Shown: positions 1 through 64,000 of the stretch, piece after piece
Layout: every line of letters starts with the position of its first letter
Numbering within the stretch: position 1 is the stretch's first letter
Assembly (NCBI GenBank): GCA_016806145.1
Contig: CP063166.1
Span: 434,001-498,000 of the forward strand
From: Variovorax paradoxus
GTDB lineage: Bacteria; Pseudomonadota; Gammaproteobacteria; Burkholderiales; Burkholderiaceae_C
DNA length: 64,000 bases
Direction: 5' to 3'
Translations under genes and position numbers: made by a program
Notes under the pieces: model-generated
Database searches by the model: none
Told to the model about the DNA's origin: nothing
The model's input: only the letters and a program-made list of their open reading frames with translations

Positions 1-92
1 ACGCCCCGCGCATGGCCAGCCAGAACGGATCGCCGCCTGTCTCCACCCCCGCGCCCGACATCCAGCGCGGGGAACATCCCAAGGAGATATGC

Positions 93-491
93 ATGTCGAA
101 CACAAGAATCGCCGCGCTCGCGGCCGCCTCCGCCATCGCCGGCTTCATGCCGCTCATGGCCTCCGCCCAGCAAAGCGTGCAGCACGTCGACGCGCCTTCG
201 CATTTCGCGGCCAATGAAACCGGGGTCAAGACCCATGCCGAACTGTCCGGCGCGGGCAAGTCGGCGGGCCAGGTCGATCGCGAGCTGGCGGCGGCGCAGG
301 ACGATCCGAAATGGAAGGACTTCCTGGCCTATGGCGCGCCGGTTCCGGTGACCAATGCCAGGCCGAAGACCCGCGCCGAAGTGACGGCCGAGCTGGAGCG
401 CGCGCAGCGGCACCCCGGCTGGGACCGGGCGTCGCGCTCGGGCGCATCGCTGGTGCTGCCCGCCGCGCCGATGCCCGTGTCGGCGCGTTGA
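93..491 (+). CDS. DUF4148 family small secreted protein
   Basis: Predicted 132-residue exported protein of unknown function. Residues 1 to about 24 form a signal peptide ending ...MASA before QQ. The C-terminal third (from about residue 90) carries the KTRAEVTAELERAQ stretch typical of DUF4148, a domain of short periplasmic proteins abundant in Burkholderiales. The ATG at 93 was chosen because AAGGAGAT lies just upstream, whereas an in-frame ATG at 12 has no ribosome site and would bury the signal peptide. The gene stands alone and converges on the Bug protein. Role unknown; two similar small exported proteins occur at 46.4 and 46.9 kb. Confidence 0.8.
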   Translation: MSNTRIAALAAASAIAGFMPLMASAQQSVQHVDAPSHFAANETGVKTHAELSGAGKSAGQVDRELAAAQDDPKWKDFLAYGAPVPVTNARPKTRAEVTAELERAQRHPGWDRASRSGASLVLPAAPMPVSAR

Positions 492-516
492 AGAAGCGCC
501 GTCCACCAACGAAAAG

Positions 517-543
517 AGGGCGCAGCGCGCCCTCCTTCTTCGT
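517..543. terminator. Bidirectional hairpin terminator between convergent genes
   Basis: GAGGGCGC and GCGCCCTC (517-524 and 528-535) form an 8-bp stem with loop AGC. The minus-strand read-out ends in CTTTTCG and the plus strand in CTTCTTCG, so it can serve both the DUF4148 gene and the convergent Bug gene. Confidence 0.7.
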
Positions 544-561
544 TCGCGGGCGGTTGCGCGC

Positions 562-1545
562 TTACTCGATGGTCGCGCCCGAGGCCTGCACGATGCCCTT
601 CCACTTCTCGTAGTCGGTCTTGAGCAGCGCGCCGAACTGCTCGGGCGTCATGCTCTGCGGCTCGGCGCCCTGCGCGATGATCGCGGCCTGCATCTCGGGC
701 GTGGCCAGCAGCTTGTTGACCTCGGCGTTCAGGGTGGCGATCACGTCCTTGGGCGTCTTGGCCGGCACGAACAGGCCATACCAGGTGCTCACGTCGAAGC
801 CCTTGTAGCCGAGCTCGGCCACGGTGGGCGTGTCGGGCAGCGAGCTGCTGCGCTTGGCCGAGGTCACGGCCAGCGGGCGCAGCTTGCCGGCCTTGATCTG
901 GGCCATGGCCGAGGGCACCGACGACACCATCAGGTCGACGTTGCCCGCGAGCACGTCCATCATGGCCGCGTTCGAGCCCTTGTAGGGCACGTGGCGCATC
1001 TTGATCTTGGCCGCGCCGTTGAAGATCTCGCCGGCCAGGTGGATGGTGGTGCCGTTGCCGGGCGAGCCGTAGGTGATGGTGTCGGGCGCGGCGCGCGCGG
1101 CCTTCACCACGTCGTCGAGCGACTTGTACTTGGAGTTGGCCTGCGTGACGATCACCACGGGCGTGAAGGCCACGTGGGCCACCGCGGTCAGGTCCTTGGT
1201 CGGCTCGTAGCTGAGGTTCTTGTAGAGCCAGGGCGCGACGACCATGTTGTCCTTCTGGCCCATCACGATGTCGTAGCCCGTGGGCGCGGCACGCGCGGCC
1301 TCGGCGATGCCGATGGTGCCGCCGGCGCCCGCGCGGTTGTCGGGCACCACGGTCCAGTGGTTGGTCTCGGTGAGCTTCTGGGCCACCAGGCGCGCCAGGA
1401 TGTCGGTGCCGCCGCCGGGCGGGAAGGGCACGATCATGCGGATCGGCTTGGCGGGATAGGTCTGGGCCTGGGCGGTGGAGGCGGCGCCGAAGGCCAGCGG
1501 AAGTGCCAGCGCGAGGGCCAGCGGGCGGATGAGTTGTCGGATCAT
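562..1545 (-). CDS. Bug/TctC-type tripartite tricarboxylate transporter substrate-binding protein
   Basis: Periplasmic binding protein of 327 residues, expected to capture a small carboxylate or other polar solute. A signal peptide covers residues 1 to about 27 (cleavage near AQA-QTYP). The mature start YPAKPIRMIVPFPPGGGTD is the Bug-family hallmark, and the length is typical. The start at 1545 was taken because the longer reading adds an Arg-rich non-signal segment. No TctA or TctB membrane genes are adjacent, so it is one of the many orphan Bug proteins of Burkholderiales; its membrane partner and ligand cannot be named from sequence. It is transcribed divergently from the ABC operon at 1893. 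Confidence 0.9.
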   Translation of the reverse strand: MIRQLIRPLALALALPLAFGAASTAQAQTYPAKPIRMIVPFPPGGGTDILARLVAQKLTETNHWTVVPDNRAGAGGTIGIAEAARAAPTGYDIVMGQKDNMVVAPWLYKNLSYEPTKDLTAVAHVAFTPVVIVTQANSKYKSLDDVVKAARAAPDTITYGSPGNGTTIHLAGEIFNGAAKIKMRHVPYKGSNAAMMDVLAGNVDLMVSSVPSAMAQIKAGKLRPLAVTSAKRSSSLPDTPTVAELGYKGFDVSTWYGLFVPAKTPKDVIATLNAEVNKLLATPEMQAAIIAQGAEPQSMTPEQFGALLKTDYEKWKGIVQASGATIE

Positions 1546-1813
1546 GGGTTTGTCTCTGTATCTGGACGGATCGGGTTGCAGCCTGGAAGCCATCGCATCG
1601 CTGCACCAGGGTGCAGTGTGCCGGAACGACCCCGAACGGGATTTCGCGGTTCGCGATGGCCGTCTTCTCCAGGCGTGGCGGCGTCCCCCGATTTTGCACT
1701 CCCTGCACTCCCTTAGTGCGCCTCGCGCCGTCCCTTGTCCCTTTGGCGCCGCTGTCGGCACCACGGCCGTGCCGCCAACGCGATTTCGGCTGGCATGGAA
1801 CTTGTGTGTTCTA

Positions 1814-1847
1814 AGCAAGTGACTTGCATGAATGCAAGTTGCTTGCT
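1814..1847. promoter_or_regulatory. 34-bp near-perfect palindrome upstream of the ABC operon
   Basis: Within the 347-bp divergent intergenic region 1546-1892, positions 1814-1829 and 1832-1847 are inverted copies with two mismatches and a 2-bp centre. The core is ACTTGCAT-GA-ATGCAAGT, and the element contains four GCAAG/CTTGC half-sites in alternating orientation. It lies 46 bp before the substrate-binding protein ATG at 1893, a good place for an operator. The XRE-cupin regulator encoded at 7030 is the natural candidate ligand, but this is inference. The rest of the intergenic region (about 1546-1800) shows no gene or clear structure. Confidence 0.6.
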
Positions 1848-1892
1848 GAATCTCTACGCACCTGCTTCAATCCACACCCGAGGGCCCCGCTC

Positions 1893-2726
1893 ATGCTGTT
1901 CCATCGCGCAATCGCCGGCGTTCTTTCCCTGTTCCTGCTCGGTGCCGCGCACGGCGCCGACATGCTGGAGACGGTGAAGAACAAGAAAGAAATCGTCATC
2001 GGTACCGAGGCGCAGTTCGCGCCCTTCGAATACCTGCAGGACGGCAAGATCGTGGGCTACGGCCCCGACCTGATGCGCCTGATCCTGGCCGACCTGCCCG
2101 AGGTCAAGGTCAAGCAGTTCGACGTGCCGTTCCAGGGCATCCTGCCGGGCCTGGCGACCCGGCGCTTCGACTTCGTCGTGACCTCGGTCACGCTCACCAA
2201 GGAGCGCGCCGACAAGTTCGCGTTCACCGTGCCGATCGCCGACGCCACGACGGCGCTGGTCAAGCGCAAGGACGACGCCGCGCTCACCGACCCCGCGGGC
2301 ATCGCGGGCAAGACGGTGGGCTCGCAGGCCGGCTCGGCCCAGCTGCGCGCGCTGCAGGACTATGCGAAGAAGCTGCAGGCCGAGGGCAAGCCGGCGGTCA
2401 CCATCCGCGAGTACGTGAGCTTCGACGAGGCCTATGCCGACCTGGCCGCCGGCCGGCTGGTGGCGGTGGCGCAGTCGCTCTCCAACCTGGCGACGCTGGT
2501 GAAGACGCGCGGCGACATCTACGCGGTGATGCCCGCGCCCATCGGCCCCAAGACCTACTTCGGCTGGGTCGGCCGCAAGGACGCCGACAGCGCGCCGCTG
2601 GTCAAGTTCTTCAGCGACGGCATCGCGCGTGCGCAGAAGAGCGGCCAGCTCAAGGAGCTGCAGATGAAGTGGTTCGGCTTCGCGATGGAGGTGCCCACCG
2701 ACGCGGTGCCGGCGCCGCAGATGTGA
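1893..2726 (+). CDS. Amino-acid-type ABC transporter substrate-binding protein
   Basis: Predicted 277-residue periplasmic binding protein (SBP family 3) that delivers an amino acid or amino-acid-like compound to the permeases encoded next. Residues 1 to about 22 are a signal peptide ending AHGA-DML. The body shows the family pattern: EIVIGTEAQFAPFEY, then GYGPDLMRLILA, then FDFVVTSVTLTKERADKFAFT. The ATG at 1893 precedes the signal peptide; an in-frame ATG at 1824 lies inside the palindrome region and would add 23 non-signal residues. It is the first gene of a run reaching 6253 with tight overlaps. Ligand unknown; the downstream amidohydrolase and ureohydrolase suggest a nitrogen-rich compound. 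Confidence 0.9.
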   Translation: MLFHRAIAGVLSLFLLGAAHGADMLETVKNKKEIVIGTEAQFAPFEYLQDGKIVGYGPDLMRLILADLPEVKVKQFDVPFQGILPGLATRRFDFVVTSVTLTKERADKFAFTVPIADATTALVKRKDDAALTDPAGIAGKTVGSQAGSAQLRALQDYAKKLQAEGKPAVTIREYVSFDEAYADLAAGRLVAVAQSLSNLATLVKTRGDIYAVMPAPIGPKTYFGWVGRKDADSAPLVKFFSDGIARAQKSGQLKELQMKWFGFAMEVPTDAVPAPQM

Positions 2727-2776
2727 GCGGGCCTGCTCCACACGACGCCTCCTGACTCCGCACCACCGCGCTCCCA

Positions 2777-3442
2777 ATGAACGCAACCACCCTTCTCGAG
2801 CGGCTGGCCGCCTACCTGCCCGTGCTGCTGCAGGGCGCCGTCACCACGCTGAGCGTGGCGGTCGCCGCCATCCTGCTGGGCTTCGCCTGGGGCGCGGTGC
2901 TGCTGGGCCTGTCGCTGCGGCGCGGCGGCCGGGGCCTGCTGCCGGCCGCGGTGCGCACCTACCTGAGCTTCTTTCGCGGCACGCCGCTGCTGGTGCAGCT
3001 GCTCATGCTCTTCTACCTGCCCAGCGCCTACGGCCTCGACCTGCCGCCGCTGCTGGTGGCCATCGTCGCGCTGGGCCTGAACTCCGCCGCGTTCCAGTGC
3101 GAGATCCTGCGCGCCGGGCTGGTGGCGGTGCCGGCCGGGCAGATCGAGGCCGCGGCCTCGTTCGGCATGCCGCCCGCGCGCATCTTCCGCCACGTGCAGC
3201 TGCCGCAGCTCGCGCGGGCCGTGTGGCCGGCCGTGGTGTCGGAGGGCGTCGACGTGGTGAAGAGTTCGGCCATCGTCTCGGTGATCTCGGTGGCCGACCT
3301 GGCGCGCGGCGGGCGGCAGATCGTGGCGGCCAACTTCAGGCCGCTCGAGGTCTATGTCTCGGTGGGCCTGTGCTACCTGCTGATGACCGGCGCGGTGCTG
3401 TGGCTCGGCCACTGGCTGCGCGGCCGGATGGAGCGGCCATGA
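2777..3442 (+). CDS. Amino-acid-type ABC transporter permease (first subunit)
   Basis: Inner-membrane permease of 221 residues from the HisM/GlnP family, with about five hydrophobic segments. The cytoplasmic EAA loop reads IEAAASFGMPPARIFRHVQLPQ-like (about residues 130-150) and is where the ATPase docks. An FFRGTPLLVQLL segment near residue 66 is typical for polar amino acid systems. The stop overlaps the next ATG (ATGA at 3439), so the two permeases are translationally coupled and probably form a heterodimeric channel. Confidence 0.92.
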   Translation: MNATTLLERLAAYLPVLLQGAVTTLSVAVAAILLGFAWGAVLLGLSLRRGGRGLLPAAVRTYLSFFRGTPLLVQLLMLFYLPSAYGLDLPPLLVAIVALGLNSAAFQCEILRAGLVAVPAGQIEAAASFGMPPARIFRHVQLPQLARAVWPAVVSEGVDVVKSSAIVSVISVADLARGGRQIVAANFRPLEVYVSVGLCYLLMTGAVLWLGHWLRGRMERP

Positions 3443-4104
3443 TCGACACGGCGCTGCTGGGCCAGCTGCTGCCCGCGTTCGGCGCGGCCGCGCTGCGCAC
3501 CGTGCTGCTCACGCTGACGGGCCTGGCGGGCGGCCTGGTCGTGGGCTTCGCCTTCCACGCGCTGCGCGAAACCGGCTGGCGCGCGGCGCGCTGGCTCTAC
3601 ACCGCCTACACCGCGGTGTGGCGCGGCGTGCCGTTCCTGATCCACCTGTTCATCGTCTACTTCGGCCTGCCGAGCGCGGGCCTGTCGCTCGATCCCTTCG
3701 CCGCCGCCGGCCTCACGCTCGCGGTCTACGGCGGCGCCTACTTCGCCGAGATCTTCCGCGCCTGCTGGCAGAGCATTCCGCGCGGCCAGATCGAGGCCGC
3801 GCGCTGCATGGGCCTGTCCTCGCGCCAGATCTTCGCCACCATCGAATGCCCGCAGGCCCTGCGCGCCAGCCTGCCGCTGATCGCGAGCCAGACCATCCTG
3901 CTGATGAAGGAGTCCGCGCTGGCTTCGGTCATCACCTATCCCGAACTGACGATGACCGCCGGCAAGGTGGTGTCGGAGCAGTTCGTCTACGTCGAGCCCT
4001 ACCTGCTGCTGGCGCTGAGCTACTGGGGCCTGTCGCTGCTCGTCAACCGCGCGGCCGGCACGCTGCGCGCCTGGGCCGCCCTTCGAGAAACCTCCCGTCC
4101 ATGA
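3439..4104 (+). CDS. Amino-acid-type ABC transporter permease (second subunit)
   Basis: Second 221-residue permease of the same family and the same length as its neighbour. It contains the WRGVPFLIHLFIVYFGLPS segment and an EAA loop (IEAARCMGLSSRQIFATIECPQ-like) near residues 118-138. It begins at an ATGA overlap with the upstream permease and ends in an ATGA overlap with the ATPase at 4101. Together with the binding protein and the ATPase it makes a complete importer. Confidence 0.92.
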   Translation: MIDTALLGQLLPAFGAAALRTVLLTLTGLAGGLVVGFAFHALRETGWRAARWLYTAYTAVWRGVPFLIHLFIVYFGLPSAGLSLDPFAAAGLTLAVYGGAYFAEIFRACWQSIPRGQIEAARCMGLSSRQIFATIECPQALRASLPLIASQTILLMKESALASVITYPELTMTAGKVVSEQFVYVEPYLLLALSYWGLSLLVNRAAGTLRAWAALRETSRP

Positions 4105-4919
4105 ATGCTCCCGTGACCGTTCCCATCGTCTCCCTGCGCGGCGTCGGCAAGTCCTTCGGCCCGCAGCGCGTGCTGTCGGACATCGACCTGGACATCCGCA
4201 AGGGCGAGGTCCTGTCGCTGATCGGCCCCTCGGGCTCGGGCAAGACCACGCTGCTGCGCTGCATGAACTTTCTCGAGGCCTACGACGAGGGCGAGGTCCG
4301 CATCCGCGGCGCGCTGCTCGGCTACCGCCGCAGCGCGGCCGGCGCGTTGGTCCGCGAGAGCGAGCGCGTCGTCGCCGAGGTGCGCGCGCCGGTGGCCATG
4401 GTGTTCCAGCAGTTCAACCTGTGGCCGCACATGACGGTGCTGGCCAACGTGATGGCGCCGCTCACGCTGGCCAAGGGGCTGCGCGCGGACCAGGCCCGTG
4501 CCGTGGCCGGCGAGGCGCTGGCGCGCGTGGGCATGTCGGCCAAGGCCGATGCGCGGCCGCCCCAGCTCAGCGGCGGCCAGCAGCAGCGCGTGGGCATCGC
4601 GCGCGCGCTCGCGGTCGGGCCCGAGGTGATGCTGCTCGACGAGCCGACCTCCGCGCTCGATCCCGAGCTGGTCGACGAGGTGCTCGAGGTGATCAAGTCG
4701 TTGTCGCGCGGCGGCATGACCATGATCATGGTCACGCACGAGATGAGCTTCGCGGCCGAGGTGTCGGACCGGATCGTGTTCATGGAGAAGGGCCGCATCG
4801 TGACGATCGGCACGCCGCGCGAGGTGATCCACGCGCCGGCCCATCCGCGCATCCAGGCCTTCCTGCAGCCGTGGATCCGCCGCAGCCTCGGCCATCCCGC
4901 GGCGGGAGCGCTCGCATGA
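4101..4919 (+). CDS. Amino-acid-type ABC transporter ATP-binding protein
   Basis: Cytoplasmic ATPase of 272 residues that powers the importer. All nucleotide-binding motifs are visible: Walker A GPSGSGKTT near residue 43, the Q-loop VFQQFNLWPH, signature LSGGQQQRVGIARAL, Walker B VMLLDEPTSALDPE, and the switch histidine in VTHEMSF. A 15-20 residue Arg-rich insertion (YRRSAAGALVRES) between Walker A and the Q-loop makes it slightly longer than GlnQ or HisP. It is joined to its neighbours by ATGA overlaps on both sides. Confidence 0.93.
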   Translation: MNAPVTVPIVSLRGVGKSFGPQRVLSDIDLDIRKGEVLSLIGPSGSGKTTLLRCMNFLEAYDEGEVRIRGALLGYRRSAAGALVRESERVVAEVRAPVAMVFQQFNLWPHMTVLANVMAPLTLAKGLRADQARAVAGEALARVGMSAKADARPPQLSGGQQQRVGIARALAVGPEVMLLDEPTSALDPELVDEVLEVIKSLSRGGMTMIMVTHEMSFAAEVSDRIVFMEKGRIVTIGTPREVIHAPAHPRIQAFLQPWIRRSLGHPAAGALA

Positions 4920-6253
4920 ACGCGCTCGACGAGATGCGGGACGCGGCCCTGGCGGGCGACGTGGCGCGCGCGGTCGGCACCGCGAGCCTCGAGGCCCGGC
5001 TGCGTGGCCTGGCGGCGCATGGTGCCGCGGGTGCATGCACCGGCGGCGGCGTGGCGCGCCAGGCGCTGTGCGCGCACGAGCTGGCCGCGCGGCGGTGGCT
5101 GGTGCAGCCGTTCGCGCGCCGGCCCGGCTACCGCGTCGGCATCGACGCCGCCGCCAACGTGTTCGTCCGGCGCGACGGGCAGGACCCGACGCTGTCGCCA
5201 GCCATGACCGGCAGCCACATCGACACCCAGCCCCTGGGCGGCTGGCTCGACGGCGCCTTCGGCGTCGCGGCGGGCCTGGAGGTGTTCGATGCGCTCGACC
5301 GTCTCGGCCTGCGCACCCGCCGGCCGATCGACGTCGCCATGTGGACCAACGAGGAGGGCTCGCGCTTCGCGCCCGGGCTGATGGGCTCGGTCGCCTTCAC
5401 CGCGCCGCAGCGGCTCGAGGCCTTCCTCGGCGTGCGCGACGGCGACGGCCTGCGCTTCGAGGCCGCGCGCGATGCCGCCGTGGACGACCTGCGCGCGGAA
5501 GCACTGCGCCAGGGTTGGAACTGGATGGACACACCGCTCGCGCGCCCGGTGCATGGCTACATCGAGGCGCACATCGAACAGGGTCCGGTGCTGGAGGCCG
5601 AGGGCCTGCAGGTCGGCTGCGTGAGCGCGATCCAGGGTGTGCGCTGGTTCCGCATCACCGTGCCGGGGCGCAGCGCGCACGCGGGCACCACGCCGCTGGC
5701 CGCGCGCGACGATGCGCAGGCCAAGGCCGTGCGCATGGCCCATGCGCTGCTCGAACATGCGGCGCGGTGCGGCGACGACCGGCTGCGCCTCACCATCGGC
5801 CGCTGGGAGTGCAGCCCCGGGTCGATCAACACCATTGCCGAACGCGTCGTCTTCACCGTCGATGCGCGCCATCCCGAGGCCGCCGCGCTCGACGCGGTGC
5901 GCGCGCTCGTCGACGCGGCGCTGCCGGCCGGCGGCCAGATCGAGGTGCTGCAGGACAAGCCCACCGTGCGCTTCGACGCCGCGCTCGCGGGCCTGGCGCG
6001 CGCGGCCTGCGCCGCGCTGCGGCTGAGCCACCGCGAGATGCTCTCGGGCGCCTTCCACGACGCCATGCCGCTGGCCGGCTTCTGCCCCAGCGCGATGCTG
6101 TTCGCGCCCAGCCGCGGCGGCGTGAGCCACCACCCCGACGAAGACACCCCCATCGACGACCTCGCGGCCTGCACGCGCGCCCTGGCCTGGTGCCTCGCGC
6201 GGCTGGCCGGGCCGCTCGTTTCCTCCACCCCTCCCGAAGCATCAAAGGACTAG
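4916..6253 (+). CDS. M20-family Zn amidohydrolase (allantoate amidohydrolase / N-carbamoyl amino acid hydrolase type)
   Basis: Cytoplasmic binuclear metallohydrolase of 445 residues. It should cleave an amide or carbamoyl C-N bond and release ammonia, with CO2 in the carbamoyl case. Metal-binding signatures are in place: GSHIDTQ (His101) with the bridging Asp in GGWLDGAFG (Asp112), TNEEGSRF (about 145-151), the HIEQGPVLE segment, and a C-terminal HHPDEDTP histidine. A central dimerisation domain begins around GVRWFRITVPGRSAHAG. It starts at an ATGA overlap with the transporter ATPase, strongly implying that its substrate is what the transporter imports. Allantoate, ureidoglycolate, N-carbamoyl amino acids and related compounds cannot be told apart by eye. 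Confidence 0.85.
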   Translation: MNALDEMRDAALAGDVARAVGTASLEARLRGLAAHGAAGACTGGGVARQALCAHELAARRWLVQPFARRPGYRVGIDAAANVFVRRDGQDPTLSPAMTGSHIDTQPLGGWLDGAFGVAAGLEVFDALDRLGLRTRRPIDVAMWTNEEGSRFAPGLMGSVAFTAPQRLEAFLGVRDGDGLRFEAARDAAVDDLRAEALRQGWNWMDTPLARPVHGYIEAHIEQGPVLEAEGLQVGCVSAIQGVRWFRITVPGRSAHAGTTPLAARDDAQAKAVRMAHALLEHAARCGDDRLRLTIGRWECSPGSINTIAERVVFTVDARHPEAAALDAVRALVDAALPAGGQIEVLQDKPTVRFDAALAGLARAACAALRLSHREMLSGAFHDAMPLAGFCPSAMLFAPSRGGVSHHPDEDTPIDDLAACTRALAWCLARLAGPLVSSTPPEASKD

Positions 6254-6260
6254 CCAGACC

Positions 6261-6989
6261 ATGGACGACCAAGCCACTTCCTCTTTCCACACGGACACCC
6301 ACACCCATGCCCACGTGGCCGACAACGGCGAACCCGTCGGCGCCAACCGCACGCTGCGCGAGCCCGTATCCGCCGACGGCACGCCCGAACTCGGCAAGCG
6401 CTACGAAGTGCCCGCGCGCAACGGCCGCGCCGTGCGGCTCGCCAAGGGCCAGGTGATCCGCGTCGTCAACACGCACGGCAGCCAGGTGTGCGACTTCTGG
6501 GCCTTCAAGGCCGACGACCTCAGCGAGTTCATGTCGATGGAGCATGCGCGCGCGGTCATCGACCGCATCATGCCCAAGGCCGGCGATCCGCTCGCCACCA
6601 ACCGCCGCCGTCCCATCATGACGCTCGTGGCCGACACCTCGCCCGGCGTGCACGACACGCTCATGGCCGCCTGCGACGCCTACCGCTACCAGAACCTCGG
6701 CGTGACCGAGTACCACGACAACTGCGCCGACAACATGCGCATGGCGCTCAAGGCCATCGGCCTGCGCGCGCGCGAGGTGCCGCAGCCGCTCAACCTGTGG
6801 ATGAACATCCCGGTGGGCGCGGGCGGCGGCGTAGACTGGCTGCCGCCCGTCTCCAAGGCCGGCGACCATGTGGATCTGCGCGCCGAGATGGACTGCGTGG
6901 TCGTCATGTCGGCCTGCCCGCAGGACATCGTTCCCATCAACGACAACCGCCCGGTCGAAGTGCACTTCACCGTGCTGGCGGATGCCTGA
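6261..6989 (+). CDS. DUF1989 protein (urea carboxylase-associated / carboxyguanidine deiminase-like family)
   Basis: A 242-residue cytoplasmic protein resembling the DUF1989 family, members of which accompany urea or guanidine carboxylase and include carboxyguanidine deiminase subunits. Recognisable segments are NTHGSQVCDFWAF, EHARAVIDRIMPKAGD, RRPIMTLVADTSPGVHDTLMAACD and the NLWMNIPV / DCVVVMSACPQD region with conserved Cys and Asp. The first 20 residues are unusually His/Thr-rich (HTDTHTHAHV), suggesting metal binding. It lies 7 bp after the amidohydrolase gene in the same operon. The family normally acts as a pair of paralogues; only one copy is present here, so the exact reaction is unresolved. 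Confidence 0.75.
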   Translation: MDDQATSSFHTDTHTHAHVADNGEPVGANRTLREPVSADGTPELGKRYEVPARNGRAVRLAKGQVIRVVNTHGSQVCDFWAFKADDLSEFMSMEHARAVIDRIMPKAGDPLATNRRRPIMTLVADTSPGVHDTLMAACDAYRYQNLGVTEYHDNCADNMRMALKAIGLRAREVPQPLNLWMNIPVGAGGGVDWLPPVSKAGDHVDLRAEMDCVVVMSACPQDIVPINDNRPVEVHFTVLADA

Positions 6990-7029
6990 GCTTCCCGGCG
7001 CGCCGCCGGCCCACTGACGACTCGACGCC

Positions 7030-7674
7030 ATGCGCACTGCCAAGAAGACCACCGCCGTTCCCGCTGCCGCTGCCGCCTCGCCGGCACCGGTGGAGGCCGA
7101 CCCGGACCTCGCGCTGTCGGCGCTGGGCCCGCGGCTCAAGCATGCGCGCATGGTGCGAAGTCTCACGCTGAAGGCGCTCGCCGATGCCGCCGGCTGTTCC
7201 GAAAGCCTGCTGTCGCGCGTGGAGCGCGGCCAGGTCATGCCCTCGCTGGCCAACCTGCACCGCCTCGCGCGTGCGCTCGACACCAACGTCGCCGAGCTCA
7301 CGGCCTCGTTCGCGCCGCCCATGTCGCCGGTGACGCGCGCCTCCGAACGCCCCGTGATCGAGTTCACCGGCCTGCGCGGCAAGAAGCGCGGCGTGAAGCT
7401 CGAGCGCGTGATCGTGCCGATCCGCGGCCAGCTGCTGCAGGCCGACATCCACGTGCTCGAGCCCAAGGCCGAGAGCCTGGAGCAGATCGCGCACGTCGGC
7501 GAGGAGATGGGCTACGTGATCGAGGGCGAGTTCGAGCTGCGCCTGGGCGACGAGGTCTACCGGCTGTCGGCCGGCGACTCCTTCTATTTCTCCAGCGACG
7601 TGCCGCACAGCTACCGCAATCCCGGCAAGACCCAGACCCGGGTGCTGTGGACCAACACCCCGGCCACGTTCTGA
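7030..7674 (+). CDS. XRE-family transcriptional regulator with C-terminal cupin domain
   Basis: DNA-binding regulator of 214 residues. A helix-turn-helix domain spans about residues 35-90 (LKALADAAGCSESLLSRVERG), and a cupin sensor domain spans about 140-205 (EEMGYVIEGEFELRLGDEVYRLSAGDSFYF, followed by PHSYRNPG). Regulators of this architecture (PuuR type) usually control nearby amine or amino acid catabolism and sense a pathway small molecule in the cupin. It sits inside the cluster, between the DUF1989 gene and the ureohydrolase, and is the obvious candidate to bind the palindrome at 1814-1847. The first 20 residues are Ala/Pro-rich and disordered-looking. Confidence 0.87.
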   Translation: MRTAKKTTAVPAAAAASPAPVEADPDLALSALGPRLKHARMVRSLTLKALADAAGCSESLLSRVERGQVMPSLANLHRLARALDTNVAELTASFAPPMSPVTRASERPVIEFTGLRGKKRGVKLERVIVPIRGQLLQADIHVLEPKAESLEQIAHVGEEMGYVIEGEFELRLGDEVYRLSAGDSFYFSSDVPHSYRNPGKTQTRVLWTNTPATF

Positions 7675-7687
7675 ACCCGTTCCCGCC

Positions 7688-8632
7688 ATGCACACAGACA
7701 CCGCCATGCAGACGCTGCCGCGCTACAGCGGCATCCCGACCTTCATGCGCGTGCCCTTCGCGCAGCGCCTCGAGGACTTCGACATCGCCCTGGCCGGCGT
7801 GCCCTTCGACGGCGGCGTGACGGCGCGTCCCGGCGCGCGCTACGGTCCGCGCGAGATCCGCAACATGTCGTCGATGACGCGCGCCATCCACCACGTCACC
7901 GGCTTCAATCCCTTCGAGGCCTGCCGCGTGGCCGACGTGGGCGACGTGCCGTTCACCGACGTGTTCCACCTCGAGCGTTCGCACGAGGACATCCGCCGCT
8001 TCTTCGAGCCCTTGTTCGCGGCCGGCAAGACGGTGCTGGCCGCGGGCGGCGACCACTCGATCACCTTCCCGGTGTTCCAGGCGATGCAGCCGCGCCGGCC
8101 GCTCGGCATGGTGCACATCGATGCGCACACCGACACCTGGGACGACTTCCTCGGTTCCAAGTTCAGCCATGGCTCGCCGTTCCGCCGCGCGGTCGAGGCC
8201 GGGCTGCTCGATCCGAAGCGCACCATCCAGATCGGCATCCGCGGCGCACAGAATTCCGACCAGGGCTGGCGCTATTCGCTCGACAGCGGCATGCGCGTGG
8301 TCTTCATCGAGGAGTTCGAGGCCAGGGGCGTCGAGGCGATCGTGCAGGAGGCGCGGCGCATCGTCGGCGACGGGCCCACCTACCTGTCGCTCGACGTCGA
8401 TGGCCTGGACCCGGTGTTCGCGCCGGGCACCGGCACGCCCGAGATCGGCGGCATGACCACGCGCGAGACGCTGGGCCTGCTGCGCGGCCTCGACGGGCTG
8501 GACTTCGTGGGCGGGGACGTGGTCGAGGTGTCGCCGCCCTACGACCCCTCGGGCAGCACGGCGCTGCTCGGTGCCACGCTGATGTACGAGATCCTCTGCC
8601 TGCTGGCGCGCAGCGTGGCCTCGAGGCGCTGA
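7688..8632 (+). CDS. Agmatinase/guanidinobutyrase-type ureohydrolase
   Basis: Manganese enzyme of 314 residues that should hydrolyse a guanidino compound to an amine plus urea. All metal ligands of the arginase fold are present: His123 (GGDHS), Asp145, His147 and Asp149 (DAHTD), and Asp236 and Asp238 (SLDVDGLDP), followed by PGTGTPEIGG. The GSKFSHGSPFRRAVE loop (about 156-170) that shapes the substrate pocket differs from classical agmatinase (HGT) and recalls guanidino-acid hydrolases, so substrate assignment is open. An internal ATG at 7706 is also possible. It is the last gene of the nitrogen cluster, 13 bp after the regulator; no urease or urea carboxylase gene is in the window. Confidence 0.87.
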   Translation: MHTDTAMQTLPRYSGIPTFMRVPFAQRLEDFDIALAGVPFDGGVTARPGARYGPREIRNMSSMTRAIHHVTGFNPFEACRVADVGDVPFTDVFHLERSHEDIRRFFEPLFAAGKTVLAAGGDHSITFPVFQAMQPRRPLGMVHIDAHTDTWDDFLGSKFSHGSPFRRAVEAGLLDPKRTIQIGIRGAQNSDQGWRYSLDSGMRVVFIEEFEARGVEAIVQEARRIVGDGPTYLSLDVDGLDPVFAPGTGTPEIGGMTTRETLGLLRGLDGLDFVGGDVVEVSPPYDPSGSTALLGATLMYEILCLLARSVASRR

Positions 8633-8637
8633 GGCAG

Positions 8638-8691
8638 GGGTTCGGGTGCCCTCGCGGGCAGGCCCCGAACCCGATCGACCACGGGTCGATC
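8638..8691. terminator. Two adjacent hairpins between convergent ureohydrolase and sodB
   Basis: GGGTTCGGG/CCCGAACCC (8638-8646, 8664-8672) and GATCGACC/GGTCGATC (8673-8680, 8684-8691, loop ACG) are perfect stems in the 57-bp convergent gap. Neither has a T-run, so termination is plausible but not certain. Confidence 0.45.
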
Positions 8692-9271
8692 AGCCGAAGT
8701 TCTTCTCGGCGAAGTCCCAGTTGACCAGCTTGGCCAGGAAGGTCTCGACGAACTTGGGACGCAGGTTGCGGTAGTCGATGTAGTAGGCGTGTTCCCAGAC
8801 GTCGACCGTCAAGAGCGCCGTGTCGGCGGTCGTCAGCGGCGTGCCGGCGGCGCCGGTGTTCACGATGTCCACGCTGCCGTCGGGCTTCTTCACCAGCCAG
8901 GTCCAGCCCGAGCCGAAGTTGCCCACGGCCGACTTCACGAAGGCTTCCTTGAAGGCGTCGAAGCTGCCCCACTTGGCATCGATGGCCTTGGCCAACGCGC
9001 CGCTGGGAGCGCCGCCGCCTTGCGGCTTCATGCAGTTCCAGAAGAAGGTGTGGTTCCAGATCTGGGCGGCGTTGTTGTAGATGCCGCCGCTGGACTTCTT
9101 GACGATCTCTTCGAGCGTGAGCGACTCGAACTCGGTGCCCTTCTGCAGGTTGTTGAGGTTCACCACATAGGCGTTGTGGTGCTTGCCGTAGTGGTACTCG
9201 AGGGTCTCCTTCGAGTACTCGGGTGCCAGCGCGTCGAGGGCGTACGGCAGGGGAGGCAGGGTGTGTTCCAT
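8690..9271 (-). CDS. sodB: Superoxide dismutase [Fe]
   Basis: Cytosolic iron superoxide dismutase of 193 residues. Metal ligands fall at the classical positions: His27 (LEYHYGKHH), His74 (NNAAQIWNH), Asp157 and His161 (VDVWEHAYY). The [15 protein letters not shown] segment with Gln70 is typical of the Fe rather than the Mn enzyme. It converts superoxide to hydrogen peroxide and oxygen. The upstream neighbour on the same strand is a predicted Fe-S-cluster regulator, which would make sense if the gene responds to oxidative or iron status. The ATG at 9271 follows an appropriate purine-rich stretch. Confidence 0.97.
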
Positions 9272-9319
9272 CGTGGGGTCCTTCTGGTTGATAAAAACAA
9301 AATGAAGCGGGCCGGGCGC

Positions 9320-10006
9320 TCAGCCGGCGCCCTTGCCCGTCTTGGGAACGACGCGGTACGCGCAGCGCCGCGCGCCCGCGAGCACGTGCTCGACGCGGCT
9401 CACGGCGACGTCGGGTCCGAGCACTTCGTCGAAGAGCTGCAGCTCGCTGCGGCAAAAGCCCGTGCAGGCGCGCGCCGCGGTGCAGATCGGGCAGTGGTTC
9501 TCGATGAAGAGGAAGCCCTCGCCCTCGTCGTCGGCGCGGTACTCGGCCATGTAGCCCTCGCGGCTGCGCACCTCGGCCAGTCGCTCCAGCCGCGCCGCGA
9601 TGCCGCGCGCGCCGCGCAGGGCCTCGCGGTAGCTGGCGCGCATGGCCTCCTCGCGCGCGCCGATCAGCTGGTCCATGCCCTTCTCGCCGAACACCTGGAT
9701 CACGGCGCTGATCATCTGCACCGTCATCTCGGCATGCGTGTCGGGAAAGCGCGCGTGGCCCTGCGCCGTGAGCCGCCAGATCTGCGTCGGCCGGCCACGC
9801 CCGGCGCTGCGGCTCTCGGCGTCGACCAGGCCCTCGGCCTGCAGCTTGGCCATCTGCTGGCGCACCGCCTCCACCGTGACCTGCAGCACCTTGGCGATGT
9901 CGGGAATGCCGAGCGCGCCGCGGGTCTTGAGCGTCGAGAGGATGCGGTCGGCCGGCTGGTGCGGGGTCCAGGCGGGCTTGGCGTCGGCGGTGTCGTTGGC
10001 GGACAT
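9320..10006 (-). CDS. SufR-like winged-helix regulator with Cys cluster
   Basis: Transcriptional regulator of 228 residues. Residues about 15-85 form a DeoR/ArsR-type winged helix (ILSTLKTRGALGIPDIAKVL, then VTVEAVRQQMAKLQAEGLV, then the GRGRPTQIWRLT wing). The C-terminal half carries Cys172, Cys175, Cys181 and Cys185 in HCPICTAARACTGFC, plus Cys215 in GARRCAYRV, a layout like SufR-type Fe-S cluster sensors. It probably responds to iron-sulfur status or oxidants. It precedes sodB by 48 bp in the same direction and may regulate it. The ATG at 10006 was preferred; an in-frame start at 10120 would run into the preceding gene's end. Confidence 0.75.
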   Translation of the reverse strand: MSANDTADAKPAWTPHQPADRILSTLKTRGALGIPDIAKVLQVTVEAVRQQMAKLQAEGLVDAESRSAGRGRPTQIWRLTAQGHARFPDTHAEMTVQMISAVIQVFGEKGMDQLIGAREEAMRASYREALRGARGIAARLERLAEVRSREGYMAEYRADDEGEGFLFIENHCPICTAARACTGFCRSELQLFDEVLGPDVAVSRVEHVLAGARRCAYRVVPKTGKGAG

Positions 10007-10056
10007 GGCGCGGTCTTCGTGGGGAGCGGAACGTAAAGGCGGCAACCCGTGCATTG

Positions 10057-11505
10057 TCAGGTGCTTGGGGCGTCCTTCGCGGAAACGCCCGAAAGCCCCT
10101 GGGCATCGGGCGCCTGCCATCCGCCGCCCACGGCCTTGTAGAGCGCGACCAGGCTGGTGTACGAGGCGGTCTCGGCCTCGGCCACCGCATCCTGCGCGCG
10201 CAGCAGCGTGCGCTGCGCATCGAGCACCGACAGATAGGGCGCGGCGCCTTCGCGGTAGCGCACCTCGGCCAGCTCGGCCGCGCGCGCGCTCTGTTCCGAG
10301 GCCAGCACCAAGCTTTGCAGCCGCTGCTGGTTCTGGCCGTAGCCGGTGAGCGCGTTCTCCACGTCCTCGATGGCGCGCAGCACGGTCTGCTCGTAGGCCG
10401 CGCGTTCGCCCTGTGCGCGGGCCTGCGCGCCGCGCAGTTGCGCGCGCACCGAGCCCAGCCGCAGCGCGGGCCAGCTCAGGCCCGGCGTGAGGCTGAAGGC
10501 GCGGCTCGAGCCGCTGCCCAGGTCCGAGCCGCGCAGCGCGACGAAGCCGAGGAAGCCGCCGATGTCGAGCCGCGGATACAGCGCGGCCGTGGCCGCGCCC
10601 ACGTCGGCCGTGCTCGCGGCCAGGCCGCGCTCGGCGCGCCGCACGTCGGGCCGGCGGCGCAGCAGGTCGCCGAGGTCGCCCACCGGCAGCCGCTTGGCCA
10701 GCACCTGCAGCGGCCGCGGCGCGAGCATCGGCTCGAGCTCGGCCGGCTGCAGCGCCGCGAGCACCGCCACGCGGTGCGCGGCCTGGCGGCCCGCGGTCTC
10801 GAACAGCGGCAGCTGGCTCTCGGTGCTCGCGAGGTTGGCGCGCGCGCTCGCGAGGTCGCCCGCGAGGCCGCGGCCGATGCCGACCTGGGCCTCGGTCACG
10901 CGCAGGCTGTCGCGCAGGCTCTGCAGCGTGCGCTGCGTCACCGCGAGCCGCTGCTCGGCGCCGCGCATCTCGTAGTAGTTGCGCGCGAGCTCGGCCACCA
11001 CCACGATGCGCGCCTGCTCGAGGTCGGCGGCCTGCGCCTCGGCGCGCGCGCTGGCTGCTTCGTCGAGCCGGCGCAGGCGGCCGAACAGGTCGATCTCCCA
11101 GCCGGCGTCGAAGCCCAGGCGGCTGCTCTCGGCGAGCGTGCGCGCCTCGGCCGGCACGCCGTTGCCCTGCGCGATGCTTCGGGTCTTGCTAGCACCCACC
11201 GTCACGGTGGGCCAGCGGTCGAGCTCGGCCTCGTCCTGCACGGCGCGCGCTTCGAGCAGCCGCGCCTGCGCGATGCGGATGTCGTGGTTGGCGGCCAGCG
11301 CGCGCTCGATCAGCGCATCGAGTTGCGCGTCCTCGAGCTGGCGCCACCAGTCGCGCTGCACCGCGTCGGGCGCGAACAGGTGGCGCTCGGGCGCGGCGAT
11401 CGCCACCGGCGAGGTCTCGGGCGCCGCGTAGCGCGGGCCGACCGCGCAGCCGGCCAGCAGCAGCGCCGTGGCCAGCGTCGACAGGGAAAGGGTCAAGGCC
11501 TTCAT
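10057..11505 (-). CDS. NodT-type outer-membrane efflux lipoprotein of RND system
   Basis: TolC-like outer-membrane channel of 482 residues that completes the tripartite efflux pump. The signal peptide ends in a lipobox (LLLAGC, lipid-modified Cys20), and the body has the paired coiled-coil repeats of the NodT family: DIRIAQARLLEARAVQDEAE in the first half, TEAQVGIGRGLAGDLASARANL, and VEIGGFLG-like barrel strands. The start at 11505 has GGAGAACGACC just upstream; an alternative ATG at 11526 overlaps the RND stop (ATGA) and would add seven residues. Third gene of the adaptor-pump-channel operon. Confidence 0.9.
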   Translation of the reverse strand: MKALTLSLSTLATALLLAGCAVGPRYAAPETSPVAIAAPERHLFAPDAVQRDWWRQLEDAQLDALIERALAANHDIRIAQARLLEARAVQDEAELDRWPTVTVGASKTRSIAQGNGVPAEARTLAESSRLGFDAGWEIDLFGRLRRLDEAASARAEAQAADLEQARIVVVAELARNYYEMRGAEQRLAVTQRTLQSLRDSLRVTEAQVGIGRGLAGDLASARANLASTESQLPLFETAGRQAAHRVAVLAALQPAELEPMLAPRPLQVLAKRLPVGDLGDLLRRRPDVRRAERGLAASTADVGAATAALYPRLDIGGFLGFVALRGSDLGSGSSRAFSLTPGLSWPALRLGSVRAQLRGAQARAQGERAAYEQTVLRAIEDVENALTGYGQNQQRLQSLVLASEQSARAAELAEVRYREGAAPYLSVLDAQRTLLRAQDAVAEAETASYTSLVALYKAVGGGWQAPDAQGLSGVSAKDAPST

Positions 11506-11522
11506 GGTCGTTCTCCGGTGCG

Positions 11523-14500
11523 TCATGCGTGGCCGCCCGCCGTGGCCGGCGCGGCGGGGCCGTCCTCCAGCGCCTCGAGCTCGGCCGCGCGCTTCGACTG
11601 CCCCGCGGCGCGGTGGTCACGCGCCAGCAGCGTGTACATCGTGGGCAGCACGAACAGCGTGAACAGCGTGCCCACCAGCATGCCGACCACGATCACCAGC
11701 CCGATGCTGAAGCGGCTGTTGGCACCGGCACCGCTCGCGAACAGCAGCGGCACCAAGCCGACCACCATCGCGGCCGTGGTCATCAGGATCGGCCGCAGGC
11801 GGATGCGCGCGGCCTCCTCGATCGAGGCGCGGCGGTCGAGGCCCTTGCGCGTCTGGATCTCGTTGGCGAACTCCACCATCAGGATGCCGTGCTTGCTGAT
11901 CAGCCCGATCAGCGTCACCAGCCCGATCTGGGTGTAGATGTTGATGGTCGCGAAGCCCAGCGCCAGCGGCACCAGCGCGCCGCAGATCGACATCGGCACG
12001 CTGACCAGGATGATCAGCGGGTCGCGCAGGCTCTCGTACTGCGCGGCCAGCACCAGGTAGATCACGACGATCGCGAACACGAAGGCCAGCACCAGCGCCG
12101 AGCCCTCCTGCGTGAACTGGCGCGCGTCGGACTGCCAGTCGTAGCTGAAGCCGGCCGGCAGCTTCTTCGCCTCGGCGCTCAGGAAGGCCACCGCGTCGCC
12201 CATGGTCACGCCGGGCATCGGAATGGCCTGGAAGGTGGCGGCATTGAGCTGGTTGAACTGCGTGAGCTTGTTCGGGCCCACGCTGGTCGACAGCTGAACC
12301 AGGTTGGCCAGCGGCACCGGCTGGCCGCTCGCGCTCTTCACGAAGTAGCGCGACAGCGCCTCGGCCGTCAGCCGCTGCTCGCGCGGCGTCTGCGGGATCA
12401 CGTCGTAGGAGCGGCCGTCCATGCCGAAGCGGTTGACGTAGTTCTCGCCCACCAGCACGGCCAGCGTGTCGCCGATGGCCTTCATGGTCACGCCCAGGCT
12501 GTTGGCCTTGGCGCGGTCCACGCGCACCTCGACCACCGGGTTGTTGAACTCGAGGTCGCTGTCGACCACGGCGAACTTGCCGCTCTCGCGCGCCGCCTTC
12601 TTGAGCGCCTCCATGGCCTCGAACACGCTGCGGTGGTCGCCCGGGCTGCGGATCACCATCTGCACCGGCAGCCCGCCGGTGGAGCCCGGCAGCGAGGGCA
12701 GCTGGAAGGCGAAGATGTTGCTGCCTTCCACCGCGCCCATGCTGCCCTGCACCTCGTGCTGGATCTGGTCGGCGTTGCGCTGGCGGTCCTTCCAGTCCGA
12801 CAGCTGCACGCCGCCGATCGAGTTCGACACGCCGTCGGAGCCGTTGATCAGCCAGCGGCCGGTGTTCTCGGGCAGCGCGGCGAACACGTCGTCCCACTTC
12901 TTGCCGAACTTCTCGACGTAGTCGATGTTGGCATGCTGCGGCGACTTGATCGCGGTCAGCACCATGGCCTGGTCCTCGCCGGGCGCGAGCTCGCGCTGCG
13001 CGGCGTTGTAGAGGAAGGGCAGGCTCGCCAGCACCACCGCGGCCAGCGCGCCCGTCACCCAGCGGTGGCGCAGCGACACGTCGAGCACGCGGCCGTAGCC
13101 GGTGGCCAGGCGGTGGAAGAAGCCCTCGGCCAGCCGCGCCATGCGCGTGCCGGTGGCGTCCTGCGGCAGCAGGAAGGAGCTCATCACCGGCGACAGCGTG
13201 AGCGCGATCACGCCCGACACCACCACCGCGCCCGCGAGCGTGAAGGCGAATTCCTTGAACAGCGAACCGGTGAGCCCGCCCATCAGGCCGATGGGCGCAT
13301 AGACCGCGGCCAGCGTGAGCGTCATCGCGATCACCGGGCCGGCCACCTCGCGCGCGCCGATCAGCGCGGCCTGCACGCGCGACTTGCCTTCCTCGATGTG
13401 GCGGTGCACGTTCTCCACCACCACGATCGCGTCGTCCACCACCAGCCCGATCGCCAGCACCATCGCCAGCAGCGTGAGCAGGTTGATCGAGAAGCCGAAT
13501 ACCAGCATCAGCGCCGCGGCGCCCAGCATCGACAGCGGAATGGTCACCACCGGGATCAGCACCGCGCGCACCGAGCCCAGGCACAGGAAGATCACCAGCA
13601 CCACGATCACCACGGCTTCGAGCAGCGTCTGGCGCACCTCGTCGATCGAGGCCTCGATGAAGCGCGCGAGCTCGAACGGCAGCTGCACCTCCACGCCCGC
13701 GGGCAGGTTCTGCTTGATGCCGGGCAGCAGTTCGCGGATGCGCTTCACGATCACCAGCGGGTTGCCGTTGGGCGCGGCCTGCAGGCCGAGGTAGATGGCC
13801 TTGTCGCCGTCCATCATCGCGCTGACGTCGGCGCTCGCCGCGCCCAGCTCGACCGTGGCCACGTCGCCCAGGCGCACCAGCGCATCGCCGTCGCGCTTGA
13901 TCACCATGTCGCGGAACTCGGCCACGTTCACCAGGTCGGTGTTGACGCGGATGTTCGACACCACGTACAGGCCCTTGACCTGCCCGGGCGCCGCCTGCAC
14001 GTTGTTCTGGCGCAGCGCGTCGGCCAGCTCGCCGGCCGAGATGCCGCGCGCGGCCATGCGGTTGGCGTCGAGCCACACGCGCATCGCCAGCGTCTGGCCG
14101 CCCGAGACCTCCACGCCCGACACGCCCTCGATCGACGCGAACTGCGGCTGCACCACGCGCGAGAGGTAGTCGGTGAGCGCGGGCACGCCCATGGTCTTGC
14201 TCGAGAAGCCCACGTAGGCCACCGCCGTGGCCTCGCCCGATGACTTGAGGATCACCGGGTCGAAGGCTTCCTGCGGCAGCCGGTACTTGACCTGGCTCAC
14301 CTGCGCCATCGCCTGCGTGAGCGCCTGGTTGGCGTCGGCGTTGAGCTTCATGCGCACGGTGATCACGCTGCGGCCCAGCGTGGACGAGGACGACAGGTAG
14401 TCGACGTTCTCGATCGTGGCCACCGCCTGCGCGATCGGTTGCGTCACGAATCCCTGCATCAGCTCGGGCGAGGCGCCCGGGTACTGGGTGGTGATGGTCA

Positions 14501-14633
14501 GCGTGGTGCTCTCGGTCAGCGGGTACTGGCGCACCGGCAGCGAGCCGAGGGCGCGCGCACCCAGCAGCAGGATCAGCGTGCTCACCACCAGCGCCAGCAC
14601 GGGCCGGCGCACGAACAGGTCGGTGAACCTCAT
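11523..14633 (-). CDS. RND efflux pump inner-membrane subunit (HAE1 family, MexI/MexQ type)
   Basis: Proton-driven multidrug exporter of 1036 residues. It begins MRFTDLFVRRPVLALVVSTL, close to MexI-type pumps, and has the usual twelve membrane spans with two large periplasmic loops. The proton-relay region in TM4 reads VVDDAIVVVENVHRHIEEG (about residue 405), and the GxSGSG-free docking region is typical of the subfamily. Substrates of relatives include dyes, vanadium, phenazines and antibiotics; the specificity here is unknown. It overlaps the adaptor stop and the channel start by ATGA junctions, so the three genes form one operon. Confidence 0.94.
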   Translation of the reverse strand: MRFTDLFVRRPVLALVVSTLILLLGARALGSLPVRQYPLTESTTLTITTQYPGASPELMQGFVTQPIAQAVATIENVDYLSSSSTLGRSVITVRMKLNADANQALTQAMAQVSQVKYRLPQEAFDPVILKSSGEATAVAYVGFSSKTMGVPALTDYLSRVVQPQFASIEGVSGVEVSGGQTLAMRVWLDANRMAARGISAGELADALRQNNVQAAPGQVKGLYVVSNIRVNTDLVNVAEFRDMVIKRDGDALVRLGDVATVELGAASADVSAMMDGDKAIYLGLQAAPNGNPLVIVKRIRELLPGIKQNLPAGVEVQLPFELARFIEASIDEVRQTLLEAVVIVVLVIFLCLGSVRAVLIPVVTIPLSMLGAAALMLVFGFSINLLTLLAMVLAIGLVVDDAIVVVENVHRHIEEGKSRVQAALIGAREVAGPVIAMTLTLAAVYAPIGLMGGLTGSLFKEFAFTLAGAVVVSGVIALTLSPVMSSFLLPQDATGTRMARLAEGFFHRLATGYGRVLDVSLRHRWVTGALAAVVLASLPFLYNAAQRELAPGEDQAMVLTAIKSPQHANIDYVEKFGKKWDDVFAALPENTGRWLINGSDGVSNSIGGVQLSDWKDRQRNADQIQHEVQGSMGAVEGSNIFAFQLPSLPGSTGGLPVQMVIRSPGDHRSVFEAMEALKKAARESGKFAVVDSDLEFNNPVVEVRVDRAKANSLGVTMKAIGDTLAVLVGENYVNRFGMDGRSYDVIPQTPREQRLTAEALSRYFVKSASGQPVPLANLVQLSTSVGPNKLTQFNQLNAATFQAIPMPGVTMGDAVAFLSAEAKKLPAGFSYDWQSDARQFTQEGSALVLAFVFAIVVIYLVLAAQYESLRDPLIILVSVPMSICGALVPLALGFATINIYTQIGLVTLIGLISKHGILMVEFANEIQTRKGLDRRASIEEAARIRLRPILMTTAAMVVGLVPLLFASGAGANSRFSIGLVIVVGMLVGTLFTLFVLPTMYTLLARDHRAAGQSKRAAELEALEDGPAAPATAGGHA

Positions 14634-15736
14634 GACTTGCGCTCCTGCGCGGCCAGCGTGTCCTTGTCCATCGGCTGCACCGCGGCGCCGCCGTACAGGC
14701 GCAGCTGGCCCGAGGTCACGACGCGCTCGCCGGCCTGGAGGCCCTTCTCGATCACCACCTGGCCGTCCTGCCGGTCGCCGGCCGTCACGAACAGCTGCTG
14801 CACCACGAAGCCCTCGCCCTTGTCGGCCGGGCGCACCACGTAGACCGAGTCGCCGTGCGTGCTGTAGGTGAGGGCGGTCTCCGGCACGGTGATGGCGTCG
14901 GCGCGCGTCGGCAGCGCCACGCGCGCGCTCACGTACATGCCGGGCGCGAGCGCGCCGTCGGCGTTGTCGATCGCGGCCTGCAGCCGCACGGTGCGCGTGT
15001 CGCTGCCGATCTGCGGCTCGATCGCGCTGAGCCGCGCCTGGAAGGCGCGGCCGGGCCAGGCGTCGACGTTGAGCAGCACCTGCTGGTTGCGCTGTAGCGC
15101 AGGCAAGGCGGCCTCGGGCAGGGTGATGGTCGCGAGCAAGGTGCGGGCGTCGGTCAGCGAGACCAGCGCGTCGCCGGCCCGCACGAACTGCCCGAGGTTG
15201 ACCTTGCGCAGGCCCAGCCGGCCGTCGAAGGGCGCCACGATGCGCTTCTGGGCGATCTGCGCCTGCAGCCGCCGCAGCTCGCCGCTGGCCTGGTCGTAGC
15301 CGGCCTGCGCCTGGTCGAGCTGCTCCTGCGTGGCGGCCTGTTGCGGCAGCAGCCGGCGCGTGCGCTCGAGCAGCGCCCTGGCATTGGCGCGCTGCGCCTG
15401 CAGCCGTTCGAGGTCGCCCTGCTCGGGCGCGTCGTTGAGCTGCACCAGCAGCTGGCCCGCGCGCACCTCGGCACCCGCGGTGAAGAGGATCTTCGCGATC
15501 CGCCCCTCCGCCTCCGCCGGCACCTCGACCTGCCGGTTCGCTTCGAGCGTGCCGATGCCGCCGAGGAAGCGCGGCAGTTCGGTCTGCCGCGCGACGGCCA
15601 CCGCCACCTGCGCCGGCGGCATGCCGCCACCGCCGCCGTCGGCCGCCTTCGATGTGGCCACGAGGCCGTAGCCGGCCCCTCCCACCACCACTGCCGCGAG
15701 GCCGGCGCCGAGCCAGGCCCTTGATCGTGCGTTCAT
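14630..15736 (-). CDS. RND efflux periplasmic adaptor (membrane fusion protein)
   Basis: Periplasmic adaptor of 368 residues linking pump and outer-membrane channel. An N-terminal membrane anchor or signal segment spans about residues 8-28, followed by a Gly-rich linker. A split lipoyl half-motif (EVPAEAEGRIAKILFTAGAEVRAGQLLVQL) and its partner (KRIVAPFDGRLGLRKVNLGQFVRAGDALV) flank an Ala/Gln-rich coiled-coil hairpin of about 70 residues. The start at 15736 was chosen because upstream in-frame codons lie in the AT-rich promoter region. First gene of the operon. Confidence 0.92.
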   Translation of the reverse strand: MNARSRAWLGAGLAAVVVGGAGYGLVATSKAADGGGGGMPPAQVAVAVARQTELPRFLGGIGTLEANRQVEVPAEAEGRIAKILFTAGAEVRAGQLLVQLNDAPEQGDLERLQAQRANARALLERTRRLLPQQAATQEQLDQAQAGYDQASGELRRLQAQIAQKRIVAPFDGRLGLRKVNLGQFVRAGDALVSLTDARTLLATITLPEAALPALQRNQQVLLNVDAWPGRAFQARLSAIEPQIGSDTRTVRLQAAIDNADGALAPGMYVSARVALPTRADAITVPETALTYSTHGDSVYVVRPADKGEGFVVQQLFVTAGDRQDGQVVIEKGLQAGERVVTSGQLRLYGGAAVQPMDKDTLAAQERKS

Positions 15737-16021
15737 GATCTTACCGTTATTAATCAAAGAAAGTGCTTGGATTATTGGCGGGCTCGCGCGGGCCTGTCGA
15801 ATAAAGGAAAGCAATGCCCCCGATGAAGGCGGGCTATCCGGGTCGTGTCGTGCATGAGGGAATCTCCGAAAGTCGAGCGGCACATGCCGCTGCTTCGAAG
15901 ACGGGCCACGGGGGCGGTTTGTGACGCGCGCGGCGCGCGCGATTCACCGGCGCGGCGGCCGTGCATTGCGCGCGGAGCCGGGGGCCGATGTACATTGCGG
16001 CCTGCTCAAGAATCTTTCAGC
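15737..16021. other. Divergent promoter region between RND operon and ArsR gene
   Basis: This 285-bp gap contains an AT-rich patch just upstream of the adaptor start (15737-15775, including CCGTTATTAATCAAAG), the likely promoter of the efflux operon on the minus strand. The remainder toward the ArsR start is GC-rich and shows no gene or clear inverted repeat. Confidence 0.5.
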
Positions 16022-16348
16022 ATGGCCACCAAGTCCCGAAAAAAGCCCGCGGCCGTCACCGAGGACGAGGTCTTCGACATCGCTGCCGAGCTGTTCCGGG
16101 CCATGGCCGCGCCCATGCGGCTGAAGATCGTCAGCCTGCTGTGCAACGGCGAGAAGAACGTGAGCGAGCTGCTGGCCGAGATCGACACCACGCAGCCCAA
16201 CATGTCGCAGCACCTCAACACCCTCTACCAGGCGGGCGTGCTCGCGCGGCGCCGCGAGGGCGTGAGCATCTACTACAGCATCGCGAACGAGACCGTGGTG
16301 GCGCTGTGCCGCAGCATCTGCGTGCAGATCGCCATCGAGCAGGCCTGA
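16022..16348 (+). CDS. ArsR-family repressor, SoxR/SqrR/BigR-like candidate
   Basis: Winged-helix repressor of 108 residues. The recognition region NMSQHLNTLYQAGVLARRREG (about 61-81) is classic ArsR. Cysteines occur at 41 (SLLCNGEKN, helix 2) and at 96 and 100 (ALCRSIC, last helix). This pairing of one helix-2 and one C-terminal-helix cysteine is what persulfide-sensing SqrR, BigR and Paracoccus SoxR use to form a sulfur bridge. Its position at the head of the sox region supports a role as reactive-sulfur-responsive repressor. Control of the divergent RND operon is an alternative. The ATG at 16022 directly precedes a Lys-rich tail. Confidence 0.8.
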   Translation: MATKSRKKPAAVTEDEVFDIAAELFRAMAAPMRLKIVSLLCNGEKNVSELLAEIDTTQPNMSQHLNTLYQAGVLARRREGVSIYYSIANETVVALCRSICVQIAIEQA

Positions 16349-16370
16349 GGCCCGTGCCGGGCCGCCGCCC

Positions 16371-16787
16371 TCAGGGCTTCAGGTAGACGTAGCCTTCCTG
16401 CGCCTGCAGCCGTGCCACCTCGGCCACGCCCGAGGGCACCACCTTCGCTTCCATCAGCAGCCGGCCCGCGTCGATGTTGCGTGTGCTCAGCGTGTTGTTG
16501 CAGACGTCGAACACCACGCCGCGCGCGGCCAGCGCGCTCACCGGGCCGCTGAACTCGCGGCCCTTGCTGTCCTTCGCGTCGCTCAGGAGGAAGTCGATGC
16601 CGGGGCCGTGCGTGACCACCACGATCTTCGCCTTCGGGTCGGCGTTGAGGTGGTTCGTGATGTTGGCGAGGATGGCCGCGCTGGTCTCGACGCCGGTGTT
16701 GACGTGATAGACCGCCTTGACCACCTGCTGCGCGCCGGCGAACGAAGCCGCGATGGCGAGAAGGAACGCGATGAATGCCTGTCTCAT
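16371..16787 (-). CDS. Periplasmic DsrE-family protein
   Basis: Small exported protein of 138 residues with a signal peptide (1 to about 20, SFAGA-QQ) followed by a DsrE/DsrF-like fold (KAVYHVNTG, then IVVVTHGPGIDFLL, then GVVFDVCNNTL). A single conserved-looking cysteine lies in VCNNTL. DsrE-like proteins bind or transfer sulfane sulfur, and periplasmic members commonly accompany sox or sulfide oxidation genes. It is convergent with the ArsR gene (22-bp gap) and divergent from the SoxH-like gene. Confidence 0.8.
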   Translation of the reverse strand: MRQAFIAFLLAIAASFAGAQQVVKAVYHVNTGVETSAAILANITNHLNADPKAKIVVVTHGPGIDFLLSDAKDSKGREFSGPVSALAARGVVFDVCNNTLSTRNIDAGRLLMEAKVVPSGVAEVARLQAQEGYVYLKP

Positions 16788-16830
16788 TGGGAAACCCTCG
16801 GTTGTTGTTGTAGCCCTCAAAATATCATCT

Positions 16831-16845
16831 TCTACTTATATTTAC
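16831..16845. promoter_or_regulatory. AT-rich promoter/operator candidate upstream of soxH-like gene
   Basis: TCTACTTATATTTAC lies in an AT-rich island (16817-16846) within the 126-bp divergent gap between the dsrE and soxH-like genes. It resembles TTTACTTATTTAAC at 18446-18459, upstream of the main sox run. Shared repressor binding (the ArsR protein at 16022) is inferred from this similarity. Confidence 0.4.
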
Positions 16846-16913
16846 AGCCGGGCAAGTCCGGAGTCGCGCGGCGATGCATCGCGCGACGATGAAAAAAAGA
16901 GAGAGACGCCACG

Positions 16914-17879
16914 ATGTTCCCGCTCCTTCTTCGCGCGCCTCTTCGCGCGCTTCTTCGCGCGCTGTGGCCGCTGGCCTTCGGCCTCTTCATGGCGAGCGCG
17001 CTCGCCGCGCCCGACATCGCGCCGCGCGCCGTCGCACCCGATGTCTACTACGTGCAGGGCGTGCCGGCGTTGGGTTCGGCCGAGAACCAGAACTTCATCT
17101 CGAACGCGGGCTTCGTCGTCACGCGCGACAGCGTGGTGCTGATCGATGCGCTCGGCTCGCCCGCCGCGGCCGAGCGGCTGGTGCGGGAGATCCGCCGCAT
17201 CACGCCCAAGCCGATCAGCCATGTGATCCTCACGCACTACCACGCCGACCACATCTACGGCCTGCAGGTGTTCAAGGCGCTGGGCGCGCAGGTGATCGCG
17301 CATGCGCTGGCCAAGAGCTACCTGTACTCCGATGCGGCGCGGCTGCGCCTGGAGGCCTCGCGCAAGGACCTCGCGCCGTGGATCGACGAGAGCACGCGGT
17401 TGGTGCCGGCCGATGTCTGGCTCGAGGGCCGCACCGAGATGACCATCGGCGGCACGCGCTTCGTGATCCAGCCCGCGGGCCCGGCCCACACGCCCGAGGA
17501 CCTCGCGATCTACCTGCCGCAACAGCAGGTGCTGTTCTCGGGCGACGTGGTGTTCCGCAACCGCATTCCCTACGTGGGCACGGCCGACAGCCGTCACTGG
17601 ATCGCGGCGCTCGATGCGCTGCTCGCGCTCGATGCGCGCACCATCGTGCCGGGCCACGGGCCGGCCTCCTCCGATCCGAAGCAGGACCTGCAGCTCACGC
17701 GCGACTACCTCGTGTTCCTGCGCGAGGCCATGCGCAAGGCCGCGGCCGACATGACGCCCTTCGACGAGGCCTATGCGGCCACCGACTGGTCGCGCTACGA
17801 GGCCATGCCGCTGTTCAAGGCCGCGAACCGCATGAATGCCTACAACACCTACCTGCTGATGGAGCAGGAGACACGATGA
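16914..17879 (+). CDS. Periplasmic metallo-beta-lactamase-fold hydrolase (SoxH-like)
   Basis: Exported zinc hydrolase of 321 residues. The signal peptide runs to about residue 31 (ASALAA). The zinc motif HYHADH is at 108-113, with further His ligands in GPAHTPEDL and VPGHGP. It resembles SoxH and the quinoprotein relay system zinc metallohydrolases that accompany thiosulfate oxidation or PQQ-dependent respiration. The substrate of these proteins is not established. Its stop overlaps the start of the thioredoxin-like gene (ATGA at 17876). Confidence 0.82.
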   Translation: MFPLLLRAPLRALLRALWPLAFGLFMASALAAPDIAPRAVAPDVYYVQGVPALGSAENQNFISNAGFVVTRDSVVLIDALGSPAAAERLVREIRRITPKPISHVILTHYHADHIYGLQVFKALGAQVIAHALAKSYLYSDAARLRLEASRKDLAPWIDESTRLVPADVWLEGRTEMTIGGTRFVIQPAGPAHTPEDLAIYLPQQQVLFSGDVVFRNRIPYVGTADSRHWIAALDALLALDARTIVPGHGPASSDPKQDLQLTRDYLVFLREAMRKAAADMTPFDEAYAATDWSRYEAMPLFKAANRMNAYNTYLLMEQETR

Positions 17880-18346
17880 ACGCGCGTGGCCCGACGCGAC
17901 GCCTGGCCCTCGCGGGCATCGCGCTGTCGTGCGCCTGGCCCGTGGCGCATGCGGCCGAATCCGCGTTGCCCGCGCCGGACTCGCTCGCCGATGCGCTCGC
18001 CGCCGCGCTCGCGCGTTCGCAGCCGCTGGTCGTGATGGCCAGCCTGCGCGGCTGTCCCTTCTGCCGCATCGTGCGCGAGCACTACCTGATGCCCGAGCTG
18101 GCGACGGGCCTGCCCGTGGTGCAGATCGACCTGCGCGACCGCCGCATGGTGCGCGACTTCGACGGCGCGCCGCGCACGCACGAGGCCATGCTCGCGGCCT
18201 GGGGCATCGCGGTCGCGCCCACGCTGCTGTTCTTCGGCCGCGGCGCGCGCGAGGTCGCCGAGCGGCTCGCGGGCGGGGCCTCGGATTTCTATGGCGCCTA
18301 CCTCGAGCAGCGGTTGAATCAGGCCCGCGCGGCCGTGCGCGCATGA
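17876..18346 (+). CDS. Periplasmic thioredoxin-like protein (SoxW type)
   Basis: Exported thioredoxin-fold protein of 156 residues with a signal peptide (1 to about 26, AHAA) and a redox CPFC motif at Cys60-Cys63. The cis-proline segment is AVAPTLLFFG. In sox clusters such proteins (SoxW, SoxS) keep the SoxY carrier cysteine reduced or reactivate SoxYZ, a plausible role here. It overlaps the upstream metallohydrolase by ATGA and is separated by 155 bp from the cytochrome and soxCD block, which has its own AT-rich promoter region. Confidence 0.82.
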   Translation: MNARGPTRRLALAGIALSCAWPVAHAAESALPAPDSLADALAAALARSQPLVVMASLRGCPFCRIVREHYLMPELATGLPVVQIDLRDRRMVRDFDGAPRTHEAMLAAWGIAVAPTLLFFGRGAREVAERLAGGASDFYGAYLEQRLNQARAAVRA

Positions 18347-18439
18347 GGCCACGGCTTCGTTATGCATTTGCATGACGAGCGGGTTTCCCCCAGGCACGAA
18401 GCCCTTCCCATCGACGCCCGGACTCCTAAAATCAATACA

Positions 18440-18462
18440 TAACGATTTACTTATTTAACGAT
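18440..18462. promoter_or_regulatory. Direct-repeat AT-rich element before the main sox run
   Basis: TAACGAT occurs at 18440-18446 and again at 18456-18462 (16-bp period), bracketing TTTACTTATT, in the only AT-rich island of the 155-bp gap before the cytochrome gene. The shared TACTTAT..TTTA core with 16831-16845 makes it a candidate operator or promoter for sox expression. Confidence 0.45.
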
Positions 18463-18505
18463 GAAACTGGCAGCTTCGATGCGAGTTTCGAGGAGACGAA
18501 ATTGA
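18461..18505 (+). other. Possible 14-codon upstream ORF coupled to cytochrome gene
   Basis: An ATG at 18461 opens a 14-residue reading frame rich in Arg (MKLAASMRVSRRRN) whose TGA at 18503-18505 overlaps the TTG start of the cytochrome gene at 18502. It could couple translation, or the ATG may be incidental. No protein function is claimed. Confidence 0.3.
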
Positions 18506-18813
18506 AGTTGTTGCCGTCGCTCGCGGTCGCCGCCGCATTGCTGATCTGCGTCCAGGCGCATGCGAGCAAGGAGCTGGCCCAGAAGAACGCCTGCCTCGCC
18601 TGCCACGCGACCGACAAGAAGCTCGTGGGCCCCGCCTACCAGGACGTCGCGAAGAAGTACGCGGGCCAGTCCGATGCGCTGGCCGTGCTCACCGCGAGCA
18701 TCCAGAAGGGCAGCAGCGGCAAGTGGGGCCCGGTGCCGATGCCGGGCCAGCCCGCGCTGAGCGAGGCCGACGCCAAGTCGCTGGCCGCGTGGGTGCTGGG
18801 CGGCGCCAAGTAG
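18502..18813 (+). CDS. Small periplasmic class I cytochrome c
   Basis: Exported monohaem cytochrome c of 103 residues. The signal peptide ends near residue 22 (AHAS). The haem motif CLACH is at 31-35, with axial Met80 in PVPMPGQ. It strongly resembles the C-terminal haem domain of SoxD encoded 2.4 kb downstream (both have KLVGPAY/F..DIAKKY..GQ and G.WG.VPMP), so it may be a duplicated electron acceptor for SoxCD. The start is a TTG preceded by GAGGAGACGAAA. It lies just upstream of soxC and is presumably cotranscribed. Confidence 0.9.
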   Translation: MKLLPSLAVAAALLICVQAHASKELAQKNACLACHATDKKLVGPAYQDVAKKYAGQSDALAVLTASIQKGSSGKWGPVPMPGQPALSEADAKSLAAWVLGGAK

Positions 18814-18832
18814 GCGGTTGCGAAGGCCTGCG

Positions 18833-20176
18833 ATGAGCAACATCCAGCAGCCCGGCCAGGTGCGCAAGGCGCCCGAGAACTTCGTCGACGCGCAGGGCGT
18901 GCGCACCGTGTTCTCGGAAGCGCGCAAGGGCCGGCGCGATTTCATCCGCGGCGCCTTCGCGGCCGCCGTCGCGGGCGGCGCGGCGGCTTCGGCACTCGCG
19001 CAGTCCGATGGCGATCCCGCGATCCTCCAGCTGCCCGCGCACAGCACCGGCCTCGGCCAGCCCGTGGTCACCGACGGCTACGGCAAGCCCTCGAAGTACG
19101 AGGGCAACGTGCAGCGCCGCCAGAGCCCCGGCCTCACGCCGACCGCGCAGGCCTCGGTCTCGTTCGCGCCGCTGCAGTCGCTGTTCGGCATCGTCACGCC
19201 CAGCGGCCTGCACTTCGAGCGCCATCACCAGGGCTGGTGGGACATCGACCCGTCGAAGCACCGCCTGATGATCAACGGCCTCGTGAAGGCCGCGAAGGTC
19301 TTCACGCTCGACGAGCTGATGCGGCTGCCCTCGGTCTCGCGCTTCCACTTCATCGAATGCGGCGCCAACACCGGCATGGAATGGGGCAACGTCGCCGTGC
19401 CCACCGCGCAGTACACGCACGGCATGCTGTCGTGCAGCGAGTTCACGGGCGTGCCGCTGATCACGCTGCTCGAGATGGCCGGCGCCGACCTCAAGGGCGA
19501 GCGCTTCGTGTTGGCCGAGGGCGCGGACGGCTCCTCGATGACGCGCACCATCCCGATGAGCCTGGTGCGCTCGGGCGAGGTGTTGGTGGCCTACGGCCAG
19601 AACGGCGAGATGCTGCGGCCCGAGCAGGGCTATCCGCTGCGGCTGGTGGTGCCGGGCGTGCAGGGCGTGAGCTGGGTCAAGTACCTGCGCCGCATCGAGC
19701 TTGGCGACATGCCCTACGGCACCAAGGACGAGACGGTGCACTACGTCGACCTGATGCCCGACGGCCAGCATCGCCAGTACACCAGCGTGCAGGAATGCAA
19801 GAGCGTGGTGACCACGCCCTCGGGCGGGCAGACGCTGCTGGACAAGGGCTTCTACAACATCACCGGCCTGGCCTGGTCGGGGCGCGGCAAGGTGAAGCGC
19901 GTCGACGTCAGCGTGGACGGCGGGCGCAACTGGCGCAGCGCGCGGCTCGAGTCGCCGGTGCTCTCGAAGTGCCTCACGCGCTTCAACATCGACTGGGCGT
20001 GGGACGGTTCGCCCGCGATCATCCAGAGCCGCGCGATGGACGACACCGGCTACGTGCAGCCCGGCTACCGCCAGCTGCGCGCGGTGCGCGGCACGCGCTC
20101 GATCTATCACAACAACGCGATCCAGTCCTGGCAGGTGCAGGCGAACGGGGAGGTGGCGAATGTCCAGCTCGGCTAG
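18833..20176 (+). CDS. soxC: SoxC, sulfane dehydrogenase molybdopterin subunit
   Basis: Periplasmic molybdenum subunit of 447 residues of the SoxCD sulfane dehydrogenase, which removes six electrons from the sulfane sulfur bound to SoxY. A twin-arginine signal (RRDFIRGAF, Arg34-Arg35) follows a long N-terminal extension, as in other SoxC proteins. The molybdenum-ligating Cys176 is in HFIECGANTGMEWGN, and a C-terminal dimerisation domain follows. The ATG at 18833 was used; an in-frame TTG at 18818 is also possible. It overlaps soxD by 17 bp. Confidence 0.95.
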   Translation: MSNIQQPGQVRKAPENFVDAQGVRTVFSEARKGRRDFIRGAFAAAVAGGAAASALAQSDGDPAILQLPAHSTGLGQPVVTDGYGKPSKYEGNVQRRQSPGLTPTAQASVSFAPLQSLFGIVTPSGLHFERHHQGWWDIDPSKHRLMINGLVKAAKVFTLDELMRLPSVSRFHFIECGANTGMEWGNVAVPTAQYTHGMLSCSEFTGVPLITLLEMAGADLKGERFVLAEGADGSSMTRTIPMSLVRSGEVLVAYGQNGEMLRPEQGYPLRLVVPGVQGVSWVKYLRRIELGDMPYGTKDETVHYVDLMPDGQHRQYTSVQECKSVVTTPSGGQTLLDKGFYNITGLAWSGRGKVKRVDVSVDGGRNWRSARLESPVLSKCLTRFNIDWAWDGSPAIIQSRAMDDTGYVQPGYRQLRAVRGTRSIYHNNAIQSWQVQANGEVANVQLG

Positions 20177-21218
20177 CCGCATCGTGCTGCGCGCGCTGCT
20201 GGCGCTCGCGGGCTGCGGCGTCTGCATCGCCGCCTGGGCGCAGCCGAAGGCCGCCTACCCGGGCATCGGGCGCGACGCCACGCCGAAGGAAGTGGCGGCC
20301 TGGGACATCGACGTGCGCCCCGACTTCAAGGGCCTGCCCCAGGGCTCGGGCTCGGTCGCGCGTGGCCAGGACATCTGGGAGGGCAAGTGCGCCTCGTGCC
20401 ACGGCGTGTTCGGCGAATCGAACCAGGTGTTCAGCCCCATCGTCGGCGGCACCACGGCCGAGGACATCAAGACCGGCCATGTCGCGCGGCTCAAGGACCC
20501 GGCCTTCCCGGGCCGCACCACGCTGATGAAGGTGGCGAGCCTCTCGACCGTCTGGGACTACGTCTACCGCGCCATGCCGTGGAACCAGCCCAAGTCGCTG
20601 ACGCCCGACGACGTGTTCGCCGTCACCGCCTACATGCTGAACCTCGGCGGCATCGTGCCCGACGACTTCACGCTGTCGGACCGCAACATCCGCGAGGTGC
20701 AGGCGCGCATGCCGAACCGCAACGGCACCACCACCGCGCACGCGATGTGGCCCGGCAACGAGTTCGGCCGCGCGGTGAAACCCGACGTGGCGGCGGTCGC
20801 CTGCATGCGCGACTGCGTGCCGGCCACGCAGACCGTGTCGCAGCTGCCGCCGCATGCGCGCGGCAGCCACGGCAACCTCGCCGAGCAGAACCGGCTGGTG
20901 GGCCCGCAGCGCGGCATCGACACCGCGCCGGCCACGAAGACCGGCGCCCCCGCCGCGGCGGCACCGGCCTCGAAGGCCCCGCTCGCCGTGCTCGAGAAGA
21001 ACAGTTGCGTCGCCTGCCACGGCATGACGCAGAAGCTCGTCGGCCCCGCCTTCTCCGACATCGCGAAGAAATACCCGGGCCAGGTCGACCACCTGCTCGA
21101 GAAGATCAAGAGCGGCGGCAGCGGCGTATGGGGTGCGATCCCGATGCCGCCGCAGACCATCGGCGACGACGATGCCAGGGCCGTGGCGCGCTGGCTCGCC
21201 GAAAGCGCCGGGCCATGA
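20160..21218 (+). CDS. soxD: SoxD, dihaem cytochrome c subunit of sulfane dehydrogenase
   Basis: Dihaem electron-accepting subunit of SoxCD, 352 residues. The first haem site is CASCH at 77-81 in a domain with the IVGGTTAEDIKTGHVARLKDP signature. The second is CVACH at 283-287 with axial Met in AIPMPPQ. A Pro/Ala-rich linker joins the domains. The signal peptide ends near AWA-QPK (residue 28). The start overlaps the soxC end by 17 bp, so translation is coupled. The second haem domain is nearly the same as the separate cytochrome encoded at 18502. Confidence 0.94.
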   Translation: MSSSASRIVLRALLALAGCGVCIAAWAQPKAAYPGIGRDATPKEVAAWDIDVRPDFKGLPQGSGSVARGQDIWEGKCASCHGVFGESNQVFSPIVGGTTAEDIKTGHVARLKDPAFPGRTTLMKVASLSTVWDYVYRAMPWNQPKSLTPDDVFAVTAYMLNLGGIVPDDFTLSDRNIREVQARMPNRNGTTTAHAMWPGNEFGRAVKPDVAAVACMRDCVPATQTVSQLPPHARGSHGNLAEQNRLVGPQRGIDTAPATKTGAPAAAAPASKAPLAVLEKNSCVACHGMTQKLVGPAFSDIAKKYPGQVDHLLEKIKSGGSGVWGAIPMPPQTIGDDDARAVARWLAESAGP

Positions 21219-21267
21219 CATTGCAACGGCGCACCCGGCCCACCATCGATTCGACAGGAGACAAGCC

Positions 21268-21723
21268 ATGAAGAACCGCAGACAGATCCTCCAGCAGTCC
21301 GCCGCGCTCGCGGGCCTCGCCGCCACCGGCGCCTGGCTGCCGGCCAGCGCGCTGGCCTATACCAAGGAAGCCTTCGAGGCCAAGAGCGTGGCCGATGCGC
21401 TCAAGGCCATCGGCGCGGGCACGCCCACCGAGAGCAAGGAGGTCACGATCACCGGCCCCGACATCGCCGAGAACGGCGCCGTGGTGCCGCTCAGTGTCGC
21501 GACCTCGCTGGCCGGCGTGAAGCAGCTGATGCTGCTGGTCGAGAAGAACCCGAACGCGGTGGTCGCGATCTTCAACACCTCGGAGTTCGTCGAGGCGAAC
21601 TTCACCACGCGCGCCAAGCTGGGCCAGTCCTCCGACGTGTACGCGATCGCCGTCATGAACGACGGCAAGGCGCTGTTCGCGAAGAAGGAAGTCAAGGTCA
21701 CGCTGGGCGGCTGCGGCGGCTGA
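21268..21723 (+). CDS. soxY: SoxY sulfur carrier subunit
   Basis: Sulfur-carrying subunit of SoxYZ, 151 residues. The swinging-arm Cys149 is in the C-terminal GGCGG motif, to which thiosulfate is attached by SoxAX. A twin-arginine leader (RRQILQQSAALAG) directs export with SoxZ as partner. AGGAGACAAGCC precedes the ATG at 21268. It sits 49 bp after soxD, and soxZ follows 50 bp downstream. Confidence 0.97.
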   Translation: MKNRRQILQQSAALAGLAATGAWLPASALAYTKEAFEAKSVADALKAIGAGTPTESKEVTITGPDIAENGAVVPLSVATSLAGVKQLMLLVEKNPNAVVAIFNTSEFVEANFTTRAKLGQSSDVYAIAVMNDGKALFAKKEVKVTLGGCGG

Positions 21724-21773
21724 CGCCGGCACCAGTCCCCCCACGAAGAAACAACGAGAGAAGGAGACCCACC

Positions 21774-22085
21774 ATGGCAGATCCCATGCGCATCCGCGCC
21801 CAGGCCGCGGGCGACAAGACGACCGTTCGCATCCTGATGGCGCACGAGATGGAAACCGGCCAGCGCAAGGACGCCGCGGGCAAGACCATCCCGGCCTGGT
21901 TCATCCAGGAGGTCACGGCCTCGCTCAACGGCAAGACCGTGCTCACGGCCGACTGGGGCCCCGCGGTCTCGAAGAATCCGTTCATGCAGTTCACGCTCAA
22001 GGGCGCGAAGGCGGGCGACAAGATCTCGGTGACCTGGAAGGACAACCGCGGCGACACCCGCACCGACGAAGCCACCGTCAGCTAG
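21774..22085 (+). CDS. soxZ: SoxZ sulfur carrier scaffold
   Basis: Partner of SoxY, 103 residues with no signal peptide, as expected, because it is exported bound to SoxY. The Ig-like fold signature HEMETGQRKDAAGKTIPAW is present near residues 25-42, followed by the conserved NPFMQFTLKGAKAGD segment. AGAAGGAGACCCACC precedes the ATG. It forms the SoxYZ heterodimer that carries sulfur intermediates between the Sox enzymes. Confidence 0.97.
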   Translation: MADPMRIRAQAAGDKTTVRILMAHEMETGQRKDAAGKTIPAWFIQEVTASLNGKTVLTADWGPAVSKNPFMQFTLKGAKAGDKISVTWKDNRGDTRTDEATVS

Positions 22086-22094
22086 GCGGTCGCC

Positions 22095-22898
22095 ATGCGC
22101 AAGATCCCACTTTCGTGCCTGCTGCTGCTGGCGGGCAGCCTGTCGCTGCACGCCGCCGCGCAGAAGACCACCGCCGAAGGCATCGCCGAGTACCGCGCGC
22201 TGCTGCAGGACGGCAACCCGGCCGAGCTGTTCGAGGCCAAGGGCGAGGACCTCTGGAAGCAGAAGCGCGGGCCCAAGGGCGCCTCGCTCGAGAAGTGCGA
22301 CCTCGGCAAGGGCCCGGGCGTGGTCAAGGGCGCGTTCGCCGAGCTGCCGCGCCACTTCGCCGACACCGGCCGCGTGCAGGACATGGAGTCGCGCCTGTTG
22401 ACCTGCATGCAGACCCTGCAGGGCTTCGATGCCGCCGAGATCGCGAAGACGCCGTTCGGCAGCGGCGAGCAGAAGAACCTCGAGGCGCTGGTGGCGTGGA
22501 TCTCGGCCGAGTCGAAGGGCATGGCGCTGAACCTGCCGCAGTCGCATGCGAGCGAGCGCCGCGCCTACGAGGTGGGCAAGCGCCTGTTCTTCCTGCGCGC
22601 CGGCCCGCACGACTTCGCCTGCGCCACCTGCCACGGCGCCGACGACAAGCGCATCCGGCTGCAGGACCTGCCGAACCTCACGAAGAGCCCCGGCGCCGGC
22701 GACGGCTTCGGTGCCTGGCCGGCCTACCGCGTGTCCTCGGGCGAGCTCTGGGGCATGCAGCGGCGGCTCAACGACTGCTTCCGCCAGCAGCGCTTTCCCT
22801 ACCCGGGCTATGCCAGCGACGTGACCATCGCGCTGGCCGTGTACATGGGCGTCAACGGCAAGGGCGTGAAGACCACGGCCCCGGCCATCAAGCGCTGA
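22095..22898 (+). CDS. soxA: SoxA, L-cysteine S-thiosulfotransferase catalytic subunit
   Basis: Catalytic cytochrome c subunit of 267 residues that conjugates thiosulfate onto SoxY. The signal peptide ends near residue 22. It is a single-haem SoxA: the haem motif CATCH is at 176-180, and the axial, persulfidated Cys228 is in RLNDCFRQQRFPYP. Cys68 and Cys104 sit where the first haem domain of dihaem SoxA has its cysteine pair and probably form a disulfide. It starts 9 bp after soxZ. Confidence 0.95.
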   Translation: MRKIPLSCLLLLAGSLSLHAAAQKTTAEGIAEYRALLQDGNPAELFEAKGEDLWKQKRGPKGASLEKCDLGKGPGVVKGAFAELPRHFADTGRVQDMESRLLTCMQTLQGFDAAEIAKTPFGSGEQKNLEALVAWISAESKGMALNLPQSHASERRAYEVGKRLFFLRAGPHDFACATCHGADDKRIRLQDLPNLTKSPGAGDGFGAWPAYRVSSGELWGMQRRLNDCFRQQRFPYPGYASDVTIALAVYMGVNGKGVKTTAPAIKR

Positions 22899-22909
22899 AG
22901 GAACGCGAC

Positions 22910-23575
22910 ATGAATGCCGACCACATCCTGGGCGCCGTCGCGGTCGCCTGCGCGCTGGCCCTGTTCGGCTGCGCGAGCGCCGACAGCGCGGCCGACATCG
23001 ACCGCTACACGGCCGAGGCCCTCAAGAGTTCGTTCCGCGACCAGGGCATCGCCAAGGTCGACCGCCTCGTGCAGGACCCGGCCAACCGCGCCTGCAGCGA
23101 GGCCGACGCCAGCGGCAAGCCGCTCGACGAGAAGACCGCCAGGGACATCGAGGCGGCCAACATGAAGACCATCCGCTGGCCCGCCGACGGCCGGTTCGTC
23201 GGCGACTGGCGCGAGGGCGAGAAGATCGCGCAGAACGGGCGCGGCCTGACCTGGACCGATGCGGCCGCCTCCGCCAAGGGCCCGGCCAACGGCGGCAACT
23301 GCTACAACTGCCACCAGATGTCGAAGGAGGAGATCTCCTTCGGCACCCTCGGCCCGAGCCTCTACCAGTACGGCAAGCTGCGCGGCGTGAGCGACCCCGC
23401 GGCCGCGGCCTCGAAGCCGATCGTCGACTACACCTGGGGCAAGCTCTGGAACGCGCGCGCCTACAACGCCTGCTCGAACATGCCGCGCGTCGGCCATTCG
23501 GGCATCCTCGACGAAGCGCAGATCCGCGACGTGATGGGGCTGCTGCTCGATCCGCAGTCGCCGGTCAACCGATAG
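22910..23575 (+). CDS. soxX: SoxX, monohaem cytochrome c subunit of SoxAX
   Basis: Electron-accepting partner of SoxA, 221 residues. The haem motif CYNCH is at 131-135. A lipobox-like LALFGC (Cys21) suggests it is a membrane-anchored lipoprotein, which is unusual compared with the soluble SoxX of Paracoccus. The N-terminal extension (about 25-120) is longer than in the classical 16-kDa SoxX and matches the larger type seen in Burkholderiales. It starts 11 bp after soxA and precedes soxB by 22 bp. Confidence 0.9.
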   Translation: MNADHILGAVAVACALALFGCASADSAADIDRYTAEALKSSFRDQGIAKVDRLVQDPANRACSEADASGKPLDEKTARDIEAANMKTIRWPADGRFVGDWREGEKIAQNGRGLTWTDAAASAKGPANGGNCYNCHQMSKEEISFGTLGPSLYQYGKLRGVSDPAAAASKPIVDYTWGKLWNARAYNACSNMPRVGHSGILDEAQIRDVMGLLLDPQSPVNR

Positions 23576-23597
23576 ACGCAGAGGGCCCACCGCTTCC

Positions 23598-25325
23598 ATG
23601 AACCTTTCCAAGCGCGAGTTCCTGCAACTGCTGGGCGCCGGCAGCGTGGCCGGCCTGGGCCTGGGGCGCCACGACGGCGCCAGTGCGGCCGGTGCCGTCG
23701 ATGCGATGTACGCGCTGCCGCGCTTCGGCAACGTGTCGCTGCTGCACATGACCGACTGCCATGCGCAGCTCAAGCCGCTGTACTTCCGCGAACCGAGCGT
23801 GAACATCGGCCTGGGCAGCATGCGCGGCAAGGTGCCGCACCTGGTCGGCGAGCAGCTGCTCAAGGCCGCGGGCGTGGCGCCCGGCACGCGCGTGGCGCAT
23901 GCGCTCACGCACCTCGACTTCGACCGTGCGGCGCAGCGCTACGGCAAGGTCGGCGGCTTCGCGCACCTCGCCACCCTGGTGAAGCAGCTCAAGGCCAACC
24001 GGCCCGGTGCGCTGCTGCTCGACGGCGGCGACACCTGGCAGGGCTCGGCCACCTCGCTGTGGACCCAGGCGCAGGACATGGTCGATGCCTGCAAGCTGCT
24101 CGGCGTCGACGTGATGACAGGCCACTGGGAGTTCACCTACGGCATGGAGCGCGTGAAGGAGATCATCGACAAGGACTTCGCGGGCCGCGTCGAGTTCGTC
24201 GCGCAGAACGTCAAGACCGCCGACTTCGGCGATCCGGTCTTCAAGCCCTACGTCATGCGCGAGATCAACGGCGTGCCCTGCGCCATCGTGGGCCAGGCCT
24301 TTCCCTACACGCCGATCGCCAACCCGCGCTACATGGTGGCCGACTGGACCTTCGGCATCCAGGACGACAACCTGCAGCGCGTCGTGGACGAAGCGCGCGC
24401 CAAGGGCGCGCAGGTGGTGGTCGTGCTCTCGCACAACGGCATGGACGTGGACCTCAAGATGGCCAGCCGCGTGCGCGGCGTCGACGCCATCCTCGGCGGC
24501 CACACGCACGACGGCACGCCCATGCCCACGCTGGTGAGCAACGCCGGCGGAAAGACCATCGTGGTCAACGGCGGCTCCAACGGCAAGTTCCTCGGCGTGC
24601 TCGATTTCGAGGTCAAGGGCAAGAAGGTCAGCGACTTCCGCTATCGCCTGCTGCCGGTGTTCTCCGACCTGATCCCGGCCGACCGCGAGATGGACGCGCT
24701 GATCACGCGCATCCGCGCGCCCTACGAAGCGAAGCTGTCCGAAACCCTGGCCCACACCGACGGCACGCTGTACCGGCGCGGCAACTTCAACGGCACCGGC
24801 GACCAGCTGCTGCTCGACGCGCTGATGGAGGTGCAGGACGCGCCGATCGCCTTCTCGCCGGGCTTCCGCTGGGGCACCTCGCTGCTGCCGGGCCAGCCCA
24901 TCACGCGCGAATGGCTGATGGACATGACCGCCACCACCTACTCGTACGCCACCGTCACGCCGATGAGCGGCGAGATGCTCAAGACCGTGCTCGAGGACGT
25001 CTGCGACAACCTGTTCAACCCCGACCCCTACTACCAGCAGGGCGGCGACATGGTGCGCGTGGGCGGCCTGCAGTACGCCTGCGATCCCACGGCCGCGATG
25101 GGCCAGCGCATCCAGGACATGCGCCTGGACGGCAAGCCCATCGAGGCCGGCCGCACCTACAAGGTGGCGGGCTGGGCGCCGGTCAGCGAGGAGGCGCGCA
25201 GCGCCGGCAACAAGCCGGTGTGGGAGGTGATCGAGCCCTGGCTGAAGTCGCGCAAGGTGGTGGCCGCGCGCGCGCCCGAGGCGCCGGTGCTGAAGAACGT
25301 CGTGCCCAATCCGGGGCTGGCCTGA
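23598..25325 (+). CDS. soxB: SoxB, S-sulfosulfanyl-L-cysteine sulfohydrolase
   Basis: Dimanganese hydrolase of 575 residues that releases sulfate from SoxY-bound sulfonate. It belongs to the 5'-nucleotidase-related metallophosphoesterases. Metal ligands are visible in LLHMTDCHAQLKP, LLDGGDTWQGS, GHWEFTYG, LSHNGMDVD and GGHTHDGTP. The N-terminal leader KREFLQLLGAGS is a Lys-Arg variant of the twin-arginine motif. A C-terminal domain with the substrate cap begins near KLSETLAHTDG. Length and motif order are normal. Final sox gene before the transporter. Confidence 0.97.
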   Translation: MNLSKREFLQLLGAGSVAGLGLGRHDGASAAGAVDAMYALPRFGNVSLLHMTDCHAQLKPLYFREPSVNIGLGSMRGKVPHLVGEQLLKAAGVAPGTRVAHALTHLDFDRAAQRYGKVGGFAHLATLVKQLKANRPGALLLDGGDTWQGSATSLWTQAQDMVDACKLLGVDVMTGHWEFTYGMERVKEIIDKDFAGRVEFVAQNVKTADFGDPVFKPYVMREINGVPCAIVGQAFPYTPIANPRYMVADWTFGIQDDNLQRVVDEARAKGAQVVVVLSHNGMDVDLKMASRVRGVDAILGGHTHDGTPMPTLVSNAGGKTIVVNGGSNGKFLGVLDFEVKGKKVSDFRYRLLPVFSDLIPADREMDALITRIRAPYEAKLSETLAHTDGTLYRRGNFNGTGDQLLLDALMEVQDAPIAFSPGFRWGTSLLPGQPITREWLMDMTATTYSYATVTPMSGEMLKTVLEDVCDNLFNPDPYYQQGGDMVRVGGLQYACDPTAAMGQRIQDMRLDGKPIEAGRTYKVAGWAPVSEEARSAGNKPVWEVIEPWLKSRKVVAARAPEAPVLKNVVPNPGLA

Positions 25326-25375
25326 CGGCCGCCGGCGGGCGCGTGGCCGCGCGCCGCGCTCCCTAGAATCGCCGC

Positions 25376-26485
25376 ATGTCTGTCGAACAGGTCTCCCTCC
25401 TCACCTCGTTCGCGCTCGCGGCGGCCTTCGCGCTCTCGGCCGTGTTCGGCGCCGTCGCGCGCGCCACGCGCTTCTGCACCATGGGCGCCATCAGCGACGT
25501 GGTCAACCTCGGCGACTGGACGCGCGTGCGGCAATGGGCCGCGGCCGGCGGCGTCGCGCTGATCGGTTTCTCGGCGCTGGTGTTCGCGGGCTGGGTCGAT
25601 GCCGACCGCACGCTCTATGCATCGAACCGCATCCTCTGGCTCTCGGCGCTGGTCGGCGGCCTGCTGTTCGGCTTCGGCATGGTGCTGGCCTCGGGCTGCG
25701 GCAACAAGACGCTGGTGCGCGTCGGCGGCGGCAGCCTCAAGGCGCTGGTCGTGCTGCTGGTGATGGGCATCGCGGCCTTCGCCACGCTCAAGGGCATCAC
25801 CGCCGTGCTGCGCGTGGCCACCGTCGACGCGGTGCACCTGGAGCTGGCCGTCAATGCCTCGCTGCCCGAGGTGCTGGCCGGCGCGCTGCGCATACAGGCC
25901 GCGCCGCTGCGGCTCGCGATCGGCCTGGTCGCGGGTGGCGCGCTGATCGCCTGGGCCGCCTGGGGCCGGCGCGATGCGCGCAGCCTCGCGGGCGGGCTCG
26001 CCATCGGCGCGCTGGTGGTGGCCGCCTGGTGGCTCAGCGGCCACTGGGCCGTGGTCGAGGAGCATCCGCTCACGCTCGAGCACGTGTTCCTCGCCACCAA
26101 CTCCGGCCGCGCCGAGGCGCTGAGCTTCGTCACGCCCGTGGCCTATGCGCTCGACTGGCTGATGTTCTACAGCGACGCCAACAAGCTGCTGACCCTGGGC
26201 ATCGCCTCGGTAGCCGGCGTGATCGTGGGGGCCGCCGCGCAGGCGCTGTGGACGCGCGAGTTCCGCTGGGAAGGCTTCGCCGGCAGCGGCGACCTCGCGC
26301 ACCACCTGGGCGGCGCCGTGCTGATGGGCATCGGCGGCGTCACCGCCATGGGCTGCACCATCGGCCAGGGCCTGAGCGCGCTCTCCACGCTGAGCCTCGC
26401 AAGCCTGCCGGCGATCGCCGGCATCGTCGCGGGCGCGGTGGCGAGCCTCAAGTACCAGGCCTGGCAGCTGCAGCGCGATCTTTGA
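25376..26485 (+). CDS. YeeE/YedE-family sulfur transporter (TsuA-like)
   Basis: Integral membrane protein of 369 residues with about nine or ten hydrophobic segments. Two repeats carry the family cysteine motifs: ATRFCTMGAISD and LASGCGNKTLVRVGGGSLK in the first half, and GAVLMGIGGVTAMGCTIGQGLSALS near the C terminus. Characterised relatives import thiosulfate through a chain of cysteines. It follows soxB by 50 bp and probably brings a sulfur compound into the cytoplasm or balances sox intermediates. Direction and substrate are inferred from the family. Confidence 0.88.
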   Translation: MSVEQVSLLTSFALAAAFALSAVFGAVARATRFCTMGAISDVVNLGDWTRVRQWAAAGGVALIGFSALVFAGWVDADRTLYASNRILWLSALVGGLLFGFGMVLASGCGNKTLVRVGGGSLKALVVLLVMGIAAFATLKGITAVLRVATVDAVHLELAVNASLPEVLAGALRIQAAPLRLAIGLVAGGALIAWAAWGRRDARSLAGGLAIGALVVAAWWLSGHWAVVEEHPLTLEHVFLATNSGRAEALSFVTPVAYALDWLMFYSDANKLLTLGIASVAGVIVGAAAQALWTREFRWEGFAGSGDLAHHLGGAVLMGIGGVTAMGCTIGQGLSALSTLSLASLPAIAGIVAGAVASLKYQAWQLQRDL

Positions 26486-26505
26486 TCGCGTCGGGTGCGC
26501 CATGC

Positions 26506-26536
26506 TTGACCCGGCCCCTGCGGCCACCTCGATAAA
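26506..26536 (+). promoter_or_regulatory. MerR-type promoter with 19-bp spacer
   Basis: TTGACC (26506-26511) and GATAAA (26531-26536) are separated by exactly 19 bp, the over-long spacing that MerR-family activators require. The spacer contains GGCC-CCTGC-GGCC. A transcript starting near 26543 would leave a short leader with GAGGTGA before the GTG at 26568. This supports autoregulation and the GTG start. Confidence 0.5.
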
Positions 26537-26567
26537 GACGGCATCGCAGCAACACCGAGGTGATTCC

Positions 26568-27608
26568 GTGACCCCTTCTTCCCGTTTCCTGAACCCGGCC
26601 GAGGCCGCGCGCCGGCTCGGCGTGTCCGCCAAGGCCCTGCGGCTGTACGAGCAGCGCGGCCTGCTGGTGCCGGCGCGCACCGCAGCCGGCTGGCGTTCCT
26701 ATGGTCCCGCCGAGATGGCGCGTGCCGCCGAGATCGTCGCGCTGCGCGCGCTGGGCCTGAGCCTCGCGCAGATGGCGCGCGTGCTCCAGGGCGATGCGCA
26801 AGGCCTGGCACCGGCGCTGGCCGCGCACCAGGCAGCGCTCGAAGCCAAGGCGCGAGAGCTCGATGCCACGCTGGACAGGGTGCGCGGCCTGCGCGACGAA
26901 CTCGCGCGCGGACGCCTGCCCGCGCCCGGCGAACTCGCGCGTCTGCTGCAGCCCGCCGGTCGACTCGCGCTCGAGTTCGAACTGCCCTGGCCCTGGGGCG
27001 GCGAGCGCTTCGCGCTCAACGACATCCGGCCCATCAACCACATCGTCGGCCCGCTGGGCAGCGGCAAGACGCGGCTTGCGCTGCGCATCGCCGAGCGGCT
27101 GCCGGGCGCGGTCTTCCTGCCGCTCGACCGCGCCGAGGGCGATGCCACCGCCACGCGGTTGCGCGAGGACGCCGGCCTGCGATCGCGCGTCGATGCCGCG
27201 CTGGCCTGGCTCGTGGAGGACGGTGCGACCGGATCCGAGGCCCTGACCGCGCTGCTGGCCGGCTTCGAAGCCGAAGGCCCCGCCGCCCTCGTCGTCGACA
27301 TGGTGGAGCAGGGCCTCGACCACGCGACCCAGGAAGCGCTGATCGCCCACCTGCGCCGCCGCGGCGCCGAGGCGCGGCCGCTGTTCCTGCTCACGCGCTC
27401 GAGCGCCTTCCTCGATCTCGCGGCGGTCGGCGCGCACGAGTCGATCCTGCTGTGCCCGGCCAACCACAGCCCGCCGACCTATGTCGCGCCGTTCGAAGGC
27501 GCACCCGGCTACGAGGCTGTTGCCACCTGCCTCGCGACACCCGAGGTGCGCGCGCGCACGCAGGGCGTGATCGCGTGGCGGCCGAAGGTGGTGGATTCGG
27601 CTGACTGA
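26568..27608 (+). CDS. MerR-family regulator fused to a P-loop ATPase-like domain
   Basis: Unusual two-part regulator of 346 residues from the GTG at 26568 (an ATG at 26502 would place the coding start ahead of its own promoter). The first 75 residues are a MerR helix-turn-helix (NPAEAARRLGVSAKALRLYE, then LRALGLSLAQMARVL). A helical linker follows. From about residue 140 there is a nucleotide-binding domain with Walker A GPLGSGKTRLALRIA, a possible Walker B AALVVDMVEQ, and a final LLTRSSAFLD segment resembling ABC/AAA folds. No cysteine or aromatic effector motif is obvious, so the effector is probably a nucleotide or an interaction partner. Placed after the sox cluster but with its own promoter. 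Confidence 0.75.
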   Translation: MTPSSRFLNPAEAARRLGVSAKALRLYEQRGLLVPARTAAGWRSYGPAEMARAAEIVALRALGLSLAQMARVLQGDAQGLAPALAAHQAALEAKARELDATLDRVRGLRDELARGRLPAPGELARLLQPAGRLALEFELPWPWGGERFALNDIRPINHIVGPLGSGKTRLALRIAERLPGAVFLPLDRAEGDATATRLREDAGLRSRVDAALAWLVEDGATGSEALTALLAGFEAEGPAALVVDMVEQGLDHATQEALIAHLRRRGAEARPLFLLTRSSAFLDLAAVGAHESILLCPANHSPPTYVAPFEGAPGYEAVATCLATPEVRARTQGVIAWRPKVVDSAD

Positions 27609-27658
27609 CGCCGGGCCGCCGGCGTGTTCCACTGTCGGCAGTTGTTCCCAATGCTTCC

Positions 27659-28366
27659 ATGAACCCGACGCAGATCGATCAATTCAGGACCCACGGCTGT
27701 CTCCACCTCGAAGGCTTCCACCCGAAGCCCCGCATGGCTCCGCTGCGCCAGAAGCTGCGCGACGAACTCAAGCGCCTGGCCGGCGCCAAGGGCGGGATGA
27801 GCGCGGTGCAGCGCCTGCCGCTGTTCCAGCAGATCGGCAAGCTCTCGGCGCTGGTGAATGTCCCGGGCCTGCATGAAGCCCTGGTCACGCCGGCGCTGCT
27901 CGATCTCGTTGGCCAGCTCGGCGGCCTCGCGTCGCCGCCCGCGGCGGGCCCGCAAGGCACGCAGCTGTTGCTGTCGCCGCCGCAGCAAGGCGACTGGAGC
28001 CTGCAGGGCCTGAACTGGCATGTGGACCTCGCGGCCCGGCCTCAGGACCCGCTACCCGGCGTGCAGGCCTTCTTCCTGATCGACGACCTGGCGCCCCATG
28101 GCGGCGCCACGCTCGCGCTCGCGGGCTCGCACCGTATCGACACGCGGCGGCCGGCTTCGGATTCGCAACCCGCGCTGCGCGAGCTGCTCAAGGATCCGGT
28201 GGACCTGGAACGCCGCCTGGGCCAGCAGGGCGTGGCCATCGTCGAGATGTGCGGCCGCGCCGGCGACGTGTTCCTGATGGACATGCGCGTGCTGCACACG
28301 CCCTCGGTCAACGCAACGAAGCAGCCGCGGATGATGGCGACCGCGCGCTGCATCTTCCAGCGCTGA
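27659..28366 (+). CDS. Phytanoyl-CoA dioxygenase (PhyH) family protein
   Basis: Putative Fe(II)/2-oxoglutarate-dependent oxygenase of 235 residues. The iron triad is visible as His121-x-Asp123 (NWHVDLAARPQ) and the distal His near residue 213 (MRVLHTPSVN). The 2-oxoglutarate-binding Arg is probably in the following KQPRMM. PhyH proteins hydroxylate diverse small molecules, so the substrate cannot be given. It stands 50 bp after the MerR-ATPase gene in the same direction, a possible functional pair. Confidence 0.8.
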   Translation: MNPTQIDQFRTHGCLHLEGFHPKPRMAPLRQKLRDELKRLAGAKGGMSAVQRLPLFQQIGKLSALVNVPGLHEALVTPALLDLVGQLGGLASPPAAGPQGTQLLLSPPQQGDWSLQGLNWHVDLAARPQDPLPGVQAFFLIDDLAPHGGATLALAGSHRIDTRRPASDSQPALRELLKDPVDLERRLGQQGVAIVEMCGRAGDVFLMDMRVLHTPSVNATKQPRMMATARCIFQR

Positions 28367-28427
28367 CGCGCCAGCGGGAGACGCCGAGGCGTCACGGCCG
28401 CGCGCACGGCCACGCGAAAATCCCCGC

Positions 28428-28829
28428 ATGGACACCGAAAAATTCCCGAGCGCGCTGATGCACACCATCGGCTTTTCGCAGCTGCTGCACAGCGATGCCG
28501 AGGCCGGCGCCGCGCGCGTGCGCTTCATCGCGCGGCCCGAGTTCGCGCACAGCGAGGGCACGGTGGTGCAAGGGGGCCTGGTCACCGCATGGCTCGATTG
28601 CGCGATGGCCTTCGCGGTGAACGCGAAGGACGCCGCGGCCAGCCTCGCGAGCCTCGAGCTCAAGATCTCGTTCCTCGACCGGGCCGACGTCGCGACCTTC
28701 GAGGCCGAGGCGCGCATCCTGCGCTGGGGCCGCAGCGTGGTGTTCCTCGAAGCGGACCTGTGGTCGGTCGATGGCCGGCTGATCGCGCGCGCCTCGTCCA
28801 CGGGCAAGCTGCTGCGGCGCGGCGGCTGA
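28428..28829 (+). CDS. PaaI-type hotdog-fold thioesterase
   Basis: Predicted acyl-CoA thioesterase of 133 residues. The hotdog helix segment EGTVVQGGLVTAWLDCAMAF (about 44-63) holds the catalytic Asp and Gly-rich turn; beta strands SLELKISFLDRADVATFEAEARIL follow. Such enzymes release CoA from phenylacetyl-type or general acyl-CoA dead ends. No CoA-pathway genes are adjacent, so its substrate is unknown. Confidence 0.85.
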   Translation: MDTEKFPSALMHTIGFSQLLHSDAEAGAARVRFIARPEFAHSEGTVVQGGLVTAWLDCAMAFAVNAKDAAASLASLELKISFLDRADVATFEAEARILRWGRSVVFLEADLWSVDGRLIARASSTGKLLRRGG

Positions 28830-28863
28830 ACGCCTGGACCGCGAAGGCGCTCCGGCGCGGGCG

Positions 28864-28884
28864 TTTTTACGCTTTCTTTACGGC
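28864..28884 (+). promoter_or_regulatory. KdpE-box-like direct repeat with downstream -35 element
   Basis: TTTTTAC (28864-28870) and CTTTAC (28876-28881) form T-rich direct repeats with an 11-bp period, followed by a GC-rich CGGCCCGCCC tail. This matches the architecture of the E. coli KdpE operator (TTTATA and TTTACA 11 bp apart, then CCCCGCCC) as I recall it. A consensus TTGACA lies at 28909-28914, placing the box about 70 bp before the predicted start, as in E. coli. The expected -10 region is weak, consistent with activator dependence. Confidence 0.6.
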
Positions 28885-28928
28885 CCGCCCCCGACTCTTT
28901 CCCCCGTTTTGACACGCATCTGCCGAGA

Positions 28929-28957
28929 CTGCGATCCGTCTTCTTGATGGATCGCAG
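28929..28957 (+). promoter_or_regulatory. 9-bp stem-loop in the leader of the kdpDE transcript
   Basis: CTGCGATCC (28929-28937) and GGATCGCAG (28949-28957) form a perfect stem with an 11-nt loop. The 3' arm runs into GCAGGAG, the ribosome site for the small ORF at 28967, so folding could restrict its translation. Confidence 0.5.
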
Positions 28958-28966
28958 GAGTGATGC

Positions 28967-29071
28967 ATGGACATCGTCGTGATGAGCGCCTTGCTGGCGC
29001 TGTGGGTCGTGGTGGCCGCCGCGGTGCTCGGGCTGAACCGGCTCGATGACGGAGCGCGCCATGGCCACTGA
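28967..29071 (+). CDS. 34-residue single-span membrane peptide upstream of kdpD
   Basis: Tiny ORF with AGGAG 7-8 bp before the ATG. The peptide has one predicted membrane helix (MSALLALWVVVAAAVLGL) and a charged His/Arg tail. It lies in the position where kdpF (about 29 residues, single span) normally starts a kdpFABC operon, but no clear KdpF sequence similarity is visible. Its end overlaps the next small ORF by 11 bp. It may be a KdpF analogue, a remnant of a lost kdpFABC operon, or a small regulator of KdpD. Confidence 0.5.
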   Translation: MDIVVMSALLALWVVVAAAVLGLNRLDDGARHGH

Positions 29072-29198
29072 CTGGCTCCATGCGCTGCTCGCGCTGGCGG
29101 CGCTGTTCGTGCCGCTGGGCTTCGCCTGGCTGGTGCTGTCGCGCACCGCGCGGCGCCACGAGCATCGCGCGCGGCGCAGGGACGGTTCCGCGCGGTGA
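29061..29198 (+). CDS. 45-residue single-span membrane peptide upstream of kdpD
   Basis: Second small ORF, overlapping the first by 11 bp and ending 26 bp before kdpD. It encodes one hydrophobic helix (LLALAALFVPLGFAWLVL) followed by an Arg/His-rich cytoplasmic tail. No family is recognised. Its tight packing with the preceding peptide and kdpD under the KdpE-box-like element suggests a single transcript. Confidence 0.5.
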   Translation: MATDWLHALLALAALFVPLGFAWLVLSRTARRHEHRARRRDGSAR

Positions 29199-29223
29199 AT
29201 CGATGCGCTAACCTGCGCTTTGC

Positions 29224-31983
29224 ATGAGCGACCTGTCCCGCCCCGACCCCGACGCGCTGCTCGCCCAGCTGCGCAGCGACGAGGCACGTGCGCGGCGCGG
29301 CAAGCTGCGCATCTACTTCGGCGCCAGCGCCGGCGTGGGCAAGACCTGGGCCATGCTGAGCGCCGCGCAGCGCGAGCGCAAGGCCGGGCGCGACCTGCTG
29401 ATCGGCGTGGTCGAGACCCACGGCCGCGGCGAGACCGCCGCGCTGCTGGCGGGGCTCGATGCGCTGCCGCTGCGCGAGATCGCCTACCGCGGCCGCACGC
29501 TGGCCGAGTTCGACCTCGATGCCGCGCTGGCGCGCCGGCCCGCGGTGCTGCTGGTCGACGAGCTGGCCCACACCAACGCGCCCGGCTCGCGCCATGCCAA
29601 GCGCTGGCAGGACGTGCAGGAGCTGCTGGCCGCGGGCATCGAGGTCTGGTCGGCGCTCAACGTGCAGCATCTCGAGAGCCTCAACGGAACGGTTGGCGCG
29701 ATCACCGGTGTGCGGGTGCACGAGACGGTGCCCGACTCGGTGCTCGACGAGGCCGACGAGGTGGTGCTGGTCGACGTCACGCCCGACGAGCTCACGGCGC
29801 GGCTCGCGGCCGGCAAGGTCTACCTGCCGCAGCAGGCCGAGCGCGCGGCGCAGAACTTCTTCCGCAAGGGCAACCTGATCGCTCTGCGCGAGATCGCACT
29901 GCGCCGCACCGCCGAGCACGTGGAGGACGACGTGCGCGGCTGGCGCATCGAGCAGTCGGGCCCGGGCGCCGGCGGCAACGGCAAGGGCACCGGCCTGCAG
30001 GCCTGGAACACCTCGGGCGCGATCCTCGCGTGCGTGGGTCCGCACGAGGGCGCGGCGCAGACGGTGCGCACCGCCGCGCGGCTCGCGGGCCAGCTCAACG
30101 TGCGCTGGCATGCGGTGTATGTCGAGACCCCGCGGCTGCAGCGGCTGGCCGCGGCCGAGCGCGACCGCATCCTCGCGGTGCTGAAGCTGGCCGAGGAACT
30201 GGGTGCTGCCACCGCGGTGCTCACCGGCTCCGACGTGGCCGAGCAGCTCGCCGAGCAGGCGCGCCGGCTCAACTGCGCGACGCTGGTGCTCGGGCGCGCC
30301 GAGGCCGCCATCGGCTGGCGCCGCCTGTGGCTGGCGGCGCAGGTGCCGCTGGCGCGCGCGCTCGCGCAGCTGGCGCCGGCGCTCGACATCCTCGAGGTGG
30401 GCCGCGCCGACAGCGCGCGCCGGCTGTCGCGCTCGCCGCTGGGCGTGGCGGGGGCGCGCATCGACAGCGACGACCACGAGAAGGCGCCGATCCACTGGCC
30501 CGGCTATGCCTGGGCCGCGGCCACCAGCGTGGCGCTCACGCTGCTGTGCACGCCGCTGACCGGGGTGCTCGAGCTGTCGAACATCGTGATGCTGTTCCTG
30601 CTCGGCGTGGTGGGCGTGGCGATGCGCTTCGGGCGCGGGCCCTCGGCACTGGCGGCGCTGCTCAACGTCGCGGCCTTCGACTATTTCTTCGTGCCGCCGC
30701 GGCTGTCGTTCGCGGTCAGCGACGTGCAGTACGTGCTGACCTTCGCGATCATGCTGGGCGTGGGCCTGCTGGTGGGCCAGCTCACGGCCGGGCTGCGCTT
30801 CGCGGCCGGCGTGTCGACCAGCCGCGAGCGCCGCGCGCGCTCGCTGTTCGAGCTCACGCGCGAACTCTCGGCCGCGCTCGAGAGCACGCAGGTGGTCACG
30901 CTCGGCGCGGCCGCGGTGCAGGGCCACTTCGGCGGCCATGCGCTGGTGCTGGTGACCGATGCCGCCGACCAGCTGGTGGCGCCGGCCGATCCGCCGCCGG
31001 GCTTCGACGCGCAGGTGGCCGACTGGGCCTTCCGCCACGGCCAGAGCGCGGGCCTCGCCACCGCCACGCTGGCCGCGCAGCCCTGGCATTACGTGCCGCT
31101 GCAGGCGCCGATGCGCGTGCGCGGCGTGCTCGCGCTCGAGCCGGCGCAGCCGCGCTGGCTGCTGATCCCCGAACAGGCGCAGCAGCTCGACACGCTGGCG
31201 CGGCAGATCGCGATCGCGCTCGAGCGCGTGCACTACGTGGAGGTGGCGCAGCAGGCGGTGGTCGAGATCGAATCGGAGCGGCTGCGCAACGCGCTGCTGG
31301 GCGCGATCTCGCACGACGTGCGCACGCCGCTGACCGCGCTGATCGCGCTGGCCGAATCGCTGCAGACGCTGCCGGCGGAAGAGCACGCCGAGGCGGCGCG
31401 CGCGATCGTCGCGCAGGCGCACGAGCTGCATGCGCTGGTCAACAACCTCCTCGACATGGCGCGGCTCGAGAGCGGCATCGCGGGCGGCGCGGTCAACCTG
31501 CGGCGCGACTGGCAGTCGGTCGAGGAGGTGGTGGGCTCGGCCATCCGCGCGGCGCGCACGGCGCTCGGCACCACCGTGGTCCAGACCGCACTCGATGCCG
31601 GGCTGCCGCTGGTCGAGTTCGACGCGGTGCTGATCGAGCGCGTGCTGGTGAACCTGCTCGAGAACGCCACCAAGTACGGCGCGCCGCCGATCGTGGTCGG
31701 CGCGCGCGCCGAGCCCGGCACGCTGGTGCTGAGCGTGCGCGACCACGGCCCGGGCCTGCCGGCGGCGCTGCTGGGCCACGAGCAGAAGCTGTTCGACAAG
31801 TTCACGCGCGGCGAGGTCGAGTCGGCCACGCCGGGCGTGGGGCTGGGCCTGGCGATCTGCAAGGCGGTGGTGAGCGCCCATGGCGGCGAGATCGTGGCCG
31901 CCAACGCGCGCGGCGGCGGTGCAGAATTCACGGTCACGCTCCCGCGCCGGGAGCCGCCCGAACCGGCCGAAGCCCCTCTCTGA
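29224..31983 (+). CDS. kdpD: KdpD potassium/turgor sensor histidine kinase
   Basis: Membrane sensor kinase of 919 residues. The N-terminal KdpD domain carries Walker A GASAGVGKTWAML and the DELAHTNAPGSRHAKRWQDV hallmark. A universal-stress-like domain follows (about 260-400), then four closely spaced membrane spans (about 425-530), a GAF-like region, and the kinase core with phospho-acceptor His in AISHDVRTPLTAL, N-box NLLENATKYG and G-boxes DHGPGLP and GVGLGLAICK. It normally phosphorylates KdpE at low K+ or osmotic stress. The KdpFABC pump genes that usually precede it are absent from this locus. Confidence 0.95.
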   Translation: MSDLSRPDPDALLAQLRSDEARARRGKLRIYFGASAGVGKTWAMLSAAQRERKAGRDLLIGVVETHGRGETAALLAGLDALPLREIAYRGRTLAEFDLDAALARRPAVLLVDELAHTNAPGSRHAKRWQDVQELLAAGIEVWSALNVQHLESLNGTVGAITGVRVHETVPDSVLDEADEVVLVDVTPDELTARLAAGKVYLPQQAERAAQNFFRKGNLIALREIALRRTAEHVEDDVRGWRIEQSGPGAGGNGKGTGLQAWNTSGAILACVGPHEGAAQTVRTAARLAGQLNVRWHAVYVETPRLQRLAAAERDRILAVLKLAEELGAATAVLTGSDVAEQLAEQARRLNCATLVLGRAEAAIGWRRLWLAAQVPLARALAQLAPALDILEVGRADSARRLSRSPLGVAGARIDSDDHEKAPIHWPGYAWAAATSVALTLLCTPLTGVLELSNIVMLFLLGVVGVAMRFGRGPSALAALLNVAAFDYFFVPPRLSFAVSDVQYVLTFAIMLGVGLLVGQLTAGLRFAAGVSTSRERRARSLFELTRELSAALESTQVVTLGAAAVQGHFGGHALVLVTDAADQLVAPADPPPGFDAQVADWAFRHGQSAGLATATLAAQPWHYVPLQAPMRVRGVLALEPAQPRWLLIPEQAQQLDTLARQIAIALERVHYVEVAQQAVVEIESERLRNALLGAISHDVRTPLTALIALAESLQTLPAEEHAEAARAIVAQAHELHALVNNLLDMARLESGIAGGAVNLRRDWQSVEEVVGSAIRAARTALGTTVVQTALDAGLPLVEFDAVLIERVLVNLLENATKYGAPPIVVGARAEPGTLVLSVRDHGPGLPAALLGHEQKLFDKFTRGEVESATPGVGLGLAICKAVVSAHGGEIVAANARGGGAEFTVTLPRREPPEPAEAPL

Positions 31984-31991
31984 CCCAACCC

Positions 31992-32684
31992 ATGCCAGTG
32001 CCCACCGCCATCGTGATCGAGGACGAGCCGCAGATCCGCCGCTTCGTGCGCGGCGCGCTCGAGGCCGAGGGCTGGGTGGTGCACGAGGCCGGCACGCTGC
32101 GCGAGGGCCTGGCCGCGGCCGGCACGCGCCAGCCCGACCTGCTGGTGCTCGACCTGGGCCTGCCCGACGGCGACGGCACCTCGCTGATCCGCGACGTGCG
32201 CGGCTGGTCGGCGGTGCCGATCATCGTGCTGTCGGCGCGCAGCGACGAGTCCGACAAGATCGCCGCGCTCGACGCCGGCGCCGACGACTACCTGACCAAG
32301 CCCTTCGGCACCGGCGAGCTGCTCGCACGCGTGCGCGCCAACCTGCGCCGCCCGCGCGCGGCCAGCAGCGAGGAGGCGCCCGAGGCGCTGTTCCGCTTCG
32401 GCGAGATCGAACTCGACCGCGCCGCGCGCATCGTGCGCCGCGCGGGCGCGGAGGTGCATCTCACGCCGACCGAGTACCGGCTGCTGTCGGTGCTGGCCTC
32501 GAACGCGGGACGCGTGCTGACGCAGCGCCAGTTGCTGCGCGAGGTCTGGGGACCGTCGCACACGGACCAGAGCCACTACCTGCGGATCTACATGGGGCAC
32601 CTGCGGCAGAAGCTCGAGGACGATCCGGCGCAGCCGCGGCATCTGCTGACGGAAACTGCGGTGGGGTATCGGCTGGTCGTGTAG
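31992..32684 (+). CDS. kdpE: KdpE response regulator (OmpR family)
   Basis: DNA-binding response regulator of 230 residues. The receiver domain has acidic pocket residues in IEDEPQ, the phospho-acceptor Asp54 (LDLGLPDGDG) and Lys in LTKPFGTGEL. A winged-helix C-terminal domain ends in TETAVGYRLVV. It begins 8 bp after kdpD. Its probable target within this window is the direct repeat at 28864-28884, implying autoregulation of its own operon. Confidence 0.95.
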   Translation: MPVPTAIVIEDEPQIRRFVRGALEAEGWVVHEAGTLREGLAAAGTRQPDLLVLDLGLPDGDGTSLIRDVRGWSAVPIIVLSARSDESDKIAALDAGADDYLTKPFGTGELLARVRANLRRPRAASSEEAPEALFRFGEIELDRAARIVRRAGAEVHLTPTEYRLLSVLASNAGRVLTQRQLLREVWGPSHTDQSHYLRIYMGHLRQKLEDDPAQPRHLLTETAVGYRLVV

Positions 32685-32710
32685 CTCTTTGTCGATGACG
32701 GGTGGGGGCG

Positions 32711-32806
32711 CGTGCACAGGACAGCGGGTACTTCCCTCCGCGAATGTCCCCCGCCTTCGGCTCCTCCTTTATTTCGCTGCGGGAAGCACCCGCTGCCCTG
32801 TGCACG
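32711..32806. repeat. Palindromic repeat unit A (type 1)
   Basis: A 96-bp imperfect palindrome. The outer arms CGTGCACAGG and CCTGTGCACG enclose GCGGGTACTTCCC / GGGAAGCACCCGC and a conserved core containing GCGAATGTCCCCC and CTCCTCCTTTATTTCG. It is the same subtype as unit D (39197-39294), in opposite orientation. It lies 26 bp past kdpE with no terminator between. Confidence 0.85.
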
Positions 32807-32852
32807 GAGGCGCTCGGATGGTGCCGGCCGATCAGGCGCTGCGCGTCTGGCG

Positions 32853-32938
32853 CGCGTCGATGGGGTGCTCCCCGCAGCGAAATAAAGGAGGAGGCCGAAG
32901 GCCGGGGGACATTCGCGGAGGGGAGTACCCCGTCGGCG
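32853..32938. repeat. Palindromic repeat unit B (type 2, inverted relative to A)
   Basis: An 86-bp unit with arms CGTCGATGGGGTGCTCCCC and GGGGAGTACCCCGTCGGCG around the same core in reverse (CGAAATAAAGGAG, then GGGGGACATTCGCGGAGG). It pairs head-to-head with unit A to form a composite of about 230 bp that recurs, inverted, at 39059-39294. Confidence 0.85.
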
Positions 32939-32990
32939 CGTGCCCGCCCCAGCCCGTAGTGGCTTCTTCCCAACAAGCACACGACAAGCC

Positions 32991-33019
32991 TTGTCTTCCC
33001 AACCAGCCACACCCACAAT
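32991..33019 (+). promoter_or_regulatory. Possible promoter of the EF-G-like leader
   Basis: TTGTCT (32991-32996) and CACAAT (33014-33019) are 17 bp apart, each matching four of six consensus positions. A start near 33026 would make the mini-ORF at 33030 almost leaderless. Confidence 0.35.
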
Positions 33020-33029
33020 CCGCCCCACC

Positions 33030-33074
33030 ATGAAATTCACCCAAGCCATCGAAGCCGGCCTCACCGCCACCTGA
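33030..33074 (+). other. 14-codon mini-ORF in the EF-G-like leader
   Basis: An ATG opens a 14-residue frame (MKFTQAIEAGLTAT) followed within 20 bp by a 9-bp hairpin (33094-33114) and then an intrinsic terminator (33121-33159). The order of short peptide, hairpin and terminator is that of a transcription attenuator. A second, Arg-rich 37-codon frame (33183-33296) follows. Two more hairpins (33301-33321 and 33346-33366) precede the EF-G-like gene. Function is conjecture. This accounts for the 702-bp stretch without a conventional gene between kdpE and the EF-G-like gene. Confidence 0.35.
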
Positions 33075-33120
33075 CATCGCCTTCGATCGCGTTCGGAAGG
33101 CGCTGCGCCTTCCGGTACTG

Positions 33121-33159
33121 AAAACCCCGGCAGGCCCGTCCTCCGGGGTTTTGTCTTTT
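33121..33159 (+). terminator. Intrinsic terminator/attenuator upstream of EF-G-like gene
   Basis: AAAACCCCGG (33121-33130) pairs perfectly with CCGGGGTTTT (33143-33152) and is followed by GTCTTTTCC. The strong stem and T-rich tail make it a convincing rho-independent terminator. It lies between the mini-ORF and the EF-G-like gene, so it would act as an attenuator if the promoter is at 32991. Confidence 0.7.
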
Positions 33160-33386
33160 CCGCCTCTCACTTCTTCATCGCCATGCGTACCTACGACAAG
33201 CTGATCGCCACGATTCGCCTCCGCCGGAGCGTGGCTTCCGTGCGCCCGGGCTCCGGCCGCCGCATCAGCAGATTGCACGACACCGTTCGTCGCTAGCCCT
33301 CAGGCGAATCCTTTTCGCCTGGGGGCCGGCACATGCCCACCAGGCTCTCGAAGCCGTGCTTCGAGACAGAGAAAGAAAGATTCGCC

Positions 33387-35403
33387 ATGACCCACACACC
33401 CAGAAACCTGCAACATCGGCATCATTGCCCACGTCGACGCCGGCAAGACCACCACCACCGAACGCATCCTGTTCTACGCCGGCGAGAGCCATCGCATCGG
33501 CGACGTGAGCCGCGGCACCGCGCGCATGGACTTCGATGCGCAGGAGCGCAAGCGCGGCATCACCATCAGCAGCGCCGCCACCACGTTGCAGTGGAACGCG
33601 ACCCAGATCAACCTGATCGACACGCCCGGCCACATCGATTTCAACATCGAGGTGAACCGCTCGCTGCGCGTGCTCGACGGGGCCGTGGTCGTGTTCGACG
33701 GCGTGGCCGGCGTGGAGCCGCAGACCGAGACCAATTGGCGCCTCGCGGACCACTATCGCGTGCCGCGCATCGCCTTCGTCAACAAGCTCGACCGCCTGGG
33801 CGCCGACTTCGCGCGCGTGGTCGCGATGATGGAGGAACGCCTGGGCGTGAAGGCCGTGGCGGTGCAGTGGCCGATCGGCGCGGAAGGCGACTTTCGCGGC
33901 GTGGTCGACCTGCTGGGCCTGCGCGCGCTGGTCTGGGACCTCGACGATGCGAGCCAACCGTACCGCGTGACCGAGGTGCCCGCCGAGCTGATGGCCACCG
34001 TGTTGCAACAGCGCGCGCGGCTGGTGGAACTCGCCGTCGAGCAGGACGAGGCCGCGATGGGGGCCTACCTGAACGGCGAGGCGCTCCCGGCCGAGGTGCT
34101 GCGCGACTGCATCCGCAAGGGCGTGCTGGCCGGTGCCTTCGTGCCCGTGCTCGCGGGCTCGGCCTTCCGCAACCGCGGCGTGGAACCGCTGCTCGACGCC
34201 ATCGTCGACTGGCTGCCGAAGCCCGGCGAGGTGGCGTTGCCCTGCGACCCGCAGGCGCCGTTCGCGGCGCTGGCGTTCAAGGTGGCCAGCGACGACCATG
34301 GCGCGATGGTGTTCGTGCGTGTCTACAGCGGCCGGCTGCGGCGCGGCGACAGCATGCTCGACGCCACCACCGGCCGCATCGAACGCGCGGCGCGGCTGTA
34401 CGAGGTGCAGGCGGGCGACCGCATCGAACGCGACGAACTGGTGGCCGGCGACATCGCCGGCATCGTCGGGCTGAAGGACACGCTGACCGGCCACACGCTG
34501 TGCGACCGGAATCATCCGGTGCAGCTCGAACAGATCGGCGTGCCCGAGCCCGTGCTCCACGTCGCGATCGAGCCCAAGGCGCGTGCCGACCAGCAGGCGC
34601 TGTCGAAGGCGTTGCAGGTGCTGCTGCGGGAAGACCCGAGCCTGCGGCTGCGGCAGGACGCCGAGTCGGGCCAGACCATCGTGTCGGGCATGGGCGAGCT
34701 GCAGCTCGAGGTCTCGATCGAGAAGCTGCGCGAACGCTTCGGCGTCGAAGTGTCGGTGGGACGGCCCCAGGTCGCCTGCCGCGAAACGGTATCGAAGGAA
34801 AAGGAGGTGCACCATGTGCACAGGAAACAGAACGGCGGCCTCGGCCAGTTCGCGGAGTTGACGCTGCGCATCGCCCCGCGCGTGCGCGGCGAGGGCATCG
34901 CGTTCGAGAACCGGGTGGTGGGCGGCGCGATCCCGCGCGAGTTCATCCCCGCGATCGAGGCCGGCATCCGCCGTGCCGCGCAGTCGGGCGTGCTGGCCGG
35001 CTATCCCTGCGTGGACTTCGTGGCCACGCTGCTGGACGGCAGCCACCATGAGCGCGACTCGACGGCGATGGTTTTCGAACTCGCGGCCGCCGCGGCCTTC
35101 CGCGAGGCGGCGGCGCAGGCCGGACCGCAGTTGCTCGAGCCGGTGATGGCCGTGGAAGTGACCACGCCCGCCGAATACGTGGGCGACTGCATCGGTGACC
35201 TGCACCGGCGGCGCGGCATGGTGCGCGGTCAGGCGATGCGCGGCAACGCGATCGTGGTCGACGCCCATGTGCCGCTGGCGCGGATGTTCGGCTACATCGG
35301 CAACCTGCGCGCGCTGTCCTCGGGCCGCGCGCAGTACGCGATGCAGTTCGACCACTACGCCGTGGCGCCCGCGGGCGAGATGGCCGGGCTCGTGAAGAGC
35401 TGA
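33387..35403 (+). CDS. Elongation factor G paralogue (FusA2-like) with N-terminal frameshift
   Basis: A translational GTPase related to EF-G, which translocates tRNA-mRNA on the ribosome; paralogues often act in stress or ribosome protection. G-domain motifs are [23 protein letters not shown] and [10 protein letters not shown], with downstream domains II-V intact ([36 protein letters not shown]). The start MTHTPRNL at 33387 is in a different frame from [12 protein letters not shown] beginning at 33412. The sequence CTGCAACATC looks like CTGCGCAACATC with one GC lost. Without a frame change, translation could begin only at the GTG at 33505, inside the G domain and without the P-loop. So it is either a pseudogene, a sequence error, or recoded. 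Confidence 0.75.
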
Positions 35404-35413
35404 CGGCCCCGGA

Positions 35414-35442
35414 GGGCGACCCGCGAGGGTCGCCCTTTTTTT
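35414..35442. terminator. Rho-independent terminator after EF-G-like gene
   Basis: GGGCGACCC (35414-35422), loop GCGA, GGGTCGCCC (35427-35435), then a run of seven T. It ends the EF-G-like transcript and separates it from the convergent dehydrogenase. Confidence 0.9.
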
Positions 35443-35449
35443 GTCTATC

Positions 35450-36580
35450 TCAGGCCGCGATGCCCTTGTTGGGTTTGAGCAGGAACTTCTCGCCCGTCGC
35501 CTGCTTGCCGTAGACGCCGATCGCATCGAGCTGCAGCGCCTCGGTCAGCGAGACCTCGCGCGTGTAGCGGCTCGCGAAGGTGGTCTTGAGCTCGGCCACC
35601 ACGCGTGCGCGCAGGCGCTGCGTGCCTTCGGCGCCGAGCTTCTGCAGGAACGGGAACAGCAGCCAGCCGCCCATGCCCCAGGCCATGCCGAAGTTGCGCA
35701 CGAACTCGGTCGGGCCGCGGTCGAGGCCGCCGTAGATGTAGACCTGCTTGTGCGTGGTCGAGCCGTAGCGGCTGTATTCCTTGGCGGTGCGGTTGAGCGC
35801 CGCTTCCATGCAGCCGAGGATCTGGCCCGCGAGCTTGCCGCCGCCGGTGGCGTCGAAGGCCAGGGTGGCGCCGGTCTCGACCAGGGCCTGCGTGAGATCC
35901 TCGAGGAAGGTGGGCGAGGCGGCGTTGCAGACGTACTTCGCGCCGAGGCCGCGCAGCAGTGCTTCCTGTTCGGGCTTGCGCACGATGTTGACGAGCGCGA
36001 TGCCGTCCTTCTGGCAGATCTTGTGGAGCATCTGGCCGAGGTTGGAGGCGGCGGCCGTGTGGACCAGCGCGGTGTGGCCTTCGCGCTTCATGGTCTCGAC
36101 CATGCCGAGCGAGGTCAGCGGATTGACGAAGCACGAAGCGCCATCGGCCAGCGCGGTGCCCTCGGGCAGCTCGAGGCATTGCGCGACGGCCACCGCGCGG
36201 TACTGCGAGTACATGGCGCCCCCGATCGCGGCCACGGTCTTGCCGAGCAGGGCCTGTGCCTCGGGCGACGAACCGGCCTTCACGACCGTGCCCGCGCCCT
36301 CGTTGCCCACGGGCATCGACTGGTCGAGCCGGCCCGCCATCGCGGGGCGCGCGCGTTCGGGCACGGTCGCGGTGACGACCGGGCGCTCGGCGCTGCCCGA
36401 GGCCTTGGCGGTCGCCATGTCGGCGGCACCGAACAGCAGGCCGAGGTCCGAGGGGTTCATCGGCGAAGCCTCGACGCGGATCACGACCTCGTGGGCCTGC
36501 GGTTCGGGGATGGGTTCGTCGTGCAGCGAGAGTTCGAGTTCGCCGTTCGAACGGACGAGCGAGCGCAGTTGGAGTGCCAT
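35450..36580 (-). CDS. MDR-superfamily zinc-binding dehydrogenase / quinone oxidoreductase-like
   Basis: Cytoplasmic NAD(P)-dependent oxidoreductase of 376 residues from the medium-chain dehydrogenase family. The GroES-like domain has VEASPMNPSDLGLLFG and VGNEGAGTVVKAG. The Rossmann domain uses LVHTAAASNLGQML instead of a plain GxGxxG, and IVRKPEQEALLRGLGAKYV follows. No structural or catalytic zinc cysteines are evident, so it is more like the quinone reductase or enoyl reductase branch. Substrate unknown. It is convergent with the EF-G-like gene. Confidence 0.83.
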   Translation of the reverse strand: MALQLRSLVRSNGELELSLHDEPIPEPQAHEVVIRVEASPMNPSDLGLLFGAADMATAKASGSAERPVVTATVPERARPAMAGRLDQSMPVGNEGAGTVVKAGSSPEAQALLGKTVAAIGGAMYSQYRAVAVAQCLELPEGTALADGASCFVNPLTSLGMVETMKREGHTALVHTAAASNLGQMLHKICQKDGIALVNIVRKPEQEALLRGLGAKYVCNAASPTFLEDLTQALVETGATLAFDATGGGKLAGQILGCMEAALNRTAKEYSRYGSTTHKQVYIYGGLDRGPTEFVRNFGMAWGMGGWLLFPFLQKLGAEGTQRLRARVVAELKTTFASRYTREVSLTEALQLDAIGVYGKQATGEKFLLKPNKGIAA

Positions 36581-36692
36581 GGCGGATGCCCCTTGTGAAG
36601 CGGATGAAGCGTGTGCGGAAGGTGGGTGCGACCGGCCGCCCGGGGCCGGCGCGGGCCAGTATAGGAGCGGGCCGCGAAGCCTGCTGGCGCCT

Positions 36693-37295
36693 TCAGGACA
36701 GCCCTGGAATCGTCGGCACGGCCGGTGCCTGAGCCAGCGCGTGGCGCATCTTCTCGGGGTCCACGCGCTCGATGTAGCGCGGGATGTTGCGCCACAGCGT
36801 GTGGTAGCCGTAGCCGCCGCGCAGCATCTCCTGGCGCGCGGCCTCCTTGTCCCAGCCCTGCAGCGCCATGCGGTAGACGGCGGAGACGACGCCGGTGCGG
36901 TCGGCGCCGTGCATGCAGTGGATCAGCACCGGCCCGTCGTGCTCGGCCGCGAGGATCGCGCGCAGCGCGCGCTGCACCTTCGCGTCGTCGATGTCCCAGG
37001 TGTTGATCGGCACGCGCACCAGCCGCATGCCATGGCCCGCGAACACCTTGCGGTCGTCGTTGAAGGAACGCAGACTGACCACGGTGCGGATGCCGAGCGA
37101 CTGCAGCGCCGCCACGTCCTTCGCGCGCGGCTGGGCGCTGCGGTAGAGCGTGGGCGTGAGGCGGTGCAGGTTCTCCACGCCCAGCGCTTCGAGCGGATCG
37201 GCCCAGTGGCCGGGACGTTCCACGGGCGCGGCCTGCGCCTCGCGCTGCGCCCGCCGGGCCTCGCGCACGCGGCGCACGATGTTCGCGCGGCTCAT
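36693..37295 (-). CDS. Dual-specificity/tyrosine-type phosphatase
   Basis: Cysteine phosphatase of 200 residues. The active-site loop HCMHGADRTG contains Cys127 and Arg133 (C-x5-R), and Asp101 or Asp103 in WDIDD is a likely general acid. It starts with MSRANIVRR at 37295, overlapping the stop of the upstream membrane-protein gene (ATGA). As third gene after a lipid-type glycosyltransferase it may act on a lipid phosphate (as PTPMT1-like enzymes do) rather than a protein. That is inference from context. Confidence 0.8.
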   Translation of the reverse strand: MSRANIVRRVREARRAQREAQAAPVERPGHWADPLEALGVENLHRLTPTLYRSAQPRAKDVAALQSLGIRTVVSLRSFNDDRKVFAGHGMRLVRVPINTWDIDDAKVQRALRAILAAEHDGPVLIHCMHGADRTGVVSAVYRMALQGWDKEAARQEMLRGGYGYHTLWRNIPRYIERVDPEKMRHALAQAPAVPTIPGLS

Positions 37296-37783
37296 CGCCG
37301 CGGCCAGTGCCGGCGCACCAGGATCAGCGCGGCGACCGCGAGGCCGCCCCAGTAGTCGACCGGCGCGCCCCACACCCAGTGCTTGTGCCAGAAGGCCTTG
37401 GTGGGGTTGAAGTTGTCCCAGCCGAAGGCGGGGTTGATGAGGAACCAGAGGAAGTCCTCGCAGACCCAGAACAGGATCAGGCCCGCGAGCGCGAGGCCCC
37501 AGTCGCGCAGCTTCCAGCGGCCCGAGAAGGCCAGCGGCGAGAAGAACACCAGCGCCATGAAGGTGAAGACCCAGGCGTGGTAGCCGGTCATCGCGCGGCC
37601 ACCCCAGAAGATGTCGAGCCAGATGCTGTTCTCGATGCGCCAGGTCGGCAGCGAGGTGGCCCAGCCGGCGCCGCCCTCGATCTGGATCTCGGCGTTGGCG
37701 AAGAAGAAGGCCATGGTGACGACCCAGGCCAGGTACACGAGCGTGCGGCCCACGGTGGGCTTGTCTTCGTTTCTCCAGCTCAT
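37292..37783 (-). CDS. Four-span inner-membrane protein of unknown function
   Basis: Hydrophobic, aromatic-rich protein of 163 residues with about four membrane helices (LVYLAWVVTMAFFFA; YHAWVFTFMALVFF; LALAGLILFWVCEDFLWF; GGLAVAALILV) and Trp-rich loops such as KAFWHKHWVWGAPVDYW. No recognised family. ATGA overlaps on both sides place it between the glycosyltransferase and the phosphatase, suggesting a role in the same pathway, perhaps presenting a lipid substrate. Confidence 0.75.
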   Translation of the reverse strand: MSWRNEDKPTVGRTLVYLAWVVTMAFFFANAEIQIEGGAGWATSLPTWRIENSIWLDIFWGGRAMTGYHAWVFTFMALVFFSPLAFSGRWKLRDWGLALAGLILFWVCEDFLWFLINPAFGWDNFNPTKAFWHKHWVWGAPVDYWGGLAVAALILVRRHWPRR

Positions 37784-38949
37784 GCCGAGGGCCCCAGCAC
37801 GCGATCGAGCACCGCGCGCGCGGCCCGTGGCTTGCCCAGCGCCTTGCTGCGCTGGGCCATGTGGGCGAGCTTGGCCGGATCGGCCATCAGCCGCGCGACC
37901 TTGTACTCGAGGCCGATGGCGTCGTAGGCGAGCCAGCCCGCGCCTTCCTCCATCAGGAAGCCGGCGTTGTGTTCCTCCTGGCCGGGGATCGGCGAGATCA
38001 GCAGCATGGGCTTGCCGAGCGCGAGGCATTCGGAGACCGTGAGGCCGCCGGGCTTGGTGACGACGAGGTCGGACGCGGCCATGAGCTTGTGCATCTCGTT
38101 GGTGAAACCCACGGCCACGACGCGGCCCGGGTGGCGCGCGGCGAGGGCCTGCAGCCGGCCGTGCATCTCGGCATTGCGGCCGGCCACGGCGATCACCTGG
38201 AAGCGGCCGCCGGGTTCGTCGCCGTCGCCGAGCGCGAGCACGCGCTCGACCATGCTCGAGAGGTCGCCTACGCCGGCGCCGCCCGAGACCATCAGCAGCA
38301 CGGGTCGCGCGGGATCGAGGCCGAGCGCGGCGGCGCAGGCGTCGCGTTCCAGCGCATCGGGTTCGGAGAAGGCGGGCATGACGGGAATGCCGGTGACGTG
38401 GATGCGCTCGGGCGGGATGCCGCGCGCGCGCAGCCTGAACGCGACCTCCTCGGTGGCGGCGAGGTAGCCGGTCATGCCCGGCACCAGCCACATGTTGTGC
38501 AGGTCGTAGTCGGTGACCTGCAGCCACACCGGATACTCGATGCGCCCGCGATTGCGCTCGCGCATCAGCAGCTCGGCCGGCAGGAAGTGGGTGCAGATCA
38601 CCGCATCGGGCTGCTCGCGCCGGATCTCGCGCACCAGCGCCACGGTGCTCAGCCGCTCGATGCCGCGGCGCATGCGCTGCGAGGGCGCGTGGTGCGGCGT
38701 GGTGTCGGTGCGCTGGTGCAGGTACGACCAGAGCTCGGGCGCGCGGTTCACGAGCTGGATGTACCAGTCGGTGTAGACCTTGCGAAAGCCCGCGGGCACG
38801 TGGGCCATGGCGTCGATGTGGACCGCCGGGCAGGGCGGGTCGAGGGATTGGGCGGTGGCGGCAAGGGCCTGGGCGGTGGCGGCAAGGGCCTGGGCGGCCC
38901 GCACGTGGCCGTTGCCCGCGCTCACGCTGAGGATCAGGAGTTTGGTCAT
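37780..38949 (-). CDS. MGDG-synthase/MurG-type glycosyltransferase
   Basis: GT-B fold glycosyltransferase of 389 residues. The N-terminal LILSVSAGNGHVRAAQAL is typical of diacylglycerol glycosyltransferases (MGDG synthase N-domain). The C-terminal nucleotide-sugar site contains VVTKPGGLTVSECLALGKPMLL and PGQEEHNAGFL. It is predicted to add a sugar from a UDP-sugar to a diacylglycerol or other lipid at the inner membrane. A 21-bp tandem duplication near the start (38851-38892) inserts a second ALAATAQ copy. First gene of a tight three-gene operon with the membrane protein and phosphatase. Confidence 0.85.
   Translation of the reverse strand: MTKLLILSVSAGNGHVRAAQALAATAQALAATAQSLDPPCPAVHIDAMAHVPAGFRKVYTDWYIQLVNRAPELWSYLHQRTDTTPHHAPSQRMRRGIERLSTVALVREIRREQPDAVICTHFLPAELLMRERNRGRIEYPVWLQVTDYDLHNMWLVPGMTGYLAATEEVAFRLRARGIPPERIHVTGIPVMPAFSEPDALERDACAAALGLDPARPVLLMVSGGAGVGDLSSMVERVLALGDGDEPGGRFQVIAVAGRNAEMHGRLQALAARHPGRVVAVGFTNEMHKLMAASDLVVTKPGGLTVSECLALGKPMLLISPIPGQEEHNAGFLMEEGAGWLAYDAIGLEYKVARLMADPAKLAHMAQRSKALGKPRAARAVLDRVLGPSA
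38851..38892 (-). repeat. 21-bp in-frame tandem duplication
   Basis: Two exact adjacent copies (38851-38871, 38872-38892) of a 21-bp unit beginning GGCGGTGGCGG lie near the 5' end of the glycosyltransferase gene and add seven residues (ALAATAQ twice). Confidence 0.9.
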
Positions 38950-39058
38950 GTGTTCGGCGGTCTGCGCGGATTATGGCTAGGGCTTGTGGCAGTGCGGGAA
39001 TCGGATTCGAGGCGTTGGGGGAGGGCTCACTGACGGGCGTTCCACGGTTCGGGGCGGG

Positions 39059-39150
39059 CTCACGTCGATGGGGTACTCCCCTCCGCGAATGTCCCCCGGC
39101 CTTCGGCCTCCTCCTTTATTTCGCTGCGGGGAGTACCCCATCGACGTGAG
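39059..39150. repeat. Palindromic repeat unit C (type 2)
   Basis: A 92-bp unit with perfect 23-bp inverted arms (39059-39081 and 39128-39150, outer end CTCACGTCGATGGGG). It encloses the core with GCGAATGTCCCCC and TCCTCCTTTATTTCGC. It matches unit B in reverse orientation. It lies in the 364-bp gap between the glycosyltransferase start and the nadV end, which contains only these repeats. Confidence 0.88.
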
Positions 39151-39196
39151 CCTGGACGCAATGGTCGTTGAACCGCCCGCACCCCCGCTGCGCCTC

Positions 39197-39294
39197 CGTG
39201 CACAGGGTGTCGGGTGCTTCCCGCAGCGAAATAAAGGAGGAGCCCGAAGGGCGGGGGACATTCGCGGAGGGAAGTGCCCGATGCCCTGTGCACG
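39197..39294. repeat. Palindromic repeat unit D (type 1, inverted relative to C)
   Basis: A 98-bp unit with arms CGTGCACAGGG and CCCTGTGCACG, the same subtype as unit A in opposite orientation. Together C-D are an inverted copy of the A-B composite at 32711-32938, about 6.1 kb away. Confidence 0.87.
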
Positions 39295-39313
39295 CGCCCC
39301 CGGCCCAAAAACC

Positions 39314-40759
39314 TCAGAGCGGCGCCCGAGAAGTCACCAACCTTCCAACGCCAGAAGCGGCAAGTCCACGTATCCCTTCGAAACTGCTTTCACGAACGAT
39401 CCGCCCGTTCTCATACACAGTCTCGAGCAGATCGACCTGCCCAGGCTCCAGAACTTGCTCGGCACGTTGCGTACGCACTTCGCCATCGACGGAAGAAGCC
39501 AGCACCAGCCGCCCCTTCTTCGAGGTCTTGCTCGTGTCGCCCACGGGCGCCTTGTAGACGTCGCGCCATTCGCCATCGACCTGCATCGCCGAGCACTTCA
39601 TCGCCCATTGCATGGTGTCGCGGTTCACCTGCTGCAGCAGCCCGCCACCCATGCCGAAGGCGATGTTCTCGGCCGAGAAGCCGTTGTGGAAGAAGTTCGA
39701 GAGACACAGCCGCAACGAATCGAGTGTCACCCCGTCGCCCTGGATGATGCGCACGTTGTTCAGCACCCGGAAACCCTTGGCATTGGTGGTCGTGCCGAAG
39801 CGCTCGGCCAGGATCTGCGCCACCTTCAGCGTCGTCTCGGCCGGGTCGCCCGAGTCGGGGCGCACCACCAGCGTCGCGCCCGAGCGGATCACTTCCTCGC
39901 GCAGCGCATCGCCCCACAGGCGGGCGCAGGCGTTGAAGATGTCGTAGCTGTCGCTCACCACCGCGAAGATCGCGCCCGGCTTGCCGAACTGCGCCACCAT
40001 GTTGCGGTAGGCATCGGCCTCGTGCTCGCGGCCCCAGCCCGTGATGGTGCTGTGCTCGGCCGCGGGAATCGAGAAGCCCGCCACGTCGCAGTCGTAGTAG
40101 CGGCGCGCGGCCAGCAACGCGCTCAGCGTGTCGGTGCCCATGAAGTTGACCAGGTGCGCCATCCCTCCGAGCGCCGCCGATTCGAGGCTCGAGACCCCGC
40201 GCGCGCCGAAGTCGTGCAGCTTGAACGCGATCTGGCCCTGCGGATCGTCGCAGGTGGCCTCGAGGTAGCGCAGCAGGGTGGTCTTGGCCGCGGCCGATAC
40301 CGTCGCCACTGTGGTCGGGTACCAGATCGCGCGCAGCAGCTCGGTCTCGAGGAAGCTCGTGACCCAGAAGAACTCGGGGTCGGTGTTCTCGATCGTCGCG
40401 AGCACGTTGTGCACCGGCAGCACGCTGCCCTCGGGCACCGCGCGGATGCGCACCGGCATCAGCCCGCCGTGCTTCTCGATCAGCCGCAGCCAGCCTTCGC
40501 GGTTGAAGGGCTCGCCGTGCACCGCCATCAGCGCGGCGGCTTCGTCCACGTCGTCGCGCGTCACCGGCGTCTGCAGGTATTCGCGCAGATAGGCCTGCAG
40601 CCCGAAGAACAGCGAATGGCTGAAGAGCCCGCCGCGCGACTCGATGTAGCTGAACACCGTCTGCGTGCCGGGCGGATATTGCATCCAGTGCGACACCTTG
40701 TAGGAGTCGGTGCGCAGCAGCAGGTTGCTGCCGAGGGAGGGAGAGAGCGCGCGGTTCAT
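39314..40759 (-). CDS. nadV: Nicotinamide phosphoribosyltransferase (NadV/NAMPT type)
   Basis: Enzyme of 481 residues converting nicotinamide and PRPP to nicotinamide mononucleotide. Motifs of the NAMPT branch are visible: LLRTDSYKVSHWMQYPPGT at the start, FGARGVSSLESAALGG, catalytic His in SIPAAEHSTITGWG, VVRPDSGDP and NFFHNGFSAENIAFGMGGGLLQQ. AAAGGAGCTTTCAC precedes the ATG at 40759. It follows nadM-Nudix by 71 bp on the same strand, making a two-step route from nicotinamide to NAD. Confidence 0.95.
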   Translation of the reverse strand: MNRALSPSLGSNLLLRTDSYKVSHWMQYPPGTQTVFSYIESRGGLFSHSLFFGLQAYLREYLQTPVTRDDVDEAAALMAVHGEPFNREGWLRLIEKHGGLMPVRIRAVPEGSVLPVHNVLATIENTDPEFFWVTSFLETELLRAIWYPTTVATVSAAAKTTLLRYLEATCDDPQGQIAFKLHDFGARGVSSLESAALGGMAHLVNFMGTDTLSALLAARRYYDCDVAGFSIPAAEHSTITGWGREHEADAYRNMVAQFGKPGAIFAVVSDSYDIFNACARLWGDALREEVIRSGATLVVRPDSGDPAETTLKVAQILAERFGTTTNAKGFRVLNNVRIIQGDGVTLDSLRLCLSNFFHNGFSAENIAFGMGGGLLQQVNRDTMQWAMKCSAMQVDGEWRDVYKAPVGDTSKTSKKGRLVLASSVDGEVRTQRAEQVLEPGQVDLLETVYENGRIVRESSFEGIRGLAASGVGRLVTSRAPL

Positions 40760-40830
40760 GTGAAAGCTCCTTTCACGATGGCACCCGTCAACCGGGGCCG
40801 TACTTGCAGACAAGGCGCGGGCCAGTTCTC

Positions 40831-41904
40831 TCAGGACTTGCCCAGGCCACCCAGGAAATGATTGGCGATGAAGAAGTGGTCTTCGTAGACCCGCTCCTGC
40901 ATGCCGAGGAATTCGGCGATCGGCACCCAGCGCACCGCGGCCGCGTCGTCGTCGGCGCGCACGTCCGACAGGCCGGTCCACTGGTTGTGCGCGAGCTCGA
41001 AGAAGAAGCCGTGCGTGATCGTGCGGCCGCGCTGCGAGCGCTCGGGCGCGTCGAACACATGGCTGCCCTTCATGCTGCCGTGGAGCACGGGCACCGGCAC
41101 CTTGAGGCGGGTTTCCTCCCTGAGTTCGCGCACCGCCGCATCGAGCAGCCGCTCCTGCTGGCCCACGAAGCCGCCGGGCAGCGCCCAGGTGCCGCGCCCC
41201 GGATGGAACTTGCGCTGCACCATCAGGATGTGGCCGGCCTCGACCACCACCGCGTCGACCGTGGTGTAGATCGGCGGGAAGTCGCTGCCCGCGTAGCGGT
41301 ACTTGTCGCGGTAGTCGGCGAGGAAGGCGCGCTCCTCGCAGAGCTCGGCATAGTCGGCCGTCGATGCGAAGCGTTCGAGAAAGGCCGCGCTGCCCTCGGG
41401 CAGATCGGCGCGCGCGAGCTGGCCGCGGTTCTCGGGATCGAAGTAGAGCTTTCGCACGTCGGTGGCGTTGAGGCTCTCGACGTTGTGCTGGCCCACGAAC
41501 TCCCAGTGCGGGAACAGCTTGAGGTAGTAGCTCGAGGCGTCCTTGAGATGCCCCACCAGCGCCACCCTGGCCTGCGCGGGCGCGAGGCCGTCCTGCACGA
41601 TCAGCCGCTCGACCGCCGACTGGATCGACGCGATCCACAGCTGGTCGTTGTAGGGCGAGTCGCCGACACCGACCACGCTCACGCGCATCTGGTCGCCGCC
41701 GCGCAGGCAGGCGCGCACCATGCGCTCGCGTTCGTCGAAGGTGAAGGGGTTCTTGACGCTGCGCGGCGTGCGGTCGGAGCCGACCACCACGATCACGCGA
41801 TCGGCCGCGCGGGCGGCTTCCTCGATGAGTCTCTGGTGACCGAAGTGGACGGGCTGGAAGCGCCCGATGACGATGGCGTAGTGGTATTTGCGTGTGGTGC
41901 TCAT
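40831..41904 (-). CDS. nadM: Bifunctional NMN adenylyltransferase / Nudix hydrolase
   Basis: Fusion enzyme of 357 residues. The N-terminal nucleotidyltransferase (AIVIGRFQPVHFGHQRLI, then GSDRTPRSVKNPFTFDERE) adenylates NMN to NAD. The C-terminal Nudix domain has GGFVGQQE-x7-RELREET, complete for catalysis, and in relatives hydrolyses ADP-ribose. The ATG at 41904 was chosen because the upstream extension is Arg/Trp-rich and lies in the divergent promoter region. Operon partner of nadV; together they salvage nicotinamide directly. Confidence 0.93.
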   Translation of the reverse strand: MSTTRKYHYAIVIGRFQPVHFGHQRLIEEAARAADRVIVVVGSDRTPRSVKNPFTFDERERMVRACLRGGDQMRVSVVGVGDSPYNDQLWIASIQSAVERLIVQDGLAPAQARVALVGHLKDASSYYLKLFPHWEFVGQHNVESLNATDVRKLYFDPENRGQLARADLPEGSAAFLERFASTADYAELCEERAFLADYRDKYRYAGSDFPPIYTTVDAVVVEAGHILMVQRKFHPGRGTWALPGGFVGQQERLLDAAVRELREETRLKVPVPVLHGSMKGSHVFDAPERSQRGRTITHGFFFELAHNQWTGLSDVRADDDAAAVRWVPIAEFLGMQERVYEDHFFIANHFLGGLGKS

Positions 41905-42023
41905 TTGGGAATCCCCCAAAAAGGGCGCGATCAACTCGCGCTTGCCGCCACGATAGCACCAGCCTCGCAGGCGGCGCAAGCCGGACAAAAGGCTTACGAC
42001 TTGCGCGCTGGCGATAATCGGCC

Positions 42024-42911
42024 ATGCCCGCGCCTCCTCCTTCCAACGGTCCGTCCTCCTTTCGCCGCGCACCCGCGCCGCAGTCCGCGCAGGCCTCGGC
42101 CGACGGCCCCATGCGGCTCAACAAGCGCATGGCCGAACTCAAGATCTGCTCGCGCCGCGAGGCCGACGAATGGATCGCCAACGGCTGGGTCAAGGTCAAC
42201 GGCAAGCCGGCCGAGATGGGCGTCAAGGTCACGCCCGCCGACCGCATCGAGATCGACAAGGCGGCCAAGGGCCAGCAGGCCAACCAGGTCACCATCCTCA
42301 TCAACAAGCCCATCGGCTACGTCAGCAGCCAGGCCGAGGACGGCCACGAGCCCGCGGTCACGCTGTTCACGCCCGCCAACCGCTGGGCCGAGGACAACGC
42401 GCGCTTCTTCTTCAACCCGCAGCAGCTGCGCGGCCTCGCGCCCTGCGGCCGGCTCGACATCGATTCCATCGGCCTGCTGGTGATGACGCAGGACGGCCGC
42501 GTCGCGCGCCAGCTGATCGGCGAGGACTCGACGATGGAGAAGGAGTACCTGGTGCGCGTGGCCTACCACGGCCTGGGCCAGCCCGCGCCCACCGGCCAGC
42601 TGGTGCGCATGGACGACGACGACCCGGTCACGACCAATGTGCAGGCCGTGTTCCCGCCCGCGATGCTCGCCAAGCTGCGCCATGGCCTGAGCCTCGACGG
42701 CCAGGCGCTCAAGCCCGCGCGCGTCGAATGGCAGAACCCCGAGCAGCTGCGCTTCGTGCTGACCGAAGGCAAGAAGCGCCAGATCCGCCGCATGTGCGAG
42801 CTGGTCGGCCTCAAGGTGGTGGGGCTCAAGCGCGTGCGCATCGGCAAGGTCATGCTCGGCAACCTGCCGCTGGGTCAATGGCGCTATCTGGCACCGCACG
42901 AGAAGTTCTGA
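42024..42911 (+). CDS. rluF: RluF-like 23S rRNA pseudouridine synthase
   Basis: RNA-modifying enzyme of 295 residues. An N-terminal S4 RNA-binding domain (RLNKRMAELKICSRREADEWI, about 31-51) is followed by the RsuA/RluF catalytic domain with Asp in CGRLDIDSIGLLV. The C-terminal EGKKRQIRRMCELVGLKVVGLKR and LPLGQWRYL match RluF better than RluB, which acts on U2604 of 23S rRNA. The first 30 residues are a Pro/Ser-rich tail. Divergent from nadM. Confidence 0.85.
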   Translation: MPAPPPSNGPSSFRRAPAPQSAQASADGPMRLNKRMAELKICSRREADEWIANGWVKVNGKPAEMGVKVTPADRIEIDKAAKGQQANQVTILINKPIGYVSSQAEDGHEPAVTLFTPANRWAEDNARFFFNPQQLRGLAPCGRLDIDSIGLLVMTQDGRVARQLIGEDSTMEKEYLVRVAYHGLGQPAPTGQLVRMDDDDPVTTNVQAVFPPAMLAKLRHGLSLDGQALKPARVEWQNPEQLRFVLTEGKKRQIRRMCELVGLKVVGLKRVRIGKVMLGNLPLGQWRYLAPHEKF

Positions 42912-44011
42912 GCCTGCGCGCGCTGAACCGCGCCACGCTGGCGCGGCAGATGTTGCTGGCGCGCCAGCGCCTGCCGGTGGCGCAGGCCATCGAGCGCCTC
43001 GCGGGGCTGCAGGCGCAGGCACCCAATCCGCCCTACGTCGGCCTCTGGAGCCGGCTCGAGGAGTTCCCGCGCGAAGCCCTGACCGAGGCGCTGCGCCGGC
43101 GCCGCGTGGTGCGCCTGTCGATGATGCGCGCGACCCTGCACCTGGTGAGCGCGCGCGATGCGCTGGCCTGGCGGCCGCTGCTCGATGCGGCGCATCAGCG
43201 CGGCCTGCTGGGCAATCACAAGCGCGCGCTCGAAGGCGTCGACCGTGCGCAGGCGCTGGCCATGGGCCGCGCACTGCTCGACGAGCGCGCACGCACCAGC
43301 ACCGAGCTCGGCCAGGCCTTGCTCGAACGCTGGCCGCGCAGCGAGCCGGCCTCGCTCGCCGGCCTGATCCGCAACAACCTGCCGCTGGTGCACCTGCCGC
43401 CCGCGGGCAGCTGGAATTCGCACCAGAACGCGCTGCTGCAGCGCCTCGGCAGCTGGCTCGGCAAGAACGAGGAAGAAGAGGGCAGTGCCACGCAGAACGA
43501 CCTGCTGCTGCGCTACCTCGCCGCCTTAGGTCCCGCGACCTTGGCCGATGCCGGCGCATGGTCGGGCCTCACGGGCTGGAAGGCCGTGGCCGAGCGGCTT
43601 GGTGCGCGGTTGCGCCGCTTCGAGGGCCCGCACGGCGAAACCCTGTTCGACCTGCCGCGCGCGCCGCGTCCCGACGAAGCGACGCCCGCGCCGCCGCGCC
43701 TGCTCGCCGAATGGGACAACCTGCTGCTCGCGCACGACGACCGCGCTCGCGTGCTCGACGAGGCGCATCGCCCGCGCGTGTTCACCGTCAACGGCATCGT
43801 GCGCGGCACGGTGCTGATCGACGGCTTCGTCGCGGGCACCTGGAAGATCGAGCGTGCGAAGGGCGCCGCCACCGCCGTGCTCGAACCCTTCGCGCGCTGG
43901 CCCAGGGCAGGGCGCGAGGGCGCCGAGCAGGAGGCGCTGCGCCTGCTGGCCTTCGCGGCCGAGGCGCCCGGCGAACGCCATGCGGTGCGCGTCGCGCGGC
44001 CCGTTGCCTGA
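42878..44011 (+). CDS. Winged-helix DNA-binding-domain protein (AlkX/YcaQ-related family)
   Basis: Protein of 377 residues with the LRALNRATLARQMLLARQRLPVAQAIERLAGLQAQAPNPPYVGLW start of the winged-helix DNA-binding-domain family, related to DNA glycosylases such as YcaQ. Further family segments are LSMMRATLHLVSARDALAWRPLL, AEWDNLLLAHDDRARVL and VNGIVRGTVLIDGFVAGTWKIER. The best start is the ATG at 42878, overlapping rluF by 34 bp; no other ATG lies close to the conserved N terminus. Catalytic activity is unproven. Confidence 0.78.
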   Translation: MALSGTAREVLSLRALNRATLARQMLLARQRLPVAQAIERLAGLQAQAPNPPYVGLWSRLEEFPREALTEALRRRRVVRLSMMRATLHLVSARDALAWRPLLDAAHQRGLLGNHKRALEGVDRAQALAMGRALLDERARTSTELGQALLERWPRSEPASLAGLIRNNLPLVHLPPAGSWNSHQNALLQRLGSWLGKNEEEEGSATQNDLLLRYLAALGPATLADAGAWSGLTGWKAVAERLGARLRRFEGPHGETLFDLPRAPRPDEATPAPPRLLAEWDNLLLAHDDRARVLDEAHRPRVFTVNGIVRGTVLIDGFVAGTWKIERAKGAATAVLEPFARWPRAGREGAEQEALRLLAFAAEAPGERHAVRVARPVA

Positions 44012-44043
44012 GCGGCGCCTGACCCCTTCGGCGCGCCCGGCGC

Positions 44044-44073
44044 CTAAGCACCGTCTAAGTATTCGCCCTTAGT
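44044..44073 (+). promoter_or_regulatory. 11-bp-period CTAAG repeats upstream of response regulator
   Basis: CTAAG occurs at 44044-44048 and 44055-44059, one helical turn apart, followed by the inverted form CTTAG at 44068-44072. Tandem half-sites with 11-bp spacing are typical operators of OmpR-family regulators (PmrA and QseB sites are of this kind), so autoregulation by the regulator encoded at 44207 is plausible. Confidence 0.45.
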
Positions 44074-44206
44074 CTGCGCCGCGGCGCAGGCACTACCGAT
44101 CATCCCGTTCGCGTGCTACCTTGCGGCCCGGACCCGATGCCCCCTGGCGCACGGCCGTGCCGCGGGGCGGTGCGGCGCTTTCTGCGTGAAATGAGGAGTC
44201 GCTGCG

Positions 44207-44863
44207 ATGCGCGTTCTGCTGGTGGAAGACGATGAAATGATCGGGCGCAGCCTGAAACAGGCGCTCGAGGGCGCGGGCTGGTCGGCCGACTGGGTGCGCG
44301 ACGGCGAGCTCGCGCAGAGCGCGCTCGGCGACGGCGGCTACACCTGCGTGCTGCTCGACCTGGGCCTGCCGCGCCAGGACGGCACCGAGGTGCTGCGCCG
44401 CGCGCGCGAACGCGGCGATGCCACGCCGGTGCTGGTGCTCACGGCGCGCGATGGCCTCGACGACCGCATCCACAGCCTCGACCTCGGCGCTGACGACTAC
44501 CTGCTCAAGCCCTTCGAATTCCGCGAGCTGCTCGCGCGCATGCGCGCCATCGTGCGCCGCCGCGACGGCGCCGCGCATTCGCTCGTGGGCAGCGGCGCGC
44601 TGCAGCTCGACCTCACGACGCGCGAGGTGGTGGTCAACGGCAACCGCGAGGCGCTGACCGCGCGCGAGTTCGCGCTGCTGCATGCGCTGCTCGAACGCCC
44701 GGGCGCGATCCTCTCGCGCGAGCAGCTCGAGAACCGCATCTACGGCTGGGGCGAGGAGGTCACGAGCAACGCGATCGACGTGCTGATCCACGGCATGCGC
44801 CGCAAGCTCGGCGCCGAGTCGATCCGCAACGTGCGCGGGCTCGGCTGGCGCGTGGCCGCGTGA
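44207..44863 (+). CDS. OmpR-family response regulator (QseB/PmrA-like)
   Basis: Response regulator of 218 residues. Receiver: acidic pair in VEDDEM, phospho-acceptor Asp51 (LLDLGLPRQDG), Thr in LTARDG, Lys in LLKPFEF. DNA-binding winged helix: LTAREFALLHALLERPGAILSREQLENRIYG through VRGLGWRVAA. It closely resembles QseB/PmrA-type regulators. The kinase start overlaps its stop (GTGA). Two small secreted proteins downstream share a promoter motif and may be targets. Confidence 0.92.
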   Translation: MRVLLVEDDEMIGRSLKQALEGAGWSADWVRDGELAQSALGDGGYTCVLLDLGLPRQDGTEVLRRARERGDATPVLVLTARDGLDDRIHSLDLGADDYLLKPFEFRELLARMRAIVRRRDGAAHSLVGSGALQLDLTTREVVVNGNREALTAREFALLHALLERPGAILSREQLENRIYGWGEEVTSNAIDVLIHGMRRKLGAESIRNVRGLGWRVAA

Positions 44864-46242
44864 GCGCCGGCACGGGCGGCTGGCGCCGGCCGCGCTCGCT
44901 GCGCACCCAGCTGCTGCTGTGGCTCATCACGCTGCACCTCGCGGCGGCGGTGCTCACGGCCTGGTTCTCGTTCCTGGCCTACGGCAACCTGGTGCACAAC
45001 GCGCTCGACGACCAGATGCGGCTGGTGGCCGAGTCGTACGCGGGCGGCGACCAGTCGCGCACGCCGCGCCTGCTGAACAGCGAGGCCGTGCTCGAGCGCG
45101 GCGCCTTCGTGGTGCAGATCTGGAGCCCCGACGGCAGCCGGCTGCTCAGCAGCTCCTGGCCCGACCTGCCGATGCCGCTGCAGCCGCGCCCGGGCTTCGG
45201 CGACCTGCGCACCGGGCCGCAGGCCTGGGCCCACTGGCGCGCCTTCACCGCCGAGCCCGGCACGCATGCCGACCAGCGGCGCGTGCAGGTGCTGCAGAAC
45301 GAGGACTACCGGCGCCGGCGTGCCCTGCGCCGCGCGCTGCTCGAGGGCCTGCCGATCACGCTGCTGCTGCCGGTGGCGCTGCTCGCGCTGTGGCTGATCG
45401 TCTCGGCCGCCTCGCGCTCGCTGCGCGCGGTGGCGCGCGACGTGGCCTCGCAGGACGAGCGCAGTCCCACCGACCTGCCGCTGGCGCGCGTGCCCGACGA
45501 GATCGCGCCGCTGGTCGCCTCCTTCAACCACCTGCTGGGCCGCGTGCGCAGCGCCTTCGCCACGCAGCGCCGCTTCGTGCAGGACGCCGCGCACGAGCTG
45601 CGCACGCCGATGGCCGCGATCGGCCTGCAGATCGAGAACCTGCGCGCCCACATCCCGGCCGGCGAGGCCACCGAGCGCTTCGTGCAGCTCGAGGCCGGCG
45701 TGACGCGCGCGCAGCACCTGATCGAGCAGCTGCTGAGCCTCTCGCGCCAGGACGCGCCGCGCCGCGCGACGGCGCGCGAGGCGGTCGACATCGAGGTGCT
45801 GCTGCGCGAGAGCGTGAGCCAGCTCATGGTGCTGGCCGATGCGCGCCGGGTCGACGTGGGCTTCGAGGGCAGCATCGCGCCGGTGGTGTTCGCGCCCGCG
45901 GCCGAGCTGCGCAGCGTGTTCGACAACCTGATCGACAACGCGCTGCGCTATGCGCCCGAAGGCGGCGTGGTCGACGTGAAGCTGCACGCGGTCGACGGCC
46001 ATGGCGTGGTGGACGTGCTCGACAACGGGCCGGGCATTCCGGACGATGCGATGGCGCGCGTGTTCGACCGCTTCTTCCGCGTGCCGGGCGCGGCCGCCGG
46101 CGGCAGCGGCCTGGGGCTCGCGATCGCGCGCACCGCGGCCGAGCGCAACGGGCTGCGCATCGAGCTCAGCAACCGCGAGCACGGGCGCGGCCTGCGCGCG
46201 CGCGTGCACCTGCCGGCCGAGCCCGAGGCGGACAAGCCGTAG
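44860..46242 (+). CDS. Sensor histidine kinase (QseC-like)
   Basis: Membrane kinase of 460 residues starting at a GTG that overlaps the regulator stop. Topology: TM1 about 20-42, a periplasmic domain of some 120 residues, TM2 about 163-184, a HAMP-like linker, then the kinase core with His245 in VQDAAHELRTPMAAIG, N-box NLIDNALRYAPEGG and G-boxes DNGPGIPDD and GGSGLGLAIARTAAE. The periplasmic stimulus is unknown; relatives sense cations, pH or catecholamine-like signals. Confidence 0.93.
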   Translation: MSAGTGGWRRPRSLRTQLLLWLITLHLAAAVLTAWFSFLAYGNLVHNALDDQMRLVAESYAGGDQSRTPRLLNSEAVLERGAFVVQIWSPDGSRLLSSSWPDLPMPLQPRPGFGDLRTGPQAWAHWRAFTAEPGTHADQRRVQVLQNEDYRRRRALRRALLEGLPITLLLPVALLALWLIVSAASRSLRAVARDVASQDERSPTDLPLARVPDEIAPLVASFNHLLGRVRSAFATQRRFVQDAAHELRTPMAAIGLQIENLRAHIPAGEATERFVQLEAGVTRAQHLIEQLLSLSRQDAPRRATAREAVDIEVLLRESVSQLMVLADARRVDVGFEGSIAPVVFAPAAELRSVFDNLIDNALRYAPEGGVVDVKLHAVDGHGVVDVLDNGPGIPDDAMARVFDRFFRVPGAAAGGSGLGLAIARTAAERNGLRIELSNREHGRGLRARVHLPAEPEADKP

Positions 46243-46266
46243 CGGGCCCTCACGCGCCGCGAAGTT

Positions 46267-46303
46267 TTTGCTCAGCCCCTGCTGAGACTCGCGGCCTAGA
46301 GTG
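46267..46303 (+). promoter_or_regulatory. Shared promoter motif copy 1 (TTTRCTCA-N22-TAGAGTG)
   Basis: TTTGCTCA at 46267-46274 and TAGAGTG at 46297-46303. The same two blocks with the same 22-bp spacing occur before the next small secreted protein at 46801-46837. TAGAGT may be the -10 element. Confidence 0.45.
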
Positions 46304-46365
46304 ATCTCCAGGGCCGAGGGGCCGCATGTCGCGGCCATCGCGAGCCCGCATTCAAGGAGTTCGCC

Positions 46366-46704
46366 ATGCAGATCGCATTCTTTTCTTCGCGTCGGTTCGC
46401 CCTCATCGCGGCCGCCGGCGCCGTGGTGGCGCTGGCACCGATGGTGGCCGCGCAGGCCGACGAGGCCGACGGTTCCGAGCACGCGCTGCAGTTCCAGTCG
46501 CAGCGCTCGCGCGCCGACTTCGCGCGCGACGCCGCCCAGGCCACGCAGACCGCGACCGCCTCGCCGATGCTGTCGCAGGAGACCGCGCCGCCGATGGAGC
46601 GCGCGCAGCCGGGGCTCACGCGCGACAGCGTCAGCGCGCTCGCGGCGCAGGCCGAGCGCGAGGGGCGCATTCCGTACGGCGAGGTGGGCGCGGCCGGCGA
46701 ATGA
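46366..46704 (+). CDS. Small secreted DUF4148-like protein
   Basis: Exported protein of 112 residues. Signal peptide to about residue 31 (MVAAQA), a Gln/Ala/Arg-rich middle, and a C-terminal LTRDSVSALAAQAEREGRIPYGE segment that resembles DUF4148. It lies 123 bp after the histidine kinase gene with a promoter motif shared with the next gene. Function unknown; plausibly an output of the adjacent two-component system. Confidence 0.7.
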   Translation: MQIAFFSSRRFALIAAAGAVVALAPMVAAQADEADGSEHALQFQSQRSRADFARDAAQATQTATASPMLSQETAPPMERAQPGLTRDSVSALAAQAEREGRIPYGEVGAAGE

Positions 46705-46800
46705 ATGAATGCCTTCGTGCCAGCCGGCGCGGAGCGATGTCAGAAATTCGTTGAACGTCGGCGAAGCGGCGCGCAACGCCCGCTAAGGCTCGCGTAACTC

Positions 46801-46837
46801 TTTACTCACGCTGCCCTCAGTCGGCCTGCATAGAGTG
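46801..46837 (+). promoter_or_regulatory. Shared promoter motif copy 2 (TTTRCTCA-N22-TAGAGTG)
   Basis: TTTACTCA at 46801-46808 and TAGAGTG at 46831-46837, spacing identical to copy 1. Just upstream, CTAAG (46784) is followed 11 bp later by GTAAC, a partial match to the CTAAG repeats before the regulator gene. Confidence 0.45.
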
Positions 46838-46908
46838 CGTCCAGGCCTGCCGCGCGCCCGTCGGCGCCGGCACGAGGCCGGGGACAACCTGTGACCAGGA
46901 GAACACGC

Positions 46909-47250
46909 ATGCGCACTTCTTTCAAGCTTCTCGCCGTCGCCTCCTTCGCCGCGTTCGCGGCGACGGGCGCCATCACCGCATCGGCCCAGGAAAAGATGGA
47001 CGGTTCGGACTACCACCCGCTGCAGATGAACTCGCCCGCCAGCGCCGACATCCAGGCAGCGGCCATGGCCGCCGCGCGTCCGAGCGGCACCGAGTCCATC
47101 GGCCAGTCGACCAGCGCGCCCGCGATGAATTCGGTGACGCCGGTGTCGGACATCCAGGCCGGCGCCTATGCGGCCTCGCATCCGAGCGGCACCGAGTCGA
47201 TCGGCCAGTCGACCTCGGCGCCGCTGGTGAAGTCGGCCACCGGCAGCTGA
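46909..47250 (+). CDS. Small secreted protein with a 34-residue internal duplication
   Basis: Exported protein of 113 residues with a signal peptide to about residue 26 (ITASA). The mature part consists largely of two tandem copies of a 34-residue unit, each containing DIQA.A.AA..PSGTESIGQ and STSAP (DNA period 102 bp, 47041-47247). No family is recognised. The ATG at 46909 follows AGGAGAACACGC; a GTG at 46891 is less likely. Promoter motif shared with the preceding small protein. Confidence 0.72.
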   Translation: MRTSFKLLAVASFAAFAATGAITASAQEKMDGSDYHPLQMNSPASADIQAAAMAAARPSGTESIGQSTSAPAMNSVTPVSDIQAGAYAASHPSGTESIGQSTSAPLVKSATGS

Positions 47251-47276
47251 GCGACCCGCGCCTCGGCGCCATGAGA

Positions 47277-47308
47277 AAAGGGGAGGCAGCGATGCCTCCC
47301 CTTTCGTC
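47277..47308. terminator. Bidirectional terminator between small protein gene and aqpZ
   Basis: AAAGGGGAGGCA (47277-47288), loop GCGA, TGCCTCCCCTTT (47293-47304): a perfect 12-bp stem flanked by A-run and T-rich tail, positioned between convergent genes. Confidence 0.9.
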
Positions 47309-47325
47309 GTTTGCGCGCCGCGCGT

Positions 47326-48066
47326 TCAGTGCGTGCTGTCGCCGCTTCCGCTGCCGCCGTTGCCGCGCAGCCGCAGCCCGCGGTAGATCAGCGCGCCGAT
47401 CAGGGCGCCCACGATCGGCGCCAGCCAGAACAGCCACAGCTGCTCGATCGCATAGACCGGGCCGAACAGCGCCACGCCGGTGCTGCGCGCGGGGTTCACC
47501 GAGGTGTTGGTGACGGGGATCGAGACCAGGTGGATCAGCGTGAGGCACAGGCCGATGGTCAGGCCCGCGAAGTTCTGCGCCGCGCGGCGGCCGGTGGCGC
47601 CGAGGATCACGACCAGGAAAACGGCCGTGAGCACCACCTCGATCAGCAGCGCCGACATCAGGTTGTAGCCGCCGGGCGAATGCTCGCCGTAGCCGTTGGT
47701 GGCGAAGCCGCCGAGCTGCGCGCCGGCCTTGCCGCTGGCGATCAGGTAGAGCAGGCCGCCGGCGGCGATCGCGCCCAGCAGCTGCGCCACGATGTAGGCC
47801 GCGAGCTGCGCCGGGTGGAAGCGCCCGGCCGCGGCGAGGCCGATCGAGACCGCGGGGTTGAAGTGCCCGCCCGAGATCGGGCCGAGCGCGTAGGCGCCGG
47901 TCAGCACCGTGAGGCCGAAGGCCAGCGCGACGCCCGCGAAGCCGATGCCCAGTTCCGGAAAGCCCGCCGCGAGCACCGCGCTGCCGCAGCCGCCGAAGGT
48001 GAGCCAGAAGGTGCCGATGAATTCGGCGGTCCATTTCTGCGGTGCACTGAAGTCCCTGCGTTCCAT
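47326..48066 (-). CDS. aqpZ: Aquaporin Z
   Basis: Water channel of 246 residues with six membrane spans. Both pore motifs are present: GGHFNPAVS in the first half and NTSVNPARS in the second. The aromatic/arginine filter is consistent with a water-specific pore (Phe near TM2, Arg after the second NPA), and [23 protein letters not shown] opens the protein. The ATG at 48066 was chosen over upstream in-frame codons that add a non-hydrophobic basic leader. The C terminus is Gly/Ser-rich. Confidence 0.96.
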
Positions 48067-48204
48067 GTTCGATTTCCTCTCTTTTGATGTTCTGGATGCC
48101 AACGAAAACGCCGGGGAGACCCGGCGCGCGCGGATTCTGAAACGGGAAAGGAAGAGGAAGGCGTCGGGTGCCCGCACCGGATCGGGCAAGGCGGGCAACT
48201 GTTC

Positions 48205-48234
48205 ACGAAAACGCCGCGGTTTTCCGCGCGGCGC
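48205..48234 (-). terminator. Terminator candidate after the MDR dehydrogenase gene
   Basis: On the minus strand GCCGCGCGG-AAAA-CCGCGGC is followed by GTTTTCG, 16 bp past the dehydrogenase stop. The stem has one bulged position. Confidence 0.5.
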
Positions 48235-48249
48235 CGGGGCCGCGCGGCT

Positions 48250-49257
48250 TCAGGGCGTCACGACGATCTTGCCGAAGGCGCCGCGCGCGAGGTGGTCGAG
48301 CGCCCGCGGCAGCGCGTCGAAGCCGTAGCTGGCGGCGATCGCGGGGCGCAGGCCGTTGGCGTCGACGGCGCGCACGAGGTCCTCGAGCGCGCGCCGGTGG
48401 CCCACGCCGATGCCCTGCACCGTGACGCGGCCCAGCACGAGGCCGTAGAACGAGGCGTCGAGCGTCGTGCCCTCGAGCATGCCGATGACCGACACCCGCG
48501 CGCCCTGGGCGCAGGCCTGCAGCGAGCGGTCGAGGTTGGGCCCGCTCGCGAGCTCGAGCACGTGCTCGGCGCCGCGCCCGCCGGTCAGGCGCCGCACCTC
48601 GGCGGGCCAGTCGCTGTCGCGCGCCAGCACGTGGCTGGCGCCGAGGGCGCGCGCGGCCTCGTGCTTGTCGGCGCTGCCCGACACCACGATGGCCCGCGCC
48701 CCATGCAGCCGCGCGATCTGCAGCCCGAACAGCGCCACGCCGCCGGTGCCGTGGATCAGCACCGTCTGGCCCGCGCGCAGCGCGCCGAGCTCGGCCAGCG
48801 CGAACCAGGCCGTGAGCCCGGCGCAGGGCAGGGTGCTGGCCTCGGCCAGCGAGAGCGACGCGGGCGCGGCCACGGCCGCCTCGGCGTCGATGACCACGTG
48901 CGAGGCCAGCATGCCCGGCCCGGGGCCGCCCGCGGGCACGGCATGGGCGGGCCAGTGGTGGTCGATCCAGCCGTTCCAGAAGGTGTTGATCACGCGCTCG
49001 CCGGGCACGAAGCGGCGCACGCCGTCGCCGACCGCCTCGACCGTGCCCGCCATGTCCGAGCCCGGCGTGAACGGCAGCGCGAGCGGCATGCCCATGCCGT
49101 CCTCGGTCATCAGCAGGTCGCGGTAGTTGAGCGCGACCGCGCCGACGCGCACCAGGATCTGGCCGGGGCCGGGCGCGGGCAAGGGCGCCCGGACCTGTTC
49201 GAGATGGGCGCGGCCGTAGGCGGGAAGTTGCCAGCGGCGCAGGGTGGTTTCGGGCAT
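48250..49257 (-). CDS. Zinc-type alcohol dehydrogenase-like oxidoreductase (MDR family)
   Basis: NAD(P)-dependent dehydrogenase of 335 residues. The GroES-like N domain (VRVGAVALNYRDLLMTEDGMG, then PGSDMAGTVEAVGDGV) and Rossmann domain (VLIHGTGGVALFGLQIARLHGA) are complete. The catalytic zinc Cys is replaced by Asn-Tyr-Arg-Asp in the NYRDLL motif, as in the quinone reductase-like branch. It is divergent from, and probably controlled by, the LysR regulator at 49356. Substrate unknown. Confidence 0.87.
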   Translation of the reverse strand: MPETTLRRWQLPAYGRAHLEQVRAPLPAPGPGQILVRVGAVALNYRDLLMTEDGMGMPLALPFTPGSDMAGTVEAVGDGVRRFVPGERVINTFWNGWIDHHWPAHAVPAGGPGPGMLASHVVIDAEAAVAAPASLSLAEASTLPCAGLTAWFALAELGALRAGQTVLIHGTGGVALFGLQIARLHGARAIVVSGSADKHEAARALGASHVLARDSDWPAEVRRLTGGRGAEHVLELASGPNLDRSLQACAQGARVSVIGMLEGTTLDASFYGLVLGRVTVQGIGVGHRRALEDLVRAVDANGLRPAIAASYGFDALPRALDHLARGAFGKIVVTP

Positions 49258-49282
49258 GAAGGGCCTCCGCGAAAAGAAGAAG

Positions 49283-49309
49283 GCCTGATGCTATTGACGC
49301 TCATCAGGC
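49283..49309. promoter_or_regulatory. LysR-type operator with embedded promoter
   Basis: GCCTGATG (49283-49290) and CATCAGGC (49302-49309) form a perfect 8-bp dyad separated by 11 bp, containing the T-N11-A signature of LysR-family sites. It sits in the 98-bp gap between the divergent dehydrogenase and LysR genes. TTGACG lies inside the spacer and GATAAT follows at 49320. Confidence 0.65.
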
Positions 49310-49355
49310 GTCGGTGGTGGATAATTTTCCGAGATTTGTTGCCTGAAATTCGCCA

Positions 49356-50264
49356 ATGAGCCAGCGCCTGCAAGGGATCGAGGAATTCGTCGCTGCCGTC
49401 GAGGCCGGCAGCTTCGCGCTCGCCGCACAGCGCCTGCACGTCACGCGCTCGGCGGTCGCCAAGAGCATCGCGCGGCTCGAGGCGCGGCTGCACACGCGGC
49501 TGTTCCTGCGCACCACGCGCAGCCAGAGCCTCACCCAGGAGGGCCATGGCTACTACGAGCGCTGCCGCAATGCGCTGGCCGAGCTCGAGGCCGCCGAGGC
49601 CCTGGCCGACGCGGCGCGCAGCACGGCCTCGGGCGTGGTGCGGGTCAGCATGCCGGCCATGCTCGGGCGGCTCAAGATCGGGCCGCTGCTGCTGGCGCTG
49701 GCGCGCCGGCATCCGCGGCTCTCGCTCGAACTGGGCTTCAGCGACCGCCTCGTCGACCTCGCGGAGGAGGGGCTCGATCTCGCGATCCGCAGTGGCGATC
49801 TCGGCGACAGCACGGCGCTGGTCGCGCGCCTCGTGGGCATGCAGTGGATGGTGCTGTGCGCCGCGCCGTCCTACCTGGCCGAGCGCGGCCGTCCGCAAGG
49901 CATCGAGGACCTGAAGCCGCCGCACGAGGCGGTGCTCTATGCGCGCGACGGCGCGGCCTCGGCCTGGCGCTTCCATGCCGGCGATCGCGTCGCCGAGGTG
50001 CTGCTGCCGGCGCGGTTGCGCTGCGACAGCGCCGAGGTGCTGCTCGAGGCCGCCATCGGCGGCATGGGGCTCGCGCGGCTGCCGGCCTGGCTCGCGGCCG
50101 AGGCGCTGGCGGCCGGCACCCTGGTGCGGGTGTTCGACGAGCCGCGGCCCTTCGGCTTCGCGCTGCACGTGATCCGCGCGCGCAGCCGCTACCTGCCGCT
50201 GAAGACGCGCGTGGTGATCGACTGGCTGGCCGAGCATCTTCCGCCGCTGCTGGCAACCGACTGA
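49356..50264 (+). CDS. LysR-family transcriptional regulator
   Basis: LysR-type regulator of 302 residues. The N-terminal helix-turn-helix reads FVAAVEAGSFALAAQRLHVTRSAVAKSIARLEARL (about 9-43). The effector domain starts near GVVRVSMPAMLGRLKIGP and ends with a cofactor-binding fold. It is divergently transcribed from the MDR dehydrogenase with a good operator between them, the usual arrangement for a LysR regulator and its target. Confidence 0.93.
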   Translation: MSQRLQGIEEFVAAVEAGSFALAAQRLHVTRSAVAKSIARLEARLHTRLFLRTTRSQSLTQEGHGYYERCRNALAELEAAEALADAARSTASGVVRVSMPAMLGRLKIGPLLLALARRHPRLSLELGFSDRLVDLAEEGLDLAIRSGDLGDSTALVARLVGMQWMVLCAAPSYLAERGRPQGIEDLKPPHEAVLYARDGAASAWRFHAGDRVAEVLLPARLRCDSAEVLLEAAIGGMGLARLPAWLAAEALAAGTLVRVFDEPRPFGFALHVIRARSRYLPLKTRVVIDWLAEHLPPLLATD

Positions 50265-50326
50265 ACCCTGTCGGCGCCCGCGCGCGCCGGCGCTATCCTG
50301 GGCGCCAGCCCCCGAGGAGATCCCCC

Positions 50327-51367
50327 ATGCGCCCCTTCGCCCTCACCCGCACCTTCGCCGCGCTCGGCGCGGCCGCCGCCCTGCTGGCCTTCGCGTCGCA
50401 CGCGGGAGCGCAGGGCACGGTCAACGCGCTGTGCAGCACCGACGCCGGCTGGTGCGAGGCCGCGGCGGCCGCCTTCACGCGCGAGACCGGCATCAAGGTG
50501 CTGCAGGCCCACAAGGGCACGGGCGAGATCGGCGCCCAGCTGCGCGCCGAGGCCGCCAATCCCAAGACCGACATCTGGTGGGGCGGCACCGGCGATCCCT
50601 TCCTGCAGGCGGCCGAGCAGGGCCTGCTCGAGCCCTACCGCCCGGCCTACATCAACGACCTGCACGACTGGGCCGTGCGCCAGTACGCGCTGTCGCAGAA
50701 CATGGTCGGCGGCTTCTACACCAGCGCGATGGGCTTCGGCTTCAACACCGAGCTGCTGAAGAAAAAGAAGCTGCCCGAGCCGCGTTGCTGGGCCGACCTC
50801 GTGAAGCCCGGCTACAAGGGCGAGATCGAGATCTCGCACCCGGCCACCAGCGGCACGGCCTACACCATCATCGCGGGCCTCGTGCAGCAGATGGGCGAGG
50901 ACGCGGCCTTCGACTACCTCAAGCAGCTGCACCGCAACGTCACCAGCTACACGCGCAGCGGCCAGGCCCAGGCGCCCAACGTCGCCAAGGGGGAAGTGGC
51001 GGTCGGCGTGAGCTTCATCTTCGGCTTCGAGCGCTGGCGCCACGACGGCTTTCCGGTCAAGACCGCCGCGCCCTGCGAGGGCACGGGCTACGAGATCGGC
51101 GGCATCGCGCTGGTGAAGGGCGCGCGCAACAAGGAGAACGCGAAGCGCTACTACGACTGGCTCATGAGCCCCGCGGGCCAGTCCATCGGTGCCAAGGCCG
51201 GCAGCCTGCAGTCGCCGGCCAACAAGACCTTCAAGCCCGATCCGCGCATTCCCTCGATGGACGGCGTGAAGCTCATCAAGTACGACTTCCAGAAGTACGG
51301 CCAGGCGGCCGAGCGCAAGCGGCTGATCGACCGCTGGACGCGCGAAGTAGAAGCGCTGCCGCGCTGA
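50327..51367 (+). CDS. ABC transporter substrate-binding protein (iron/2-aminoethylphosphonate type)
   Basis: Periplasmic binding protein of 346 residues resembling the FbpA/PhnS group (SBP family 1). Signal peptide 1-28 (SHAGA-QG). Conserved segments are FTRETGIKVLQAHKGTGEIGAQLRAEA, DIWWGGTGDPF, LPEPRCWADLVKPGYKGEIEISHPATSGTAYT and a C-terminal SPAGQSIGAKAG. FbpA-type iron Tyr-Tyr ligands are not obvious, so an organic ligand such as a phosphonate or polyamine is possible. No permease or ATPase follows. AGGAGATCCCCC precedes the ATG. Confidence 0.85.
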   Translation: MRPFALTRTFAALGAAAALLAFASHAGAQGTVNALCSTDAGWCEAAAAAFTRETGIKVLQAHKGTGEIGAQLRAEAANPKTDIWWGGTGDPFLQAAEQGLLEPYRPAYINDLHDWAVRQYALSQNMVGGFYTSAMGFGFNTELLKKKKLPEPRCWADLVKPGYKGEIEISHPATSGTAYTIIAGLVQQMGEDAAFDYLKQLHRNVTSYTRSGQAQAPNVAKGEVAVGVSFIFGFERWRHDGFPVKTAAPCEGTGYEIGGIALVKGARNKENAKRYYDWLMSPAGQSIGAKAGSLQSPANKTFKPDPRIPSMDGVKLIKYDFQKYGQAAERKRLIDRWTREVEALPR

Positions 51368-51416
51368 GGCCCGCGTTCAGGGCCGCGTTCAGGGCCGCGT
51401 TCAGGGCCGCGTTCAG
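51368..51416. repeat. 12-bp tandem repeat (about four copies) spanning the last subunit gene stop
   Basis: GGCCGCGTTCAG is repeated at 51381-51392, 51393-51404 and 51405-51416, preceded by a variant copy at 51368-51380. On the minus strand each unit contains CTGAAC, so the frame of the subunit gene meets a TGA in the first unit it enters (51413-51415). The units lie between the binding protein stop and that gene. Confidence 0.9.
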
Positions 51417-52054
51417 GGCGTGCTGGCCGTGAACCGCAGCACGCCGCTGTAGCTGCCCGCGCTGCGGCTCGCGCTGTTGGCATAGCCGAAGGTCCAGCTG
51501 GCCTTCTGCAGCGTCACGAGATTCGAGAAGCTCGTGCCCGCGACGATCGCGGCGCCGCCGATGCCGCTGGCGGGCACCGGCGGCGCGGGCAGGCCGGGGT
51601 TGCTCGAGGCGATGGTGATCTCCGACATCGGGATGGTGTGGCTGCCGTTGGACAGCGGCGTGCTCGCCTCGGCGCGGATGGCGATGGGACCGGCATTGCT
51701 GCGCACCTCGACGGGCAGCACGTGGTCCGAGGCCGTGACCGCGAAGACCGGCGCGCCGCCGGGCCAGTCCACGGCCCTGCGGCTGCCGGCCACGGGCGCG
51801 ACGCCGGCCGGCGGGATCGACGGCGCGAGCACGAAGCGCACGGTGCCGACGGCGTTGCTCTGCGCCGGCCAGGGACTGGCGCCGACGCCGAAGAACAGGA
51901 ACTTCTGGATCGAGAGGCTGAAGTCCAGCCTGGCCGTCGCGCGGCGCGGCACGTCGAAGCCGGACGCCGAGGTGGCCGTCTCGGCCCGCGCGGAAGCGAC
52001 GAGCGCGAGGCACGCCGCCGCCATCGTGCCGCGCAGGGCCATGTGCGCCGTCAT
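51413..52054 (-). CDS. Secreted fimbrial-subunit-like protein C
   Basis: Exported protein of 213 residues, last gene of the surface-fibre operon. Signal peptide to about residue 25 (VASARAE). The mature N terminus has the pattern ATARLDFSLSIQKFLFFGVG and VGTVRF, and the C terminus ends GSYSGVLRFTASTP. Both ends resemble the two other subunits at 53363 and 53986, so the three appear paralogous. A terminal beta strand of this type would suit donor-strand exchange. It starts at an ATGA overlap with the chaperone gene and ends inside a 12-bp tandem repeat. No known pilin family was recognised. Confidence 0.65.
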   Translation of the reverse strand: MTAHMALRGTMAAACLALVASARAETATSASGFDVPRRATARLDFSLSIQKFLFFGVGASPWPAQSNAVGTVRFVLAPSIPPAGVAPVAGSRRAVDWPGGAPVFAVTASDHVLPVEVRSNAGPIAIRAEASTPLSNGSHTIPMSEITIASSNPGLPAPPVPASGIGGAAIVAGTSFSNLVTLQKASWTFGYANSASRSAGSYSGVLRFTASTP

Positions 52055-52881
52055 TCGAGCGTCGCCTCCACCTTGAAGCTGCCGCCCTCCCAGTCCAGCG
52101 TGCCGCCGGCCTTCACCGGATAGGCGGGCTGCGGCGCGGCGCGGCCGTCTTCGCCCTGGGGCACCAGCGCCAGCGTGCGGGTCTGGCCCGGCAGGATCGG
52201 CGTGCCCTCGGGCACCAGCGCGAAGGCACGGCCCCGACTGTCGACGGCCTCGAGGCTGCCTTCGAGGCGACCGTGCGCGTCGCCGCTGTTGGCCACGGTG
52301 ATGGCGATGCGGCGCTGGCCGCCGCTGTCGCTGCTGGCGATCCGTTGCAGGTCGAGCCGCGGCTCGGCGCCGTCGAGCGCGAGGTACACGGCCACCGCGA
52401 TGCGCCCCGTCACCGGCAGGCTCAGGCTGGCGCCGCCGCCCTGGATCAGCGCCTGCTGCGCGGGCTCGCTGCCTTCGATCGCGATCATGAAGCGGCACTC
52501 GCCGCGCGGCGAACCCGCGGGCGGCTCGATCTGGAAACGGTAGGCCCGGCTGCCGCGCGCGGGCAGCCGCACGCTGCGCCGCTCGAGCGCCACCCAGGGC
52601 CGGCAGCTGCCGGGCTGCAGGTCGTCGTGGTAGCTGATCCGGCCCTCGGCCGAGTAGTGCCAGTCGATGGTGCGCACCGTCACCTCGGTCGCGACCGGCG
52701 CGAGGTTGTGGAGCTCCAGCGACTGGCCCAGGCGCGTGCCGCCGCGGCCCGACAGCTCGAAGCGCGAGGGTGAGACCGCGATCTCGAACGGCGCGGCCGT
52801 CGCGCCGCCGGCGCCGGCCAGCAGCAGGACGAAGGTGGCGGCGCGCCGCCGCAGCGCGTGGGTGGGGCAAGGCTGGGTCAT
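52051..52881 (-). CDS. PapD-like periplasmic chaperone of the surface-fibre operon
   Basis: Exported protein of 276 residues with two Ig-like domains. The first contains SLELHNLAPVATEVTVRTIDW, WVALERRSVRLPARGSRAYRFQI and GECRFMIAIEG, resembling the N-terminal domain of pilus chaperones. The second begins near GRIAVAVYLAL and ends in a beta-rich segment. Cysteines in GSCRPW and GECRFM may pair. It is longer than FimC or PapD (about 230 residues). Expected to cap subunit beta strands in the periplasm. ATGA overlaps tie it to both neighbours. The family call is from pattern, not database search. Confidence 0.65.
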   Translation of the reverse strand: MTQPCPTHALRRRAATFVLLLAGAGGATAAPFEIAVSPSRFELSGRGGTRLGQSLELHNLAPVATEVTVRTIDWHYSAEGRISYHDDLQPGSCRPWVALERRSVRLPARGSRAYRFQIEPPAGSPRGECRFMIAIEGSEPAQQALIQGGGASLSLPVTGRIAVAVYLALDGAEPRLDLQRIASSDSGGQRRIAITVANSGDAHGRLEGSLEAVDSRGRAFALVPEGTPILPGQTRTLALVPQGEDGRAAPQPAYPVKAGGTLDWEGGSFKVEATLE

Positions 52882-53357
52882 GGCAGGGTCTCGATTTCGA
52901 AGATCGATTCGAAGCGCAGCGCAGCCCCCGGCGGCAGCCGCAGTTCGCGCGGATCGAGGCGCAGCGTGAGCTCGAAGCTCTCGTTCATCCAGGCGGTGGC
53001 GACGGTGCCGGTCCAGACCGGCACGCGGTCGCCCGGCCGGCCGCCGGCACTCGCGAAGGCGCCGTGGCTGCGCCATTGCAGCTGCATGCCCGCGGGCGAG
53101 CGCAGGCCGGGGATGGCGGCGGGGATCACGTAGAAGATGCGCGCGCGCCGGCCGACGTAGGGCGCGGTCGCGAGCCGGTAGTCGATGCGTCCGAACGGCA
53201 GGTCGAAGCGGATGCCATCGACCGGTTGCGCGCGGCGGAAGTCGGTGTCGACCCGCGCGCGCGGCGAGGCCGAGTCGTCCAGCCGTGCGACGCTCGCGCC
53301 GGCCGGCGGCGTCAGCGCCAGCAGCAGCGCGGCGCATGGGACGATCGATGCCCGCAT
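52878..53357 (-). CDS. Small exported protein of the surface-fibre operon, function unknown
   Basis: Exported protein of 159 residues with a signal peptide ending near GAS (residue 22). The mature part is beta-rich (FDLPFGRIDYRLATAPYVGRRARIFYVIPAAI, then SFELTLRLDPRELRLPPGAALRFESIFEIE). It lacks the terminal patterns of the three subunit-like proteins and has no cysteines apart from the one in the signal peptide. It could be an assembly factor, anchor or second chaperone-like component. It starts 5 bp after subunit B and overlaps the chaperone start. Confidence 0.6.
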   Translation of the reverse strand: MRASIVPCAALLLALTPPAGASVARLDDSASPRARVDTDFRRAQPVDGIRFDLPFGRIDYRLATAPYVGRRARIFYVIPAAIPGLRSPAGMQLQWRSHGAFASAGGRPGDRVPVWTGTVATAWMNESFELTLRLDPRELRLPPGAALRFESIFEIETLP

Positions 53358-53362
53358 GCGCT

Positions 53363-53986
53363 TCACTCCATCGACGCCGTGAAGCGCACGGTGCCGCGGT
53401 AGTTGCCCGCGGGATAGAGGACGTCGTTGTCGTAGCTGAACTGCATTCGCGTCGCGCTGATCGCGTTCGAGCGGTAGGTGTAGCCCAGGCACAGCAGCAG
53501 CACCGGCGCCGAGCAGAAGGTCGCGTTGGCGTTGAAGCTCGCGATCTGCTGGTTGGCGCCGCCGTCGAAGCGGCCGCTCTGGATGTCGCCCGTGGCGGCG
53601 GCGCCGTTGTTGCTGGCGGTCCAGGCGATCTGGCTGAACGGGATGAGGGTGGCGCCGCAGCCGCCCGACTGGCAGGCCAGGCCGGGCGTCGAGTCGACGC
53701 GCAGCGTCACCGGCCGCGCCGTGGACGACGAATTCGCGGGCCGGAACGGCGTGACCGACACCTCGATGACCGGCGAGCCCGCCACCGGCGCCGGCGCCAG
53801 GCCGACGTTGTTGCCGGCGACGTGGAAGGCCACCGTGTCGACGCCGCTGACCGCGCCCACGCGCACCGAGATCGCATAGACCAGGCCGACGTCGGTCACC
53901 GTCGTGACGACGGCCTCCGCGGGCGCGGCGAGGCCTGCGGCCAGCAGCGCGGCAGCGAGCGGAGCCTGGGCCGGGCGGGGGCGCAT
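53363..53986 (-). CDS. Secreted fimbrial-subunit-like protein B
   Basis: Exported protein of 207 residues. Signal peptide to about residue 25 (APAEA). The mature N terminus has VYAISVRVGAVSGVDTVAF, the middle holds two Cys pairs (CQSGGC and CSAPVLLLC), and the C terminus ends GNYRGTVRFTASME. The end closely parallels GSYSGVLRFTASTP of subunit C, and the VRVGA..VDT block parallels LRVGAANTAVDTLRW of subunit A. Its start overlaps the stop of subunit A (TGATG). Likely a structural or tip component; the additional cysteines set it apart. Confidence 0.65.
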   Translation of the reverse strand: MRPRPAQAPLAAALLAAGLAAPAEAVVTTVTDVGLVYAISVRVGAVSGVDTVAFHVAGNNVGLAPAPVAGSPVIEVSVTPFRPANSSSTARPVTLRVDSTPGLACQSGGCGATLIPFSQIAWTASNNGAAATGDIQSGRFDGGANQQIASFNANATFCSAPVLLLCLGYTYRSNAISATRMQFSYDNDVLYPAGNYRGTVRFTASME

Positions 53987-54600
53987 CAGATGCCTTGCGC
54001 GGTGTAGGTGATGGTGTTGGTGTACGTGTTGGCGCGCCAGCCGGCCGGCGCGCCGCCCAGCGAGTAGGTCCAGGTGCCCGTGGCCACCGTGTTGGACGGG
54101 AACGCGGTCGAGGCGCAGGCGCCCAGGTTCGCGCCCGGGTGCGGCAGCGTGCCCTCGGCGGTGACCGTGAAGTTGGCGTCGGCCGGGCCGCCCGTGGCGT
54201 TCCAGGCGCCGAGCGCGCAATGGATGGTGCCGGTGCCGGCATTGGTCCAGGCGTAGACGGTGAGCGTGTCGGCGCCGGCCGCGGTGGCGACGCTCGCGGC
54301 CGGTGCCGCGCCGTTCCAGTCCACGCCGGTGTTGGTGGCGTCGGCCAGGGCCGGCGTGGGAACGGCGGGGATCTCCAGCGCCGAGCTCCAGCGCAGCGTG
54401 TCGACGGCGGTGTTGGCCGCGCCCACGCGCAGCAGGATGAGCTTGGGCACCGTCACGCTGAGGTTGACCTTGGCCTGGGCCGTGATGGTGCCGGTGCCCG
54501 CGCCGTACTGGCTTTCGGCGCGGGCCGCGCCGCCGGCGGTCAGGCAGAGGGCCGCCACGCAGAGGGCGAGCAGGCGATGGGGAAGGGCGCTGGGTTTCAT
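53986..54600 (-). CDS. Secreted fimbrial-subunit-like protein A
   Basis: Exported protein of 204 residues, first subunit gene after the outer-membrane barrel. Signal peptide to about residue 28 (AARAE). It is rich in Thr, Ala, Gly and Asn. The mature N terminus has ITAQAKVNLSVTVPKLILLRVGAANTAVDTLRW-type alternation, and the C terminus ends NTYTNTITYTAQGI. Two Cys (IHCALG, LGACAST) could form one disulfide. Its position suggests the major fibre subunit. No typical FimA, Csu spore-coat-U or type IV pilin signature was found. Confidence 0.65.
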   Translation of the reverse strand: MKPSALPHRLLALCVAALCLTAGGAARAESQYGAGTGTITAQAKVNLSVTVPKLILLRVGAANTAVDTLRWSSALEIPAVPTPALADATNTGVDWNGAAPAASVATAAGADTLTVYAWTNAGTGTIHCALGAWNATGGPADANFTVTAEGTLPHPGANLGACASTAFPSNTVATGTWTYSLGGAPAGWRANTYTNTITYTAQGI

Positions 54601-54664
54601 GAGGGGCCTCGATGGATGAAGAAGAGCAGCGGTGGGCGGGAAAGGACCGGGTGGGGCGCGCTGC

Positions 54665-56929
54665 TCATTCGCCCACCCGGGTCACGGGAATCTCGGCACC
54701 GACCCGGCCGCGCAGCGGAACGCTGACCTCCACGCCGCGGTCGCCGGCCGCGCCCCAGGGCAGCGGCACGCTGTCGAGCGCCAGGCTCAGCCGGTGGCGG
54801 CCGGTCGTCACGAGCGGAAATTCGAAGCGGCCGTCGCGGTCGGTGGTGGCGCGGTAGCGGCCGTCGAGCAGGACCTCCACCTGGGCGGCGCCGCCTTCGT
54901 CGGGCTGTCGCGCGCCGTCGCGGTTGGCGTCGAAGAACACGCGCCCGGCCACGCTGCCGACGCCGGCGCCCGCGTCGGCGTCGCGCACGCCGGCGGTCTG
55001 GAAGGCCGTGCCCGCGCTGCCGTCCCAGCGCAGGTAGACGTAGGCGCTGCGGTCGTTGCTGCGGTACAGCCGTGGGCCGAGGCTCGCGGTGGGCGCCACG
55101 GCGGCGCGCGCCTGGTTGAACGAGGCCGCGAAGCCGAGGCGCCAGCCGCGGGCGAGCGCCTTCTCGGCCGTGAGCGAGCCCGACAGCCCGCGGCTGGTGT
55201 GCAGGCCGCCGCTTTGCGAGGTGTAGCGCAGGTTGCCGCCGATGTGGACGCCGCTGTCGATCCAGCACAGGAACTGCACGCCGGCCGTGGGGTAGTTGCG
55301 CGGCACGCCGCCGCTGCGGTCGCGCGCGTAGCCGAGCGTGGTGGTGAATTCGGGGCGCAGCGTCTCGCGGCCCGCGCCGATCCAGTCCTGCTCCCACTGC
55401 CATTCGTGGCCGGTGGCGGCCTGGTCGCCGAGCACGATCAGTTCGTTGCGCCGCACGGTCAGGCTGAAGCGGCTGCGCAGGCCGTCGAGGATGCGCCGCT
55501 GGTGGAAGACGCTGGCGTGGAGGCTGCGCGAGTCGCTGCCGGCGATGGTGGCGTCCGCGCTTCCGTCGTAGCGCGTGCGCTGCAGGCCCAGGCTGCCGCC
55601 GACCGAGGCATGGCGGTCGAACTGGTAGAGGAAGTTGCCGTTCGCGCCACCGCGGCTGGAGCCCGCGAGCCCGAAGGCGGCGTCGGCCCGCGTGCGTTCG
55701 TGCTCGAGTCCGGCGCCCCAGTGCAGGCGGCTGCCGCCGCGGTCCACGCGCCAGTAGGCGCCGCGCGTGCCGTCGGCCACGAGCTGGTCGCCGAAGAAGA
55801 GGTTCGGCCCGGCCGCGTGCGCGCCGAACTCGTGGCGGTAGGCCCCCAGGCGCGCGCCGGCCTCGACGAACAGGCCGCGCGAAACGCCGATGGCGACGCC
55901 CGGCGTCGGCGAGCGCGTGCGGCTGCCGATCAGCGTGGCGCGGGCCCGGAAGTCGCCGTCGCGCTCCACCTCGCCGCCCCAGCCCAGCGCGCCGGCCCCG
56001 CTCTCGACATGCCGCGATCCAACGCCCTGGCCGGTGAACGGGTCGAGGGTCCAGGTCGGGAGGTCGCGCGCCCGGCTCAGTTGCGCGGCGACGAAGCCGC
56101 TCCCGCCCACGCGCTGCGTCAGGCCGAGCCAGCCGAGCGTGCCCTGGCTGCGCTCGAAGCCCGGATAGGGTCCGCCCCGGAGGTCGCCGCGCGCGCCGAA
56201 GCCTGCGCGCCAGTCGCTATCGGCGTCGTACACACGCAGCGCGGCGCCGCGCACCGTGCTGCTGCCGAGCGAGAGCCGGTAGTGGCGCGCCAGGCCCGCG
56301 GTGAGCTCGCTGTGGAGGTCGCCCAGCGCGCTGTCGGCGAAGGTCCTGGGCGTCAGCGGAAAGGCGAGGTTGCGCAGCGTGAGGCGGCCGCTGCCCGCAT
56401 CCTGCGCGTAGCCCAGCATGCCGATGCCGCCGCCCTGTGCCTCGCTGTCGCCGGTCCAGCGGCGGCCGTCGGCCTGCAGCAGCCACTCGCCGTGGTTGAG
56501 CGTCTCGCGGCGGTAGTCGATGCGCTGGCCGAACTCCAGCGCGCGCCGGCGTCCGGCGCCGGAACTGCTCGCCTCGCCGAAGCCGACGCGGCTTTCGATC
56601 GACCAGGCGCGAAAGCCCTGGGGCTGCGCGGAGGTCGCTTCGATGTCGTCCGCGAGCGCGGCGCCGGCTTCGTCGGTGCTCATGAACCGGTCCTGGTAGG
56701 CCTGCGGCGCCGCCTCGACGAGGGCCCTCAGCCGCGCCTGCTGCGCCTGCGCCCGGTCCATCGGCTCGATGCGGGCCTCGGCGGCCACGGCGGGCGGCGC
56801 GGTCTGCGCGTCGGCCGCGAGGCAGGCCAGCGCCGCCAGGCAGCCGACGCCCGGGCGGCCCCGCGGCGCCACGGCATTCCGGGCCAACCAGCGGCAGGCC
56901 ACGGCAACTCCCTGGTCATCCAACAACAT
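54665..56929 (-). CDS. Outer-membrane beta-barrel, usher-like, with C-terminal SdrD/Cna-B-like domain
   Basis: Large exported protein of 754 residues and first gene of the operon. After an Arg-containing leader and hydrophobic stretch (about 25-42) come a roughly 60-residue periplasmic segment and then about 500 residues of alternating amphipathic strands with aromatic ends, as in an outer-membrane barrel (for instance DYRRETLNHGEWLLQADGRRW, RAYWRVDRGGSRLHWGAGLE-type repeats). Residues 660-754 form an Ig-like SdrD/Cna-B-type domain with a Ca-binding-like DANRDGARQPDEGG. It is shorter than FimD-type ushers (over 800 residues), and no plug domain is evident. With three subunits and a chaperone downstream, it is the likely export pore. 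Confidence 0.6.
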   Translation of the reverse strand: MLLDDQGVAVACRWLARNAVAPRGRPGVGCLAALACLAADAQTAPPAVAAEARIEPMDRAQAQQARLRALVEAAPQAYQDRFMSTDEAGAALADDIEATSAQPQGFRAWSIESRVGFGEASSSGAGRRRALEFGQRIDYRRETLNHGEWLLQADGRRWTGDSEAQGGGIGMLGYAQDAGSGRLTLRNLAFPLTPRTFADSALGDLHSELTAGLARHYRLSLGSSTVRGAALRVYDADSDWRAGFGARGDLRGGPYPGFERSQGTLGWLGLTQRVGGSGFVAAQLSRARDLPTWTLDPFTGQGVGSRHVESGAGALGWGGEVERDGDFRARATLIGSRTRSPTPGVAIGVSRGLFVEAGARLGAYRHEFGAHAAGPNLFFGDQLVADGTRGAYWRVDRGGSRLHWGAGLEHERTRADAAFGLAGSSRGGANGNFLYQFDRHASVGGSLGLQRTRYDGSADATIAGSDSRSLHASVFHQRRILDGLRSRFSLTVRRNELIVLGDQAATGHEWQWEQDWIGAGRETLRPEFTTTLGYARDRSGGVPRNYPTAGVQFLCWIDSGVHIGGNLRYTSQSGGLHTSRGLSGSLTAEKALARGWRLGFAASFNQARAAVAPTASLGPRLYRSNDRSAYVYLRWDGSAGTAFQTAGVRDADAGAGVGSVAGRVFFDANRDGARQPDEGGAAQVEVLLDGRYRATTDRDGRFEFPLVTTGRHRLSLALDSVPLPWGAAGDRGVEVSVPLRGRVGAEIPVTRVGE

Positions 56930-57001
56930 CGCCGTCCCTTTGGGCCCCGAGGGCCCCGGTTGAGTTGAATCGCTGCATGCGCAGCGGAGGCGATGATTGT
57001 G

Positions 57002-57030
57002 GTTTTTGGTAACTTTTGCTGACCAAAAAC
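57002..57030. promoter_or_regulatory. Inverted repeat in the divergent region between surface-fibre operon and htpG
   Basis: GTTTTTGGT (57002-57010) and ACCAAAAAC (57022-57030) are perfect 9-bp arms with an 11-bp spacer in the AT-rich 278-bp gap. It lies about 70 bp upstream of the barrel-protein start and may be an operator for the fibre operon. A smaller dyad CGCTGC-ATGC-GCAGCG is at 56971-56986. Confidence 0.5.
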
Positions 57031-57207
57031 GAGGGCTTCCGGGGTGTTGCCGAATTTTTCGTAGTAAACCGTGATGGAGTGCTTGAAAACTCGGTTGCGA
57101 GCGTTGATTTTTAAAACCGTTTGCCCCAGGTAGAAAAGCTGTGTCCGGGCCGAGCCCGGACCGCCGCGCCGACATAGAATTTTTTCGATCCGACCTTTCT
57201 TTTTTCC

Positions 57208-59244
57208 ATGGCTGATTCCTCCAACACCAAACTCCCGTTCCAGGCCGAAGTCGCGCAACTGCTGCACCTCGTCACGCATGCGCTGTACTCGAACAAGGAA
57301 ATCTTCCTGCGCGAGCTGATCTCGAACGCATCGGACGCCTGCGACAAGCTGCGCTTCGAGGCCATCGACCATCCCGAGCTCTACGAAGGCCAGTCCGAAC
57401 TCGACGTGCGCATCAGCTTCGACAAGGCCGCGCGCACCATCACCATCGCCGACAAGGGCATCGGCCTGTCGCGCCAGGAGGCGATCGACAACCTCGGCAC
57501 CATCGCCAAGAGCGGCACCAAGGACTTCGTGAGCAAGCTCAGCGGCGACCAGAAGGCCGACGCCCAGCTCATCGGCCAGTTCGGCGTGGGCTTCTACTCG
57601 GGCTTCATCGTGGCCGACCGCATCACCGTCGAATCGCGCCGCGCGGGCCTGCCCGCCGAGCAGGGCGTGCGCTGGGCCAGCGGCGGCGCCGGCGACTTCG
57701 AGGTGGCCGACATCACGCGTGCCGAGCGCGGCACCAGCATCACGCTGCACCTGCGCGAGGATGCCGACGAATACCTCAACGCCTGGAAGATCAAGCAGAT
57801 CGTCGGCAAGTACTCCGACCACATCTCGCTGCCGATCCTCATGGAGAAGGAGGAGTGGAAGGAAGGCGAGAACGACCAGCCCGGCGACATGGTGAAGACC
57901 GGCGAATGGGAAACGGTCAACAAGGCCAACGCGCTGTGGAGCCGTCCCAAGAAGGACGTCACGACCGAGCAGTACGAAGAGTTCTACAAGAGCATCAGCC
58001 ACGACTTCGAGGCGCCGCTGGCCTGGAGCCACAACCGCGTCGAGGGCAGCACCGAGTACACGCAGCTGCTCTACATCCCCGCCAAGGCGCCGTTCGACCT
58101 CTGGAACCGCGAGAAGAGTGCGGGCGTCAAGCTCTACGTGAAGCGCGTCTTCATCATGGACGACGCCGAGGCGCTGATGCCCAGCTACCTGCGCTTCGTC
58201 AAGGGCGTGATCGACTCGGCCGACCTGCCGCTCAACGTGAGCCGCGAGCTGCTGCAGGAAAGCCGCGACGTGAAGGCGATCCGCGAAGGCAGCACCAAGC
58301 GCGTGCTCGGCATGCTCGAGGACCTGGCGAAGAAGCAGAAGACCGGCCCCGAGAGCGGCGAGGGCCGCATCGACGTGGGCTCGGGCGAATCGGTGCCCAC
58401 GCCCGAGCCGACCGAGGCCGTGACGGACGTGGTCGACAAGAACGCGCCGACCGCGGCCGAGACCGCCGCCGCGGCGGCCGACGACGCGGGCAAGTACGCC
58501 AAGTTCTACGCCGAGTTCGGCGCCGTGCTCAAGGAAGGCCTGGGCGAGGACTTCGGCAACCGCGAGCGCATCGCCAAGCTGCTGCGCTATGCCTCGACCA
58601 CCACCGATGCCGTGAGCGTGAGCTTCGCCGACTACAAGGCGCGCATGAAGGACGGCCAGGACGCGATCTACTACATCACGGCCGACACGCTGGCCGCCGC
58701 CAAGAACAGCCCGCAGCTCGAGGTCTTCAAGAAGAAGGGCATCGAGGTGCTGCTGATGACCGACCGCGTCGACGAGTGGGCGCTCAACTACCTCAACGAG
58801 TTCGACGGCACGCCGCTGCAGAGCGTGGCCAAGGGCGCGGTCGACCTCGGCAAGCTGCAGGACGAGGACGAGAAGAAGGCCGCCGAGGAGGCCGCCGAAT
58901 CGTTCAAGCCGCTGCTCGAGAAGCTCAAGGAAGCGCTCAAGGACAAGGCCGAGGACGTGCGCGTGACCACGCGCCTGGTCGACTCGCCGGCCTGCCTCGT
59001 GGTGCAGGACGGCGGCATGAGCACGCAGCTCGCGCGCATGCTCAAGCAGGCCGGCCAGCCCGCGCCCGAGCTCAAGCCGGTGCTCGAGGTCAACGCCGAG
59101 CACGCGCTGGTCAAGAAGCTCGAGGGCTCGGCCCACTTCGATGACCTCGCGAACATCCTGTTCGACCAGGCGCTGCTCGCCGAAGGCGGCCTGCCGGCCG
59201 ATCCCGCGGCCTACGTGCGGCGCGTGAACGCGCTCCTGGTGTGA
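57208..59244 (+). CDS. htpG: HtpG (Hsp90) molecular chaperone
   Basis: ATP-dependent chaperone of 678 residues. The N-terminal ATPase has [48 protein letters not shown] and [16 protein letters not shown]. The middle domain contains the [23 protein letters not shown] helix, and a C-terminal dimerisation domain follows. Length exceeds E. coli HtpG (624) mainly through an Ala/Glu-rich insertion of about 40 residues before [10 protein letters not shown] (about residues 385-425). Divergent from the surface-fibre operon; its stop overlaps the lipoprotein start (GTGA). Confidence 0.97.
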
Positions 59245-59912
59245 ACACGCGGCCGCGCACCCGCCTCGCGGCCGCCGGCCTTCCGGCCGGCGTGCTGCTC
59301 GCGCTGCTGGTGAGCGGCTGCTCCCACTACCAGATCGGCATCCCGATCGTGCCGGGCCTCTCGCTGGGGCTCGGCGCCACCCGGGACGGCAACTTCTCGG
59401 TCGGCCTCAACACCGGCTTCGGCCCGCTCGGCGCGGGCGTCGCGGTCAGCAACAGCGGCGCGGTCGCGGGTTCGGTCGGCATGGGCCTGGGCGTCGGCCC
59501 GGTCGGTGCCGGCGTGGGCCAGACCGTGGTGCTGCACGACCCCAACGCGGGCAAGCCCAATGCCGTGCAGCCGGGTCCGGTGACCAGCGTTGGGGCCGGT
59601 GTCGGCGGCAGCGCGGGGGGCTTCGGCGTCGCGGCCGAGCTGCCGCCCACGGGCGGTGCGCAAGCCGCGCAACCCGCGCCGGCCCCGGCGCCCGCCGCCG
59701 CGCCGGTGTCGGCCGCGCCGCGCGTCAACAAGGCCCGCGCGCCGGGCGTGCTGGTGCGCAGGAACGATCCCGCGCGCCAGGCGGCGTCCGTCCCGCCGGC
59801 ACCACCCGCCGCCGCCCCCGTGCAGGTCACCTACCGCGCCCCCGAGGCCGCGGCGCCCGCGCGCGTCGGCACCAACGCGCTCGGCTCGCCGGGCAATCCG
59901 ATCGCGCCCTGA
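59241..59912 (+). CDS. Gly/Pro-rich lipoprotein
   Basis: Predicted lipoprotein of 223 residues. The signal peptide ends in a lipobox LLVSGC (Cys27). The mature N-terminal half is Gly/Val-rich with repeated [14 protein letters not shown] motifs (about 55-130); the C-terminal half is Ala/Pro-rich and probably disordered. The GTG start overlaps the htpG stop. No family recognised; location and composition suggest an outer-membrane or periplasmic structural role. Confidence 0.7.
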
Positions 59913-59916
59913 GACG

Positions 59917-60960
59917 ATGGCGACGGCACGCGTGGCAACGGTGGCATCGGCGCAGGCGGATCCATCGGCCGCCTCGCCTGATCGCCGCGCCTGGCTCGCG
60001 GGTGCCGCCGGCCTGGCCGGCGCGCTGCTGCTCGGCGCCGCACCCGCACGGGCCCAGCGCGAATTTCCCAACCGGCCGATCCGCTGGATCGTGCCCTACC
60101 CCGCGGGCGGCGGCTCCGACTTCCTCACGCGCATCGTCGGCAACCAGCTCGCGATCGACACCGGCCAGCCGGTGGTGGTCGAGAACCGCACCGGCGGCAA
60201 CACCTCGCTCGGCGCCGCCGAGGTCCTGCGCGCGCCGGCCGACGGCTACAGCGTGCTGTCGGCCGACAACGGCACGCTGGTGTTCAACCCCGTGCTCTAC
60301 CGCAACCTCGGCTACAACCCGCAGCGCGACTTCGCGCCGGTCACGCTGATGGGCCGCTTCCCGCTGGTGCTGCTGGTCGGACCGGCCAGCGGCGTGCGCG
60401 ACGCGCGCGCCTTCCTCGAGGACGCGCGCGCCTATCCCGGCAAGATCAGCTATGCCTCGGCCGGCACCGGCAGTCCGCACCACCTCGCGATGGAACTGCT
60501 GCAGCGCCAGGCCCGGCTGCGCATGCTGCACGTGCCATACCGCGGCGCCGCCAACGCGGTGGCCGACGTGGCCGGCGGCCAGCTGCAGGCCATGATGTGC
60601 GACCTCGCCGCGTGCCTGGGCTTCATCCGCAGCGGCCGCGTGCGCGCGCTCGCGATCGCCGACCGCGTGCGCCTGCCGCAGCTGCCCGATGTGCCGACCT
60701 TCGCCGAGCTCGGCATCGACGGCGTCGAGGCGGCCGCGCTGGTGGGCGTGGTGGCGCCGGCGCGCACGCCGCCCGAGATCGTGGCGCGGCTGCAGCAGGC
60801 GATCGCAAGCGCGATCCACAATCCCTCGGTGCACCGCAAGCTCGCGGCCTATGGCGTCGAACCGGTCGGCGGCACGCCCGCGCAATTCGCCACGCTGTTG
60901 CATCAGGAGTCCGAGCGCTGGGACGGCCTGATCCGCGGGCTCAACCTGACGCTGGACTGA
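59917..60960 (+). CDS. Bug/TctC-type substrate-binding protein (second orphan)
   Basis: Periplasmic binding protein of 347 residues. The export leader is long (DRRAWLAGAAGLAGALLLGAAPARAQ, about 24-49) and contains a twin-arginine-like DRRAWL, unlike the simple leader of the Bug protein at 562. The mature start FPNRPIRWIVPYPAGGGSDFL is the Bug signature, and the family SYASAGTGSPHHLAMELL segment follows. No TctA/TctB genes are adjacent. It begins 4 bp after the lipoprotein stop. Confidence 0.9.
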   Translation: MATARVATVASAQADPSAASPDRRAWLAGAAGLAGALLLGAAPARAQREFPNRPIRWIVPYPAGGGSDFLTRIVGNQLAIDTGQPVVVENRTGGNTSLGAAEVLRAPADGYSVLSADNGTLVFNPVLYRNLGYNPQRDFAPVTLMGRFPLVLLVGPASGVRDARAFLEDARAYPGKISYASAGTGSPHHLAMELLQRQARLRMLHVPYRGAANAVADVAGGQLQAMMCDLAACLGFIRSGRVRALAIADRVRLPQLPDVPTFAELGIDGVEAAALVGVVAPARTPPEIVARLQQAIASAIHNPSVHRKLAAYGVEPVGGTPAQFATLLHQESERWDGLIRGLNLTLD

Positions 60961-61122
60961 GCGCCGCCTTCCGGCGCCGCAACTTTGCCTGCCGTTCACA
61001 CGCGGCACGCGCTTCGCCTGCTGCTTTGCACGAACTTTGCGCGCGCCTGGCGCGGGACTCACCGGCCGCTAAGAGTGCGCTTCTAGATTGGCGGCTCCCT
61101 CAGCCAACGACCGTCCACCGCC

Positions 61123-62808
61123 ATGCCCGCACGCCGGTTCCACCAGGTCCTCTTCGTCGACGACTTCTTCCGTTCGTCCGACAACGGGCTGCACTACGTC
61201 CCCGCCAACCGGCGCTTCCTGCAGGGCTTCTTCGGCTCGGCGCTCGGCCGGCTCGGCCTGCCGATGCGCGAGATCGCGCCGCGCTCGCATGGCGGCACGA
61301 TCGACGTCGCGCGCGCGATGGCGCTGCTGGGCCTGCCGGCCACGCCGGCCGGCTGGGCCCGCGCCTGCGTCGCCGACCTCGCGCCGCTGCGCGGGCTCGA
61401 GGGCCTGCCGGCCTTCGGCCCGGGCTGCCTGGTGATCGGCTGGGGCCTGACGCCGGCGCTGCAGCACTGCATCGACCGCGGCGGCGCGAGCTACCTCGAC
61501 ATCGAGATCGACCCGCGCCGCTTCACCGAGCACCTTCACTTCTGCGCCCGCACCAACGACGCGCGCATCCGCGCCGCGCTCGAGGCGCGCGCCATCGACG
61601 AGGAGCTGTTCTGGAACCACGCGGCCGCGATCCGCGGCCGTTTCGCGCGCCGCGGCGCAGGCGCGCTGTTCGATCCGCGGCTGCGCGTGGGCCTGTTCTT
61701 CGGCCAGAGCCTGGTCGACCTCTCGCTGGTGAGCGGCGGGCGCAGCCAGCATCCGTCGGCCGTGATCGGCGCGCTGCGCACGCTGGCGCAGGAGGTCGAC
61801 CTGCTGGTCGTGAAGCCCCATCCCTACGAGCCCGCGCTGCACGACCTCGCGCCGATCGCGCGCGCCATTCCCAACGTCGCCTGGACGCGCGAGAACACCT
61901 ATGCGCTGTTGTCGGCCGAGAACCTGCGCTTCGTCGCGGGGCTGTCCTCGAGCGTGCTGACCGAGGCACGCTACTTCCTGCAGCCCGTGCGCGCGCTGAT
62001 CCGCGCCGACCGCAACGCGCCCGAGTGCCTGCCCGCGGCCTGCTCGCCCTGGCTGCCGGTGGGGCCCGAGCTCGGCGCGCTCGACTTCATGCTCGATGCC
62101 TGCAGCGCGCCCGGCGAGGAGGCCGCGGCCCCGCCGGCCGGCGCCGGCGCATGGCCCGCCGACGCGATCGCGCGCGCCTTCTCCACGCGCTGGGGCCTCG
62201 ATGACCGCGACCCGGGCCTGCAGGCGCTGCCCGAACTCGTGCTCGGTCGCGACTACGCCTTTCGCACCGGCAATCCGGCCACGGCGTGGCTGGCCCATGG
62301 CTGGTCGGAGCCCGACGACGTCGACACCTGGAGCGAGGGCTCGCTGGCCTGCCTGGTGATCCCGCTGCCGCCCGCGGCCGTGTTCGCGCATCCGCTGCAG
62401 GGCCAGGCGCCGGCGCAGCGGCTGCGCGTGCGCATCGACTACCGCTGCGAGGCGCAGAGCACGCGCGTGGTCGCGCTGCTCGACGGCGCCATGCTGCCAG
62501 GCCAGCGCACTTCGGGCGCGTGGCGGCGCAGCCTGGTGTTCGAGCTCGTGCCCTCGCCGCAGCGCAAGTGCCTGGTGCTGCAGTTCTTCGTGGGCGAGGC
62601 GGCCGACGCGGAGGTGGCCGAGGGCGCGGACGAACCGGTCGTGCGCTCGGGCTTCACCTTGCGCCGGCTGCGCGTGTCGATGAGCCCGGCGGGCGCGGGC
62701 GATGTCGCGGCGCTGCCGCAGCCCGACACCACGACGGCACCGACCGAGCGCGCGCTCGACCGGATGCTGCGCCTGTTCGTTCAGTCGGCGCGGCGCGCGG
62801 CCGGGTAG
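61123..62808 (+). CDS. Capsule-type glycosyltransferase-like protein
   Basis: Cytoplasmic protein of 561 residues, unrecognised at family level. The region around VDLLVVKPHPYEPALHDLAPIARAIPNV and LSAENLRFVAGLSSSVLTEARYF (about 225-285) resembles the C-terminal half of polysialyl- or capsule-type GT-B transferases, where KPHP and the SS/VLTEA segment contact the nucleotide sugar. The N terminus is FHQVLFVDDFFRSSDNGLHYVP. The last 180 residues look like a beta-rich domain of another kind. It is convergent with, and overlaps by 28 bp, the glycosyltransferase on the minus strand, suggesting a surface polysaccharide locus extending past the window end. Confidence 0.55.
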   Translation: MPARRFHQVLFVDDFFRSSDNGLHYVPANRRFLQGFFGSALGRLGLPMREIAPRSHGGTIDVARAMALLGLPATPAGWARACVADLAPLRGLEGLPAFGPGCLVIGWGLTPALQHCIDRGGASYLDIEIDPRRFTEHLHFCARTNDARIRAALEARAIDEELFWNHAAAIRGRFARRGAGALFDPRLRVGLFFGQSLVDLSLVSGGRSQHPSAVIGALRTLAQEVDLLVVKPHPYEPALHDLAPIARAIPNVAWTRENTYALLSAENLRFVAGLSSSVLTEARYFLQPVRALIRADRNAPECLPAACSPWLPVGPELGALDFMLDACSAPGEEAAAPPAGAGAWPADAIARAFSTRWGLDDRDPGLQALPELVLGRDYAFRTGNPATAWLAHGWSEPDDVDTWSEGSLACLVIPLPPAAVFAHPLQGQAPAQRLRVRIDYRCEAQSTRVVALLDGAMLPGQRTSGAWRRSLVFELVPSPQRKCLVLQFFVGEAADAEVAEGADEPVVRSGFTLRRLRVSMSPAGAGDVAALPQPDTTTAPTERALDRMLRLFVQSARRAAG

Positions 62809-63929
62809 GCCGCGTCGGCACCGGCCGCCGCCGGTTGCGCCGCGAGGCGCAGCAGCAACTGGCTCCAGGGCTGCAGCCGCTCGAGCGCCGCCTCGCGGCC
62901 CTGCGCGGCCGTGGCCTCGGTGCTCGTGCCCAGCTCGCGCGCCGCGGCCGCCACGTCGCTCGCGAACGCGGCCGCGTCGCCGCGCCACACCACCACGCGA
63001 TGGTGCAGCCCGAGCTGCGCGGCGCGCTCGGCATTGCTCGCCTGCTCGGGCTGGTCGGTCAGCAGCAGCAGGATCGGCTTGCGGTAGACCTGGGCCACCG
63101 ACAGCGCCGCCATGCCGGGGGCCGAGACGATGAAGGCGCTGCGCGCCGCGGTGTCGATCCAGTGGGCGTCCTGCGGCTGCCAGCCCGCGCGCCCGGCATA
63201 GCCTTCGCCCACGCAATGCGCGCCCAGGCCCGCGGCGGCCAGGCCGCGCTCGAGGCCGTCGGCCAGCGCCTCGTCCTTGAAGTGCGGGTTGAGGTAGACC
63301 GCGGCCCGCGAAGCAACGGCCGCAACGTCGTCGTTCGAGGCCACCGCCACCGGCGTCGCGAGCCGGTGCGTGCCGCGGCCATCGTGCGCCGGTGCCTCCT
63401 GCGCGAAATCGTGCGCGATGCGCGCGCGGCTGCGCCCGATCTGCCAGGCCACGATGCGGCCGAAGGCACGCGCCGTCCAGCCCGGCAGCCGGCCGCTGAA
63501 ATTGCCTTCGAGCGCGCGCCGCAGGCTCGCGCCGTACACGTGCACCACCTTGTGCCGCCACGGCGGCAGCGCGCCCATGAACAGCAGCGCGGGATGGAAG
63601 GAGTCGTTGACCACCAGGTCGGCCTCGCGCAGCAGGCCGTGCAGCCGCGCGATGTCGCGCAGCATGCGCCCGGGCCGGAACACGTAGTGCGCCACGTTGC
63701 GGTCGGTCTCGCGGCGCAGCATGTTCTGCCGCGCGTCGAACTGCACCGCGTAGTGGCGCGAGAGCACGGGCGCGTCGATGCCGAAGCCCGCGAGGAAGCG
63801 CGCGCCCTCGTCGGAGGTGGTCAGCACCTGCACCTGCGCGCCGGCCGCGCGCAGCGCGTGCGCGAGCAGCTGCGAGCGCATCAGGTGGCCGCGGGCGTCG
63901 GCGGTCGCGAGGTAGAGGATGCGCGGCAT
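62781..63929 (-). CDS. Glycosyltransferase (MurG/GT28-like fold)
   Basis: GT-B-like glycosyltransferase of 382 residues. The N terminus MPRILYLATADARGHLMRSQLLAHALRAAG matches MurG-type enzymes that bind a lipid or glycan acceptor. The C-terminal nucleotide-sugar segment is FIVSAPGMAALSVAQVYRKPILLLLTDQPEQASNAERAAQLG. Its start is 3 bp from the stop of the incomplete gene at the window edge, so the two are cotranscribed. Acceptor and sugar are unknown. Confidence 0.8.
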   Translation of the reverse strand: MPRILYLATADARGHLMRSQLLAHALRAAGAQVQVLTTSDEGARFLAGFGIDAPVLSRHYAVQFDARQNMLRRETDRNVAHYVFRPGRMLRDIARLHGLLREADLVVNDSFHPALLFMGALPPWRHKVVHVYGASLRRALEGNFSGRLPGWTARAFGRIVAWQIGRSRARIAHDFAQEAPAHDGRGTHRLATPVAVASNDDVAAVASRAAVYLNPHFKDEALADGLERGLAAAGLGAHCVGEGYAGRAGWQPQDAHWIDTAARSAFIVSAPGMAALSVAQVYRKPILLLLTDQPEQASNAERAAQLGLHHRVVVWRGDAAAFASDVAAAARELGTSTEATAAQGREAALERLQPWSQLLLRLAAQPAAAGADAAYPAARRAD

Positions 63930-63932
63930 GGC

Positions 63933-64000
63933 TCAGCCCGCGTGCGACGCGAGCCGCAGCGCCGCGCCCGCGCACCACATGCCGAGCGCGCCCGTGATGC
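63933..64000 (-). CDS. 3' end of an upstream gene (partial)
   Basis: The last 21 or so codons of an open frame that enters from beyond the window, ending in a TGA at 63933-63935. The visible C terminus (ITGALGMWCAGAALRLASHAG) is moderately hydrophobic. It ends 3 bp before the glycosyltransferase start, indicating an operon. Too little remains to name a family. Confidence 0.5.
   Translation of the reverse strand, partial: ITGALGMWCAGAALRLASHAG

Follow-up and report, generated by a model that had tools for sequence, protein, structure and literature searches.

A putative non-classical chaperone–usher operon beside htpG in Variovorax and its relatives in other genera

The operon and its gene products

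The window, the 64 000 nt stretch of DNA analysed here, contains six closely packed genes on the minus strand between positions 51413 and 56929. From 5′ to 3′, these encode a barrel protein of 754 aa (54665–56929), two subunit-like proteins of 204 aa (subunit 1; 53986–54600) and 207 aa (subunit 2; 53363–53986), a small exported protein of 159 aa (52878–53357), a periplasmic chaperone of 276 aa (52051–52881) and a third subunit-like protein of 213 aa (subunit 3; 51413–52054). A gap of 64 bp follows the barrel gene; the remaining junctions are a 1-base overlap (TGATG), a 5 bp gap and two 4-base overlaps (ATGA). All six proteins carry a hydrophobic export signal at the N terminus, as judged by eye. 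The preliminary description of this DNA had reported the same operon ends, barrel and chaperone lengths, tight junctions and export signals. The host genome is 9.44 Mb in size and its nearest relatives are Variovorax.

One edge of the site is formed by htpG (57208–59244), on the plus strand and divergent from the operon. At the other edge is a plus-strand gene for an exported substrate-binding protein of 346 aa (50327–51367, with the start picked by eye). Between the convergent ends of this gene and the subunit 3 gene, at 51368–51415, there are four copies of the 12 bp unit GGGCCGCGTTCA, the first with one change; these repeats overlap the subunit 3 stop codon.

Searches of the six proteins against Pfam and NCBIfam gave no match to any usher, PapD or fimbrial pilin model. 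Likewise, when aligned relatives of the proteins were scanned with Pfam (barrels, 22; chaperones, 19 and 22; subunits, 33), no usher, PapD or pilin model was matched and only weak, unrelated matches were obtained. The classical families PF00577, PF00345 and PF00419 were absent from the six proteins and from the relatives scanned. No Pfam match to SCPU (PF05229) pilins was found among the operon proteins or the 33 subunits, and none to CooC_C (PF15976) or other alpha-family models among the operon proteins or the barrels and subunits of relatives. The same models identify four PapD_N and four Usher matches of classical type (on C1 and C2) and eight Fimbrial matches elsewhere in the host genome, indicating that the family tests work on this genome; it contains no SCPU match. 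The preliminary description held that clear family-profile matches would make this a known type; the search gave none, and its view of the operon stands.

The sole recognizable Pfam piece is a domain resembling SdrD_B or CarboxypepD_reg at the C terminus of the barrel protein. SdrD_B is listed for all 22 barrel relatives at E values of up to 5 (best 9e-9), and SdrD_B domains from unrelated proteins match the same part of the barrel protein in profile comparison. Public records name the barrel protein as SdrD B-like, as a carboxypeptidase-like regulatory domain or as a hypothetical protein, and some public sources name the chaperone a fimbrial chaperone.

The barrel protein, the chaperone and the subunits

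The relatives of the operon fall into two arrangements, with the barrel gene first (type A, as in the window) or last (type B). The barrel protein was characterized by an AF2 model, Foldseek and profile comparison. Reference loci for the profile comparisons numbered 11 (archaic PapD), 14 (classical PapD), 9 (archaic ushers), 11 (classical ushers), 25 (SCPU) and 20 (Fimbrial). In the model, a beta barrel spans approximately residues 107–639 and a single beta domain occupies the C terminus (657–751). The barrel strands are consecutive, with no domain inserted, and there is neither a plug nor a folded usher N-domain, which bears out the earlier remark that the 754 aa barrel has no visible plug. 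Residues 19–101 are mostly of low confidence; the N-terminal segment is short and unfolded, with a conserved motif at approximately residues 50–95. The preliminary description had proposed a Foldseek comparison with ushers, and the nine best matches of the model in the PDB are all FimD or PapC ushers, aligned over the whole length. In profile–profile comparison with archaic ushers, type B barrels reach a probability of 96.7 over 294 columns, the pooled type A and type B barrels 93.5, and type A barrels alone only 45.4.

Type A barrels are 696–961 aa long, including the signal region, in 40 of 42 stretches (two fragments of 349 and 390 aa were left out of the count), and type B barrels 644–731 aa (12 stretches). 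A plug and an N-terminal domain are regarded as essential usher parts, and archaic ushers carry both. The barrel protein is probably a reduced usher, with a large barrel, one C-terminal beta domain and, as predicted by the model, no plug or folded N-domain; if the model holds, the real protein would also lack these two parts. In two longer barrel relatives, P0063 and P0070, the protein reaches 1000 and 1006 aa and includes an additional N-terminal region that appears LysM/FimV-like by eye; LysM is also matched weakly by the barrel of L092 (E 0.017). In locus L104 (G028:C62), the barrel match is inside a single open frame of 1513 aa.

HHalign comparison of the chaperone with archaic-type PapD proteins gives probabilities of 97.7 for type A, 96.1 for type B and 97.9 for the pooled profile. 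A profile led by the window chaperone matches archaic-type PapD of related genomes with a probability of 98.0. The match spans both Ig domains, reversed controls give 0.4 or less, and the probability against classical PapD is 1.0–7.5. A plain HMM search with the archaic-type PapD profile did not find the window chaperone at E values of up to 10. Pro38, Arg40, Cys93, Cys129, Arg130, Arg160 and Tyr166 are invariant in the 22 chaperones of an alignment covering both arrangements. In the archaic chaperone CsuC, Arg89 of strand F1 is described as anchoring the subunit carboxylate (PMC4654587). In one alignment, Arg130 coincides with the archaic arginine and is followed by a two-residue gap; in another, which has flawed reference rows, it is two columns off. 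By its sequence, the protein is a predicted two-domain periplasmic member of the PapD superfamily, closest to the archaic-type chaperones.

Profile comparison reveals homology among subunits 1, 2 and 3, and subunit 3 resembles subunit 1. Both subunit 1 and subunit 3 have an N-terminal stretch of alternating hydrophobic residues, similar to a donor strand; subunit 2 has a short N terminus that lacks it. Subunit 1 is present in two copies in nine loci. Its translation, N terminus and homology suggest that it is probably the main polymerizing pilin and likely to form the shaft. An AF2 model of the subunit 2 orthologue from locus L051 has a pilin-like fold, matching CfaE, EcpA, CsuA/B (probability 1.00) and FimA, and is closest by fold to CfaE and CfaB of the alternative pathway. 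As the one subunit without a donor-strand-like N terminus, subunit 2 probably forms the tip. Profile comparison of the subunits with known pilin families gave no match (SCPU, probability 2.2–2.5); in a control comparison, the SCPU and Fimbrial profiles match each other at 96.1.

The small exported protein is beta-rich in its model and matched no known family. Its gene is situated directly 5′ of the chaperone gene in both arrangements. Its probable role is as an aid to docking or gating or as a minor subunit. In L051, the small gene is out of frame at its start.

Distribution of the operon and occupation of the htpG site

Scanning of a genome collection with the chaperone profile yielded 46 loci in Variovorax, Delftia, Comamonas, Xenophilus, Ramlibacter, Caenimonas, Pseudacidovorax, Polaromonas, Hydrogenophaga, Thiothrix, Thiolinea and unclassified MAGs. 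A synteny search for the six-gene order had been suggested in the preliminary description; the type A order (barrel, one or two copies of subunit 1, subunit 2, small protein, chaperone, subunit 3) is kept in 38 of these 46 loci, from Variovorax to Thiothrix. That these families recur in a conserved order indicates that the operon is more than a chance association. Three exceptions differ in their genes: the last subunit scores as subunit 1-like in L062, subunit 3 precedes the chaperone in L078, and the barrel is split across two ORFs in L074. The 7 kb upstream of L053 are masked by N, and L056, L076 and L090 are cut by contig ends. At L069, the chaperone and subunit 3 alone were detected despite 3.8 kb of upstream sequence.

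Among 16 further loci, nine are of type B (subunit, subunit 2, small protein, chaperone, barrel), one of them with a duplicated subunit, two are type B-like except for a barrel gene on the other strand, and one contains a rearranged set. Of the rest, L105 is of type A, L104 and L099 are partial and L098 has the chaperone alone. The chaperone is present in at least 19 of 299 genomes of the family and in at least eight of 398 across the phylum, five of the latter being distant; these counts are lower bounds, with at most eight (family) and six (phylum) candidates scored per genome.

Two loci link the operon to archaic systems. In L217 (3794–9457), from another family of the phylum, the chaperone matches both the operon chaperone profile (2.8e-17) and the archaic-type profile (2e-14). 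A nearby usher of 875 aa matches archaic ushers (1.3e-10) and, weakly, the operon barrel (1.2e-3); by eye, it has an N-domain, a plug-like segment and two C-terminal domains. The usher of L098 (5982–11063) appears similar to that of L217 by eye and has no PF00577 match in a Pfam scan, and both profiles are also matched by the L098 chaperone (3.3e-13 and 9.7e-11). The combined profile of four bridge ushers of this kind (850–942 aa) matches archaic ushers with a probability of 99.3 over 697 columns and type B barrels with a probability of 95.0. L217 and L098 thus represent a further, unnamed chaperone–usher type that bridges to the archaic systems. These matches make a plugged, non-classical usher the simplest origin for the reduced barrel. 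The distant chaperone matches L216, L218 and L219 have no fibre neighbour detectable with the profiles used.

A divergent htpG is located beside the barrel gene in 26 of the 46 loci, and beside the subunit end in the type B loci L095 and L096. htpG was looked up in 20 genomes of the genus Variovorax, a non-random set picked for having or lacking the system, and its upstream flank was examined in 15 of these (L240–L254), the other five being G000 (the window), G005, G013, G027 and G035. In ten of the 15 flanks, the substrate-binding-protein gene is directly beside htpG with no fibre gene, and the site is therefore empty. Three flanks (G001, G023 and G034) carry an archaic operon with SCPU pilins at htpG, and the substrate-binding-protein gene was found beyond this operon in G023 and G034. 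A lone subunit gene lies between htpG and the substrate-binding-protein gene in G032 (L242), and the G006 flank contains neither fibre genes nor the substrate-binding-protein gene. By coordinates, a type B operon adjoins htpG in G005 and G013. The htpG flank in Variovorax is thus a fibre exchange site, at which a type A, type B or archaic operon, a lone subunit gene or nothing may be found. The use of one site by three fibre systems, or by none, supports their functional equivalence.

Relation to known systems and proposed assembly of the fibre

Of the known systems, the archaic (sigma, Csu-type) pathway shares most visibly the chaperone, matched over both domains (98), and the barrel by profile, most clearly in type B (96.7). 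Archaic operons also encode several small subunits, as here, and can occupy the same Variovorax htpG site. Unlike them, the operon lacks SCPU pilins by both Pfam and profile comparison, encodes an extra small exported protein, has a barrel whose model contains no plug or folded N-domain, and carries the barrel gene first or last according to the arrangement. Alpha systems (CFA/I, CS1, ECP) are set apart by Pfam, with no CooC_C or other alpha-family match in the operon, and by gene order, which in CFA/I differs from that found here. The likeness to classical systems (type 1, P) consists of the FimD and PapC matches of the barrel model; PF00577, PF00345 and PF00419 are absent, and the barrel and chaperone profiles reach only 0.1–7.5 against classical relatives from the same genus and order.

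The preliminary description had regarded the operon as chaperone–usher-like, perhaps as a new family, and as distinct from the classical, archaic and alpha types. This view is supported: the six proteins match no Pfam or NCBIfam family model of these systems, and fold and profile comparisons relate the barrel protein to ushers, subunit 2 to pilins and the chaperone to PapD-like proteins of the archaic type. This indicates an unrecognized chaperone–usher branch and not an unrelated machine. The system is a new, widespread form of the chaperone–usher pathway, with a predicted function. We consider it probable (approximately 0.75) that the product of the operon is a surface fibre of an adhesive or biofilm type, made via this non-classical pathway. 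No published description of such a system was found in the literature searched, the coverage of which excluded most subscription journals.

In the proposed scheme, all six proteins would enter the periplasm by means of their export signals. The two-domain chaperone of 276 aa would hold the incomplete Ig-like subunits by lending them a strand, and the outer-membrane barrel, presumably gated, would let the growing fibre out. Subunit 2, having no donor strand, would exit first and form the tip. Subunits 1 and 3 would then follow, with the alternating hydrophobic N terminus of each inserting into the preceding subunit to give a polymer. How a usher without plug or N-domain might work is a more tentative matter. 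At somewhat less than even odds, docking takes place via the short conserved N-terminal motif and the pore is shut by the C-terminal domain or the small protein, so that the barrel is in effect a split or minimal usher and the system a fourth branch beside the classical, alternative and archaic ones.

The operon could instead encode an ordinary archaic or alternative chaperone–usher system, with a diverged usher whose plug and N-terminal domain were overlooked by the model. The profiles tie both chaperone and barrel to the archaic branch, the bridge ushers of L217 and L098 look plugged, with the four-usher profile matching archaic ushers across approximately 700 columns (99.3), and the fold of subunit 2 is closest to CfaE and CfaB of the alternative pathway. 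However, the barrels (696–961 aa in type A, 644–731 aa in type B) are short compared with the 850–942 aa of the bridge ushers, and the modelled strands at 107–639 contain no inserted domain, with residues 19–101 mostly of low confidence. We regard this explanation as unlikely.

Two explanations in which no fibre is made draw on the porins, several of which outrank ushers by Z in structural comparison of the barrel. A non-fibre surface complex of Ig-like proteins, comparable with Gram-positive loci for WxL and WxL-interacting proteins and anchored by a porin-like barrel, would also fit the lack of a profile match between the subunits and known pilins. Against PDB sequences, the chaperone profile scores best with the WxL-interacting protein EfmWxLIP1, at a weak E value of 0.013, and weak WxLIP_PGBD matches occur in five of 22 chaperone relatives. 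This similarity is far weaker than that to archaic chaperones, and the pilin fold, donor-strand pattern, duplicated subunit 1 and use of the same site by archaic pili make such a complex very unlikely; neither an outer membrane nor such a barrel is known from WxL hosts. A substrate porin or exporter with an SdrD_B-like domain, lying by chance beside genes for secreted proteins, would agree with the naming in public records, with the porin matches and with the similarity of the barrel C terminus to SdrD_B domains of unrelated proteins. It is extremely unlikely, given the strict gene order across the Comamonadaceae and Thiothrix relatives, a second arrangement of the same families, the ushers as best Foldseek matches over the whole length, and type B barrels that match ushers into the barrel. 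As a separate observation, the weak EfmWxLIP1 match is a hint that strand donors with two Ig domains form a broader superfamily.

If the reading as a reduced usher is correct, a natural usher without plug and N-domain would reveal the indispensable parts of the machine and the other ways in which the pore can be shut. The htpG site, holding three fibre systems or none across Variovorax strains, would be a natural experiment on the exchange of surface fibres. In Comamonas sp. JUb58 (L057), two complete copies of the operon occur in tandem, and a 158 aa fragment of htpG precedes the second, a sign that the operon and its neighbour were duplicated together.
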